The notes under the pieces: generated by a model
What the model was told of the DNA's origin: nothing
Databases searched by the model: none
What the model saw: the letters and a program-made list of their open reading frames with translations, nothing else
Part shown: positions 1 to 64,000 of the stretch, piece after piece
How the letters are laid out: the number at the start of each line of letters is the position of its first letter
How positions within the stretch are numbered: position 1 is the stretch's first letter
From: Dromaius novaehollandiae
Taxonomy: Eukaryota; Chordata; Aves; Casuariiformes; Dromaiidae
Reading direction: 5' to 3'
Assembly: GCF_036370855.1 (NCBI RefSeq)
Contig: NC_088098.1
Coordinates: 41,807,981-41,871,980 of the forward strand
DNA length: 64,000 nt
Position numbers and translations under genes: made by a program

Positions 1-364
1 GAAAGTGTACAGAGCTGGCCTGAACAAGTTTTAGAGTACAGAAAATTTGTAAAATGAAACAGATGAATGGTTCCATTTGATCAGGCATTTCATTTACCTG
101 GAATCTCATTCTCTTCTTGAATAACAAGTTTATGTTAAAATTGTAATAATCAAGAATCTCATACTAAAATTCTGAAATGGCAGCACTGGAGCATACTAAA
201 ACTCTAAAAGAGTATAGCGTGCTGTCAACCTAGTGACTTCATAATGCAAGTTGTGAAGGACCAAGATCAAAAGGAGTAGGTCCTAATAACTGTGACCTAA
301 TAACCATCATCAGAAACAGTCAACAAGAATGAAAAAAGCAGGCAAAACTATGTCTTTGAGAATT

Positions 365-450
365 ATGTATAATATAACATAATATAGAATAGAATATATA
401 GAATAAAAATATATAGAATTATATAAGTATACAGGCTATAGAATCTAAAT
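365..450. repeat. Degenerate ATAGAAT-rich low-complexity stretch
   Basis: The motif ATAGAAT recurs several times with AT-rich spacers. CR1 LINE tails are short tandem repeats of a similar octamer in the other orientation. A decayed CR1 tail is therefore possible, but the sequence beside it is not clearly CR1. Confidence 0.4.
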
Positions 451-2004
451 ATAGAATAAAAGTCAGATTAGATGATCATCCAGAAGCTGACAGGGCTATT
501 CACCCGGAGAAGACCGCAAAGTGATCCTTCAGCTGATTAAGGAATGCTCTGCATACAGCTTTACGTAGAAGCTATTATATTTCATTGCACCATATGGCAG
601 TAAGGCAAAGGATAACATATGGAAACCCAGTCAGGCACAGAGAAACATTAAAGAAGGAATAGTAAGTGCATGGTGGTATTGTGAATATATCTTCATTAGG
701 AAACGTGCTGAATGCTTGCTATCCATGCCAATACACAGGCAGGTTAGCACAGCTCTTACATCTGATGAATTTTTTGTGCATCTGTCAAGTCCCGTTTTCC
801 TGTGGCAGTCAGCTCTGGCTGTTCATTATCACTGCTCTGAAGATGCTGATGGAAAGTTGTTTGGCTGGGATTTTTCATCTGTCTCTTCTCCTCTCCTGCC
901 TTTTCTCTCCCTTCTCTTCCCTTCCCCCTCCACTGGTAGAAGCCGCCTTGCATACACCAGGCTTTTATGCAGTTCTACCCCTACACTCACACACGCTCTG
1001 AAGATTTGAAGCCATTAAAATATCCTTTTCAACAAGGATGCTTTTGTGATTGTCATCTACATGTGAAAATGACATGTTACACTTTACAGAATTTCAGCTT
1101 TCAAAGTGAACTAGTTAGACATTTTCCAGGTCTTTCTCGCTCAGTCACTCTTACAATAAAACTGATTTTTATTTTAAAATTACACTTGCAAGTCTTCGCC
1201 AAACATGCACGTACTGAATCCAGAACTAAAACCTGCTGTTTGAATACCAGTGAATACAAATTGTGTTCATGAAAACAGCAGCATCTTCATTCAAAGTATT
1301 AAGAATGTTTACAAATATATTGAATACAAAATACATTTGGGTCCAATTCTCGCAGATATACTTATTGAACGGGAACTTCCTACAGGTGGAAGAACCCAGT
1401 TAGCAAATATGCAATATCCCTATGCAAGATCAAGGTTCCCTTTCTGTGTAGCAGAGTTCCCTGTTCATGGCATTGTAATTAATAAATATATTATGCATAT
1501 TACAATAGTGTCCAAAAGCCAAAAGTCCGTCCTCAGCCAGCAAAGCTTCAGTTCATGCTGAAGGATTTAATCATGATCACTCATCTGAAAGACAAAAGAT
1601 GACATAATATATAAGCTAAGTGTCAGTGGTGTCAAAAGGCATATATTTTGTCAATTCTCAAATTGCTCAAATTCCTTCAAATACAGATTTAACAGAAAAA
1701 TGGAGAAATAGGAAGATTTAGGACGTAAGGAAAAGTTATATTGAGAAAGAACAGTTCAACAAATTGAACACGGAAAATATTAGCATAAAGTAATCAGATG
1801 ATCTGTATCATAACACATCCAGAAAATGGGGAACTGGACTTATTTTCACACTGAAAATTATGACCATGATTCATTCAAACATATAAACATTTGAGCAGCC
1901 TCACAGAAATCATCCCATGATTAATAAGACCTGTCAAATGAAACCTGTGCGAAGGCGCTTTGATGAATCAGACTCTATGTGTGATAAAATAGGGAAGACT
2001 GGGT

Positions 2005-2070
2005 AAAAAAAAGTGGGTAGGAAGGAGGGAAGGAAAGGAGGGAATGAACGGAGGGAGGAAGGGAGGAAAA
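2005..2070 (+). repeat. Polypurine GGAAGG-type low-complexity tract
   Basis: The plus strand is almost pure G and A, with repeated GGAAGG and GGAGGGA words. It is a simple sequence and explains the proline- and serine-rich minus-strand frame over it. Confidence 0.8.
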
Positions 2071-5000
2071 CAGACAGCTAAATGTGGCATTGATCCATGT
2101 AAATAATCCCTTTGAGCCTGACTTCTCTAAGTAATAGTAGAACTTGTACATGGGGCAAATCTCGTCCAGCGTTTTTAGTCGTAGAAACGTCTGTAAGTGG
2201 CACAATCCAGATTTTCCCCATGTAAGATTTACAGGAAGAAGATTTCAAAGGCTATTTTGACAGCCCAAACTATGCATTTTTACAGTTTGGAGATTAGCCA
2301 GTTCCTGAGATTGAACACTAAATGTAGGGATTACCTCACCAGTGCTGACAAGCAGCCAGCACTGTTGGTAGGAAGCCACTTTATGGCTGCAAAACATCTT
2401 TAAGATGGGGAAGGAGAGTAACTTTTTAAATCTGAAACAAACAATTCCCTTCCTAATTTGGCAGCACTTACATACCTGAGCGTGAATTTTGGCCACAATA
2501 TCTGCGATTTGAAAGGAGATATGGATTCTAAGTTGTTGCCAGTTCATTTTTAAAAAATGAGGAGAAAAAGAATCCAGGATTTACCAGTGATTTTCATATG
2601 CTTTTGGCTTTGCCTAAGCATTTAAAGAGCCCTTTTTCAGGATGAGGGAGATGTCACCTGCATGTATGTACAGACAGCAGCCACCAGTGTGACTGCCACA
2701 CATAGGAAAGATGACTTTGGGTACTGGTGGCAATAACACATTGAGAGCAGGGACTCTACCGTGCCTCAAATTCTGAAATAGGAACCCCAGATCCATGATG
2801 GCTTTTTACTGCCCTCTCTTCAGACTCCTGTCTTTACTTATTTTGACGTACAAATTGGTTAAATCAAAAGTCAACCAGTTAGGTCAACACAGGCAACCAT
2901 CCCACTTCCTAGGCCTATAAAACTGTTTGAGCTTCTGACGGACAATTATTAAGGAATAAATAATTGTTCCATGGACCGTGGGTAATCGGAGAATGGGAAG
3001 TAGTGAGAGAGCTATGGCCCAAGAGAATGCTTATTTGCTCTCAAATCTGTGACAGGATACATTAGAGTCTGGAGGTAGCCTCCAAAGAGTGATCGCTCCT
3101 GGCTTCCCGAAGCTGGTGTGTCAGCTTCGCCTGGCTGGGTTGTGGCCAACCATCTGTCAACAGCGCTTGCCTTGTTTAGCCTAGCAAAACAAAAGCTGAG
3201 AGGGAATACAGTTGCTCTCTATAAATTCTTTGGGGATAAACACGAGAGAGGGAAAAGAGCTCTTTAATCTAAAGGGCAATGTTGGCATAGAAACAAATAG
3301 ATATAAGTCGGCCAAGGATAAATTTCAGTTAGAATTAGAAGGTTTCTCAGCAAAGCGCAGTTCCCAAATAGCCTCCCTATTAAGGGAGGGGCGCTGAGCA
3401 GCTTCAGGATGTTCTCAGATGGAGTTTACTCTGTTTGCAAAGGGAATTTTATGACAATATCATCTCCAAAATTGAAGTACAACGCAGAGGCTTCCTTCTA
3501 GTCAGTTCCTTCAATAACATTGATCACAAATGCAAGTTGATCAAAAAAGGGTAAGTTTTTGAAACAGTGTTGCCTACTCTGCACCAAAAAATTAGGCATT
3601 CATTCACCACCCATGACTATTTCCATTCAGTGTCACACAACTCTTGACTTTGCAAAGCCATAGAAATATTAGTTTTGTAACAACGATAATTGCATCCATT
3701 TCTGAACATACAGCTTTGAACTTTGCATAATCTATTTGTCTTAGCACAAGTTTTGGGAGCAGCTGAAGCAAACAAAAATGACTATTTGGCTCCCAAGTAC
3801 AAGATGTGTCAGGTAAGTGGAATTCCAGTTCTCCTTGCACACTTGATGATGTTGTGGTGAGTAAATGAATGCCACATTTAATGCAGATTTTCCGAGGCTT
3901 TAGAGGAGCTTCTGTATCAGATGACCAAGAAGTATCTGCAGCATGATCCAAAATAATGACTACAAGGGGCTGGAGGGAATATGTGCATTCCATTAACTTT
4001 TTAGGTAAATCCTAACTTTCCTATGTGAAAGCTAAATCTAACTCAGTAGGTAAATCCACACTTGGATAAATCTGCAACTAAGGCAAAGCTCCAGCAGCCT
4101 TTTCACAGAAACTGTCTTTAACAAGGCTGCTCGTAGTCTCATATCAGATTGTTGAACAGATCTATCAGCTTTCTGCTATAGCAATAGTGTTGCTGCAGTA
4201 AAGATTGCTGCTGCTGCTAGGATTTAATGAAGATTTGAGATTATTTCATCTATAATACTCTGATTTATCTTTATACAATTGTATTGTATTATTTGTATTA
4301 TATTTGTATACCTGTTACTATCTGTGCTTCTCCAGACCTTTCTCTTGCTGATAAATTAATTTTAAAGTGCTTGTTAAGAAAGCAACTCAGTATGCATGTG
4401 ATGCACACATCACAGGATAAAACCAATACATCAGCATATGAAGGGTTGTTATTAGTTCAGCACCCATGTCCTTGCCCTTCAGAAATCTTTTGTTATAACA
4501 CTAATTTAGGACCAGCTTTAGGTCCATACTCTTTCACTCTACATGATTTGTTATGTTTGTCTAAGAAAAATGTGAAAGTATCACTTCAAACTTACTGTTA
4601 CTGGGAGTTTCAACCTATGAACTCCAAAGCTTAGCTCTCTAATGTGTTCCACCCAGTTTTGCTTTCCTGTAGTTATTAGAATGTAGAATAACTGCTATTG
4701 AATCAGATGTATTCATAATTTATATTAACAGGGGATGGCTATGACAGATTAACTAGAGCAACATTGCTTAATTTAAAGCTTATGGTCCAGCCTTGTTATG
4801 CAGAGCATGACTGAATCATTTGCTCTCACATATATACACACATGTATATACAAATCCAAGTACATATGCATAACTATATTAGTATGGTTAAGAACATAAT
4901 ACACTTCACAAAAAGAAATTCAATGAAAAGCCAAAATGGTGAGCGAATACAAAAGTTATACCAAGTTATTCCACAAGACAATGTGTCATTGACTCCTAAA

Positions 5001-8000
5001 CTTCTTACATCCGTTCTGGGAGACCCTGGATGCAGTATTGTGTACGTAATCCAACACAGATGTTTACAAAAGTCTTGTACTATACCTACACTTATTATAC
5101 AGCATGCCACATATGTTTGAGGGAAAAAAAAGAAAAAAAAAAGAAGGAAAACCACAGTACTTATTTTAAGGATATTTAAAGACTCTAAAAACATTTTAAC
5201 GTAACTATTCTCATACCTCTTACTAACAAATGCAGTTTCCTCAAAACTTAGGACTTCAAGCAGCAGGGATTCAAACAGAACAACCATATTGCCCAGAGTA
5301 ATGTAAAATGGCTTTCCACACACAGGGAGGTGCTTCCAGTCTGCTGTCCTCCAGGTGTGCTCTCTTTGCCTCAGAAAAAATGGTAAAAAGTGTACACCTA
5401 AATCTTGCTGGCTCTTGGCATTGGGCTAGAAAAAGGGGGAAGGATGTTTTACAAGTAGTGGTGAAAGTCTGAATTGACTGAAAGGTGTGGGGTGCAATGA
5501 TACTTCCCAAAAAGATATACTGGTGTCCAGAGAGGTGCTGAGGTAGTCAGATATACATCGTTAATTTATTTATGATAAGATTCTGTGCTCTTTTGTATAG
5601 ACATTACCTTATAGCATGAGCTACATATGAGAAATTCTTTCCTTGCATTTTCATTTACCCTTTATGAAAGTGTGGAACAGAAGGCTGCAGTTTTTGTGAA
5701 ATTAAAAGAAAAAAGCAACGTTTATTGCAGTTTTCGTCTATCATTTACAAACTCTTGTCCTAATCCTGAAAAAGCATTTTCATACAAAAACCTCGACAGC
5801 TGACTAGATTTCTTCTCTTCCTTTAGCAGTGTGAGAGTCCTCCTACTGGATCTTCATATAATGTTAGATTTCATATACACATAACACTATTCTTGAAGGA
5901 GGCAGCAGCCTCCAGTTAGATTTTGATGGAGACAGCACTGAATGTAGAGAGACAACCCTGGCCAGCAATTCCTGGGCCAACTTAACTGACATCTTTCATG
6001 ACATCTTTAACAGCTCTTCAGAATTTAAGTTTCAGCCAGTGTTTTTCTTTATTTATCAAATCAAATACATCTCAGAAAAGTCTTCGCATACCCTCTTACT
6101 ACTAAATATTTTTTCAGATGATGCACAAAAGTTACACTGTTGACACCAAGAGGATTCCAGTTAGAACTGATAGAATAAAAAAGATGAAATAGAACCAAAA
6201 CACTCTCAGATTTGAGTAACTCAATCCAGCACGATTTTGTCTCAGGACACTTAATATGTTTGCCGTTGACTTTCATCAATGAGTCACAAAAATGCTCTAA
6301 TTAAGCACTATAGACCTCATAGACTCTGCAAGGACTGGAAAGCGGGTTCACTAACCACTTCATACTTGAACATAAACAATCTTGAATTTGCCTTTGGGTT
6401 CCAATCTGCACTTGGAAATTTTGCGGAAATCATTTTTTTTGTTTTAATTAATACACAGCTATTTATATTTATTAAAGCTTAAAATAGCAGGTAGAAAATG
6501 TGCTTAATAAAGGTGATGGTGCTGTGTGGAGTCAGCTGAAAAGTTCTGACATTTTAAAGTGACTGATGAAAAGGTCAAAATAATCTTTAGAATTGTCATG
6601 TGAATCCCACTTTTAACTAGCTGTGGATCTCAGAAAAATGCCTTCATTCTTCTATGGCAGAAAAATGCTTCTGACAGTCCAGAGTTTGGAAATGTTCACT
6701 GTTAATGAATATTAATTTTTTTGCATGCTTAGTCATAATGGAATGAAAAAAATATTCACACTGCGTAAGGTACAGTAAAAGGTCTTTTTGTCTGGAAATT
6801 CAGTATTTTAAAATAATCCAGTTGCAGAAGACAGAATGTGTGACTCTCACTAAAAATGTTACACGTTTACCAGCATCATGTCCTTTACATAGTCCAAGAT
6901 ATATAGGAATATCTAGAAAAAATACTGCTTGCCAGATCTTACTTCTTTAAGAGGGGCAATATTTTATATGGTCATCAAATAGTTAAGATAGTTGTCATTC
7001 TACATTCTGTTATATTTAATCCATATGTACAAGCAACATACCCACAAGAAACTGGAAGGGACAAATGCTGTTGCTCAGCAACAAGAAACTGGCAAAAGCT
7101 CAAATACTCCACATTTTCAGCAGACAATGGCTCTCTGAGCTCAGCAATCAATAGTGTTTGATGCAAAGGAAATGCCCAGTTTATCACACTTGCCATCTAA
7201 CAACACCTCAAGTGTGTTTATGGCTGAGATACATAAAAACATATCTGAATTCTAGTGGTTTGAATAATATATTGAAAATTTCACCGTATTTTGTGTCTGA
7301 AAGCCCATTACAATGAATGAATTTGTTATTTGTAGGTATTCAGTGAATAATTTATGGCAACAAATGTCAGTCTCTAGGTTATTCAAGAGAATCAGTTTAA
7401 CTATTTGCTATCTAGGCTGTGCAAAGGCCACTCAAGTCCCTTACAAAAAATAAAATCTAGATTAGATCCAAAAGCCTCTTCCTCTGTGGTTCTTCATAAA
7501 TCACCTTGTTTCTACCCATACACAATGTTAAGTCCTAGGTTTTGTTTCTTCTGCTACAGCTATCCTTTTTCATCACTTCCCTTGAGGCTTTTTCCTTTAC
7601 GTTCTCTCTCAGCCCTTCCACAATTCCAGTTCTCCCATAAGGGATCCCTAATATCTGCTGAGAAGCTGAATTGTCCATTATTCCGCCCCAAACGCAGCAA
7701 GCTGCCTCTTCCAGGCAGTGAGCTTCCTATCCTGCAGAGACAGGCACAGAGGAACGGCAGAGCCAAGAGCGTGGCTGCTGCCAGGCCAGGATATAGGATG
7801 GAAATGTGACTTGCAGCATCTGAATTTCCAGGAGCTGAAAATACTACAGCGATGAGAACTTCATTAGCCAGGAGGACTCTGTGGTGTTACAGAATGAGAT
7901 TCATCACACTTCATTTTACCAGTCAAAACCAAGGCATCTGCTTTACACCAGTCATCCAGATCCCACCACAGTCAACAGAGAAAGAGAGAGGCATCATCAG

Positions 8001-11000
8001 AAAGCAAACTCTGTCCTGTCCTAGACACCGGTGTTACACCAGAAGGACTCAGTCTCTGGAACGACTTATTTTCTTCATGGGACATACAGAGAGCCTAACC
8101 AATTAACTTAGGCGGGGTGCCTAAAGTTAAGAATTGCAAAGTCAAATGAGACTAATCCCCTCCAATATACTGAATTGCATAACAGTCCACGGGGTTTAAT
8201 TAATTTACATCATAGCATACTTTAATAAGAACATAACTTTTAGAAAAGAAACATATTTTGAATTCAAAATATTAAGTAGTGATGAAGCAGAATCTCAGTT
8301 ATTGAAAAAGATTTCAGATCTTTTCAGCTCTGAGGCTGAAATTTCAGGTCTTAGGGTAAGAAGTAATTCTTGCAGAGATCTTCCTGGAAACTTACAATGA
8401 AGGAGAATGAATTCAAATGATTAAACATAGCTTCTTCATCTTTACTCTGTTTGCTGAGATACTGTACCTATATTTAAATGTATCAGTGTGTATTTAATTT
8501 AATTTACTTTAACTTAGTTCTAGAATAGGGGGAAAAGTTCTGTCACTGAAAGGGCAAACATGGACTATCCATTATGCTGTGATCTCTAGGTCATAAATAA
8601 GAGCACTTCATGTAGTCGATGTCAATCAAGAACAAATTAAAACAAATAAGATTACAAGAAGGTTAGCCTTGTGGGTATTATATTTTAGCACTGTGTAGAA
8701 TGGCCCTAACAAACATATTACTGCTAAAAATCTGCATTGTGCCTTTTATCTCAAAAAATGTAAGATTTCCATGTCATTCAAATTTCAGTCATTAAAGTAT
8801 CAATACTAGTGATATTATTATCCAGTTAAAAGAAATTCTATGTGGTTATAAATCAAGCATATTTCAGTTTGTGGATATACAGACTGCCTAAGGTAAAACA
8901 GTATCTTTTAACATTTTGTACCTTCATAAATTGTCTAGTATGAGCACAAATTAAATGCAGGATGTGACCTAAATTAGCTCTTCTTGTGTCTTCATACTTC
9001 CTAAGGTTAAACAAAAGTCTTGTTTCCTTGCTTTTAAATTTAAAACATTTATATGAAAGACTTAGGCAGCTTTTTGATTTCTTTCACTGGAGTAAAATTA
9101 TATCTGCCTTGAAAAAATTAGTTGTTTCCTACATGTACCTTCCGTTTTGATCCTATATTACCAAAAGTGTAACCTCAAAGAGGCCAGGTCACAAGAAACA
9201 GCTGTAAAAAGAACCCTTTGAGGTTATTTTTATTTGCTTTGTGGAATGTGTGCTTTTCTAGGCTTTTTAAGTCATATTTTCTAGTTTTTATCTGCAGCTA
9301 TAAAGAGAGAATGCTTATTAAAGAAGACACACAGAAAAACCTTATAGCTGAAATTCTTACTTAACTATACAAATCCAGGAGATGGTTCTTAAGGAATGAA
9401 CATTCCTTCAGAAAAGCAATGAACGTTGCAGATTTGTGATTAAACCACAAGATTTGGCAAAGATATGATTTAAGGAAAGCAATCAAACCTGTCCTTGAAG
9501 TAATCCTGATTTTACGTTTCAATGATAAAGACTTAAAGTTAAGCATGGTTTGAATCAGGGTGAACAAGTCAGAATAGCGTCCAAGTAAAGTCAAAGGAAA
9601 CCTTACAAAGTAAAATCCTGACTCCTGTGAAAGCAATGCAAAACTCTTACAGATAATTGATTTTTCTTCTGCACTCGGTAGTTTTTTTAAAATCTATCCT
9701 TTCTATAAAGGATAAACAGAAGTTTTTTGGTTTTGTTCCTACGGTTTATCTGCTAATACTACCATTCATATTTTCATACAAAGTGCTATTCTCATAGACT
9801 ACATGAGAACACCTTTTAATCAATTTTTAGTTTTTAGAAGTTATTTTTGAGATTAAAAAATCAAAATAATACATTTTATTGTATTATTTTATCTGTTCTT
9901 ATCTACTTTACTTTTGTGGCCATTATTCATTTAGTACTTGAGCAACTCACAAGCTATTAACTGCTTCTAACAGTATCTTCGTGAAGTATACCAGAGAGGT
10001 ATAGCAGTAATACCAACATTTAACAGTGCAAAACTAAAGCAGAAAAAAAAGTAAGGAGCAGATACAATAAAGGACTTGTATACATTATGTTAGGCAGATA
10101 GCATGTTAGGGAATATGCCACCAATTCTTTGATGTCTGAAAATGAAATGCAAGGCTTGAATTAAGTACCTAGCTCCTTATAGGTTCCTGGGAAGAGTCAG
10201 ACACCTCAGACAGGCAGCCCAAAATTGCCAGCCCAGTCAGCAGGCAGCTCCCCAAGCTCATCGGGAGACGAAAGGAATCGGTCCCCAACACAGCAACCGT
10301 AACACAGAGACGTGCCCTGCAGTTCCAGGTCTTCTCTAAAACTGCTTCTGCCATTTATTCATGGATTGTTTAATGTAGAGCACCATCAGTCACACAAGCA
10401 GAGAGTAAAACCTTTGATTGATTACTCATTTGCATGGGAACACACAAGACACTGATCATCATAGTTCTGCTGTCCATTCACTCGGATGCAATTAATCACA
10501 AATTCATTGCTGCAGACTGCACAGCTTCAACAGAAAAGCTGGAGGGTGTTTTCACCCAGCTCATAAACAAGGGGTCAGATGGCCTCTGCAGTGGTAACTT
10601 TTGTAGATTTGAATTACCCTAGGTGGAAGAGGAGAATTAACTCAAGGTGTTAGCTACACATCCAGCACTCTAATCCTTAGTCTACAGTACAGAAAGGGGC
10701 ACCACTTGCCTGATATGCTGTAAAAGACAGGGTCAATGATCACTGGATCTTTAGTAGTACCAACTGTATCAGTTTGCATGGTAGTGAAGACACATAACAG
10801 ATTAAATTTATCTAAGCAGATGGTTGAAAGAAGTGTCACTATTGACTTCAGAGAGTGAGTGCTTATGCATTTCTATTCTCCCCCATCCCCTTGTTTTTCT
10901 GAGCAGTAAAGATATCTATTTAAGCAGTAGCTTAAAGAATAACTGCAAAGAATTCACAGATAAATCCCAGATCCTTTAAGATTATTAACATGATAACTGT

Positions 11001-13609
11001 AATAAACTGTAGATTTTGCTGGGAGTCTTAGTGAGTAGTCTATCAGGGTTGGGGATTTTTTTGGTTTTGTTTTGTTTCACTGAAAGAAATAGAACTGGTA
11101 TGTCCAATAATCATAAATTTGCCTACAAAGTTTCCTGTGACCAACTAAAGAGAATATCCACTTGCCAAATAAATAGGAAAAAAGAAATCAGAGTTAGAAG
11201 TTTAGTTAAAGGATCTGGTTTGATGGCCAGCAAACATCTATATATTTCAGGTGCAAAGTGCCTCTGATTTGGCTGCTTCCCTGATAATACAGACACCTTC
11301 TCAAAAAAAGAGGCTGATCTTGATGATTACCAGAATAAAACAATCAAATTCATGAACCACGGGAGTACTCTAATGTGTAAAATTTTCTGGAAGCCAGTTA
11401 TAGATATAATTAAGATCACAACTACCGATTTGCTAGACCAATTGACTCAGAGTTTTTTTTGCTGGGACAATGCCTGGAGACAGCTCTTTCAAACAAAGCA
11501 GATGCCGGATTTTTCATTTGATTCATGTTGTGAGAGACATTACATAGCTTTGTTTTGAAAGAGTTTTGGATGCTAACCCTGAGGAAACAACAGTTGAAGA
11601 ATGTTTTAGTCCTAGAATAACTGTCAGTTAATCTTTAGAGAGAGATTAATTCCCACTAGTGGAAACCTCCAGGGATTTGCAGAACAATAATTCATTGTCA
11701 CTTAGACCAAATTCTAAATATACTGCTTTCACTGGTAAATTTTGACTGGGATTAGGTTTGGATCATTTGATCATTGATCATTGTTGGATTTGATCAATAT
11801 CATACTTATCGATACTTATCGTTCCCTATTTATATGCATCGATACCTCTCAATCTCGGCAGGCATTTATAGCTTTGGTTATTGGACCGATTTTGCTACCA
11901 GTCAGCATTGGTGCCTGTTGACAAGTCTCTCAACATGGAGAGGTACCGATTCCTATCAATTTCCATACCTATCAATGGGGATCTATATATATTTCTGGTA
12001 TTCTATATGATATTGATTAATTGGAGCATCAGTATGCTACAATTATGCAGGTAAGCATTCAGTTATTTTTCAGTAAGGCTCAATATCGTTCCATCCTTTG
12101 CTCTGAAGTATTTAAGAATAACTATCTGTGATAAGGAAGATTAACAACTCCCAGAGTTATAGGAAAACTATGGGAGGCATCATCAGCTTCTTTCATGCTA
12201 TTTTTCATAACTTGAGTCTCCATGGCAACAAAGGAGGCAATTCCACAAATCCAGCCGCTCATTATTTGAGACAGTTTGCTGTTTTCTCTGGAGAAGTGAG
12301 ACACTTTTTTAAAGTCTTGTCTAAGAAAATAATAATTGAATGGATGAAATCTGAAGCAAAAATAATTAAAGTGAAGCCCCTGTTTGGAAACAGGGTGCAT
12401 TTTGTGAACACTTACTGAGCCTTGTATTGGTTCTTTCTCCACTCCTAACCCACTGACTTATATTACTAACATTCTTTCTGTAGATATTTTTTTTGACAAA
12501 ATCTGACATAATTCAAACTCTCACTAAGAAAGAAATACTTGTAAGGTGAGGAAGAAAATGTATTAAATTTTTGTGCCTAAAACACCCAGCTTCCGGAAGA
12601 ACTCTGCGCTTCCCCAGTCAGTGACCCAAAGCACTGTCAAATGCAGTCAAGTGTGAGCTGTTAAGACACAGCACACAACCCTCAAGGAAATACAACCTTG
12701 TATTGCTAAACAAGGCCCGAAGTTCTGCTAAGTATTCTTTGTTTTAAGGGTTGTTTATTCTTCCGTGCTGCATTTGAGAAATCCACATCAAAGAAAGTTA
12801 TAACAATACAGACAGTAAAATAATGTTTCCTTGTCAATGACCTGGTTCTATCCATGGAAAAATACCCTCATAGGAAGGGTATTATCGAATTGAAGAACAT
12901 GGCATGTCTTCCATCATATTCTTCTCTAATTCTCTGAATGCAGGCAAGGCAAGGGGAAAAAAAAAGGATGAAATGTAAGCAGAAAATCTTTTAAGAAGAA
13001 TTGTTTCTTCCTATTATCACAATTTAAAATGCAGTACCACAATATATATATATTTCAGGTTTTGGTTCCAAACAACTTAAATTCATTTCATAGGTTTTAA
13101 AAGCTCACACTAGCAGTGATTTGAATAGAATTAGATCTCTGTAAGAACTTGTTACATTCTTCACAGTCTTCATATTTTGTTACATTACAATCCTGTTCAT
13201 GCCATGAAGACAGCCTTAATTTTATAACGTCACAAATGCTGAAAGCCTACCACCACCCCTTAGCAGAAAATGTACTGCTTGCACTATTGACTGCATTTCC
13301 TAGCTTAGAATAAAACCAGAGGGGCTGCACACAACTTCAGACCTGTTAGACCTGAATTTATCCACAACTTTTTCTTCTCAATGTTGTATCAGATTCTTTG
13401 ATCCTGGCAGTTTTAGCTAGATACTAGAATAAAGAAATCACAGTCTTCCCCAATAGAGAGGAAGTCTCAAATAGCAAATAGTGGCACAGCAGGGTCTTTC
13501 AGTAAAAAAAGCATTTGATAAAGAAAAGTGACACATGCAAATGGCAGGAGATTCTTGAGCAAGGCAGTGGCAGAAGGAGGGATGAAGCACTTGACTCTTT
13601 CTCTCCTTT

Positions 13610-13652
13610 GGGGGAAGGGAAGAGAAGGGAAAGGAAGGGAAGGGAAGGGAAG
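13610..13652 (+). repeat. (GGGAA)n-like pentamer microsatellite
   Basis: About eight near-perfect copies of a GGGAA/GGAAG pentamer lie in tandem. The overlapping minus-strand frame with repeated Pro-Phe-Pro-Ser-Leu is an artefact of this repeat. Confidence 0.85.
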
Positions 13653-16600
13653 CCCTGATATATTACCCTGCAAGTGGTCCCAGACTTCCTAGGCTATTTT
13701 CTGGTGTGACAAAGGACTCATACACTGCTTCGTCTCTTCCCCCTTAGACTCTATTCCTTTTCCTCATCATGTGAATGACCATAAAAAAATTCTGCTACTC
13801 GAAGTGCCTCTCTCTGTTCTCCCTCTTCCCTGGACGTGATTTGTGGCTACGGGTTTCTAACTTGCTGAATGCAAAGAAACAAATATTCATTCAGACTGTA
13901 AATTTATTTACATTGCTTTGAAACGACACTTCTGCTTTCTCCCAAGAAAATATTGCTTGGGATGTACAAAGGAAACCTGGGATCACAACATTTCTGCTAA
14001 TACTGTACTTTACCATTTCTGCAAATACCAGATACAAGAAAGTTGTATTCATCTGCCTCTAAAGTGAGCTGAAATCTTCAAAACTAGGAGAGACGGTGGG
14101 TTTTGCTTTCACTCCTAGGTGCCCCAAAATGGATAAAAGCAGCAGGTTCTACAAAATGCTTTCTTATGCCAGTGTCACACCACCAGATTTGCCTTTCAAA
14201 GACATGGCCCTGGGTGTGTATAGCTGAGGTGAGACATTTGTTCCTCCACACCAGAGGGAAAGTGACTTAAGCTTATTACAAGATGTGCTCCCTGTGCACT
14301 GATGTACAGTATTTCCAGGCAGAGCAAGATGTCTCTAACTAGTTATCTGAAAAGGGGGAAGTAATGACAAATCAATGGTTCAACATAAATTGACTGCGTA
14401 TTTTCCTTGAGGTCATAAAAAATCTGTGTGTTCTGTATCACAGAGACAGCAAGGTCTTGACGCACTGTATTGGCGTTACCATCCTCATACACTAGCATAA
14501 AGAAATACAGCATGTGTATTTGGAGTTCTAGCAAACTTGCTTCTATTACCTGAAAATTACTGATGCATAAAATTAAGCACTATGCCCCACAAGATCTATC
14601 AGGCCTTCTGATCAGATCTTTGAACTGTCAGATCAAGAAATGAAAGACTGGAATGGCAGCAGAAAAGGTTAACAAAAGAAACAGAGGGGAGAAAATTTGG
14701 CACACTGGAAAAAAAAGGTGAAAATCCAATTACCTTCAATAGATCAAAGTTTTACTCTTGGAAACAATTCAACACAATAAAACTTATACCACCTACTTTA
14801 ACTATGACTAATCATCATAATCATACTTTTATTTTTTAAATCTTAATGTATCAGGATAATTTTAGTACTATTACTCCAAAGTACTCATGACAGAAATTTA
14901 ATTTTAGCAAAGGAAACTAAAAAATTCTGGTATTTTGTCATTAGAACATGTCTAGTGAATTTAAACACAATGGAAATATTTTTGTCACTTTATTCTCCAG
15001 GAGATATCAGACTTGTTATACTACATTAACATACAATGTGATAATGAGATCCTAATTCTAGAGATCATTGCTAGCTAGTACGACGTTTATGCCTTTTGCA
15101 ATCTATCCCTAACAGGTAATTGCCTGATCTCACATCAAGCTCTGCCCATACAGACTTCTCTCTTGATCCCTGTGACTACAAAGATGAAAGCTGGTGGATC
15201 CCACAATGGTGATTGAAGCCAGGGAGGTAAATTCACAGCACTAGTTTTCAGCCATTTTTTGCAAGGGTCATGCTGCACACATCAATAAATCACAAAGCAA
15301 GAATTGCAATAGTGATCAATTTAAAATGAGTCTGCTTCATTACATAGAGATTTCTCTTTGTTCTATGCTGAAAAAATGTGGAGGCCAAGAAAGCTGGCTT
15401 CACTGACTCGAAGATGAACCAAGAAGGAAATTGCTTGGTCTGGAAAAGATGTATTACCCTATGGTTCTTTGTGAAAACCGAGTGCTGTGAAGCTCTGTGG
15501 AAAAGGATTAACAATGGGAAAGTTTTTGAAGAAAAAAGTTGGTGCTCCTTCTATCTTGGAGGCCAGTAGAAAACTGACTAGCTACCAGAAACATCATGTA
15601 AGATTATTGGTTCCTTTTTCTGTTCCCCAGTGGTTAACCTTTGTTTGGCATTTACTTTTTCTCTGAGACAGGCGAAGGAAAGGCTTGGGTTCGTTCTTCA
15701 TGTGATGGCCAGAGCAGAAAAGCAGCCTCTTCAGTCTTGAATGTCGCTTTTCCTCACACCCGACACAACAATTCCGGGTTACGACAAGCCCAGTCAAAGC
15801 AATCTCACCTCCAATCTTCAGGCTGTGAAACTATACAACCAGTAGCGTATTAGAGGAAAAGGAAAAGTTTCTGGACATTACTAGTATTGCGTACTGCAAC
15901 AAAAGTAACAGCAGCCTTCAAAATAGGTGGCCAAACAAAGAGACACAATACTTCAGCTGTATGGCTTCAACTCTACAGCAGTTTCTTAACTGTTTTAAAC
16001 CTTTATATTATCCCTCTGTGCAAAGAACACAGTTACTGCCCTGCAACTGATAATTCTTAAGATGGATTAATTACTTTATGGACCCAAGGCAAAATCAGAT
16101 AATGAAAAGCATATGCTGTTTGCTGAGTACATTACATCTTCACATTTTAAATGATCCACACACACAGACTCATTTTATTCTGTCACTGCAGGTCAAAACA
16201 GATATTGAAGACTCCCTTGTATAACGTGTTATTCTGAAATTGGTAATTCTAAAATAATTGTATTCATTTTGTGGAGGTATACCAGGGAAAAAAAATCATT
16301 ACTGGCTACTATTTATCAATCATTCTGCTATTTAAAATGTATCATTAGAACTACTGGAATGCAAATATATAACATCAGATTCAAATGCACCACGAATGGA
16401 ACAAAGTGTGTGCAATATGCAGGCTGAAATGTGTTTCTGTAGATCATTTGAGAAACAGTAGTGAATAACTCATACATAACATAAAGCAGGATTATTATTT
16501 ATTTTTTGCCCCACTCTCTCCTACTAGGTCACTAAGGGATCGGTTCTGCTGGATGCAATTCAAGGCAAAAGGTCCAAACCATGCAGGCAGCGCAGTGCCT

Positions 16601-18349
16601 GAGCAAGCATCGCTCCCAGCTGTTCTGTTCTCCCCTTAACGTTAGCAGATTTGCAGTATCTTTCAGGGAGGAGTTCACAGAGAGGAGCTGGGATGGCTGC
16701 TAGCCTACTCTCTCCTCCTCTTCAAAGTGTGACTCCCTGAGCATGGCACGATCTGGTTCACTTGACAGATGCTAAATTGCAAAGTTGTGTAGGCCCTCCA
16801 CATCACCACAAACGTGCCTCCCTTCCTCTCCATATGAACTACTTTACTTTCCTAAATAAGGCTCTAGCCTACAGAGTCCAACCACAAATAATCACAATTA
16901 GCCTCTGTGGGGGTCAAAAACCTGCAATTCCTAGAATTCAAATTCAGTAGTCTACCAGGATTCTCTTTTCAAAAGGCTGTCTGGCACGAAACCTAACATT
17001 TAAAAAATGCTTACCATGATATAAAAGATTTCCTCTTGTACATATATTGTCATTGTTAGAATACTGCTGCAGCTCCAGCAAACAAAATCCCTTCAATTAT
17101 GTTTTTCGCCAAGACTTTTTCCATAGTATGGAAGCAATTGCGGTATTTATCAATCAGATGATGTAAACAGGTTCTTGGTAAAGACTTCCCTTGGAAAACA
17201 TCCATGCACTCATGAGACTCATAAGAAAGTAAGATCTATATATATATGAAGTTCATTTTGTCTGAGGAAAAGAGCAGTTAAAAAAAAAAAAACCCAACGC
17301 CCCAAACCCTGCATAAATGCCTGTGTTCTTTTTAAAATTTCATGATTGCCTTTATTCATCATAAATCTACAATATGAAAGTATCAGACCTCATAAACAAG
17401 CTAGCAAGCCATTTTAAAACCATTGTTTATTTTTTGCAACTTTGTATTATTTTGCTAGGATTGCAAGCTCCCTGATTAGAAAGTGTACTCTAGCACTGCA
17501 CTTTATCTCTTGAAGTGTTATAAACATACTACTTCCTCAGTATGTATTTTGCATATAACAAATATTATCAAGTCATGATCATTTGAACTAAGCTACAAAA
17601 ATTTATAATTCTGTGATCTAACTCATCATCTGTCAGGATGAAGAATAAGATGTAATACTACTGAGCTGAATGAACTTCTTTTTGAATAAGGAAATTGTTA
17701 GATATAACTTTTAGAATAATCTTGGCACAGTAGATACCATTTTTTTAAAATATTCAGTGATAAAACCTCTTCCCCACTCCTTTGATATTATACCTTAATT
17801 CTCCAGTGTGATGTAATGGATTTTAAAAAAACAATTAAAAATATATACTTCAGGATTTTTAGGTGCTGCAATTGTAAAAGCTATTACTATTTTTACGTGG
17901 AGTATCACTACATATTTATGATGCTCATTACTTTCATAATGCTAAATGGACTGCATTTATGCACATAAATTAGTACTTCTAAATTTTCATTTTTATTACA
18001 TGTATACATCACACAGCTGTATAGATTAATGAAAGATTTCCTTTTATGTTCAAGAGAGAGGAAGAAATGAAGGCTAGTAGAAATGAATATCAATAAGAAA
18101 TTGTAGAAAATCAATAGAGGAAATTAAAGGATAAAAAGAAAGGTCTATAGCTGGCAGTAAAGAAAATAAGACTACTTTAAGGTCTATTTAGAACAAAAGG
18201 ATTCCTATCAATGCGATTTCATGAATACTGTCAGTGAAAAGAAAAATCATAAAAGGCCCCAATCTTCAATTACCGTTTCCACTCACTACCAAAGGAAAAA
18301 CCAAAATGTCAAAAATACTGCCTGTTTCGCATTCCAAAAATTATTACTA

Positions 18350-18700
18350 AGCAGGCTAGTAGATGGCTAAAAAGATGTTGGGCTCAGAGGGTAGGGGAAC
18401 ATGGAAGCCCACCTGGAGGCCAGTACCAAGTGGAGCACCACAGGGGCCCAGCCTGGCATCCAGCATGTTTAATATCTTTCCTAAAGAGCTGGAGGAGAAG
18501 ATGGAGCGCATTCTCCTAAGTTCGTAGGTGACACCAAACTGGGATACGAATCGGTGCGCTTGAAGGCAGGGCTGCCATTCAGATGGACCTAGTCCTGCTG
18601 GAGGAGTGAACCAGCAGGAACCTGATGAAATTTATCATGGACAAATGCAAAGTCCTGCTGCTGGGAAGGAAGAACCTGATACCACACCGTATTATCCAAC
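18350..18700 (+). mobile_element. CR1 LINE fragment, decayed
   Basis: The sequence follows the 3' half of the CR1 (chicken repeat 1) reverse-transcriptase frame in sense orientation. Recognisable stretches are the cassette before the palm domain (GGGCTCAGAGGGT, then GGCCAGTACCAAGTGG), a line equivalent to 'cccaggg...TTTAATATCTTT', the 'GGTGACACCAAACTGGG' segment that encodes a DDTKLG-like stretch, and 'AAATGCAAAGTCCTG..TGGGAAGGAAGAACC'. Frameshifts and stops interrupt the frame, and the 5' end and 3' tail are missing, so it is a dead truncated copy. The exact right edge is uncertain because similarity fades around 18.70-18.76 kb. Confidence 0.85.
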
Positions 18701-19185
18701 TCCGAATCTGAACGCAGAACGCCCTGGTCTGGGCAAAAACGCCCATTCTACAATCCAGAGTGACTTCAAGCAACAAGAAAATCTCAGTCTTTTTGTAATT
18801 TACATTGAGCTGTGAAAACCAGCAGCAGGATAGACCCAGTAACATGATGAATTTTGCTCTGCAGAGAGATCAGCTGGTGCCACCTTTCCCTGGGTTGATC
18901 TGCAGGCTGCAGACCTCCCTCTGCAGCCCTGTCACCGGCTCTGCCCACTCTCTCCAGGGCTCTGCTGCCTGTGCACTGGAGAGCCACGGGCCAGCTCGGG
19001 TATGGCACAGTTCTGTAACCTGCCCACATGCTGCTGAGAAAGTGTGGGGAGAAAGTCTGTGAAGAGAGGGAAAAGGGAGAAGTCCCACCCAAGTGCAGGA
19101 TTGTTGAGGCAGGATTATTAGTAGCTCAAAGATGCAAGGAAGAAAACACCAGCATGGAAGGGTTTAAAATCCTAAAGGCAGAGAA

Positions 19186-19224
19186 AAAAAAAGGAAAAAG
19201 AAAAAAAAGAAAAAAAAAAAAAGC
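19186..19224 (+). repeat. A/G-rich low-complexity tract
   Basis: A run of A with scattered G on the plus strand. It produces the lysine-rich stretch of an otherwise unconvincing open frame. Confidence 0.8.
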
Positions 19225-22005
19225 AAGGAGGCAGTCAGGCTGGTCTGGCTGGTTGGGAACTAGCTGTAAAGCACTGGGTCAAGTTGTCTGTGTCCTCATG
19301 TCAATGGAGCTGGTGGCAGATGGCAACTCACAGAGTGGAAGATCCATCATAGGGACAGACCTGCAGCAACCGACCCTTCCTCCTGCCTGGGCTGGCCCAG
19401 CCTCCCAGCAAAGACTCACCAGAGGTGGTGAGCACAGCAACACAGCCCAACAGCTCATTAAATACTGGCCCTCTCTTTTACATTTTTGCTTTACATTTTA
19501 AAGCTATGTATATCCTCACCACAGAGTGTCTTTCTACCTGGTTAAAGACACCCGAGTGAACCAACCCGAAGAGGAGCCAAAACAATGCTGCCGAACCAGA
19601 ATCCCTTGGGCTGAGGGCAAGCACTGCCGTGTCTCATAGATGCCCTGATATTTGCCTGGACTCTGCTTACATTAGCAAGTCATGTTCTCCCCCTGGTGAC
19701 AGGTAGTGTTCCTGAGCTGAAACAGGACCTCTGTTTAGATTAAGCAGCATAAATATATACGTAAGCTGTTACGGTAAAAGGCTCTTTCATCCAACAAAGA
19801 AATGGCAAGGTATGGCCGAAGTTGTAACTGGACAACTTACAATTAAAAATAAGGGAAACATACGAACACTTCACGAAAGTTTCCCATGGATCCTCTATGC
19901 CAGAACTAATTTCAGACTAAGACTGGTTGTTTTAAGAAAGAAGAGCCCAGCTTCAAATAATGATCAATTCAGGGAAGTCTTACAGGCTTTGTTAAACTGA
20001 TCTATTGGTTTTGATGTTAACGTTCCTTCTTTTTTTACCTTCATTAATCTATGAATTGCTGTCTCCTGACAAAACTCAGCTCCATGCCTCCACCCAGTGG
20101 ACTTTTCTTAACAAAGAATGAAAAGAGCCTCTGAAAAGTGCTTGCACGGATGCAATAAAAGTGGAAGCATGGCAGCAGCAAGTTATTTCTTTCCATATTT
20201 TCTGTGGAGTGACTCAACTGAAAAGTAGATATGTGCTGGATTTTACCCTTTGATACTAAGTTACCACAAATGTGAGATCTCCTTAAAAATTATCTTCGTA
20301 ATATATTTGCTGTTGCTATAGAAACAGTCATTGGGAACAGGCAAATGTGGTTGGAACCAGGGAGAAATTAAATTTCAGTTTTCTTTTTTTATCTGAAAGT
20401 TGAAATTAGTTTCAGGTTTTCAGATAAATACAAAACAGACTATAGCACTGTTTTTTGGAAAGAAATAACCTTTTGTTTTTGCAATACATATTTTCCACAC
20501 TCAAACTAAAATCTGGCTCTTGAATATTAGAAACACAGTAAAGTATCATAGAGCAAAAAACCAGCATCACCAGTCTGTTCACCACTTTAGCACGTGAAAA
20601 AATAAAAAGACAACCTCAGAAAAATCTTTTGAATATGTTTTGTGGAGTTCAGTACATATCACCTCCCAGCTCTGGCAAAATTTTGAATTTTCTATAAACA
20701 GTATTTTATATTAAAATCTTTTTTTGAAAACTAAGATTTTGATTCATACAAATGCTAATGCTTTTTAAAGTGACTAAGTGAATTGCTGATGATGATGGAA
20801 AATGTTGAAGACTGACATTTTTACATGAGAAGCTGCAGACTTAAAAATATATATATATATATTTTCTACTATTTTTTTTGCCAGTTAAGGTTATTTAGCT
20901 ACCTGCAGTGGCAACCCTGTTTTAAACTGAAAGAAATGTTGTGGCTATACATGCTAAAATACATGTGATGAAAGAAGTTCTACGAGTGTAAACTTCTTAG
21001 CTAAACTATAAACTGTCTTTTTTTTAAAATCAATAGATTCAAGACTAAAGCCATAGCTAGAGAACATAGCAGAGACAGAAAGCAACTATAAAGTGCTTCA
21101 AGGATTGCCATGCATTTTGACTATTGATGCTGGCAAGCAAACAGGGACCTCTCTCGGGAGAGATGTTTATCTTAATGATATGAAATCAAATTTTTAAGGG
21201 GAATATACATTTAGCTTGTGCTCTAAAGCTCTTAAGTAACAAAACGTATTGGTTTTTCAACAAGAGCCATTAGGTTAGCCAGAACTTGAGTTATTTAATG
21301 TGAAAGAACTTGCTCTGCCCTTACTACCAAGCAGTAGTATTTTAGAAGATTTACATATATATGCACTGATTTAGTAAAGCAATGGTTCATCTGAACCTGT
21401 ATTTTGAAAATTGTTTACCTCAAGAGACACAGAGTTGCCAAGAGTTCTCCCATTATTCAGTTATTTTCTTAGGTGTGATAGTAAAGCTACAGTTTAGATT
21501 ATATGTAACGTAAGGAACATACACGCTTTAAATTACTATTTCAAAGATGTTTGTTGATGCATTTGTCTGCTCCCCTGAATAAGAACAACATATCTGAGGC
21601 AGAAGTGGCATATTCCATATGCTTACCTCTTGCGGATGACTTTCCACTAATTAATCTGGCATATTAATGCATATTTTAAAATAGCCAAAGAACTCTTCAG
21701 ACTGCCTCTCTGAAAAAGTTCATAAAATGTTAAACTTGAATTTTCTTTTTCGAAGTACTGCTATATTCTTTACCTAAATATAGGTATATTCTCAGACAAC
21801 CTTAGGTGTTTAGCTAATATTCATGGGTAATTGTAGGAAATTACATAGCATGGGAGTAATAGCTTGCTAAAAAACTGGAAGAAGGATGGATTCATGGCCA
21901 AACATAGAATCACGTAACTTAATTGGCCTATATTTGACACTAGACAGGAAAACTAGCTTAGCAAAAAACCACACACTTTCAAAAATGCATCAAAATTTTT
22001 ATATG

Positions 22006-22008
<3 letters not shown>

Positions 22009-22055
<47 letters not shown>

Positions 22056-22059
22056 AAAA
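22009..22059 (+). repeat. (AC)21 microsatellite followed by A-run
   Basis: Twenty-one uninterrupted AC dinucleotides run from 22009 to 22050, followed by nine A residues. The run is perfect and long, so it is likely polymorphic in length. Confidence 0.97.
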
Positions 22060-23090
22060 GAATTTGTTTTGATATTTTGTGCATTTTTCCCCAAGACTGA
22101 TTTCAGCCTTTTCTACTGGGTCGAGTTTGTTTGCAGTTGTTCTGGGATGAGGGAGGACACATCTTCATTCAAATAGAAGACACAAAGGTGACACAGATTA
22201 TCTTTATTATTTTCATACTGTTCTGAACCTCCAAGCCCTTAAGTGTGTGCTTCACCATACTACATTTGACTTTAATGGCTGTACTCACTGTAGCACAAAT
22301 AAGGTAGTACGTAAATGTTTTCAGGACTGAAGCCTTACTTTCTAAGATTCCCTTTTGTTTTGAATCTTCAAGCAAAAAAACAAGCAACCAACCAGCCAAA
22401 GAAACCCACAACAGCAGCAAACCAGATGGTATAATAAAAAATTTTAGCAGAAGATGCAGGGGGGTCAGGAGATACTGAGGCATACAATTTTGTCAGATCT
22501 ACAAATGAAAACTGGAATATGAATTGCATTTTTTCATATTCCAAGTTTCACTGAACCTGAAAAACTAGCTAGATGAAAATTTAGACAATGCAGATATGCC
22601 TGAAAGTGAATATATTCCCTGCAGCAGAAATCTCCGCAATTAATAAATTATCAACGAAGTCCATGGACTGTTCAGCAACAGATGATACAGGTTTGAGGCA
22701 ACAGTGACCAGCAAATGTAAGCTCAGATCTAGGACTCGGTTGGAAAATGACCTAGATTTTGACACAAAGATGTATTTTATATAGTGCTTACTCTACAAAT
22801 GAATTTATCAAACGACTACACGAGTCGGTAAAAGCTTAAGAAGTCACCAAACTCGACCATAAGCTAAGTGGACAGACAGGAATAGCAAAGTAGTGTTTGT
22901 ATTCAGCTCTCCAAGAAATCCTGGAGAACTGTAAAAATACTAGATTTATACTCCTAGAACATGAAATCCTCCCTAGTAATATTAGCAGATAAGCTACAGC
23001 CCAATCTGTAGTACAAGTTTGACACATCTCTCTTTCCTACCTGGTCTTTGTCAATGTTCCAACCAACTTTGCTTATTTTCTTCAAAAGTA

Positions 23091-23110
23091 TTATTTATTT
23101 ATTTATTTAT
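23091..23110 (+). repeat. (TTTA)n short tandem repeat
   Basis: Four to five tandem ATTT/TTTA tetramers. Confidence 0.8.
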
Positions 23111-23475
23111 TATAATATTGTTTCTGAAAAACATAGAGCATTTTGAAACACAGTATTTTGAAATTTTAGTGGCTGCATTTTGAAAAAACAGGGCATGAAG
23201 AACCCCTAGCTCTAAGTTCTCCCAAATTCAGAGGTTCAAAATCTGAACACAGATCTAAGTTTAAAATTGATTGTAATGGATGTTGGGCAAACCTGAAGAT
23301 ACTAGAAAAAGAAAACAAAATTAAAAAAATTCATTCTTTTCTCTTCTGCTGCCCTTTTCCTAGCTACCATTTATTTTATCTTCTGTAGATACCAATTTTT
23401 AAATTCTTATTTGGTGGAAGGTGACAAAATCAAATAATATACATATGTATTTACATATATATGTATATTATTATG

Positions 23476-23476
23476 C

Positions 23477-23527
<51 letters not shown>

Positions 23528-23529
23528 TG
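23476..23529. repeat. (TA)n microsatellite flanked by TG and CA, self-complementary
   Basis: A run of TA dinucleotides occupies about 23484-23519. It is bordered on the left by CATGTGTGTA and on the right by TACACACACATG, so the whole tract is nearly palindromic and could extrude as a cruciform. Further TA- and CATATG-rich sequence lies just upstream. Confidence 0.92.
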
Positions 23530-26500
23530 TGGCATCATCTAACTGTATAGATGGTGTCTATTTGAATGCCATAATATTGTTGAGGTGTTTCCACACTTAA
23601 TATGAATGAGGAAAAGCCAACATCCAGTTACTGGGATTTTGTTTAACTTGCAAAAATAAAATTGCCTTAGAGTTGAAAACTTAGCATAGGAAGTTTCAAT
23701 CTTGAGGAAAATATTTGCAGAAATAGTAAGTGAATGAAAACCAGGGGTTTTGTGTAGACCAACCCTCTCTACATGCATTTGTGGTAATGGGCTGACCTTT
23801 CATTTGACAGTTCCACAGCAGGGCAGTCCACGTCTGGCTGCCTCTTTCAAAGGAATCAATAAAAACATACTAGTTGACTTGAAGTGAAGCCCTATGAAAA
23901 TGTTGTATGTAGGGGGCAAAACGTTAACTATTTGGGGACTGCCTAGCTGCTATTTCGAAAGGCATGACAAAAACTCTGAATGCCTCAGGCAAGAAAAGGC
24001 AGTTTAGGGGAACACTTCCATCCCAGTCCAGGAAGAGGAACAAGATCTCTTCCTTCACACTGGTAAAAGAAATGGTAAATACACTTCTGATCTCCCGTCA
24101 CTTTTATTGCCCTTAGCCCGTATGCCTAATAGCAAAACTAATCCATAAAAAAATCTCTCCTTTCACATTCAATAGCCCGTTGCTAACTTTAAAGAACTGT
24201 TTACTATTTATTAATAGAGCACTGAAAATAAAAGGCAATGAAGTGAAAAGCTTTTCAGTCTCTAATTTATTTGCAACTGTTACTGATGCAAAACACTGTA
24301 GTCTTCAGCAGAGACTTCGACTTTTGTGGACCAGGCATAATATCACAAATGTATGAGAGAGAGATTCATACACTGCAAACCTGGAAGTCCTACAGCAATC
24401 ATCTACTCTGACATTTTGTACAGCACAGGCCAAAGACTCTCGATCATTTTTGTATCAAGTTCATTATTTTTAGGAGACTACAACTTTTTGAGAAAGATCT
24501 AATCCAAACTGACTGATAGGCATGTTTCTAGCTGTTTCTACAGATTTTTTACAGCTGCCTATGGTCCAAGGTACCTTAATTTTACTCTTGCAAAAACATA
24601 TTCTGAGAAAGTAAAAATTTCTGACAATCTTACCTGCTCATTGCAGTTTCAGGTGAAGCTTAATTTTTTTTTCTTCAGTGTCAAGTTTTTCCTTAAATGT
24701 TTATTCTAACTTTGCTATAATCTTATTTTTGTTTTCTGAATCCAGCTCCAAAACCAAGAAAGGTAATGACCTAGAGGAGTTTAAAAACACAGCCCCAGAA
24801 TCTTCAGACAGTTAAAACTAAAAAAAACTAAAAAAAAAAAAAAAGCTACTGTGAAAATTGGGCATATACGTGTTTTTTGAAAAACACCTCTACCTTTCAG
24901 AACCCTGGAAGTTGGTAACGACCTTTTTGTTTTCATCATATACTGAGTACTAAACGTAGATAAACCTTCTACTCAACCTTAGGATTCCATTAGGTGTGAA
25001 GGTTGAAGGCATGCGCAATGTTCAGAATCTATTTCAAATTTAAAACTTCTGTGAAAAATTCCTCCTGCTTTCTATTTACAACCAATACTTGCCCAGCATT
25101 CCCTCAGAAAATGTATTTAATTCTAACAGTGACTGACAATGCACTCAAAAAAATCTGGTGTTTGAGAAAGCTTCCAACATGGTATCCTCAGTAATGATCA
25201 TAATGTCGAGTCTGGCCATGCCTGCTGGATACCACCACATAACTGCCCATCTGCTTTTGTGGTGCAGTCAGGGTCAGGTGTAGTATAATGAATAACAAGT
25301 ACCATGTCAGAGGTAAATACTAATCAGGAGACTTAGGTTCTGATTTAAGAAAAAAAATAAGAGGTTAGAGGATGGACTAGGTGACCTTGTATTCTGCTTT
25401 TTATTTTTTATTTTTTAACTTTCTCTTACAGTATATGATTAACTTTAAGCATGTGCCCCACTGATTTAAGATAAAGTCCATTCCCAGGTGTGGTTCTTCT
25501 GAGCAGAGATGCCAAAATGAGGTGGGAGGAAAGAGCTCTTCTTCCCCCTTTTACGTAGCTGAAAATTGGAGAACTTACTGTACTATGGAGATAAGTAATA
25601 TAGGCAGAAGGTAGATCTTCCTATGTATGTTGTCACTGCGTTGTTTCCTCACTGTGCTCTCCCAAAGAAAATATTTCTTAAATATAAAAAGGTAGCTATT
25701 TTGGGCATGATTTATTGCTCTTAGTGCAGGGGCAATTTATCAGTGTATCTCCACACAAGACCTCCATGCATTAAAGAACAGATTGCCTTCAAAGGACAAC
25801 ACTGTAAAAAGGATCAAGGAGCAACAGCTCATATACTTTCAGGTCCAGAGAATGAATTACCACAGCCTGGCATATGTAACTGATTTAAAAATAATACTGA
25901 CAACAGAAACCTCTGCCACCTGGAAAACAAAATATAACATAGTTTTAAAATAAAAAATGACCATCAGAAGGAGTTGCTGCAAGTTTGGCTCTTCCTGAAA
26001 CTCTGACCAGTGCTTACAGATACCTACATATGGATATGGATGTGTAATTTATTAACTCCTTTCCTTTGCTTTAATCTTGAGCGCAGTGCATATGAAATAT
26101 TGTTTTGTTTTAAAATCTCCAGTGCAATTCAACATGTTGACATCTATATGACAATTATTAAAATCATAGCTGAATAAATTGATATTAGAATGTGTATTGG
26201 TTTATCAGCCAGTAAATGTATTTTTACTGCAGAGAACAGAATTTTAAAATAAAACGTTGTCAACCTTATTAAATTCAAGTACTATTTTTCCCCTAAGGTA
26301 CCAGTTTTATTTATACAATATATCATAAGAATAAATACAAAAAATGAAATAAAAAGGAAAAAATAACAGTAGAAATTGTGATACAACATGAATTTATGCT
26401 TTTTAACCCCGTACTTTTTCAGATGAACCATTAATGAGAGACAAAAAAGCATTAAATACCTTTTATTAAATTGCCTTTGCAGAATGTAATGTACGTGCTG

Positions 26501-27840
26501 TACTCAAAATCATATTAAAACATGTTTCTCTGAGATGACAAAAAAGCACATTAATAATTATAGTGGAATATAAAATATAATATACTACAGCTTTCCATCT
26601 GAGAGCAGCAGCCCTACCTCCAGCAGATATTTGCTCCATAATCCTCATCATCTAAGTGCAAAAAGTTGTAATTTTCTACCTATCATTAGAAAATGAGATG
26701 CAAACTGAACAAAGGACACAGAAGCAAAAGGAAGGACAATTCTGAATAATAAACATGGCTTTCATTTATTAACAGATAGGGCTACGTAATATTTGGTGTC
26801 TGTGGGCATTTTCTATCCAGTTATGCTGTCTGATGAAGTCTGAGGATCTAACATGTTCACGTAACTTTTGAATGCCTGCAGCGTGGGTGCAGACCTGAGT
26901 GCTGTATTGCCAAATGTCAGGGATGCTGAGCAGATCAGTTTTGTACTGTATGTGTAAACATGCAGTAAAATTTCTTGAAGCTTCAGGTGTTCTATATATG
27001 TGCAGTGCAGATCAGCTGTAAATCTTACCTGCTATAGATCTGATGAGTCCAGGCCAAATCAAACATAACGCACGTGCACTGAATGCAGAGTTTTTATGTA
27101 CACAGTAAATCTGAAATGCTGACACCTAATGAATTTCCTGCCCATGAGACAGCCATCTGTGGAATGCATGTATTTTTATTCCTCTCTGGAAAATCCTGGA
27201 GAAAAAAAGAGTGGTCCCAGTATAAGGGAGCAAAAGAGGTGTAGGCAGCTAGTGCAAACGATAGCAGCCTGGAGACTGTTTTAAGTACAAAATAGAATTG
27301 GTGTATACAATTCTTGGTGAAGGAGCATTTAACAGTGCTAACCTAACTAATCTGGTGTATGTTTCTACATACAAAACCAGAACTGGTCCTTGAAACTAAA
27401 AACAAACAAACAAAAACCATCATGAATATTTAACTTAGGATTCTATTCTGCAAAAAAAGTGTATTCATTTCACTGGATATTTGATCCAACTTAACTGGAA
27501 GATAAAGGAAATTAATCATAAATATTAGTAACCGAATGACAAAACTTGAAGGCCTTACTTACTACAGTGCAGCATTATTCTATTACTGTACATATTTAAT
27601 CACATGGGTGTCCTTAAGGCACTTTGAGCATAAGTACAGCTGGATAGGCTGCTGACCTAAACCAAACTGCGTATGACAGTGCAGTTTTAGTCCTTTTAAA
27701 GAGAAGAATGATTTTCTGTTTCGTATCAGAGTTTGTCTTCAACTTTTAGATGAGGATGACATGTCAGCAATTGTAGGACATGTCCATCTGCTATTGGCAC
27801 TTATAAGTCCCACTATTTTATTATACTACATAAGGAACTA

Positions 27841-27855
27841 CATCATCATCATCAT
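27841..27855 (+). repeat. (CAT)5 trinucleotide repeat
   Basis: Five perfect CAT units in tandem. Confidence 0.9.
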
Positions 27856-29412
27856 GCTCACAGTAAATCATTACTGCTTAACAACAACAACAAAAAAGTC
27901 TGAAGTCAAACTGAGAGAGAGTAACGAGTATTAATAAAACTAACAGAAAACTGCCTGTTCAAAGGAAGCTGAAGAACACCATACACTGTCCTATCGTGGC
28001 CGGGTGTGCTTAATACATTCAGGACTGTTTCACTGTTCTGTTGTTCAGAAATCATCCTTTATTCTGTGTCTAGATTTCAATAGATCTGCACTGCAAATCA
28101 TCAGCTCCTAATTAAATATTGTTCCCAAATGCTCCTTGCAAAAGCTTCTTGGCAACACAGGATGGGATTCACCTCACCTAGCTCTAGAAGTCTGAATGCT
28201 GGAACTAGTCACCATCGGCTCCCTGTGTGTGTAGGAGCAATATGTGGGATTTCTCTTCAGATGAGATTATTTGCCCCTTCATGGTATTCTCATTGACTAC
28301 AGAAAACCTTATGAACATTAGAATTAGAATGTTACACTCCCATTCTTACAACAGTTTCTCAAAAAACATTTCAGGGATTCCCTGATTCTCGTTCCTACAG
28401 CTTCTACTTGTTTCTACTTTGATGTCTCAAAACATCTTCCAGTACAGGTCATCAGCAGGATCACCAGATGGAAACCTGTGACCTCTAAAACACACATCAA
28501 TAATACTTAACACTCTTGTAGCTCCTTGACTTTTTTAAAAGTAATAAGCCCAGAGACAATGACAAAGCACATCAATATCCTATGGCAAACCTAGGCCCAT
28601 ACTGCACCATACTCCTATTTTTGAGACCACATCACAGCTGCCCTCCTGGAAATCTTTATATATTTCTCAACACTTGTGCTATTTATGGGTACTATAGAAG
28701 AATCAACATCCACAGTTCCTGAATGCAGATACCTGTGTTTACTTCCCTAATGCTTTTATTTGTTCACTGCTTCCCAAATTATTAGTGACAGCTACTCAAA
28801 AGTGAAATCCTCCAGGTAACTACAGAATCACTGCTCTTATTCTTAGCTATTTTGTGGTTTCTATCATCTTTAGTGTTTTGTCTGAAGTCACTTCTGAGTC
28901 ACCAGATGATTCCCTTTCTGTTCAGTTCTGAGTTTACCTCCCAGCTAAAACCACCAGCTGTATGATTTTATGACATAGGTCACATTTATCACTAAAAATT
29001 TTTAGCTACTGAATTGTGCTCACAATGAAAAGGTTTAGTTACTACGATCACGTTAAACATGAGAAAAGGACCTAAATGGAAAGGTTAGACTCCAACTACC
29101 GATCTCCAGAAGTCTCCTATAATTGATAAAAGCAAGCATCATGCCAATACAGTATAGTATATAAAGAACCAGTTATCAGTAGCATGCTCTTACTTTTCAT
29201 TGCTAGTTTCTGCTAATCCAGATGAAAACAAACTAAGTCAGTCCCATGACTCAGGTAGGACATCCAGCATGGTGAGGCAACAGTGGCAGCTCCCCGGAGC
29301 AGCTTTTGTGCTGGGGGAGGCGGGGAAGGGGGTGCAAGTCACTGCCTGGGGTTGCAGGACAGATTGCAGGATGCTGCCTGGGGAAGAGCATCTAGGGACC
29401 ATGCAAGACTTA

Positions 29413-29967
29413 CTGTGGGATGTTTAGGGGAGGAACCAAAAGTGGATAAAGGAAGGGATTGAGGTAGTCTGGGGAAGAACCAATGTGGGAAACTGAAGAC
29501 ATGAGGGGATAAAAAGGGGCTGTTCATGTGTCCGGCCATGCCCTGCACCTAATCAGCGTGGTCTGTCCTAACTTGTTTTTAAATTCCTGAGTATTTTCCT
29601 GGGTGACGGACTCCCTCTCCTGTGTGCATGTGGAGGTCTGAGTGCCAGCAGCCGGCTGGGACCATGGGCAAGAGGGCCCAGGTGCATGTGGTGCCACAGT
29701 TGGAGCGGGCAACGGTCTGCCAGGGAGGCTGCAATTGCTAGCAGCCATTAAAGCAGTTGCGCTGGCAAGTAGGTGAGGCGACCTGGGAGCCAGGGGTGCG
29801 TGTGGGTGTCTAAAGCGAGATCATGGGCGAATTGCCTACCAGAGGGACGAGGGAGTCCCAGCTGACTGCCGGGGAAACCATAGGGTCTGGAGATTAACTG
29901 AAACACATCTATGCATGTATCTCTAGGGGATGAGTGTTATCACCCAGGGTTGTAGAGATCCAGGTTT
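29413..29967 (+). mobile_element. GC-rich LTR-like sequence (probable endogenous retroelement part)
   Basis: An abrupt GC-rich block within AT-rich DNA. On the plus strand it shows an LTR-like order. A TG-starting purine-rich segment is followed by a CCAAT box at 29480-29484, a TATA-like GATAAAAAGG at 29509-29518 and an ATTAAA signal at 29747-29752. No gag or pol frame is visible. The spacing fits U3-R of an LTR, but I cannot name a family and did not find a partner LTR or target-site duplication. A non-LTR origin remains possible. Confidence 0.35.
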
Positions 29968-30023
29968 TGTAATTCCCTTGGGCTAAATTAAGGTGAAACA
30001 ACACTAAACCATCAGTCATACCC

Positions 30024-30029
30024 TTTATT
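30024..30029 (-). terminator. AATAAA polyadenylation signal on minus strand
   Basis: The plus strand reads TTTATT. The signal is about 200 bases downstream of the start site predicted from the minus-strand TATA box, so a transcript from the heat-shock-type promoter could be short and end here. Confidence 0.5.
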
Positions 30030-30333
30030 CATTAACATGGACTTAGAAACAACATTAACTTGGAGGCAACCTGAACCTAGAGAGCACTAATGGTCGCCAA
30101 TGGGCGCTACTTACATGTTTGTAAGAGGAAACAAACAGATAAAAGGAGTGAAAGATACAAAAAGAGATAATCACCGACCTTGGATCCTGCAATACCTATC
30201 ACACCATACAACCCTCCACCCGTTGGTACACACATACCTTTCCGTGTCTGCACTTTTTATAGGCTCTTGCCCCACCCCCGGGAGGGCACTTCCTCACTCT
30301 TCATGCAAATGAGCTGCCATGCGCAGTCCACCC

Positions 30334-30351
30334 TTCTGGAACCTTCCAGAA
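30334..30351. promoter_or_regulatory. Perfect four-unit heat-shock element
   Basis: The sequence TTCtgGAAccTTCcaGAA has four alternating TTC/GAA units, each with exact 2-base spacing. This is the consensus binding array of trimeric HSF. It lies 73 bp upstream of the minus-strand TATA box. Confidence 0.85.
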
Positions 30352-30492
30352 ACGGTCTAGGGGCTTCTCGGGGTCTCCAGTGTTCTCCGCCCCCAACGTT
30401 GCAATGTCAGGGCCAATCAGAAAGCGGGACCGTGCGGTGCACTTTCCCCCCCGCCCCGTCCTTGCATTGCTCAACGGCCCCACACTGCCGGG

Positions 30493-30505
30493 TTCCAGAA
30501 GCTTC
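30493..30505. promoter_or_regulatory. Perfect three-unit heat-shock element
   Basis: The sequence TTCcaGAAgcTTC has three correctly spaced units. It is the distal heat-shock element of the same promoter, about 140 bp from the first. Confidence 0.8.
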
Positions 30506-30651
30506 TCTGGGACAGAAGGAGGGGCAGCCGCATGTTATGGTTTTGCTACTTTTATGGTTTGCCACTGTCATGCAGAACTTGTTTACAAAATTTCACCTTG
30601 TGACAATGTTTGAGACATTAACAAATGGCATGTCCTTAATGGTCTCTTACA

Positions 30652-31160
30652 GCAAGGGACCCGGAAGAGTGGGGATCCAGGACCAGCTACTGGATGGACT
30701 GCAAGTCCACGGCCAGCTGCTGGAGGGATCCTTCCACAGTGCGTGCGTGTGGGGGTGGGGTTATACCAGCTGCTGAAGTGGAGGATGGGGATATCCGGGG
30801 CTCATACATCCAGGAGCCAGCAACGGGGGAGACTGGAGATCCAGGGCCAGCTACTGGGTGGGCTGAGTGGCTGAGTCCAGCCACTGGAGGGACCCCTACT
30901 GTACATTTGTGTCCCCCTAATGGGCCTTCCCTTGATCAGCCAAAGGGGAACAGGATGAGAGCATTGGCATCATTTCTGTTTGTGAGTGCTGCATGCGTGT
31001 GTCTGTGTTGACCTGTGTGGCCAGCCATGTACATATACATTGAGTATACATGTGTTTGTGTGATGCCTCCTGAGAAAACAGGCTCAGCCTCACTCCTAGT
31101 TGGACCTGAGGCCATGGAGCTGCAGCAGCCTTGCCCCATCAGGCTACCAGCCTGGATTTG
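30652..31160 (+). mobile_element. GC-rich retroelement-like sequence with imperfect 164-bp tandem duplication
   Basis: The motif GATCCAGGRCCAGCTACTGG occurs at about 30675 and again at about 30839. The following approximately 80 bases are also alignable, each copy including CCAGCNNCTGGAGGG and a GTG-rich stretch. A fragment of the same start (GAGATCCAGG) lies at 29955, just left of the LTR-like block. This suggests that the block at 29968-30651 interrupts one larger repeat. No coding frame is preserved. The family is not identified. Confidence 0.4.
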
Positions 31161-32084
31161 GGTCTCCGTTCCTTGATGGCTATTACCTCCAAACCCAAGA
31201 GCTGGTTACAAGATTACAATCAGTCTTTTAACTTCATGTTCTATATCTAATTCTTAGTGCACGCATAATTTTTCAGACTGTAAAGACAGAAAATCTGAAG
31301 TCTCCATTGTTCTGTATTTCCAAAGCCCATCTCTACATATCTTAATAAAGTTTGTCTTTTGTTTTTCCTATTAATAGCAAGAAAAAAAAGTACTTCAGAG
31401 ATGTGCGCGAAGCGAGCAAGTCATAATACTTTCAAAATGAGCTTAATGAGATGATTCATTTAAATTACTATTATGATTTCCCAAGCAGCTATTTCTAAAA
31501 GGAAAAAATGAAGCTTTACATTCTGTTCCTCAGAACCCGAAAGAGAAAATACACATATTGTACATGATGGTTTCTTTTCCCTTTTTCCCTGATTCACAGC
31601 TTCACCAGTTGGCAATGAAAGGAAAAAAGAGATGTCTAAAGTTGCCTGCATTCAAAGAATACCCACATTTAAAGAATAAAATTTCAAACTGTGATAGAAC
31701 TTGAGAGTGTGACCAGAAAAGGGCTGTGATGGGACTTCATTCCTCTTTCACATTTCAAGGTCTTCACTACACATGCACAGCAAAATTTAACACAAGACAG
31801 TTTAAGTAGTGGCCATTTCTTGATACTTAAGTGGATCACACTTCAAATTTTCAAGTAGAAATAGCTCATGGCTGCTCTGAGGCTTTAAGTAGGCCACTGT
31901 GCTAGCTTTTTATATATACCAAAATTGAAAGCAGCAACTTTTACATGCATCCTCCATAAGATCATATATTTGCCATTGGACTATTTTTCCAATGATCACC
32001 AGATCAAACAAAAACAAACTTAATCTCCTTCCCTCAAGACATTCCTTCCCTCCCCTCTCCTTTCAATCCTTTTCTCCATGAAGA

Positions 32085-32230
32085 GACGGGTGGGCTAGCT
32101 GTTACAGTTCTACTCTGTAAAGCAAAGGTTCAGGTCCCTAATCTGCCTTTATGACCTTGAGCCACTGTTATTACTGCTTTATCTTCCAGTGCTACCAAGT
32201 TAATTTAAGGAACTTGACAATACAGTACTG
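32085..32230 (+). mobile_element. tRNA-derived SINE relic, MIR-like
   Basis: An A-box-like TGGGCTAGCTG at 32091-32101 and a B-box-like GGTTCAGGTCC at 32128-32138 are 37 bases apart, the spacing of an internal RNA polymerase III promoter. They are followed by 'ATCTGCC..TATGACCTTGAGCCACTG', which resembles the MIR core start (TGACCTTGGGCAAGT). It is strongly diverged and inactive. A chance match of part of this is possible. Confidence 0.4.
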
Positions 32231-32402
32231 CAGGCTAAAGAAGTAGCTGAGGCACTGAACTGCACTTAACTTCTGATTATTACTGTCCTGGGCTGCTACT
32301 TCATGGTACTTCAATCAGCACAGTAAAGTGTGTGAGAATATGTAATCTTCACTTTTTTCCCCCCTTTTTAGGACTGCTATATCAAGAACTAGCTTCTGAT
32401 GG

Positions 32403-32422
32403 AAAAAAAAAAAAAAAAAAAA
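32403..32422 (+). repeat. A20 homopolymer
   Basis: Twenty consecutive A residues. No recognisable retrocopy lies directly upstream, so it is listed only as simple sequence. Confidence 0.9.
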
Positions 32423-33137
32423 GTCTCACATACAGGCCTGTGAGGAGCAGGGCTTAATAATAACCCCTTCTTTCTCCCAATTAAATAAAGCTATGGTAGT
32501 GAGGAAGTGATTGGGATACGACAGAAACTCCCTTTCTTCCCCTTCCTTGAAATCAGCAGTGATGAGGCTATAATCAAAAACCAGTGTGGAGTCTGACTAA
32601 GTCCTTTACCTGATCAGGTTACATCAAGCACCAGAGGGGCAGGAAAGGGCAGCATTTTCAGGTGCCACTTCAGGAAGATCAGAGAAAGTTGATCTGTTTC
32701 ATATTAACTATCAACATGAACAAGGAATAAAAACACTGAATAAAAAGGGCAACAATTAAAGTAAACTAGGTAAGACTAAATTTTAAATGTGCAAAAGCAC
32801 AGTACTGATACCACATATCCTGACTTTCCCTCAACATTCTAAAACAGAAAGACAGAACAACAAAAAATGGTGATTTATTTTCTTGAAAAGAGAACAGAAT
32901 TCCTATTCTTTTCTACTAGTCAACTGCAAATTCTCATTGCTGAGGAGGAGTGACAGGAAACCATTAAATCACCCGAGTGAATTAAGAACGCTAATTGGTT
33001 ATATGGTACATATATTTTGAGTCCATTTGCAAAACAACTTCACCGTAAAATTGTTACAAGCCCTAAAAAAAGGGAAATAATTAACTTAAGGTATCCTATT
33101 ACCTACCCAATTCTCCATCAAGAATCAAGTATGTGGT

Positions 33138-33167
33138 AAAAACAGTAAAAACAGTATAAACAGTAAA
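33138..33167 (+). repeat. Three-copy AAAACAGTA-type tandem repeat
   Basis: The word AAACAGTA occurs three times in a row with a period of about 10. Confidence 0.75.
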
Positions 33168-34339
33168 GTTTTCATTCAATTTAACATAAGAAAAGATTTT
33201 TTAGATTTCAAATGCATCAGAAGCTTTATCTCAAATGCTTTAGAGATAAACATCATGTCTAAAAAGGCATTGGTATATAGATAGTATACCAGTATCTACA
33301 GTAGTACCAGTAATTCAGAATGGACAATTACCAATCTAAGACTTGGGGCTTTCTGAAATCTTTTCTGAATAAAGAAGACAGCTGACATCATGGCAGATGA
33401 TATCTGCCCAACAATTACAACTGAACTGATGGTAAATTGAGAGAACTTTTGAAAGTGACAACTCTGAATATTTGTGCTAAGCATTTTCTTATCCTATATA
33501 TTTTAATACCCTTTAGCTAATGGATGCATGCAAACATAAAATGATGGAACTTCAACCAGAAATTCACATGGATGATTTTTCTTTTTTCTCTCCCACAAGT
33601 TACACTAACCTTAACATTTTAAGTCTTGTGCACTACTGATAAAAAAAAATAGTTACAAATAGTTGTAGTCTGCATTTTTTAATAAAAAGCTAATAGGCTA
33701 GAACAAGAAGAAACATAACAGACCATGCACTCCAGAACTTGCCTCTACCAACAGACGACATACCACTTTTTTTTTAAACCAGATAAAAGCATCCCAACAA
33801 AATTCATATCACTTTCTGAACACTTTGAAAATTTCTGCTCTTTAACATTTCAGCTCAGAGATAATCAAAATTGCCAATTACAGCAATTATCAGAGAAACA
33901 GAAGGAAAACTACAACAGTATATAAGCATGTCATGTGCAGCATGAATAATTAAAGGATTAATCAAATTTACACACCCTTTACTTCCTTTCCAAGAATCAT
34001 GCACTTGCCCATTTCAAGAAAAAGCTCCAAGTTTTTTTGTTGATACTCTCCTAAACGAGATCACAGCAAGGATACAAAGCCTAGAAATCAGAAGTACAAA
34101 GAGATGAGCTGGAAAAAGCCTCAGGATACTGACACAAAAAGTATTCTAGCCAACCCAAACAAATGTTCCAATTGTATTAGGCGCTACTGCTTTGGAATCT
34201 ACCATAGTACATGGCTAATGAAATTTAAGTTTGGAAATGCAGACCATTTATTTTCAAAGCACAAGACTTCACTTAATCTCAGCACAAAATAAACATTTTC
34301 AGGGTGAATACCCTCCCATAAGGCACTGATGAGATAGAT

Positions 34340-34473
34340 CAAATCAATGACAAAAGTCATATAGAAACATAAAGACATTATTTAATAAAAGTCATTTAAT
34401 AAACTATCCACATGTAACTCAAAACATGTAATTAGCTGATTGCTAACTGAAAACATAAGATGTGTGCAGAAAG
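34340..34473 (-). other. CCDC59: Probable CCDC59 3' UTR
   Basis: Downstream of the stop codon two ATTAAA signals occur on the minus strand at 34400-34395 and 34386-34381, which would give a UTR of roughly 100-130 bases. A canonical AATAAA lies further on at 34252-34247, so a longer UTR is possible. Confidence 0.35.
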
Positions 34474-34635
34474 TTATGTCTTTTGTTGTATTTTCTGAAG
34501 AAGAAATTCTATCTGCAAGTTTAGATTTGGCTGTCCTTTTTTGGTCTTCTTACTCAGTATTTTATAAGCTTCCAGTTTCTTTTGCTTATACAACCGTTGC
34601 GCTTCTTCTCTTTGTTGTCTTCTTTTTTCAGCTTC
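34474..34635 (-). CDS. CCDC59: CCDC59 coding exon 4 (terminal)
   Basis: Acceptor TATTTCAG, then 53 codons and a TAA stop at 34476-34474. It carries the end of the coiled coil, [11 protein letters not shown], and a C-terminal LLQKIQ motif typical of the family. Confidence 0.94.
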
Positions 34636-37600
34636 CTGAAATAAAATAGATTATGCCAAAATAATTAAAAACCTTCTACACCTGACAAGTTGCTATATAA
34701 TATTATAATATTCATTTCTCCAAATAAGTAACAATTAATGCAATGCTTGCCAATAAATGTGGAGGAAAGCGTGTAATTATCATACCAGTATTCCATATAA
34801 ATGATTATTGTTATTCCAGTACTTAGCCACTGTTTTTGTCTAAATACCTTGAATAAGGCAAACGCTTCCCCCCGCCAAGCAGTTCTTATGAGCTGCTTCG
34901 GAGGAAAGTCCTACTGCAGTCTTTCTGGGCTTTTGTTTGTTGCTACGTTCTCTAAATAAGCTGTTTACAACCTTTGTTTCCTTTAGTATTACCTGTATCT
35001 AATGTTTAAAACCTAAACTCACAGCTGAACACAACATATGTAACCTCCCCTAGAACCAAGATCACAAATTTGGCTTGCAAAAACCTCCTCTTGATTTCAA
35101 TACAGCTAAACCTAAAGAAATCATAAATTTTATCATACCATATGTATTAATGTAATGTTTATACATTAGTTACTGGAATTTAGTTTGATTGCAGAAAGTT
35201 ACACAACTCCTACAGTGTTCCAATGTGTGCCATTCCATAGTCCAACCAACAATGAACTGAGAGAGAAAAGGTCTAATTAAATAAGGATGTCTCAAGTAAG
35301 TCACTCAACTGAGTTATTCAACAATGACAATATTAAGATACACACTGTAAATATAAGTCCCATTAAATTAGTATGAGGAAAAAATTACTAGCAATTTTGA
35401 ACATACTGGTCTTGGATATTACATTTAATAGTTTCATTGTTGACCAAAGCATGTAATATGAAAACTGTGATATAACACAGTAAAAAATGGGAAGGTTATT
35501 TCATTTTTTAATCACTAGATGATGGTAGTGTTATTACTTCCTCTTCTACAATATTTAAGACATCTAGTATAATCCACTGGGATATGCACATCAAGGTCTA
35601 TGTACTTCTTGATGATGCAACTGATGTAATAAAATCCCACTAACGGCCAACTACAAGCCAAATAAGTAGTACTGTGAGAATCAAGAGAATAACTTTGAAC
35701 ACTTGCATGTCTGAATATTATTGTCAATCTGAAAGCGAATGAAAGAATACCAGTACCCATGTTCCCCTCACATGGTCCCTTTTCTGTCCACCCAAATGGA
35801 TGGATTAAAAATGGTATTATCCTCGCCTTTGTCTACAGTCAAGAAGGATCTCTGTTTAAGATTTACCTCTTTCTTCTTGGCACGTTCAGCCTTTATTTTC
35901 TCATACTCTTCTTTTGCCTTCTGATTGGACGTTTTCTTCTTAAACTTCCTTTCAGTTATAACTGGCCTATAATTAAAAAGTACACATACTTTGCATACAG
36001 ACTATCACTAAGCACATTTAATCATATATCCCTTTGCCACTGCAGATTCAGAGTACAGTCTTTTAAGATTTATAGATTATGTAAGTGAGAAGCAGGGCCC
36101 ATTCTATACTGGATGGATGCCTACCTGCACTAATCTTGTATGATACTCACGTATAATGAGCACCTAGCATAAAAACATAGCAATTCTGAGTATACTGAAG
36201 ACTGGACTGCACAGACTGTTAGAAACACATATACCTTATCTTCACATGGATGAAGTTTCATAAACTTTAAAGATCGCCAAAGAGGTTTTCTCCAACCACA
36301 CTGGCTCTTCAGAGATCAGAAAACTCCATGCATCAGCTTAGAGCTATATTATCTCTTTCTAGTTCCAACACATGGATGCAATTGCAGAGTTATGAGGACA
36401 GCCAACTGTGAGCAGAATGTCTCCCAGAGAAGTGACACTGACGTGTAGACAAAAAAAGTGGAGTAATAATGCCTTTATGAAAGCCTCTTCTTGAAGGAGA
36501 GGGTATACTATTATCCTGAATGTTCAAAAATTAGCAATGGAAATTAGCTTCCTTCCCAATTTCAATAACAGATCTGCTACAGGTGTCTTTCAACAGAGAG
36601 AACAATTCAGGAAAAACAAGATGTTTGTCTGACATTCTCTGTCACCACTACTTTGAGTGGATTTTTCTGGTTACCTAGTTCTGATTTTTTTTTTTAGATT
36701 CACAATAAAGTCACTGCATAAACAGTGTGTTAGCAAAGACATTTCACACTTGAAAATATAAGCCTTGATAGTTTTTTAAACATCTGCTGCCAAAACAAGT
36801 TCTGATTTCTCCATTATTCACACTTCAAAGCAGAAAACTAGCCATAATCATCTAGGAAATCTCAGACAATCAGAGAGGAAAGTGAAGACATTCGCTCATG
36901 TTTTCATTTGGAAATACCACTCTGTTCTGGGGGGGAAAAAAAAAAAGAAAAAAAAATCTTTGTCTTAGTCTGAACTCCATCTTGTGGCAATACTGTGTAA
37001 TAACACCTCACCTGCTCAAGTGAGAAACTCTTCAAATGGTGACATATGCTAAAAATAGAATTACCTAAGCAAAATTTTATTTTACATCCACAGAACAATA
37101 AAGTCTATCTAAAGACTGTAGGTATCACTGCACCTTACAGATTAGCAGTTACAGTCAGGCAGAATTATTAATTTTGGTTTATATTCACAATGATCCTAAT
37201 TTAAGCAAAACAAAAAACCTTTCCTTAAAGAGAAACACCAGTCCTATTTCAGACAACCTCACAAATTAACGGTCAGTTCTAGACAACAGTCTACCTTTCT
37301 CCCAGTGCAGGGCTTGGATTTGATTACCTCTCCCCCCATTCTCAAGCATTTTTCCCAGCAAAGTTTATAGGTAGATACACCTTGAAATTCAAGGACTTAA
37401 GGCATTCCTTGTAGTAGGGGCAACGAGACATTATCTCAATTGCCATATTCAAACACTGTTTCAAACACTGCCATGAATGACTGCCAGTTTTCAGGTTACT
37501 GACATACCTAACAAAGATTTCAGGGGGACTTACTGTCAAACAGGGGAAGAATCATCTAAGCCATCTAATGTTTTTAGGCCTCAAATGAAACATTTGACTT

Positions 37601-40600
37601 TTCCATTTAGTAAAATGTAAGTAGATTTTGAAACAAACCCCACTATAAACAAGTTTTTAAAAAGATAAAAAATAGAAACATCCATTTATCCATTCAAAAA
37701 CAAGAATAAAGTGTTATTCTGCTAGCTGGATCATCCCCAGTATCATTAAGCTCTTCCTGAAAATCGTCATTTGCACATGTACATATATTACCTCATAACA
37801 GGTAAAATCAGTGAACAGTGTTTTTCTCTTTGTGTGTTTAGAAATTACTAATCTTTAACAGGGAATGATTTAAGTGACAGCATTAAGAGAAAACTGTTTA
37901 TTTTCCAAAAGAAATCAGCTTTTTTTTTCTTCTACAAAATCATTTTCTTGCTAGCCTGTAAATAAAACTAAAATAGAAATTCCTGTCACATTCAACAAAA
38001 GACAAACTGAAGCTAACTTAACTCTCCTCTCACTATAATTTACGTTATCTTAAAATTATAGTATCAAGAATTTCAACTTAGGACTAATTATTTGGTTTTG
38101 CCACTCCTGACTAGTGAGGACAGCTGTCATAGTTAGGACTATTGATGCTCTGTACACACATATACACACGTGTAAACAAAATAAAATAGGAATAACGCTT
38201 CTGGCTGAGTCACTTTCTGTCTTTCGATTTATTCTGTAGTAGTGACAAGAGTACTCCCTTCATACTATCCTTCCTCCACTCTTTGGATTGTCTGCCTACC
38301 TATCCTTTTCCCCTCTTAGAAGAGCTCTGATGAGTGTATTAAGTTTGCTGAAGCACAAAAATCATAGCATTAATTTTATTCTGTCCCAAATTTTTTACTT
38401 CTGACTTGCAAACATACAGAAATTCTTCACAGTAGAATTCCATGATACTAATGCTAGAAAAAAAGTGTCAGATTATAAGCAGTCAGTCCTTGTACTGTTA
38501 CATGCTTTTCCTCTATTTACACTAAGTGTGATACAGAAAACACATTAGACTACTCATTAAAAAAGAAAATTCAAGAGTACTTTTCCTTCTCCCATGAGAA
38601 AATGCTTAACTTGACTGGGTTCAAATACTGCTGGGTTCGTGTGTAAACTAGGTACCCTCTGCATCCTATATAATAAAATACTGAAAGTTCTCTCCCAAGT
38701 CTACTTTCCCCAAGTCTAATTCCCACATTTAGACTGGCAAAATATTATGACATGTCTATTATTTTGGATTAACAGTTTGATCAAGAACACTTCACTGCCC
38801 TAAGTAAAGGTCCTCCACACCCTCCTTTTCATTTGTTAAAAGTAAGAAGTTAAAATTCCTCCAAAACCAGGCATATAACAAAAGGATAGCTGCAGACATT
38901 ATTGCTTATCCTAGCAGAAAGAGTGTGCAATATGAAGAGAGCTTATCAAATCGTGAAAGGAAAGACAATGTAAAAATTCCTCCTAAAAAGTGGAATTAAA
39001 ACAAAACAAACTGAGATCCAATTGAAAGGTAAACTTCTAGACACTTATAGGACCAAAGAGCACATTACCAGCAGGTTGGTTCTTTTTTTGAAACATATTC
39101 ATGTACTACGTCCATATAGGAAAACTAAAATTAGTTAACAATATTGTTAGATTTAAGAAAATCTCAGTTTAAAAATAATCCAACTTCAAACAAACCAACC
39201 ACTCTTAGGACTACCTACTTTTAGGACTACCAACAACTCTTAGGACTACCACAAACTCTAATAAGAGACTAGGCGTCTTTGAAATTGTTTAGTTTGGCCT
39301 TATTTATTTTTCTCTTAAGTTAAGAAACCAAACCTGTCAGAGGACATGTAGCGGCAAACTTCTCTGTAGACTCAAGAGAACACTGCCTTAACTTACATGA
39401 AGGCTTTTATCTTTGTAGATTTAGTATTAAATGGTAAGGATCTGGCCACCAGTTACTGTTCTTACTGAACCCTATCCTTGAAGTCCAGTAGTAAAGGCAA
39501 TTTTCATATTATTTCTGTGGATCAACACCCTAACTATCATCAATTTTGCCTTCTGGTTCTGATGCAAACAGAAAAAAGCTGTATCTTTATATTTTTTAAC
39601 AATTAAAAAAAAACACTTACGGTCTAATGGCATTTTTTAAGCAAAGCAAATCACTATACTCAAATCCACGCAAAATGCAAAATCTAAAATATTTCTTTAA
39701 CAATGAAAACAATTATTTGTTTCTGCAGTTTTTTTTTTTAATAGAAACTTACTCTACTGCTTTATTAATTTTTTCTTCTGACAAAACTGAGTCATTTGTA
39801 GCCTTGCACTGTTTCTTAAGTCTCTCTTCTTCAGCTAGGTAGAGATGTTTCAAATGCTCTGGATATGTGTCGGTAAACTGAATATCCTGTTGTGTCCCAG
39901 CTTTTCTTTCCCTTTTCAGTAGTTTTCTGTATTCTCTTTGGATCTTTTGTTTCCTCTGAAATGCAAATCCTTGTCCTGAAAACATTGGAAAAAGGGAGTT
40001 AAATACATGAGCACTAAAGTAGTACCAAACACATTAAGTCAGGATCATTTCCCATTGATTTTCTTCCCCAAAGAGAGTATGCAGCTACTTTCGCTAATTT
40101 TAATAAGCATCAGCCAATAATTCAAGGAAGAACACTCGTATAAATCTGATCCCTACTGCAGCTGGTGCAGATTTGCTGAAAATTATCACCTGAATTCTTA
40201 AGAGAACATGCCATCGCTAACATACCAATTAATTTATACTAAACATTGTACACATTTGCTAATGCTTCTTCATGTCCAGTGAAAAGATGTATTAACATTT
40301 CACTTAATCTCCTGCTTTTGACAGCAACACATACAACATCAAAATAGATTTCTAAAGATGGACTAAAGACAACACTGATAGTACTGGCTGCTTAAGAAAT
40401 CTACAGCTGCAACATCATAGGAAAAAAGTGGCTCAACTATTAAATTATACTTTACTAACATGCCATTACATCTTTTCAGAAATATATTTTTATTCCTAGG
40501 TATCTTCTTTCTGTATCCGTCCAAGAAGAGCTTTCCTACAATTTAAAAAGTATGTTACATCATACAAGTATTTAAAAGAAACACCAGGTAATGGTGGTTT

Positions 40601-41090
40601 CAGGCTCACATACTATATAACGGCTAATAAGTAGCTATATAATGAGTATATTTTGCATATTGAGCATTTTTCCCTAATACCAAATAATTAAACTTCCTCG
40701 AGCATGAAGGTGACTATAGAAATTGTTGCCAAACAAACTTTTAGCACACTTGCTCAAATTACGACCTCTATCATTTTAATAATATTTTCCCGTTAACGTA
40801 AATATTTAACTTTTCCTTGTATCTTATCCAAGTTTGAAGCTTTCCATTTTCAACTATGGATTTCATAGATAGATCTTTTAGTAAAAGTATCGCAAACAAG
40901 TGAATCGCACAGCAAAAAGCTGTCCCCGGCTCCCCGCCGCCACCGAGCCCTCTAAGCCCCCGCGCTCACCCTCCTGGACGCTCCCCAAGGCGCCGCGGAG
41001 CGACACCGGCCTCCAGGGCCGCTTGTGGAGGGGACCGCGGGCCGCGCTCCCCGCCGGCGGGGCCGGCCTGCCCGGCCGCGCCGCCGCCAT
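34474..41090 (-). CDS. CCDC59: CCDC59 (TAP26, Fyv7/TAP26 family), complete, four coding exons
   Basis: Join 40970-41090, 39753-39975, 35867-35966 and 34474-34635, giving 201 residues with clean GT-AG junctions and matching phases. The family is nuclear. The human protein was described as a partner of thyroid transcription factor 1 (NKX2-1) that boosts surfactant-protein promoters. The yeast relative Fyv7 acts in rRNA processing. Visible hallmarks are a basic, proline/alanine-rich N-terminus, GQGFAF at 41-46, [15 protein letters not shown] at about 78-92, the lysine-rich KKKTSNQK near 125, a charged E/K/R coiled coil at about 131-175, and the conserved tail TKKGQPNLN near 180. It is about 40 residues shorter than the human form because the acidic repeat-like segment in the middle is missing. 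The start is set by homology and a good Kozak context (G at -3 and +4). It is transcribed away from METTL25 out of the shared CpG island. Confidence 0.95.
34636..35866 (-). other. CCDC59: CCDC59 intron 3
   Basis: 1.2-kb intron. I saw no further exon or named repeat in it. Confidence 0.85.
35867..35966 (-). CDS. CCDC59: CCDC59 coding exon 3
   Basis: Lies between the acceptor ATTATAG and the donor GAG|GTAAAT. Its 100 bases encode residues 115-148, a lysine-rich segment containing KKKTSNQK and the start of the E/K/R coiled coil. It is too short and internal to show as a start-to-stop frame. Confidence 0.93.
35967..39752 (-). other. CCDC59: CCDC59 intron 2
   Basis: 3.8-kb intron. It has a G-run followed by A-runs near 36930-36957 and a three-copy tandem repeat at 39201-39255. 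No other feature was recognised. Confidence 0.85.
39201..39255 (+). repeat. Three-copy approximately 18-21-bp tandem repeat
   Basis: The core TTAGGACTACC is repeated three times with ACTC/ACTT leaders, inside CCDC59 intron 2. Confidence 0.8.
39753..39975 (-). CDS. CCDC59: CCDC59 coding exon 2
   Basis: Follows the acceptor TTTTCAG and ends at the donor GA|GTAAGT. It encodes residues 41-115, including the family's best-conserved block [11 protein letters not shown]. Confidence 0.95.
39976..40969 (-). other. CCDC59: CCDC59 intron 1
   Basis: About 1-kb intron. Its 5' end (right side) is in the CpG island and the rest is AT-rich. No other feature was recognised. Confidence 0.85.
40970..41090 (-). 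CDS. CCDC59: CCDC59 coding exon 1
   Basis: Encodes residues 1-40 plus the first base of Gly41. It runs from ATG at 41090 to the donor GAGG|GTGAGC. Very GC-rich. Frame sense: the conserved stretch ends GSVQEG and joins exon 2 to give EGQGFAF. Confidence 0.92.
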
Positions 41091-41220
41091 CACCCGCCAC
41101 CGTCGCGCACCGAGACGTCACCAAGCCGCGCCACGGCCCCGCCTCGACTCGGCGCTCGACTCGCCCCCCTCTCCCTGGCGCGGCAGCCAGCAGGCGTCAC
41201 GAGCCGAGCGCCGCGCTGCC
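41091..41220. promoter_or_regulatory. CCDC59-METTL25 bidirectional promoter core
   Basis: Only 130 bp separate the two start codons. The gap has no TATA box. It contains a CRE half-site within GACGTCAC at 41114-41121 and an Sp1-type GC box (GCCCCGCC) at 41136-41143. Transcription start sites for both genes must lie in or next to this gap, so the 5' UTRs are short or overlap the partner's first exon. Confidence 0.85.
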
Positions 41221-41479
41221 ATGTCGCGTCCGCGCGGGGCCCTGCCGCCGCAGGTAGCGCCGGCGACTGCGGCCGCGGGGCTGCGGCGCGTGGCGCGGTT
41301 CCTGGCGCGCGCCCTGCCGCTGTGCCGCGCCCACGCCGTGGAGTTCTACACGCGCGGCCTCTGGGAGCGGCTCGTGGCCCTGCGCCCCGAGGCGGTGCTG
41401 GAGGTGCTGGGCGGGCCCGGGCCGCTGGCGCTGCAGCGCTCCCTGGCGGAGGCCGGCGGCGCCGCGGCGGCGCAGTGGG
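41221..41479 (+). CDS. METTL25: METTL25 coding exon 1
   Basis: ATG at 41221, donor GGG|GTGAGT. It encodes residues 1-86 plus one base. The N-terminal helical region contains RFLARALPL and HAVEFYT. GC-rich and alanine/arginine-biased compared with later exons. Confidence 0.9.
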
Positions 41480-44400
41480 GTGAGTCGGGGGCGGGGCGAG
41501 GGGGCGGGGGCGGGGCGAGGACCGGCGCCTCGCCGAGATGCCGGCGCCGCCATTTTCGGCGTTGTGGTGGTCGGCGGGGCGACGGTTTCTCAATGGTTAT
41601 CAGCGCCATTTTGGGGGGAGGGGAGAGGAATACTGTCCCTGCGTCGGGTCGCACCCATTTCACACCATTTCACTGAGCTGCTTTTTTATCCAGATCTTGG
41701 CCACCTGCCTTTCCACAGCCCTTTCCACGGTTGTTGTCCTATTAATCTGTCTTCGACTGAAGATGTTTCTGCTTTTTTGTGCGCCTCAGAGTGCTCATCT
41801 TCTTTTCCCGCTTAATAGGATAGATCTGGAACAGTCATGATTCAGGTTACATGCAGTTGCGGTGGGAGAAATTACATTTTAAGAAGCTCTCACGAGTGCT
41901 AGCTGTGGTGATTGTCACATTTTATACCTTGCCTCTCATTCAGTTACAATGCAGAAATGAAATGAAACTCATAACTGCCAGGCTCGTTTGCTCTAATTTC
42001 CAAAGAACGGAAATAAAATGGACTGGAAAGCCAGTATGAGTGGAAAGATGTAACAGTTAAAAGTCCTCCAAATGTTGAAACTGGAACTGTGGAGGACAGC
42101 TGGAAAAGGCTTAAATGCTGCTTTCCTATATATTTGCAATAATGAGTGTCTGGCAAGGAAGACAGCTGTTTTATTTCTGACAAGTGCTATTTAAGAAGCA
42201 CTTCATATTTTTTGTAGTTTTTGAGTAACTCAGGAGGAGGCCAACTGTGAAACTGTATTACTGAATTTACTGCACGCTAAGTAAAAGGGAAACATACCAG
42301 TAATATGCTTTGAGGCAGAGTACAGAAATGAAGATAAAGCATCTGAAAGGTATGTTGTTTGGGGAGCCTGAGTCCCAACAAGGAGATTTGTTTCAAAACT
42401 AGGGTAAAATCTTTGACAAAGGACTTTTCCGAGAAAAATAACCTGTATCGTGCCAAAACTTGTGGAACGTAGACAGCTCTTGCATAGCACTGAATGCTAT
42501 GTGAAATAACATGCGAGACAGGCACGTTGAATATAATGAAGGAGTTGGCAGAAAATAGCATGTGGAGCTGCATGCTTTTTGGCATAAAAGACAAACTGAG
42601 ATAATGAATTTGGAAAAACACTGAAGAACTGGAAATTGCTACATCACTTTGTAACATTTCTGGATCTAAACACCTTCAAAATATTAACTGTAAGGCTACA
42701 TTTTTTTCAAGGAAGGATTGTGGTATCTGCAAAAAAATCCAATTTATTTGTGCATGAAATAAATCAACATGAATTAACTTTGAGAGCCAGATGGAAACAA
42801 GGAAGATGATCCAGTCAACAAGCAAAAGGATTGGGCAGCAGCAGTTTCGGATGACTGCTGTAGTACTCTCATACCATGCTGTCACTCACATTTTTTGGGT
42901 GTGGCTGTGAGAACAGATTTACTTTGTATGCTCAAATTAGTAAGATGTTGTAGTCATGCATCCCACATACCTTACTCAGTATATGTGTAAAATGACATTT
43001 TGATTTCACATGGTAAAACCTTTGCTGCCTAAGAATTTGAGAAGTTGTACATTTATACATTTGCAAATGTATTATGTCCCCAAACTATTATGAAAAGATG
43101 AATGCATTGGAAAAAAATGTTCAGACACTCTTTCTAGAAATCTCTTCTAATAGGGGTCCCAAATGAAGTTAAAAGGAAACATTGGGTCCATTTGACAGAA
43201 CTGATTTTAAAATGTGAAGTTGTCAGTTCATATTCAGATAGCCCTGCAAATTAAAAAGGAAGGTTCTTGCAGATTGGCACAACACTGTTATTCTGTGCAG
43301 TATTTTTTATTACTATAGCGATTTTGACAAATAGATATGGTGAGCTTCAGTTTTTCCTAGAAATAAGCCTCAAATTTCAATTCTGTTTTATAGAATCGTA
43401 TGCAAGAGGATGATTGCATGTTCTATAGATCAACTTCAAAGATATTCACAGATAATCATTGGATAGTATTTCATTATAATGACCGCATAAAGAGAGGATT
43501 CCCTACAGAAAAAATTGCATACCCACTTTTAGATACAGAAAACTCCTGTATGTTTTTTATGCATCAGAAAGCTGACAATTGCCATGATTTATTTGCAAAT
43601 GTATGGACTGACTGCTTAAAATACATTAGATTTTATCTTGTGAACAACCAAAGCAGAAACACGTTGAGAAAACTGCCATTTTAAATATTCATAAACTGTA
43701 TTTAGTCAAAGAGCTGCTATTGTGTAGTTTGAAGTAATGCTTCAGATATCTTAATGTAATTGAGTTTTTCCTTTTAGTTGGCAAGCTAGGACAATTTAAA
43801 TTTGGTAGGAGTTTTATACAGATGATATGCCAGTCATCATATATGAGATCCTGATAGTTCTGTTAATGTTCTTCAATCAGATAACTGAATTCAAGGAAGT
43901 TATGTAATGTGAGTATTTAATTTTAGTGAGGTGAGATTTGTAAGGAGAGTTCATACATTTTATTAAGCCAGCTGTTGAAAAAGTTAAAGCAGACAAGCTT
44001 TGGGTTTATAAGCTTTTCATGAGTTCTAAAAAAGAAGTAGAAAAGTCCAAAATTCAGTAATCACTCATTAATGTAATAATATTATTAAGTACCAAGGTAA
44101 GTTGTGCATGTGCAATGTAGAGGGATCGGCAGGAGGTAAGGAGAAAGGAAGGCTGGGATGCTAAAAATTATGAACTCATTACATACGTTCTTTTGCACAT
44201 TAAAACAGTTTACTGAGTCCACAATTTTTAGTGTCCAGTAGAGTTTTGAATATTGGTTCTCAGGATCACATCCTGAAGAAATGTAATTGGTCTCCTTTGA
44301 GACTCAGGACTGAGAGGTTGCTTTTGTTTTGTGAAATCATTTTTCTCTGATAATGATTTTTCCTAATTGATTGTGTGAATTCATTGTAACAGTTCTTTTC

Positions 44401-47400
44401 ACATAAGTAATTTCCATGAGAGAACTGGAAGGAGGTTTGAGGTTTTGGGATGAGCACGAGGGGATCCGTGGATTTTGATTCTTTTGATCCTAGAATGGGG
44501 AGGGCTCATTCCAAGATGTTGTTTATTTCCCCAACTGAGAATCCTCGTTGGGTGGAAGCCCCAGATAAGGTACATAATACATATTCCTTACTGAGGGGCT
44601 CGACAAGTATATGAGATACTGCTTTTGCTATGTTTTGGATGATTGCTGGTGGTGTAGAAATGAGGTGCCTAGGTCAATGTCATTCTTGCCTTTAGTCATT
44701 GGATAGATATTAAGGATACTGCTATTAGAGTGTCCAAGAAGTTGATGTTGATGCAGTTTGAGGAAAGGTAATTACAGAGTTTGTGGTAGAAACTGATGAG
44801 AGAGCCCTAGCTTTCAGTCCAGATGTGTCTTAGGCGCAGGATAGTTACAGATACCTAAACCAAATATTTAACTCAAAGTAGCTTGTGTAGGTGTGGCATC
44901 TTTGTGTGCATATCTGTGCCCATTTTTTGAATTAACTTGCCTGCTGAGAATGAAGTTGTCCAGGATGAAGAGGAAGAGGATGGACTGGAAACATGTATGC
45001 GGGTCTAGACCTTACAGATAATTCCAATGGACTATAATGGTCCTGGTTTGAAATGATAGGCAAGTTTGATGCTTTTAAATAAACCTTTTTCCAGTATCTA
45101 TTTAAATACCCTGAATTGGAGACTTGGGGTTAACATTGGCGTAATGAATTTATTTCCAGTAAACAAAACTGATGAAATTAAAGCTTGTAATAGTGAAACA
45201 AGCATGGCTCAAGTATCAAAATAGGTCATGTTTAGAGACAACGTATATTTACCTAATTTTTTGATAATGCTTGCTTTCATTTTCACCTTTTGTACTAAAA
45301 AAATAGGAAGTTAATGTTTATGAAACCTGTAGGGTATTTCAGGTTGTTTTTTATTTTTCTGTTTATTTCTATTAATGCTCCTATAAAGTTTACAGTAAAA
45401 AGAATTCTATGCTGTTTAATATTACTGAAAAATTAGTAATCTTTTAGTCTACAAAGGCTTCTTGTAATCAACTGTTTTCCTAAATTTTGTTGTTATCCTG
45501 TTAAATAGAGGAAGAATGACAGTATTTCTTCTTACACCTGCAAGTATCTGATGTCACTATAATGACAGAAGGCATATTATTTTCCATTAGTGCTACAGAT
45601 CAGTACATTTGGAATATAAATATTAGTGGCAATTACTTAACATCTAGCCAGACATTTTGAAAAAATACTGCTTAGAAACCAAAATATTTTTTAGTGTAAG
45701 CATGGATATTTAGTAGGTATGTAATACACATGTATGAAAATGAAATTTACAAAAATCAAAGTTTATTCAGATCTGTTTCTCATTCATCTAATGTATGTTA
45801 AAGAAATGTTTTGTGATGTGATGACATTCCAGTGTATTTCCAAACTCCTTTATTTCATGTAATTATGTGCCATGAGAAAGAGAAATGGATTTGGGGAGGA
45901 TAGGTTTTTGTTTGATTTTTACTTTTTTTTGTCATACAAGATTGGCTAGTATATTTAAAAATGCGTGCCAATAACTAAAAAGATTATATGTTTCAGTGTT
46001 AGGTGCTCCAGCTTTATAAAATGCTAAAAAATACCCTTGCTGGACACGGAGGAAATAAAATTTGGAGATAAAAGAACATAAATGTATTTTAGAATGGGCT
46101 GTAATTTTCAGAAGTGTGTTATACTAAATTCTGTACTACTTGAAAGAGACCACAATATGTAGGAAATGGGAACACCAAGTTCTCATCAGGAAGATTAGAT
46201 TTCTTCTTCACCTGGCAACACTGCTGAACAGCTGGCAAAATATCCCTCTGCACCTCGAGACTTGATGTCTCATCTCTGTCACTCTCTCAATAATTATTGA
46301 CATATAGCCTTGATTGTTGAGTCTCTTCTTCAACTTTGTTCCCTTGTTTGACAGATTAGTGATTTGTCCCCACTGCATCAAACTAATTTTATGCATTTTG
46401 GGGGGCTCAGGCTGCATTCGTGTTGTGGACATGTATAAATTTCAGGGAACATTGCTCATTACCAGAAAATCTAAAATAAGTTAAATGAATGAACCTCCCT
46501 TTAAAAATAATACATGAACTGCAGTTTTTCTTCTATAGGAGTGTTTTTCTGTCAAGATAACCATGCATATAGCCATTGATATAAGTCTAGGGTTCATTTT
46601 TCTAGCAAGCAGTATGAATAAACATTCCATCTTTTTTTGGTATAAGCATTTTACACTGAAAGTGACAGATTTGGTTCTTTTAGAGAGTTTTATGGAAAAT
46701 AAAGCAAAAGTTGAAGTGATTTGTTTCTAAGGTTAGTTAAAGGTTAATCCTTTAAAAAAATTGAAGACCAGTCCCTAAAAACCTGCTATGCTAGTAAATC
46801 TGTGTGCAGATGTGTTGAGTATTGACACCTTTGTTACTTTTTAGTTGTATTTTCTGTATGTTGTATGTCATTTTGTCTTTCATAAGATATGACCAAAATG
46901 ATCTTTTTGTGTAGTGTGTATAAACTATGATGCTTCTTAGCCAAACTGACATGCTAAACTGAAATCTAATACTACTAGTGTTTTAAAGTTATTCTGAAAC
47001 AGTAAGATCAAAGATACTTTCACATATTTTTTATACCTTTCAGTGCTCCCACTGAATTTAGATTGCTGCTTTATTCTAGCTTGGCTGTCAGTGCTCCACT
47101 GTGTAGGTACTTGCCTCCTTTTGTGGGTGTTCAAACTTCGGAAGAAACAAAAAACCAATTCCTTACTTTCACAGAAGTGTTTGATTACCATATCCCATGA
47201 TATTATTCTCTTCTATTATTTACTCGATTAGAAGATATTGTCAGAAAGGAAGTTTATTTTTCTTCAGTCATTTTAAAAATGCACACATCTAATTTGTTGT
47301 CTTCTTGTAACTTACCGTATAGAGACATACTGAAAGACAAAATTACCCCTTCTCCCCAAAGACTTAGCAGTCTTTAAGTGGTTCAGTGTTCTTTTATTTC

Positions 47401-50400
47401 TGTTCTCTACTATGTTGCTTTCTCATCTGTCATGAAAGCTCATTAACTAAAAATTGCTGAATGTTCAGAAGGAAAAATAAAAAAAGTCATGTGTAGAAAA
47501 AGATGGCTCTATTTTTTGATTTAGTGGTAGAGAAGAGTAGAATAAGTGCCTTGTAGATACAGAAATAATAGTAATTCTGGTTAAAGTTTAGACAGTATTT
47601 ATTCTTACTTAGTCCTAAATTTTATTTGCCATACTCATGCCTTGGTAGTGTAATACTGTGAAAATAAACCTGTTGACATTGTTGGGGTTGTTTTCCATAG
47701 TCTAATGTAGTCATGCAAGAAAATTAAGAGTATCAGAGGTGAGGTCAGTAGAAACAGCTGCATCTCATACGGGTGGGTATTTGGAAAAGCTGCCATGCTG
47801 GTACGTACTTGCACAAAATTTACCCATGAGACGAGAGACAAATCAAGAGACATTTTGTAAATCTGTGTAACAGTTTGTTTTCTGGTCTAGAGGGCTAGTG
47901 TTTATTTATTTTTAAAGAATTGTAAGTTTTTAGAGATCTAAAAACTCTTATCAAAACTATGTAGAATTCAACAAATAGTTTTAGCTAAAATATGATGAAT
48001 TAGAAAATATATAGTAAATTAAAAATATAAAATATATAATTTGAAATCACTGTATTCCCAGAATTAGTAAATGGTTCATACCATTGTATATTTTACTTTA
48101 AAATAGGTCTTAAAACATTTTTAAAAAGGTAATTTTTCTAAAGAACTAAGTAATATCAAACTGAAATACTTCATTCTGATTGGTGATGAAAATTAATTTA
48201 ATTCTCCCAGTAGATTCACCAGTTACAGAGCAACTAGGAATATACATGAATGTCATGATTGTAAGTCAAGACATTTTATATGTTGAACAGCTGTATTTCT
48301 TAAAAAAATAATCAGCGTAGTAGTATATACTGTCAGATGGGGTGATTATGAAATGCATAATGAGCAAGTTTGTAAACAGAAGATAAGTGATAATTTTAAT
48401 AGAATGCTGGTTATACTAAAATACCTCTGCTAAAGTAATAGATTTTTCTACGTTTACACTAATTCAGCTAAGAGCAAAGTTTAAGCTAAATTCTGTAGGA
48501 GCAAAATAATGAATTTACACACTTAGGCAAAATAAATTGTTAATTCTGTCTCATGCTACTTTTTTATTACTTAATTGTTCTTAGTCCTGTTACAGGAATG
48601 TTAAGCTCTGTTGACAGAAATCTTTTCCTTCCCCTTTCCATACAGATGACTGCAGGCTTTCCAGTGTGTTCTGTGAGAACTCTAAGAAGCTTATCGATGT
48701 GCAGTCTTTTGCCCTGGCTGCTAAGTATTATTCTTTGTCAAACCTTGGACTGTGTACACCATTAGAAGAGATACTTGAAGCACTGGGAGGAGAAAGTCAA
48801 GAAAGAAATGGTATATTTACATTTAGATTTAGATTTGTATATATCCACTATAGTACCTGCAGTTCTGCTTGTTTTTTGTTAGATGAGTTTTTCATACTTC
48901 TCCCTTGAATTTTCTTTTATTCATGGATACTTTCTTCATTGCATTATTAGAAAATGGATTCTCTTGCTAAAATTCGAGCAAAGAGGGATCACAGCCCTCA
49001 ATGCCTGTAGACATTTCCTAGGATTCAGTCTTAAAGGGGATAAGATGGACAAGCAGGCATGTCATTATTTGACTTACAAATCAGATACCTACTTTCATTT
49101 CCTTTGGTTTTTTTTTCCTCCGTCAGCAGCAAGAATCATGATTGCATGATTGCTTAGTCTTGCTTTTTTAAAAGCCTCAGCCTAACATACTGAAGCCATA
49201 CCTCCAGAAGTGTTTTTTTGTTAAATCTTTTGTATGTACTTAGGCATTTAACTGAATATATGAGACTGTGATATCTCAAAGGAAGTTGATTTTATTCATT
49301 CTGTATTTCTGGGGACCAGTGTCAAGTATATATCTAAAAACTAGAGTCATTTCATTTGCTGTAGTTAAAGAAATTGAATGAAAACACTCTCAAGTTAGCA
49401 TCTTTACAGTAGAAGTCTTACCCCAGACTATATTTTTGTATCAGATGATAAACTGGCATTTCTACTTAAACTGCTGTCATTTTCACTGAAAATGTGCTCT
49501 TCAGTAAGACCTCAGCCATTATGGATTTGTTACTGTCTTTCAAACTTCTTATTGATTTTTCAGAGATAGACTCTGAGCAGCTCTCTGCCTTTGCTTTCTA
49601 ACGTGCTCTGTCTCTAGAATACATTAAAACTCTGCTGACCTTTCCTATGATAAGTGATAGCACTATTATACATTTTGGCCATTTCTCCCATTTTCTGCAG
49701 TGATCTTTTTCCAGTTTTGCAGTTTTCCATTTCTTCATAATTACCAAAATGCCACAGGTAAAACAGTCTGAACAGTCTGTTACTTACTGGTCTTACTGTA
49801 AGCTTCCTTTCTGGCTTCTTTCCTTCTGCTGTTCTTTCATCTGAAGCCTTTTTTCCTTGTGTTTGACAACTGTATGCAGCTTTCCTTTTACTTACCTTTT
49901 AGCTATTTTCATTTTTTCAATGCTCTAGTACACTGTGTTCTGCTTAATTTTCTGTAGTTCTGTAGTTTGTTATACCTGTACTTGAGTTCATACTTACATT
50001 AGCTTTCTTAGAGAAAAACATGATTCTTCTGTCTTTTGTCATGCAAAATGGAACATCTAAAATGAGACAGTTGCTGAATATTTTTTTCTCCATCTTGCAG
50101 GAATGCTACTTGGTTGAGTAACTGGGCCCTGGGATTGTGATGTAGTAATTTTAAATTGTACTTCATAGTAAAAATAGAAAGTGTTCCAAATGTTCTGTAT
50201 ATACCGTTGTATAATTTGAAAGCTGTATATTGAATTCACAGTAAGTAACAATTAAATTAACCCAGTGGAAGTTCCTGGTGATCACTTGGCAGAAGCAAAA
50301 TTCCTAATTTGGGGTTTATAATATGGAAGATGCCAAATAAAAGTTGTGATCTTTTAACTCTAAGCTTTTTAAGATATTTTGGACTTAATTCTCTTTTCAG

Positions 50401-53400
50401 AAAATATGTGCATTTGCTCACTTGTTCTGCTTGCAAGGCAAGAGAAGGCAAGAAGTCTGAGAAAATGAGCAACTTTAAGTTGGCCGTGCTTATGTCATGA
50501 AAAATATGCATCGGGATAATACCATTTATATTTGAGATGTTTGTAATATATTTCCTTGTTCTAAGACAATCATGCTTGTAAGCATATTCTCACAGATTGC
50601 ATACTTGCATAGTTTTCAAACTTATTTAGCATATTAATATAGATATATGATTATCCTTCCTTTGAATAGTTGCTTGAAAAGGTGAGAACAAACCTTTTGA
50701 AGTATAGCGTGGACATAGATACTCAGAATGGAGTTTTGAATCTAAAGGAGTATCTCCATTGCTTCCTAACAAAGTTCACTACAACCCATATTGAACCATC
50801 AGGTTCCTTGCACTGAAGACATAGGATACAGGGCAACCTGGCCGAAGAGGAAGAACCCAGCAAGGAGAATTTCTTTTGTTAGAGGGGTTCATATCTGAAT
50901 ATAAGAAGAGATGGTGGCTTGAATATTGGATTAAGAGCGTGCTCTACCCTTGCAATGTGCTTATGACCAAGATAGTGGTCATGCTTTAAGTGTTAGTTTA
51001 TCTGTGGAGATCCTAACTGTTTTAAAGTTGATGAGAATCTTCAGAAGTTATCAGTACAGTGCTAACAGTGAAATGACAAACACTCGTTTCTTCTATTTGT
51101 TTTTGTTTAAAAGTATTTCAGTCTATTATTTTCTTTTGTCAGTTCGTAGAATCTATATTAGATTTTAAGTATTGTCATAACAGCTTATTATAAAAAATTA
51201 GATGGTAAAGAAATAGAGAGTTCATGTGGGTTTTGTGAAAAATAGGGAAAACACTAGGTTTTGCATGAGCTCAGTTTAATTCACTGCTGTCTTCTAAATA
51301 AATAACACTCTTGGCTCTGTTCCCAGCATGATCTGATTAAGGAATGAACATAATTATTGCCTAGTGATAAGTTTCTGGATAGATGAACACATTGTGCGCA
51401 AAAAACAGAGAATGGGAAAGTGTATTAATCGGCCTAGTAATGTAGAAAAGTCTTTTTTTCTAAAAGGATGCTCATCAATAGCAGTCCAGTTTCTGCTACC
51501 CTCACTCAGATTTACCTCGCAAAAATTCCCATCAACTTAACTATAACCAATTACACTGTAGTGTTGATGGCTTGATAGAAATATATGGGTTTCTCACAAG
51601 GGAGTGACTTCTGAGTCACTCCTTTGGTTGGGGGATGTAGAGATTAACATGACGGGTGCTTGGTATTCTCCACGAGCAGTGAACTGGCAGTAGAGATTAA
51701 CTGCATCTCATCAGTGCATTCTTCAGCAACGCTGTTAGTGTTGTTTTTTAAAAGTATGCTAAATGTTACTAATTCATCTTTAATTCAGAAGTTTAGTCTT
51801 GTAATTATTTAGTGAGATTTTAATTCAAAATTACCACCCCTAAAATATAAAAATGCTAAACATATTTTTAGGCCTGTGTTTATTCCAATTTATGATAAGG
51901 TTCAATTGTTCAGAATTGTCTTAATTATATTTATTTTCTTAATCCGACGTAGACATTAAAACTGATGAGTTCATGAATAATAAGAAATCGCATGAAGTGC
52001 AGGTGATGTCGGAGCTGATAGACAGCATAGCAAATTATTGTGGTATAAAGCAGGTAAGAAAGCATCTCTTACTGTATGTTACTGTGTACCTTCCAAATTA
52101 TTCTTTTTATCCTGTTCAAATACCATATTTTGATATTCTGTCACTGCTATTCTTATTTTTAGTGTAAATAATTGTAGATAAAGAAGAGCCTTTAGGGCCA
52201 AGCTGAAGAAGTGTTTTGTTTACAGAAGTATTATTCTCAAGAAACTGCCTTTCAGTCAGTCATTATCATTTTATGACTCATGAAAAATTTTAACAAATGT
52301 AATCATCCTTTGAATGTTGAACAGTTAAAAGTAGTACTGCTTTTTGCTATGCACAGGTACTCCCCTGTTTAGCACTACCATATTGCTGGCAATATACCAC
52401 AGACATTACTAAGAGAGCAAAACTTCGTTCTTTGCCTTCTATTAGCTACACAATAGCACTACATAAAAAACTAAACAGAAAATCTGAAAAATTTTAAAAG
52501 CACTCTTTCTTAATCTGGCACAAGGGATTTGGAATTTTCCTTGTTCTTTAATGCTGTCCACCTTTCTGTAAGATGAATTGAGATATTCAATTAGAGTTTT
52601 AGGTATGATCTTTTTAGTTTTAAGATAGACCAGATTTAAACAAAAATTTATGTAACAATACACTTGAGGTAGTCAGGTTTATTTGGTAGGACATGTGTGA
52701 AATCTGGGTACCCAACACCAATTACTCAGTGAACTCTATGAATCAGCAATTTCATATGTCAGATGACAAGTTGAATGGTGAAGAATTGCTGTAGTTTACA
52801 GAAATCCAGAGACTGTAACTTGTGTATTTTTTTTTCATGTAACTATTATTGCACAATGCACTAAATCACTTTTACACTAAACTCTTGTAGATGTCAGCTT
52901 ACTGATCTGTTGGCCAAACACAAACATGGCAACAATACTTGACTTTTTCCTCAGTACCTTATTTCGCATTCTATTAGACAAAAGCAACATGAATACCACT
53001 TCCTAATTTTACATACCTACAACTTTTCTGCAAGCTTTTTTAATGTTAAAGATTGTATCAGATTCCACATCTAAGACCTTTATTGTGGTAAGACTAAATT
53101 TTTCCTCAGCTGAGTGAACTGAATTGATTGAATGATTTTAATCTCTGTAGCGCTAATATCTGGCTAATGTGGCTTCAGCCTTGCTTTAAATTGTAGATGA
53201 CTAGTGTACCTGCAGATTGTATTTGATTTCTTTTTATCTCTAAGCTGCACTTGCTTTCTGTGCAAGGAGCTGTACATATAAACGAAGACTAATTTTGTCT
53301 ACCTTAATATTCACTCCCACAAATATTTGTGAAGAACAAATGCTGCAGCTGTTTAAAAACAAAGACTGAAAAGGTATCTGCCCAGATTTTATGCTGCATA

Positions 53401-56400
53401 TTTCCTCTTAGCCTTTCTTTTCTCAGTACAGCTTAAAAATACTGCTTTTTCGCAGTGTAGTTTAAAAATATATTAGAAAGGTGTAAGTGAGAAGAGACAC
53501 CAGCAGGGTAAGTCTGTATTCAAAAGTAAATTGTGGGGGGAACCAAGAAGAACTTCGGGGGAAATGGTATATCCCTCCTCTCCTACGTTTGGCTAAACTC
53601 TTCCCCTCTAAAAAGAATGTTTACTTCACTGAGAATGATCTCTGGCATATCTTGTCTCCCAGATTGTGCCTGACCTTTTTTCGTGGTAGAATACTAGTTG
53701 GACTGCTTTGTAACAGTGCCAGGGAGGTTGCTAAAAATAAGTGGTATGGACAGCCATGTAGAATATATGTATAACAGAATGCATGTCCATGCACTGTTTG
53801 GCTTGCTGGTACAGATAAAACTGCAGCATCTCGAGTTGCTGCTGCCACTGCCACAATAGGCTGAAAGGAGAGTTCCAAAACTTGGAGTCAGATCTGAACT
53901 GCTGAAGTTGGACTGTGATTTAGAAATTATTTGGCTGAGACTGAGAATTTAATTTAGAGAATATAAATGATATGTTCTGATACTCATTGAGTTTTAAGTG
54001 TTCTTCTCAGGTTTAGGTCAGGCCTGTGGCATCTTTGGAAATAAAGATCGAAACTCTGAATCTCTGTTTCGTGAGAAAAAACTGCAGAGGGCAAAGGTTT
54101 AGGCAGTCTTCTCTATAATTACAGCTGGGATTGCCAAGTAAGTAGACAGCTGCAATTACGACGAAATATTACTGGATGGGATGCAATCAGTTTGTGACCA
54201 TCCGTGATCATTTACAGAGATGGAATGTGGTATCTCCAGAAGCTCTTTGAGGAGCTTTCATGTGGATTCCCTAAAGAACTGTAAGGTGGATGCTCTCTGT
54301 AAAGAATAAACATATAGTAGTAGCAGATTCCTGAAAGTATTTTCTCCTATTCATTAGCATGTTTTTGACTTGCTTGCCTTTTGCTTCAGGTAAGTATCAG
54401 TTCTTCAAGTGTTGAAGTCTTTCATGTACTGAGAAAGCTATACAAAAGTGTAGCTTGCTTGTAATGCAATATTCAATGTTCTCTGCATTTACTGGAAGGT
54501 GAATTGGTGGTGTTTCATATAGCATTTTCATTTAGATTTTATATAGTTCCTGTGAGATTCAGGAATGAAAGTAAAGGAAGGGAAAACCCATATTCAGAGA
54601 GTAAAAAAGCATAGCCACCTTAATGATCTGACGTAAGTCCTGATGTATCTGGTTACTAATAAAATCTCAAAGCAATCAGTGTTAATTATCTGTCAATATG
54701 CTGCAATTTCAGCCAGTGATTATGCACTTTTATCAGTTGGTTTGGGGTGTCATTAGACAAAGGATTATTTTATGTTTGCTTTTTTGAAAAAATATCTAAT
54801 ATTTAATGAAAAACATTATTGCAGTTTATCACTGAATATGATATGTCGACTGCTTTATATTAGCTTTTTTCCATTTTAGTCATACACTGCAACAAAATTT
54901 ATTTGTTCAAAGTTACAAATCCCTAATATATGAAAAGAGCTTTCCAGTTACATTCAAAAAAAAAAAAACCCTCTCCTTCTCGATTATTAAAAAGCAACTT
55001 CTTTTGTTTTGGTTACCTTTCAACTTAAAAAAATACAGGAATTGTTAAGTTTTAGGAGAGTTTTTTCCTTATTGATTTTTTTGTGTCCTCCTTGCAAAAC
55101 AAAATATATGTAGCGTTTAATTAAAAAATCTTGAGCTATGAAAACACAACACATGTTTTACAACAGCCCATGTCCTCAGGGTGTTTCTTTCAGATATTAG
55201 AGATCACTGAGGATTGAAAAATGCCCTCAGTTTCACCTCTGTACCATGGTGTATAATGGGTGGTAGAGGATATTATGCTCTTGTGGTATTTTATAATATA
55301 ATTTAATACATAATAAAATGAGAATAAAAGCAAAAATTTTATGAGTACTGTAATCAATTTTAGGTTAATGATTTGAATTAAAGCATTAAAACAAACTAAC
55401 TTTAAAGATTTTTAAATTGTTTACTGCCCCTTTTTAGCTGTTGTTCCTATCATGCAAGAGGAACTTTTTATATAACTCTTGATTAAATTCTGAAAAGAAG
55501 CCAGTGGTAATTCTTCTTTGCTTAAATACACGTTTGCTTTCTTTACCTTATTTGATAAAGTTGCCTTGGAAATTGCAACATGTGCAACAAGAGTTGCAGT
55601 GTGGGTAATATAAGCATAATTCTGAATTCAGCATCCATTAAATTTGTGATTTGGTGCTGGGAAATGTTGGAATCCTTCTGGAAATGGAATACTTGATTGT
55701 GCTGTGCCAGAAACTGTGTCTAAACATAGTACCCAACTCACAGTGGACAGGACCTTTGGAGTTTATTATATCATGGAAATTTCATTTTAAAAGTTCGTTC
55801 TTGGCAGATATGCTACAGATTGCTGATTACCTTTCCTTATGCAATCAAGGAAAGGTAAAGCAGGGATTAATTTAATCATGTCTATTTATTTAGCACAAGA
55901 TCATTGGCTGCTTATTTTTAGTCACATTTTCCTTGTTACTGTTGTCGTTTTACTTGGGAACAAATAAAAAAAATCTTACCAAAACAGTAGTTTGTCTTTA
56001 CAGCCACTAGAGGTCACATGTATGAGTTAGCTGAGTCTGTATCCACATAGTTCCTTTCACAGAAATAATTCAAAACTTTGTAGAAATGGAGGTGTGCATA
56101 TTCTGCGTAATAGTAATATCTGTTATGTAAAACAGTGAGTAAAATTATTCCTTGAGCTCTTTTCTTTCCTTTTCTTTTAAATATTCTAGGAGAATATTGG
56201 TGATAGATGTGACAAATAAATTACATTTACAAATAGTATGCTTAGGGTCTTAATTTTAATCACTAAATCAACTCCTGTACTCATTTCATTCAAGAAATTT
56301 GAGGATTGTAGTGTACCTAAATGGCAAACGTGCATCAGTATCACGTGAAGAATACAACTGAAGAACCACATGTAGCATGGTTAAATAATCTGTATCTAAC

Positions 56401-59400
56401 AGTATGTATTCTCCACTGTTTTGTGTAGTCTTTCCTACTATGAATTTGTAATTTTTGTTCTAATTCCGTGACTATACAAATTTATAAAATTCTTGGAGTA
56501 AAGAATAAACCTTTCTCATTTCAGTGAGAGTAATGCTCTATTGAGTGCAGTGTAAGCTTTCATATGAATGTCATACAGACCAAGAACAAGACATTAAAAA
56601 ATAATCCCGAATCAGTCACTTTCAAGAATATTTACTAACAAATAAGTCATTATATCTAGTCAGTATAATTTCTGGTAGATACTTGAACAGAAGAGACCAT
56701 TATCAGTTCGTTTCCTTAGAGAACTGGTACTCTATTGCTTATTTGCATAAAATATTTGATCATGTATATATATTTAATAGAAATTAAAACACACGTAGTA
56801 AAAGGTGTGATTATGTAAAGTTCTGAGGTTACCTTGTTTCTGGTACTACTCTGTGCCGTGTTTCCTTCCTGCATTGCATAAATTGGTGAAGTAGTATACC
56901 CTTTGAGTTATGAGAAACTTAACTTCCTAAATATCCTTTCTATTCACTCCTCCTTCTAGAACAGGCTGTGAAAAGCACATGGCATATGAGCCCCTTTGTT
57001 TTATTATGAAAGTATCCATATGTTACATAAATCCCTGTATGGATCATTTTCGCAGAATGGGAAACAAGTATAAACATTCGGACTTAAAAGGCAGTACTCA
57101 TACTGTCTGTCTTTAGGCATGTGTCTGAGGTGGTTAAGGTAAGAAACTGAGTCTGAAAATGGTTATTTCTGTGTATCTAGTGGTAGGAGACTTCTAACTT
57201 AAGCATGGCAGTAGACTCCTAACTTAAATATGGCAGTTAGATGTGTAAAGTAAACACTAGGAATACTTTCTTTCCTAACTGTATAACCTGGCCCAATCTG
57301 GAAATGACAGGTGGTGTTGGTGGTAGCTTGTGGTTATTTTCTTTAGCTGAAGGAAATTCTGTGTCAAAAAATACAATGAAAGACTTCTCCAGAAGAGTCA
57401 GGACATGTGCTGCATAAGCATTGCAGTGTCTGTTTTCTGGAACAAATCAGTTCTGATTTATTGTTGTGTTTTAAAGTCAGCACGAAGTTCAACTAAGCAA
57501 GTGAACAAAGTATCAGGTGGGATAACTGATAATTATGAATTCCATGGTAATTATGAACAAAAATATGAAATCTGTGCTTACTTTTCTAGGAAATTGTTGC
57601 ATTTGATTGAAATGTATCCTGTTTGTTGCTCATTAATATAGCAAATCTTTTTTTTTTTTTTTTTCATTACCTAGGTGATTGATATAGGTTCTGGAAAGGG
57701 CTACCTGAGTTCCTTTTTGTCTATGCACTATAACTTAAAAGTTTATGGAATTGATTCCTCAAACACCAACACTCACGGTGCTCATGAAAGGAACAGGAAA
57801 TTGAAGAAACACTGGAGAGCATATCAGAGTCGAGCAAGAGCCAGTCTCAAAAGCCAGCAGTCAGAAGAGGTGAATGATAGGCCAGTGCAAACTGAAATTA
57901 AATGTGAAGCAAATACCAATGAAAAGCCCTTAAATAATAACAGCAGTCTTCAAAGTCAAGACCAAGTGACTGTCCAAGATTTAGTTCCTTCTGGTGTTTT
58001 CACAGAAATAGCTACATCTGAAACCAGCAAACAAACTGAAATTCATTTGGTGACTCAGACACAATCTGATGAGAGCAAGCTTTCTGAAAATGTTCTTGCT
58101 ATTCTAGATGTCCTGCCTGCTGATGCTGTTGAAGTTTTTTCTTCATCTCGGTGTGACTGTGGGGAGCTCTGTGAAGAGGAAAAGGCACGAAGAAAAATGG
58201 CATCTGTTAAGGCCAAAGCAAGCAAGTCAAGTGAATCAAACCTTTATTTTCCATTGACCTCCTACATCACTGCAGAAACAGAACTCAGTGACATCATTAC
58301 AGATCTGGAGGTTATTTTACTAATATTTGAAGTAGATTGTTTATTACCTTCATATTGTCATTTTTGTATATACAGAATGTTTGCTGAGTGCACAGAGAAT
58401 ATTGTCAGAGGTGTAAATGAATGGGGAATTCTGGCCCAATGATGCTTTTCAGCTTGTTTGCGTAACTATGCCTAATAGATACAGAGATTGTTTTTCTATT
58501 TCAATATATGTGTTAGGATTATTTTGAACATCTAAGTAAAGCAGCCTTTAGAATTTGTGAGGTAGATAATAATCAGCTGTCAAAGTTAACAGCATAGATA
58601 ACAGTGTATTCAGCTACTTTACAGATGTGTTTGTAGATAACATGTCTAATTATTATGAAAATGGGTATATGTAACAGAAGAATGTATTATTCTCTGAAAT
58701 GTCCTATTTTTGTGTTTTTTAATTTTGTCTTGAACTTTGAAGTTATAAAAGAATTTAGTGCCTATAGTACTCAACATAAAGAATTTAAGCCTTATTTATA
58801 AATAATGTTTTTATATTTTGGCTTTTCAGAGTTACTTTAAGTACCTTTAATAATTTACTAACCCACAAGGTTTATATGTACGCAAACAGGCCCAAGCTCA
58901 GCTTCCCAAAGACAGTGACATGAGTCCGGAAGCAGTATAGCTGTGTTAGTTCCTATGCCTAGGCTAACATACACTGATTGGGTAGATAATATGCAGTCTT
59001 TCATGGAAACGTGAAAGCTCGTCTGTGTTCAATAGTAACTGAATTAAATACATTCAAGGAGTGTAATTCATCTCTATTTCAAGGCCACGTTTGTGTTAAT
59101 GGGCCTGTAACTGAGCTAATAAATTCTGCTAAGTATCTGAGAATGTATGGAGCAGGCTCATGTCTGCCTAGAAAAGATATATCCTGAGGAGTAGGATCTG
59201 TTCACTTGAGTGCAGTGTGAATTTTGATTATGTACCTTGTGGACAGCAGTAGCATGTGTCCGTGTGCTCAGAATGCAGGCAAGGAGCTTGGGGTTCCCTG
59301 TGCCCACTGCATGGATGTGTGCTTCATGGACCTAGAGTTACTCCTGTTCTTTACACTTACGTAAAACAAATACGAGGTATATGCTCTTAAATTTGCACAG

Positions 59401-62400
59401 TTGGATTTTGTATCCTCTTGGTATGTAATTTCTATTGGTGTAAAAGGCAGAAGAGATCCTATATCACTGCCTTTCTTTAAAAAAAGAAATTACTATAAGA
59501 AAAAGTAGTAACTTCATTGTTGTAAGCAAACTAATAACTGAACAGTGTACGTGCTATGTGTGATGAATGTGTGTAATTAAAAATACTTTAGAATTTTTAA
59601 ATGTTTTAAAAATATAAGGATTTTGAATTTTTATTTTAACCATAAATTGATTTTTAGAAAATTTTCCTAATATGTTGGAATGAGAAAAATTAGTGTTTAC
59701 CGATTTATAGGATAAATTTTGAAATTCATGTGAATTGCTGACAAAATATAGGGATAGAAATATATGGAGACAGAAATTGTGTATAGCCCGGGACTAATGG
59801 TGAGATACCAAATTTTACTAGACTAAAGTCAAAGGACAAGAAAGTACAATCAGTAATACCTAGGCAATCCTGCTGAAATCAGTGATGGGCCAAAAGTGTA
59901 ACTAACATAGGTAGATTGCTTTGACATAGATAGATTGCCTTGATATCATTCAGAAATTTTGAGTGTTGCAGTGTTTGTCATATAGCTTGCATATGGTGGC
60001 CGTCTTCCACTGGCTTTTTGCTGGGAGAATCTCTCTAGCTTTTCCAGTCCCAGGGTTTAAATGCTCTCTTGCAAGTGTACTTCTTCCATTAGCTTCCAAA
60101 TTTTAATGTTGTTCTACTATTCTATGTTTTCATGAGGGAGAAGGTCTTGTACAATGGTGATCTAAGGCTGATAAACAGAAAACAAAGAGTTTAAAAACTA
60201 AGCCAAAGTAAAACTGAACTTTTACCACCTAAAATTTTAGGATCCTAAATCAAGGAAAGGGCAAGTGCAGAGAAGCAGTGCAAACAAAGTGGAAGGCAAG
60301 AAGCGAGGGAATAGGGAAGAAGGAGAAAACAGAGGAAGAAAGGAAAAGGTTTATTGTTTCACACGTACATACACTGTACAATATAGATGTGTGAGAAAAA
60401 ATACTGTAACAGAGCAGCAAAAATAGATGTGCACGTAAAGTCAAAATGGTTATAGAAAGGTGTCACATTTGAATGTAACAAAGTTAAATTCTTGTTGATA
60501 ACCTTGCTAATGAATCAGGATGAAATTCAGAACAACACATCACCACTTTTACAATTTAGATTCCAATTAATGAGTCTGGAAGGGAAGGGAAAAATATTGT
60601 TATGAGTGGTGAGAAGAGGTATACTTGGGATAGGGAAACAGGAAAAAGGGGAAATTGAAGAAAAAGGAAATCAGGAAATATAATGTACAGAATAGAGTAT
60701 CTGAAACTGAAGTTCTTACTGTGTTTTTATGGAAGAAGGTGAATATGTGTAGTTGAATAGTAGTAGACATACTGTAAAGCTGCTGTAGTAGTGCAATTCT
60801 GGAAATGTCTAAGCAGATGGTGACGGACCTGCTCTTCAGATTATGCTTATGTTTAGGAAGTGTTCTTGATTTCAGGAATCAGAAGTAGCAGAACTGCCAT
60901 AGGGTAGATTCAGCCATATATGTTACAGTAGTAAATCTGAAGTAAAACAAGAAGGAAATAGCAGTAGTTGTAATATTAACAGGAAAGCTAGGAAAGTTAA
61001 GAGAAAATAGCCAGTCCTGTCACCATGTAGACATTCTCTTCCATTCAGTTAAGCGGGCTGCTGTTCATTGTCTTCAAATTCTGATTCCTCATAGCCAAAG
61101 AAGGTAAAATATAGGGATGAATAACTCTAATCAAAGAGGTGAGCATTCTAATTCTCCATAGAAGAAATATGCCATCTTTTCTTAGCACTGAAGTACTTTT
61201 ATTATGTTAAAAAAAATTCTGGAATGGAACGCCAGGAGTCCTCGTGGAGTTGTATGTTTAAACCTTACAACTAAATAACCTTTTGCAACATTTGGGTTTT
61301 GGAGTTTGTTGTTGTTGCTCTTTTAGTTGAAAAAGGAGATGCTTTATTGTCGTTTTTTTCTTTTTTCTCTTAGGGCTCTGTAATGGTGGGTCTACATACA
61401 TGTGGGGATCTTGCTCCAAATACACTACGAATTTTTATTGCCAAGCCTGAAATCAAAGCAGTTTGCAGTGTAGGCTGCTGCTACCATCTGTTGTCAGAAC
61501 AGTATGAAAACCAAGAAGGTAATTCTTCTGAGCTTAACTTATGGCTGCCAGTTTGCATGTTGAGAATATTATACCTTTTAATTAATAACCACCTTGATTC
61601 GGTTCCTTGCCAGTGGCTTATTTAGTAGTGTTTTTAATTACATTATGTGGGTCATTCACTCCTGGATGGCCTGTAGCTTTCCTGTTATGCCAATATTCCT
61701 AATATTCTTGCTGAAATTAAGGACATTAGTGCAGAATGTTTTTATGTGGTTATGAATACAGCTGTTTTTATTCCATTACTTCCCTCGTAAAATGTGGAGG
61801 CTTTCTTGGTCAATATGTTTTCATCCTTTTGAAATACTTTGTACCAGATTTTGCCCTTGGCTGTTTTCATACAATATTCATTTATGTTGAGTTGTACATG
61901 TATAACTATGAGCAAAATTAAGTCCTTTTAATGTAAGTTATTACTGTAAAAAGGACTCATCTGAATGTTGTGTTCTGGGACACTGCCAGTTTAGAGCATT
62001 ATGGAACAGTACATGTATAACAGATTTTCTTGGGGAGACAAGCTGAAAATTATTTGGGTATTCACACTACATGTGAGTTTTCCTTTAAATGTGGCTTTTC
62101 TCATTTTTGGCTGAAGGATGGTATCCTCAGTTGAGAAGTAAATTCTTTGCCTTTCTGTACAGCCTTGAAATAAGAAAGTTAAAGATTGTCTTTGTACAGA
62201 GGGAATGAATGCACATTATAATATATGAAACTCATGGATTGTTATGTTTATTATGAAAAACTCATGCTGCTTCTGATGTCTAGTGTTTAATATTCAACAG
62301 TGATTGCAACATTGTTGCCAACAGAAGTACTATGAGGAATTATAAAGGAAGTTTAGCTTAAAATCACAAAAGCAGATTACATGGTGTTGAGGTCTATTAA

Positions 62401-64000
62401 TTACTTTAAGACACTTCTACATCTGTAAAAGCTAGATAACCTGACAAAAGTTTGAATTAATTTATTTAAGAATTTTTGCAATGATTGAGAAAAATAATTT
62501 AATGCAATATGTAAATGTTATGCTTACTGGATTATGTATTTAGACAAGAACATAAGAAATAACTTTCTAGGTCAGGCCAATGTGCCTTCTAGCCTAGTAT
62601 TCTGTGTCCAAGAGTGACAAAATGAGATGTTATTTAAGGAAAACACGGGAGCCTCACCACTTTATTTAGTCTCTTTGTCTTGTACATTCCCAACATGTAG
62701 AATTCATGTGTACGAGGGTGCATAACAAGTACATTCCTGCCTAGTCCTTTTAGTATCTGTTCAAGGACTTTTTATCTCTGAAATTATCTAATCCCTTTTT
62801 GAACCAGATGATACTGTCTGATTCCATAAACTCCTGTGGTGGAAAGTTCCCAAAACTTCACTTATTCCTTGTCTCTATCCATGCACTCGTTATTAAAAAT
62901 TATGATGACTCTGTCTTATCTGAATCAATGAAACACAGAGCTTTTAGTTCCCATCTGAAACCTTTTCTGTAGATGGCCATTACGTTGGCATAATGGCCAT
63001 TTCTGCAGTTCTGCAGTCTCCTATTTGAGTTCTTTCAGGACCCTTGGATGAATGTCATTCTGTCATGGTGACTTACTGAACTCTGAAATTGTCTTTGGTT
63101 TAATACTTCCTGCATATCAACTTCGTAGTGATCTAGTATAAAATAAAATAATAATAAGAGAGAGATTTAGGCTACAGGTCAAAACGCTCTACTTCAACAT
63201 GCAAATACTGTATTTTCTGTGTAGATACTCCCAGCATTTTCTATGCCATTTTCTGCTACTATTTTAAGTAGTGTGCAGATTTACACATGCATTGACATGC
63301 TCATTCCTATTTGGTTCATTTGTTTTTAGTGCATAATGAAGAACATTAATTATCTGGCTTTCCTGAGAAAACAAGTGTTATGTAACAGCTGTCTGAATGA
63401 CCATCTGCCTAAATGACCATCTGCCTAAGCATTAGAACCTGATCACTGTATCAACCAAATTTGAGAGAGAGGTGAATTGGTAAGGTTTATTTCAGCACTT
63501 TGAAAGAACTTCACAGAGAAAAAGGCAGGCAGAACTTAGCTGCTGTTCTTTAACGGTTGGCTGCTCAGTCAGCTATTGCCTAGCTTTGGATTGACCACAA
63601 CACATGCTGTCTCTTGCTTGTTGTAATGGTCTATTTATGTTGCTCAGCATAGATCTGTGACAATTTTGAACATTTCTACAGTGTAGTAGTATTTTTGCTT
63701 TTCACAATACGTCAAATTATCAAAAGAAAGAAGAAATACAATGGAAATGTTTTATTGTTAAATATTTGCATTATACAAATGCAATTTGTAAAAACATAGC
63801 AGTTCTTTTTATATCAAGCTTCTAAATAATGGTGAGCTTTTCAGGCACTTATAATCAACTTTGTGTGTTTCAAACATCTGATTATTTTTTTTTATCACAG
63901 TGAAGATAAAACTTCCTGTTCTTGCTGAAGGATGATTACTTTTTTGCAGACCGGTGCGTAAGGCTTTTCTAAAATATTGTTATTCAGATATCATCAAAGG
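41221..64000 (+). CDS. METTL25: METTL25, 5' part (five coding exons, continues beyond window)
   Basis: Join 41221-41479, 48646-48810, 51953-52053, 57675-58310 and 61374-61518, giving 435 codons so far with phases 1, 1, 0, 0 and 1. The family is a Rossmann-fold SAM-dependent methyltransferase-like group related to METTL25B/RRNAD1; its substrate is not established. Motif I is DIGSGKG at residues 178-184. The acidic residue ending strand 2 is Asp202 in YGIDSSN, and the later motif GLHTCGDLAPNTL is at 393-405. VCSVGCCYHLLSE follows near 417. Residues 215-365 are a variable serine/glutamine-rich linker, as in other vertebrates. The start at 41221 matches the family N-terminus (HAVEFYT, LWERLV). 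No in-frame stop precedes it for over 300 bases, so the start rests on homology and G at -3. About 170 residues are missing on the right relative to a family length of about 600. Confidence 0.93.
41546..41556 (+). promoter_or_regulatory. YY1-like site GCCGCCATTTT in METTL25 intron 1
   Basis: Matches the YY1 core CGCCATNTT. A second GCGCCATTTT is at 41603-41612. YY1 sites just inside the first intron of CpG-island housekeeping genes are common. Confidence 0.5.
43957..44480 (-). mobile_element. Decayed Penelope-like element, 3' tail with GIY-YIG remnant
   Basis: The block resembles, over most of its length, the 3' end of Penelope-like retroelements familiar from turtle and crocodile genomes. 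The left end has the characteristic tail 'TTATTAAGCC..GTTGAAAAAGTTAAAGCAGACAAGCTTT'. On the minus strand a frame around 44241-44215 reads LLDTKNCGL. Another around 44340-44280 reads LSVLSLKGDQLHFF. Upstream of these, fragments resembling NYxxE and RKMI fit the GIY-YIG (URI) endonuclease region and its C-terminal extension. Frameshifts and stops make it non-functional. Weaker similarity may continue to about 44.9 kb, including an INFLDTLI-like fragment. The family assignment is from pattern memory and has not been searched. Confidence 0.65.
48646..48810 (+). CDS. METTL25: METTL25 coding exon 2
   Basis: Acceptor TACAG, donor ATG|GTATAT. It encodes residues 87-141 with the conserved SFALAAKYYSLSNLGLCTP stretch. 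Confidence 0.95.
48811..51952 (+). other. METTL25: METTL25 intron 2
   Basis: 3.1-kb AT-rich intron. No additional exon, RNA gene or named repeat was recognised. Confidence 0.85.
51953..52053 (+). CDS. METTL25: METTL25 coding exon 3
   Basis: Acceptor CGTAG, donor CAG|GTAAGA. It encodes residues 142-175, including KKSHEVQVMSELI, the helix in front of motif I, and ends at GIKQ. Confidence 0.95.
52054..57674 (+). other. METTL25: METTL25 intron 3
   Basis: 5.6-kb AT-rich intron. It contains a 25-bp tandem duplication at 57188-57237 and ends in an approximately 17-T polypyrimidine tract. Nothing else was recognised. Confidence 0.85.
57188..57237 (+). repeat. 25-bp direct tandem duplication
   Basis: Two adjacent 25-bp units (57188-57212 and 57213-57237), each beginning AGACT and ending TATGGCAGT or CATGGCAGT, differ at only a few positions. 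Confidence 0.9.
57675..58310 (+). CDS. METTL25: METTL25 coding exon 4
   Basis: Acceptor CCTAG behind a very long T tract (57648-57664). It encodes residues 176-387: motif I, strand 2 with YGIDSSNTNTHGAHERNRK, then the long low-conservation linker and the SKSSESN..PLTSYITAE block. The donor GAG|GTTATT is weak (T at +3 and +5). The frame stays open to a stop at 58440-58442. The exon end is supported by continuity into exon 5 (ITDLE-GSVMVGLHTCGDL). Confidence 0.93.
58311..61373 (+). other. METTL25: METTL25 intron 4
   Basis: 3.1-kb intron. Its first 132 bases continue the exon 4 reading frame. No further exon or clearly named repeat was found. A short stretch near 58935 loosely resembles an old interspersed repeat but is too short to call. 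Confidence 0.85.
61374..61518 (+). CDS. METTL25: METTL25 coding exon 5
   Basis: Acceptor CTCTTAG, donor GAAG|GTAATT. It encodes residues 388-435 with GLHTCGDLAPNTLRIF and VCSVGCCYHLLSEQYENQ, the most conserved stretch of the family after motif I. The next exon (starting EKWGFP-like in relatives) was not found before 64000. Confidence 0.94.
62545..62935. mobile_element. Ancient sauropsid interspersed repeat (CR1-like LINE tail type)
   Basis: The start 'ACATAAGAA...AGGTCAGGCCAATGTGCC' is followed by 'CTAGCCTAGTATTCTGTGTCC'. Later parts ('TTATCTAATCCCTTTTTGAACC', 'CTCCTGTGGTGGAAAGTTCC') match in order a high-copy repeat known from turtle and crocodile genomes, whose consensus includes 'GGTCAGACCAATGGTCC' and 'CTAGCCCAGTATCCTG'. 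Order and spacing agree over about 350 bp, with heavy divergence. The family name is uncertain, and both LINE-tail and SINE labels have been used for similar sequences. Confidence 0.6.
63397..63428 (+). repeat. Perfect 16-bp tandem duplication
   Basis: ATGACCATCTGCCTAA occurs twice head to tail without a mismatch, suggesting a recent slippage event. Confidence 0.95.

What the first reader, a model, noticed from the sequence alone, without database searches (positions are those of the whole stretch)
30253..30505. Orphan heat-shock promoter in intergenic DNA
Two perfect heat-shock elements (four units at 30334-30351, three at 30493-30505) sit with an inverted CCAAT box, two GC boxes, an octamer and a canonical TATA box, all in workable positions for minus-strand transcription. 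This is the layout of HSP70-class promoters, yet no chaperone gene follows. It could drive a stress-induced noncoding RNA toward lower coordinates.
Basis: partly seen in the sequence, partly recalled or inferred. Interest (0 to 1): 0.78.

Follow-up and report, generated by a model that had tools for sequence, protein, structure and literature searches.

The report
Retroviral LTR with heat-shock promoter
The "orphan heat-shock promoter" is the promoter of an old retrovirus remnant (a solo long terminal repeat), and the same heat-shock-factor site occurs at over a thousand places in this animal's genome, which suggests that a group of retroviruses used the host's heat-shock machinery to switch themselves on.

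Summary
The motifs are real: a 4-unit and a 3-unit perfect heat-shock element (HSE), CCAAT box, GC boxes, octamer and TATA box on the minus strand. They are not an orphan HSP promoter but the U3 promoter of a 717-bp solo LTR (window 29935-30651, minus) of an endogenous retrovirus, inserted into an older repeat; two relatives of that repeat run through the site without it. Relatives have 5-bp target-site duplications; two are proviruses. The proximal HSE 15-mer occurs 1144 times in the genome (backwards control: 4). Eight such sites that I read lie in two other LTR types, which share a ~133-bp core promoter with this family. In copies found without using the HSE it is exact in 21 of 21 aligned, while the median 15-mer window is exact in 19%; it ranks first of 703 windows. 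It was therefore probably under selection in the replicating retroviruses. Most likely HSF drove their transcription, as in plant ONSEN; HSF binding and heat induction were not tested. This copy lies 3.8 kb beyond a CCDC59-like gene; I saw no sign of a host function and did not test for one. HSF sites in LTRs are known from plants, HIV and a cattle retrovirus; my searches showed no HSP70-like version on this scale in vertebrates.

The parts
29935..30651 (-). Solo LTR (717 bp) of an endogenous retrovirus, family A; begins TGTAAGAGACC, ends GTGATAACA on the minus strand
   Evidence: Edges from alignment with 29 other loci; family-A 5' end motif at 65 places with up to 2 mismatches, control 0; two relatives of the flanking repeat are continuous across the site
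30333..30352 (-). Proximal HSE, four perfect units here; the first three units (30338-30352) are the family-wide element, the fourth is a rare change
   Evidence: 3-unit 15-mer 1144 times in the genome, 4-unit 18-mer 10 times; most conserved of 703 15-mer windows
30492..30506 (-). Distal HSE, three perfect units
   Evidence: nine core letters intact in 23 of 30 aligned family-A copies; no second HSE of 3+ units in the 8 type-B copies read
30412..30418 (-). Inverted CCAAT box (GATTGGC)
   Evidence: Intact in 19 of 22 independent copies
30385..30394 (-). GC box, moderately kept
   Evidence: As in the window in 8 of 22
30449..30457 (-). GC box, not kept in the family
   Evidence: As in the window in 1 of 22, in a gappy part of the alignment
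30303..30310 (-). Octamer ATTTGCAT
   Evidence: 13 of 22; absent from the 8 type-B copies read
30254..30261 (-). TATA box (TATAAAAA)
   Evidence: 13 of 22 exact, 3 more TATAAAAG; TATAAA about 90 bp after the start of the HSE in all 8 type-B copies read
30024..30029 (-). Poly(A) signal AATAAA; with the TATA box it gives the U3-R-U5 order of an LTR (R/U5 border inferred)
   Evidence: 18 of 22
29930..29934 (-). Downstream copy of the 5-bp target site (CTCAT)
   Evidence: Window sequence; the uninterrupted relative L099 reads CTCAT at the same place
30652..30656 (-). Upstream copy of the target site, decayed if it is one (CTTGC; 2 of 5 letters match)
   Evidence: Window sequence against L099; other family members keep 5-bp duplications
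29240..29929 (.). Older dispersed repeat, one half
   Evidence: 351 first-look candidates, 40 scored, best relative 73%
30657..31200 (.). Older dispersed repeat, other half
   Evidence: 320 first-look candidates, 40 scored, best-scoring relative 73%; relatives run through the site

Best explanation
Shown: it belongs to a dispersed LTR family with 5-bp target duplications and proviral members; its core promoter (HSE to TATA, about 133 bp) is shared with more numerous LTR types that differ elsewhere; the proximal HSE is the most strongly kept stretch of the LTR. Inferred: host heat-shock factor (HSF1, or HSF3 or HSF2) bound the HSEs and, with NF-Y at the CCAAT box and TBP at the TATA box, drove retroviral RNA starting about 30 bp below the TATA box (near 30229) and running toward lower coordinates. 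Retroviral lineages that kept the HSE left more copies. This copy lost its coding part by LTR-LTR recombination (inferred, the usual origin of solo LTRs); it may still be bound by HSF, but no host role is indicated.
For: Dispersed LTR. 5-bp duplications: of 17 independent family-A copies with two comparable flanks, 8 exact, 5 with one mismatch, 4 none or unclear, the window copy among the 4. Two proviruses with TSDs ACTGT and CTGGC; Pfam reverse transcriptase over the cut-off in one (E 7e-10), integrase core in the other (E 3e-7, 30.9 bits, just under the cut-off of 32.6). Empty site in two relatives of the flanking repeat. HSE number: 1144 against 4. Conservation: proximal HSE ranks 1 of 703 windows, exact in 28 of 30 copies, and in 21 of 21 aligned copies found with an R/U5 query holding no HSE; 3 letter changes among 465 cells against about 38 expected from non-CpG columns. 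Of the 5'-end motif places on C1 that fall in the listed range, 7 of 7 have the exact HSE at the expected distance. Type B1, found with its own R/U5: 16 of 20 exact, 19 of 20 with all nine core letters. Likeness to the host HSP70 promoter. TTCxxGAAxxTTC is the composition that stable HSF1 binding requires (PMC9157408, passage).
Against: No binding or expression data. In B1 the HSE window ranks only 13th of 196, so in that younger type no excess over background is shown; by position on C1, 10 of 12 B1 hits in the listed range have the exact HSE. Three R/U5-found loci (L057, L061, L062) show no core promoter in the stretch fetched. The window copy's own target duplication is not clean (2 of 5 letters). 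The retrovirus class was not settled.
Confidence: 0.72

Rival explanations
1. A single-copy orphan heat-shock promoter of the host that makes a stress-induced noncoding RNA.
For: Complete HSP70-like motif set in working order; the window copy has a fourth perfect unit, found at only 10 places genome-wide.
Against: It is one of many LTR copies, inside an older repeat with an empty site in relatives.
Confidence: 0.08
2. Promoter capture: an ancestral retrovirus took its core promoter from a host HSP70 gene, rather than evolving it piece by piece.
For: 18 of 19 letters of the HSE, spacers included, and 12 of 12 round the CCAAT box match the C5 HSP70 gene promoter in the same order and orientation.
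Against: Both stretches are close to the best HSF and NF-Y sites (recalled), so convergence is enough. Spacings differ: CCAAT to HSE 71 bp in the LTR and 98 bp in HSP70, HSE to TATA about 76 and 15 bp; the sequence between gives no alignment, and the 8 type-B copies have no ATTGG upstream of the HSE (one orientation only).
Confidence: 0.12
3. The conserved 15-mer is kept for another factor than HSF (for instance a STAT-like or pluripotency factor), or as a structural part of retroviral RNA or DNA.
For: The conservation is of letters, spacers TG and GG included, and not only of the nGAAn pattern; the fourth unit is usually imperfect (AGGAG or GGGAG in 18 of 22). U3 is also part of the 3' end of retroviral RNA, so an RNA role is not excluded.
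Against: Three abutting inverted nGAAn units with 2-bp spacers are the defining HSF site, a second separate 3-unit HSE exists in the same U3 with 23 of 30 cores intact, and the site lies about 76 bp above a TATA box.
Confidence: 0.15
4. Host-kept network: many copies are held intact after insertion because they now serve as HSF-dependent enhancers or promoters of host genes.
For: Singletons (mostly late changes) are also fewer in the HSE: 3 against 11.9 expected; both LTRs of the C2 provirus, only 75% alike, keep the exact HSE.
Against: More than a thousand sites under separate host selection is implausible; selection in the replicating retroviruses explains the shared part (0 shared changes against 25.8 expected). 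Nothing here tests effects on host genes.
Confidence: 0.1

Closest known systems
ONSEN, heat-activated LTR-copia retrotransposon of Arabidopsis
   Same: Heat-responsive element with nGAAn boxes in the LTR, bound by host HSFA2 (PMC3907296, abstract and passages seen)
   Different: Ty1/copia element of a plant with eight full-length copies in Col-0; here an endogenous retrovirus with over a thousand sites, heat activation not tested. The same paper cites a Drosophila copia-type element with heat-shock consensus sequences
HIV-1 LTR and HSF1
   Same: HSF1 binds a site in the LTR of a vertebrate retrovirus and raises transcription (review PMC9157408, passages seen)
   Different: An exogenous lentivirus; the passages do not describe an HSP70-like layout of perfect HSE arrays
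Bovine leukaemia virus LTR heat shock element
   Same: HSE in the U3 of a vertebrate retrovirus, activated by HSF1 in reporter assays (review PMC10236774, passages seen)
   Different: A 10-bp element that I read as two units, in a deltaretrovirus; here two perfect arrays of 3+ units in an HSP70-like layout
Helitron HSEs of Caenorhabditis
   Same: A mobile element that carries many HSEs in a genome (PMC6927752, start of abstract and passages seen)
   Different: DNA transposon of nematodes; there transcription under heat shock was measured
HSF1 binding in human Alu repeats
   Same: Dispersed repeats as HSF1 targets (review PMC9032817, passages seen)
   Different: SINEs, not LTR promoters
Host HSP70 promoter (L100, C5, intronless, same genome)
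   Same: CCAAT box, GC box, HSE and TATA box in the same order; HSE 18/19 identical
   Different: Drives a chaperone gene; other spacings; no alignment outside short motif matches

Membership tests
Solo LTR of an endogenous retrovirus | Ends TG...CA at the same point in many copies | tested here: met
   TG start in 28 of 30 loci; AACA at the nominal 3' end in most of the 22 independent copies, AATA or ATCA in a few, misplaced in a few with indels
Solo LTR of an endogenous retrovirus | Short target-site duplication flanking each copy | tested here: inconclusive
   Family: 8 of 17 comparable independent copies exact, 5 with one mismatch, 4 none or unclear. Window copy: CTTGC against CTCAT, not a clean duplication; the empty relative L099 supports CTCAT
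Solo LTR of an endogenous retrovirus | Promoter and poly(A) signal in U3-R order | tested here: met
   TATA 30254-30261, AATAAA 30024-30029, minus strand
Solo LTR of an endogenous retrovirus | Proviral relatives with pol between two such LTRs | tested here: met
   C1:55479984-55486547, TSD ACTGT, with an RT match over the Pfam cut-off (E 7e-10); C2 from 119084304 to about 119092115, TSD CTGGC, with sub-cut-off integrase (E 3e-7) and RT (E 0.0097) matches
ERVL / class III or ERV1 / class I retrovirus | Placement of reverse transcriptase and primer-binding site | tested here: inconclusive
   5-bp duplications fit ERVL (recalled); the RT piece is nearest to reverse transcriptases of the murine leukaemia virus kind among solved structures, weakly (E 0.003); no tRNA assigned
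HSF-bound promoter (HSE) | Three or more alternating nGAAn units | tested here: met
   Two arrays, 4 and 3 units
HSF-bound promoter (HSE) | HSF binding and heat induction | not testable with these tools
   No ChIP or expression data held
HSP70 gene promoter | An HSP70 gene follows | tested here: not met
   HSP70-family matches on C1 lie near 4.8, 109.4 and 195 Mb, the window being at 41.8 Mb (56 matches listed, 73 of 79 candidates scored)

The most novel reading that the evidence does not exclude
A lineage of retroviruses in this animal's ancestry evolved or captured an HSP70-type promoter, exchanged that core promoter between otherwise different LTRs, and left more than a thousand ready-made HSF sites in one genome; stress, fever or HSF activity in the germline was the trigger of its replication, and some copies may still give nearby host genes a heat response.
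Probability: 0.35. Interest if true: 0.75.

Novelty: new variant of a known kind. Interest (0 to 1): 0.5.

Why it matters
Here the best-kept stretch of a retroviral LTR is a perfect trimer site for heat-shock factor, and the same 15-mer occurs over a thousand times in one genome. If HSF binds these copies, heat shock of a single cell line would test whether a vertebrate retrovirus family was stress-driven in the way ONSEN is in plants, and whether its remains now shape the host's heat response.

Tried and rejected
Orphan HSP promoter: rejected (repeat family). Misplaced HSP70 fragment: no HSP70 coding match near the window, and the LTR shares only short matches (10-19 bp) with the upstream parts of L100 and L102 and none listed with L101. 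Chance: rejected for the pair of HSEs. Ascertainment through HSE words: tested with an R/U5 query without HSE and with the 5'-end motif; the result stands. Dating by LTR pairs: not usable, since the C1 provirus has 2.3% divergence in the first 392 columns and 16.2% in the rest, which points to conversion or recombination, and the C2 pair is 75% alike. Rfam and tRNA scans of the window found nothing. One search's script stopped with an error after printing the results used here; the window statistics were redone. An earlier count gave ATCCC as an exact duplication for L018; one search shows one mismatch. Papers: searches listed no report of HSE arrays in a bird or other vertebrate endogenous retrovirus family, as far as titles and starts of abstracts show (search 71 listed 10 of 420 papers, search 44 8 of 20, search 45 12 of 17); most subscription journals are not in the library. 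PMC8310711 (passages seen) treats emu ERVs; the passages say nothing on HSEs.

Full report
OBSERVATION. A perfect 4-unit HSE at 30334 and a 3-unit HSE at 30493 within 253 bases is not chance: none of 20,000 Markov sequences of the same composition had both.

WHAT IT IS. A search of the window's own genome (1.47 Gb, 271 contigs) with the block gave 40 scored matches of 629 first-look candidates, 77-86% identical apart from the window itself. Extending the match shows a unit of 717 bp, window 29935-30651 on the minus strand, family A here. It starts with TG and ends with CA, and has U3-type promoter motifs followed by AATAAA. The 5'-end motif (23 letters, up to 2 mismatches) occurs at 65 places, control 0. 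Of the 30 loci read, 22 are independent after grouping copies over 93% alike; mean pairwise identity is 0.81. Flanks show 5-bp duplications (for example CTTCC in L011, GATAA in L013, GCCTC in L030, TCCCT in L032, AAGGC in L036). Of the 22, five were left out of the count: L012 (its upstream flank is the polypurine stretch seen before the second LTRs), L020, L026 and L035 (first LTRs followed by shared internal sequence) and L037 (broken). Of the other 17, 8 are exact, 5 have one mismatch and 4 (L009 = window, L014, L016, L038) have none or are unclear. Two copies belong to proviruses with matching 5-bp duplications (ACTGT, CTGGC). Stop-free pieces match reverse transcriptase in L051 (E 7e-10, over the cut-off); in L052 integrase core (E 3e-7) and RT (E 0.0097) stay under Pfam's cut-offs. 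Of 10 pieces scanned, 6 had no match. The feature is therefore an LTR and the window copy a solo LTR.

INSERTION SITE. Both flanks are themselves an older dispersed repeat. With the LTR taken out, the joined flanks align through the junction with C33:14908150-14909470 (66% over 1291 columns) and with a C3 relative (67% over 686 columns). The C3 relative reads CTCAT followed by CCTTAGAGA, like the window's downstream flank, which fits a target site CTCAT; the window's upstream copy would have decayed to CTTGC.

SURROUNDINGS. The LTR lies 3.8 kb beyond the last exon of a minus-strand gene (34477-34650, Pfam rRNA_processing) that I take for CCDC59, whose first exon lies in the CpG-rich stretch near 41.1 kb; a plus-strand methyltransferase gene (Pfam Methyltransf_32 at 57675), which I take for METTL25, probably starts there too (names and pairing recalled). 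Transcription from the LTR would run away from both genes.

HOW COMMON. The 15-mer of the first three units occurs 1144 times in the genome against 4 for the same letters read backwards. I read 8 of the listed places, all on C1: all 8 are in two other repeat types (B1: L068, L069, L071, L074; B2: L070, L072, L073, L075) that share their upstream half with each other but differ beyond it. They too are LTRs: they run from TG(T/C)AGA to GACA, and I read 5-bp duplications in L069, L072, L073 and L074 (exact) and in L071 and L075 (one mismatch); L068 is unclear and L070 has a polypurine stretch before it (read by eye). They align with the window LTR over positions 274-406 (HSE to TATA; 79-86% in 7 of 8, a longer 68% match in L073), and the four B1 copies also align weakly near the poly(A) signal; the 15-mer itself is identical by choice. 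First-look candidates were 1583 for the B1 R/U5 and 94 for the family-A R/U5. The perfect fourth unit of the window copy is rare: 10 places.

CONSERVATION. In 30 aligned family-A copies the proximal HSE is exact in 28 and ranks first of 703 windows, whose median is 0.167. To exclude bias I used copies found with an R/U5 query that holds no HSE (94 candidates, 40 scored). Of its scored places I looked at 25 independent ones besides the window: the HSE is exact in the 21 that align (median window 0.19) and in L059, which has an insertion; L057, L061 and L062 show no core promoter in the stretch fetched. A second check: of the 65 places with the 5'-end motif, 7 lie on C1 within the range listed, and all 7 have the exact HSE at the expected distance; two of the 7 are the LTRs of one provirus and one is the window. 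In one search (31 rows; the second LTR of the C1 provirus was dropped) the HSE has 3 singletons and no shared changes or gaps, against 11.9 singletons and 25.8 shared changes expected from 513 non-CpG columns. The distal HSE is kept in 23 of 30 (nine core letters), but as a 15-mer window it ranks only 69th. CCAAT is kept in 19 of 22, AATAAA 18 of 22, TATA 13 of 22 exact, octamer 13 of 22, GC boxes poorly. In the younger B1 type, found by its own R/U5, 16 of 20 are exact and 19 of 20 keep the nine core letters, but the window ranks only 13th of 196, and by position on C1 10 of 12 have it; B1 alone would not show constraint.

MECHANISM. The shared changes missing from the HSE point to selection while the retroviruses replicated. 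The reduced singletons hint at some retention after insertion, but this is weaker and LTR-pair dating failed. The simplest mechanism is HSF-driven transcription: an HSF trimer on the HSE about 76 bp above the TATA box, with the CCAAT box between the two HSEs. The genome's own intronless HSP70 gene has the same order, with 18 of 19 HSE letters and 12 of 12 CCAAT-context letters alike, but its HSE has one imperfect unit and lies about 15 bp above the TATA box. A second HSP70-family gene (L101) has no perfect 3-unit HSE in the 1.7 kb looked at. No tool here measures binding or heat induction.

AGAINST THE KNOWN. ONSEN (PMC3907296), HSF1 on the HIV LTR (PMC9157408), the BLV LTR HSE (PMC10236774), Helitron HSEs (PMC6927752) and HSF1 on Alu repeats (PMC9032817) are precedents, all seen here as abstracts or passages. 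I file this as a new variant of a known kind: an LTR with HSEs, here in a vertebrate endogenous retrovirus, with an HSP70-like layout and in very large number.

HOST. The genome's size, two large contigs (C33, C35) that share an LTR insertion with 99.8% identical flanks, and the recalled place of the CCDC59/METTL25 pair on avian chromosome 1 suggest a bird, perhaps a ratite with little-differentiated sex chromosomes; the species was not established, and 'bird' is an inference.

Noticed in passing
G000 contig C121 (L018, L021-L025, L028, L029): Eight fetched LTR copies on this 2.5-Mb contig share the same flanks and target site (96.6-97.2% identity over 3.7 kb in the two pairs compared): one insertion multiplied with its surroundings, on both strands; one search lists 11 places there.
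   Followed up: partly
G000:C1:55479984-55486547 (L020, L076): Provirus whose two LTRs differ by 2.3% in the first 392 columns but 16.2% in the rest; the second LTR lacks the TATA region. Suggests gene conversion or recombination between LTRs.
   Followed up: partly
L068-L075: Modular LTRs: types B1 and B2 share their upstream half but have different downstream halves, and share only a core promoter with the window family.
   Followed up: partly
G000:C1:218762077-218797066: The 5'-end motif of the LTR, with the same two mismatches in five of six, recurs every 5-8 kb at six places: probably a tandem array of a provirus-like unit.
   Followed up: no
L059 (C1:48394240-48395700): Family-A LTR with some hundreds of bases extra between the HSE part and R/U5; C1:32893204 has its HSE at a similar long distance.
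   Followed up: no
window 30651-30731 and 30815-30895: Two 81-bp imperfect direct repeats (73%), almost wholly inside the older repeat that the LTR entered.
   Followed up: no
window 26972: Another perfect 3-unit HSE outside the LTR; expected number by chance 0.7 per window, so probably chance.
   Followed up: no
G000 contigs C33 and C35 (L032, L033): Same LTR insertion on two large contigs with 99.84% identity over 3.7 kb: sex-chromosome pair or haplotype duplication.
   Followed up: no
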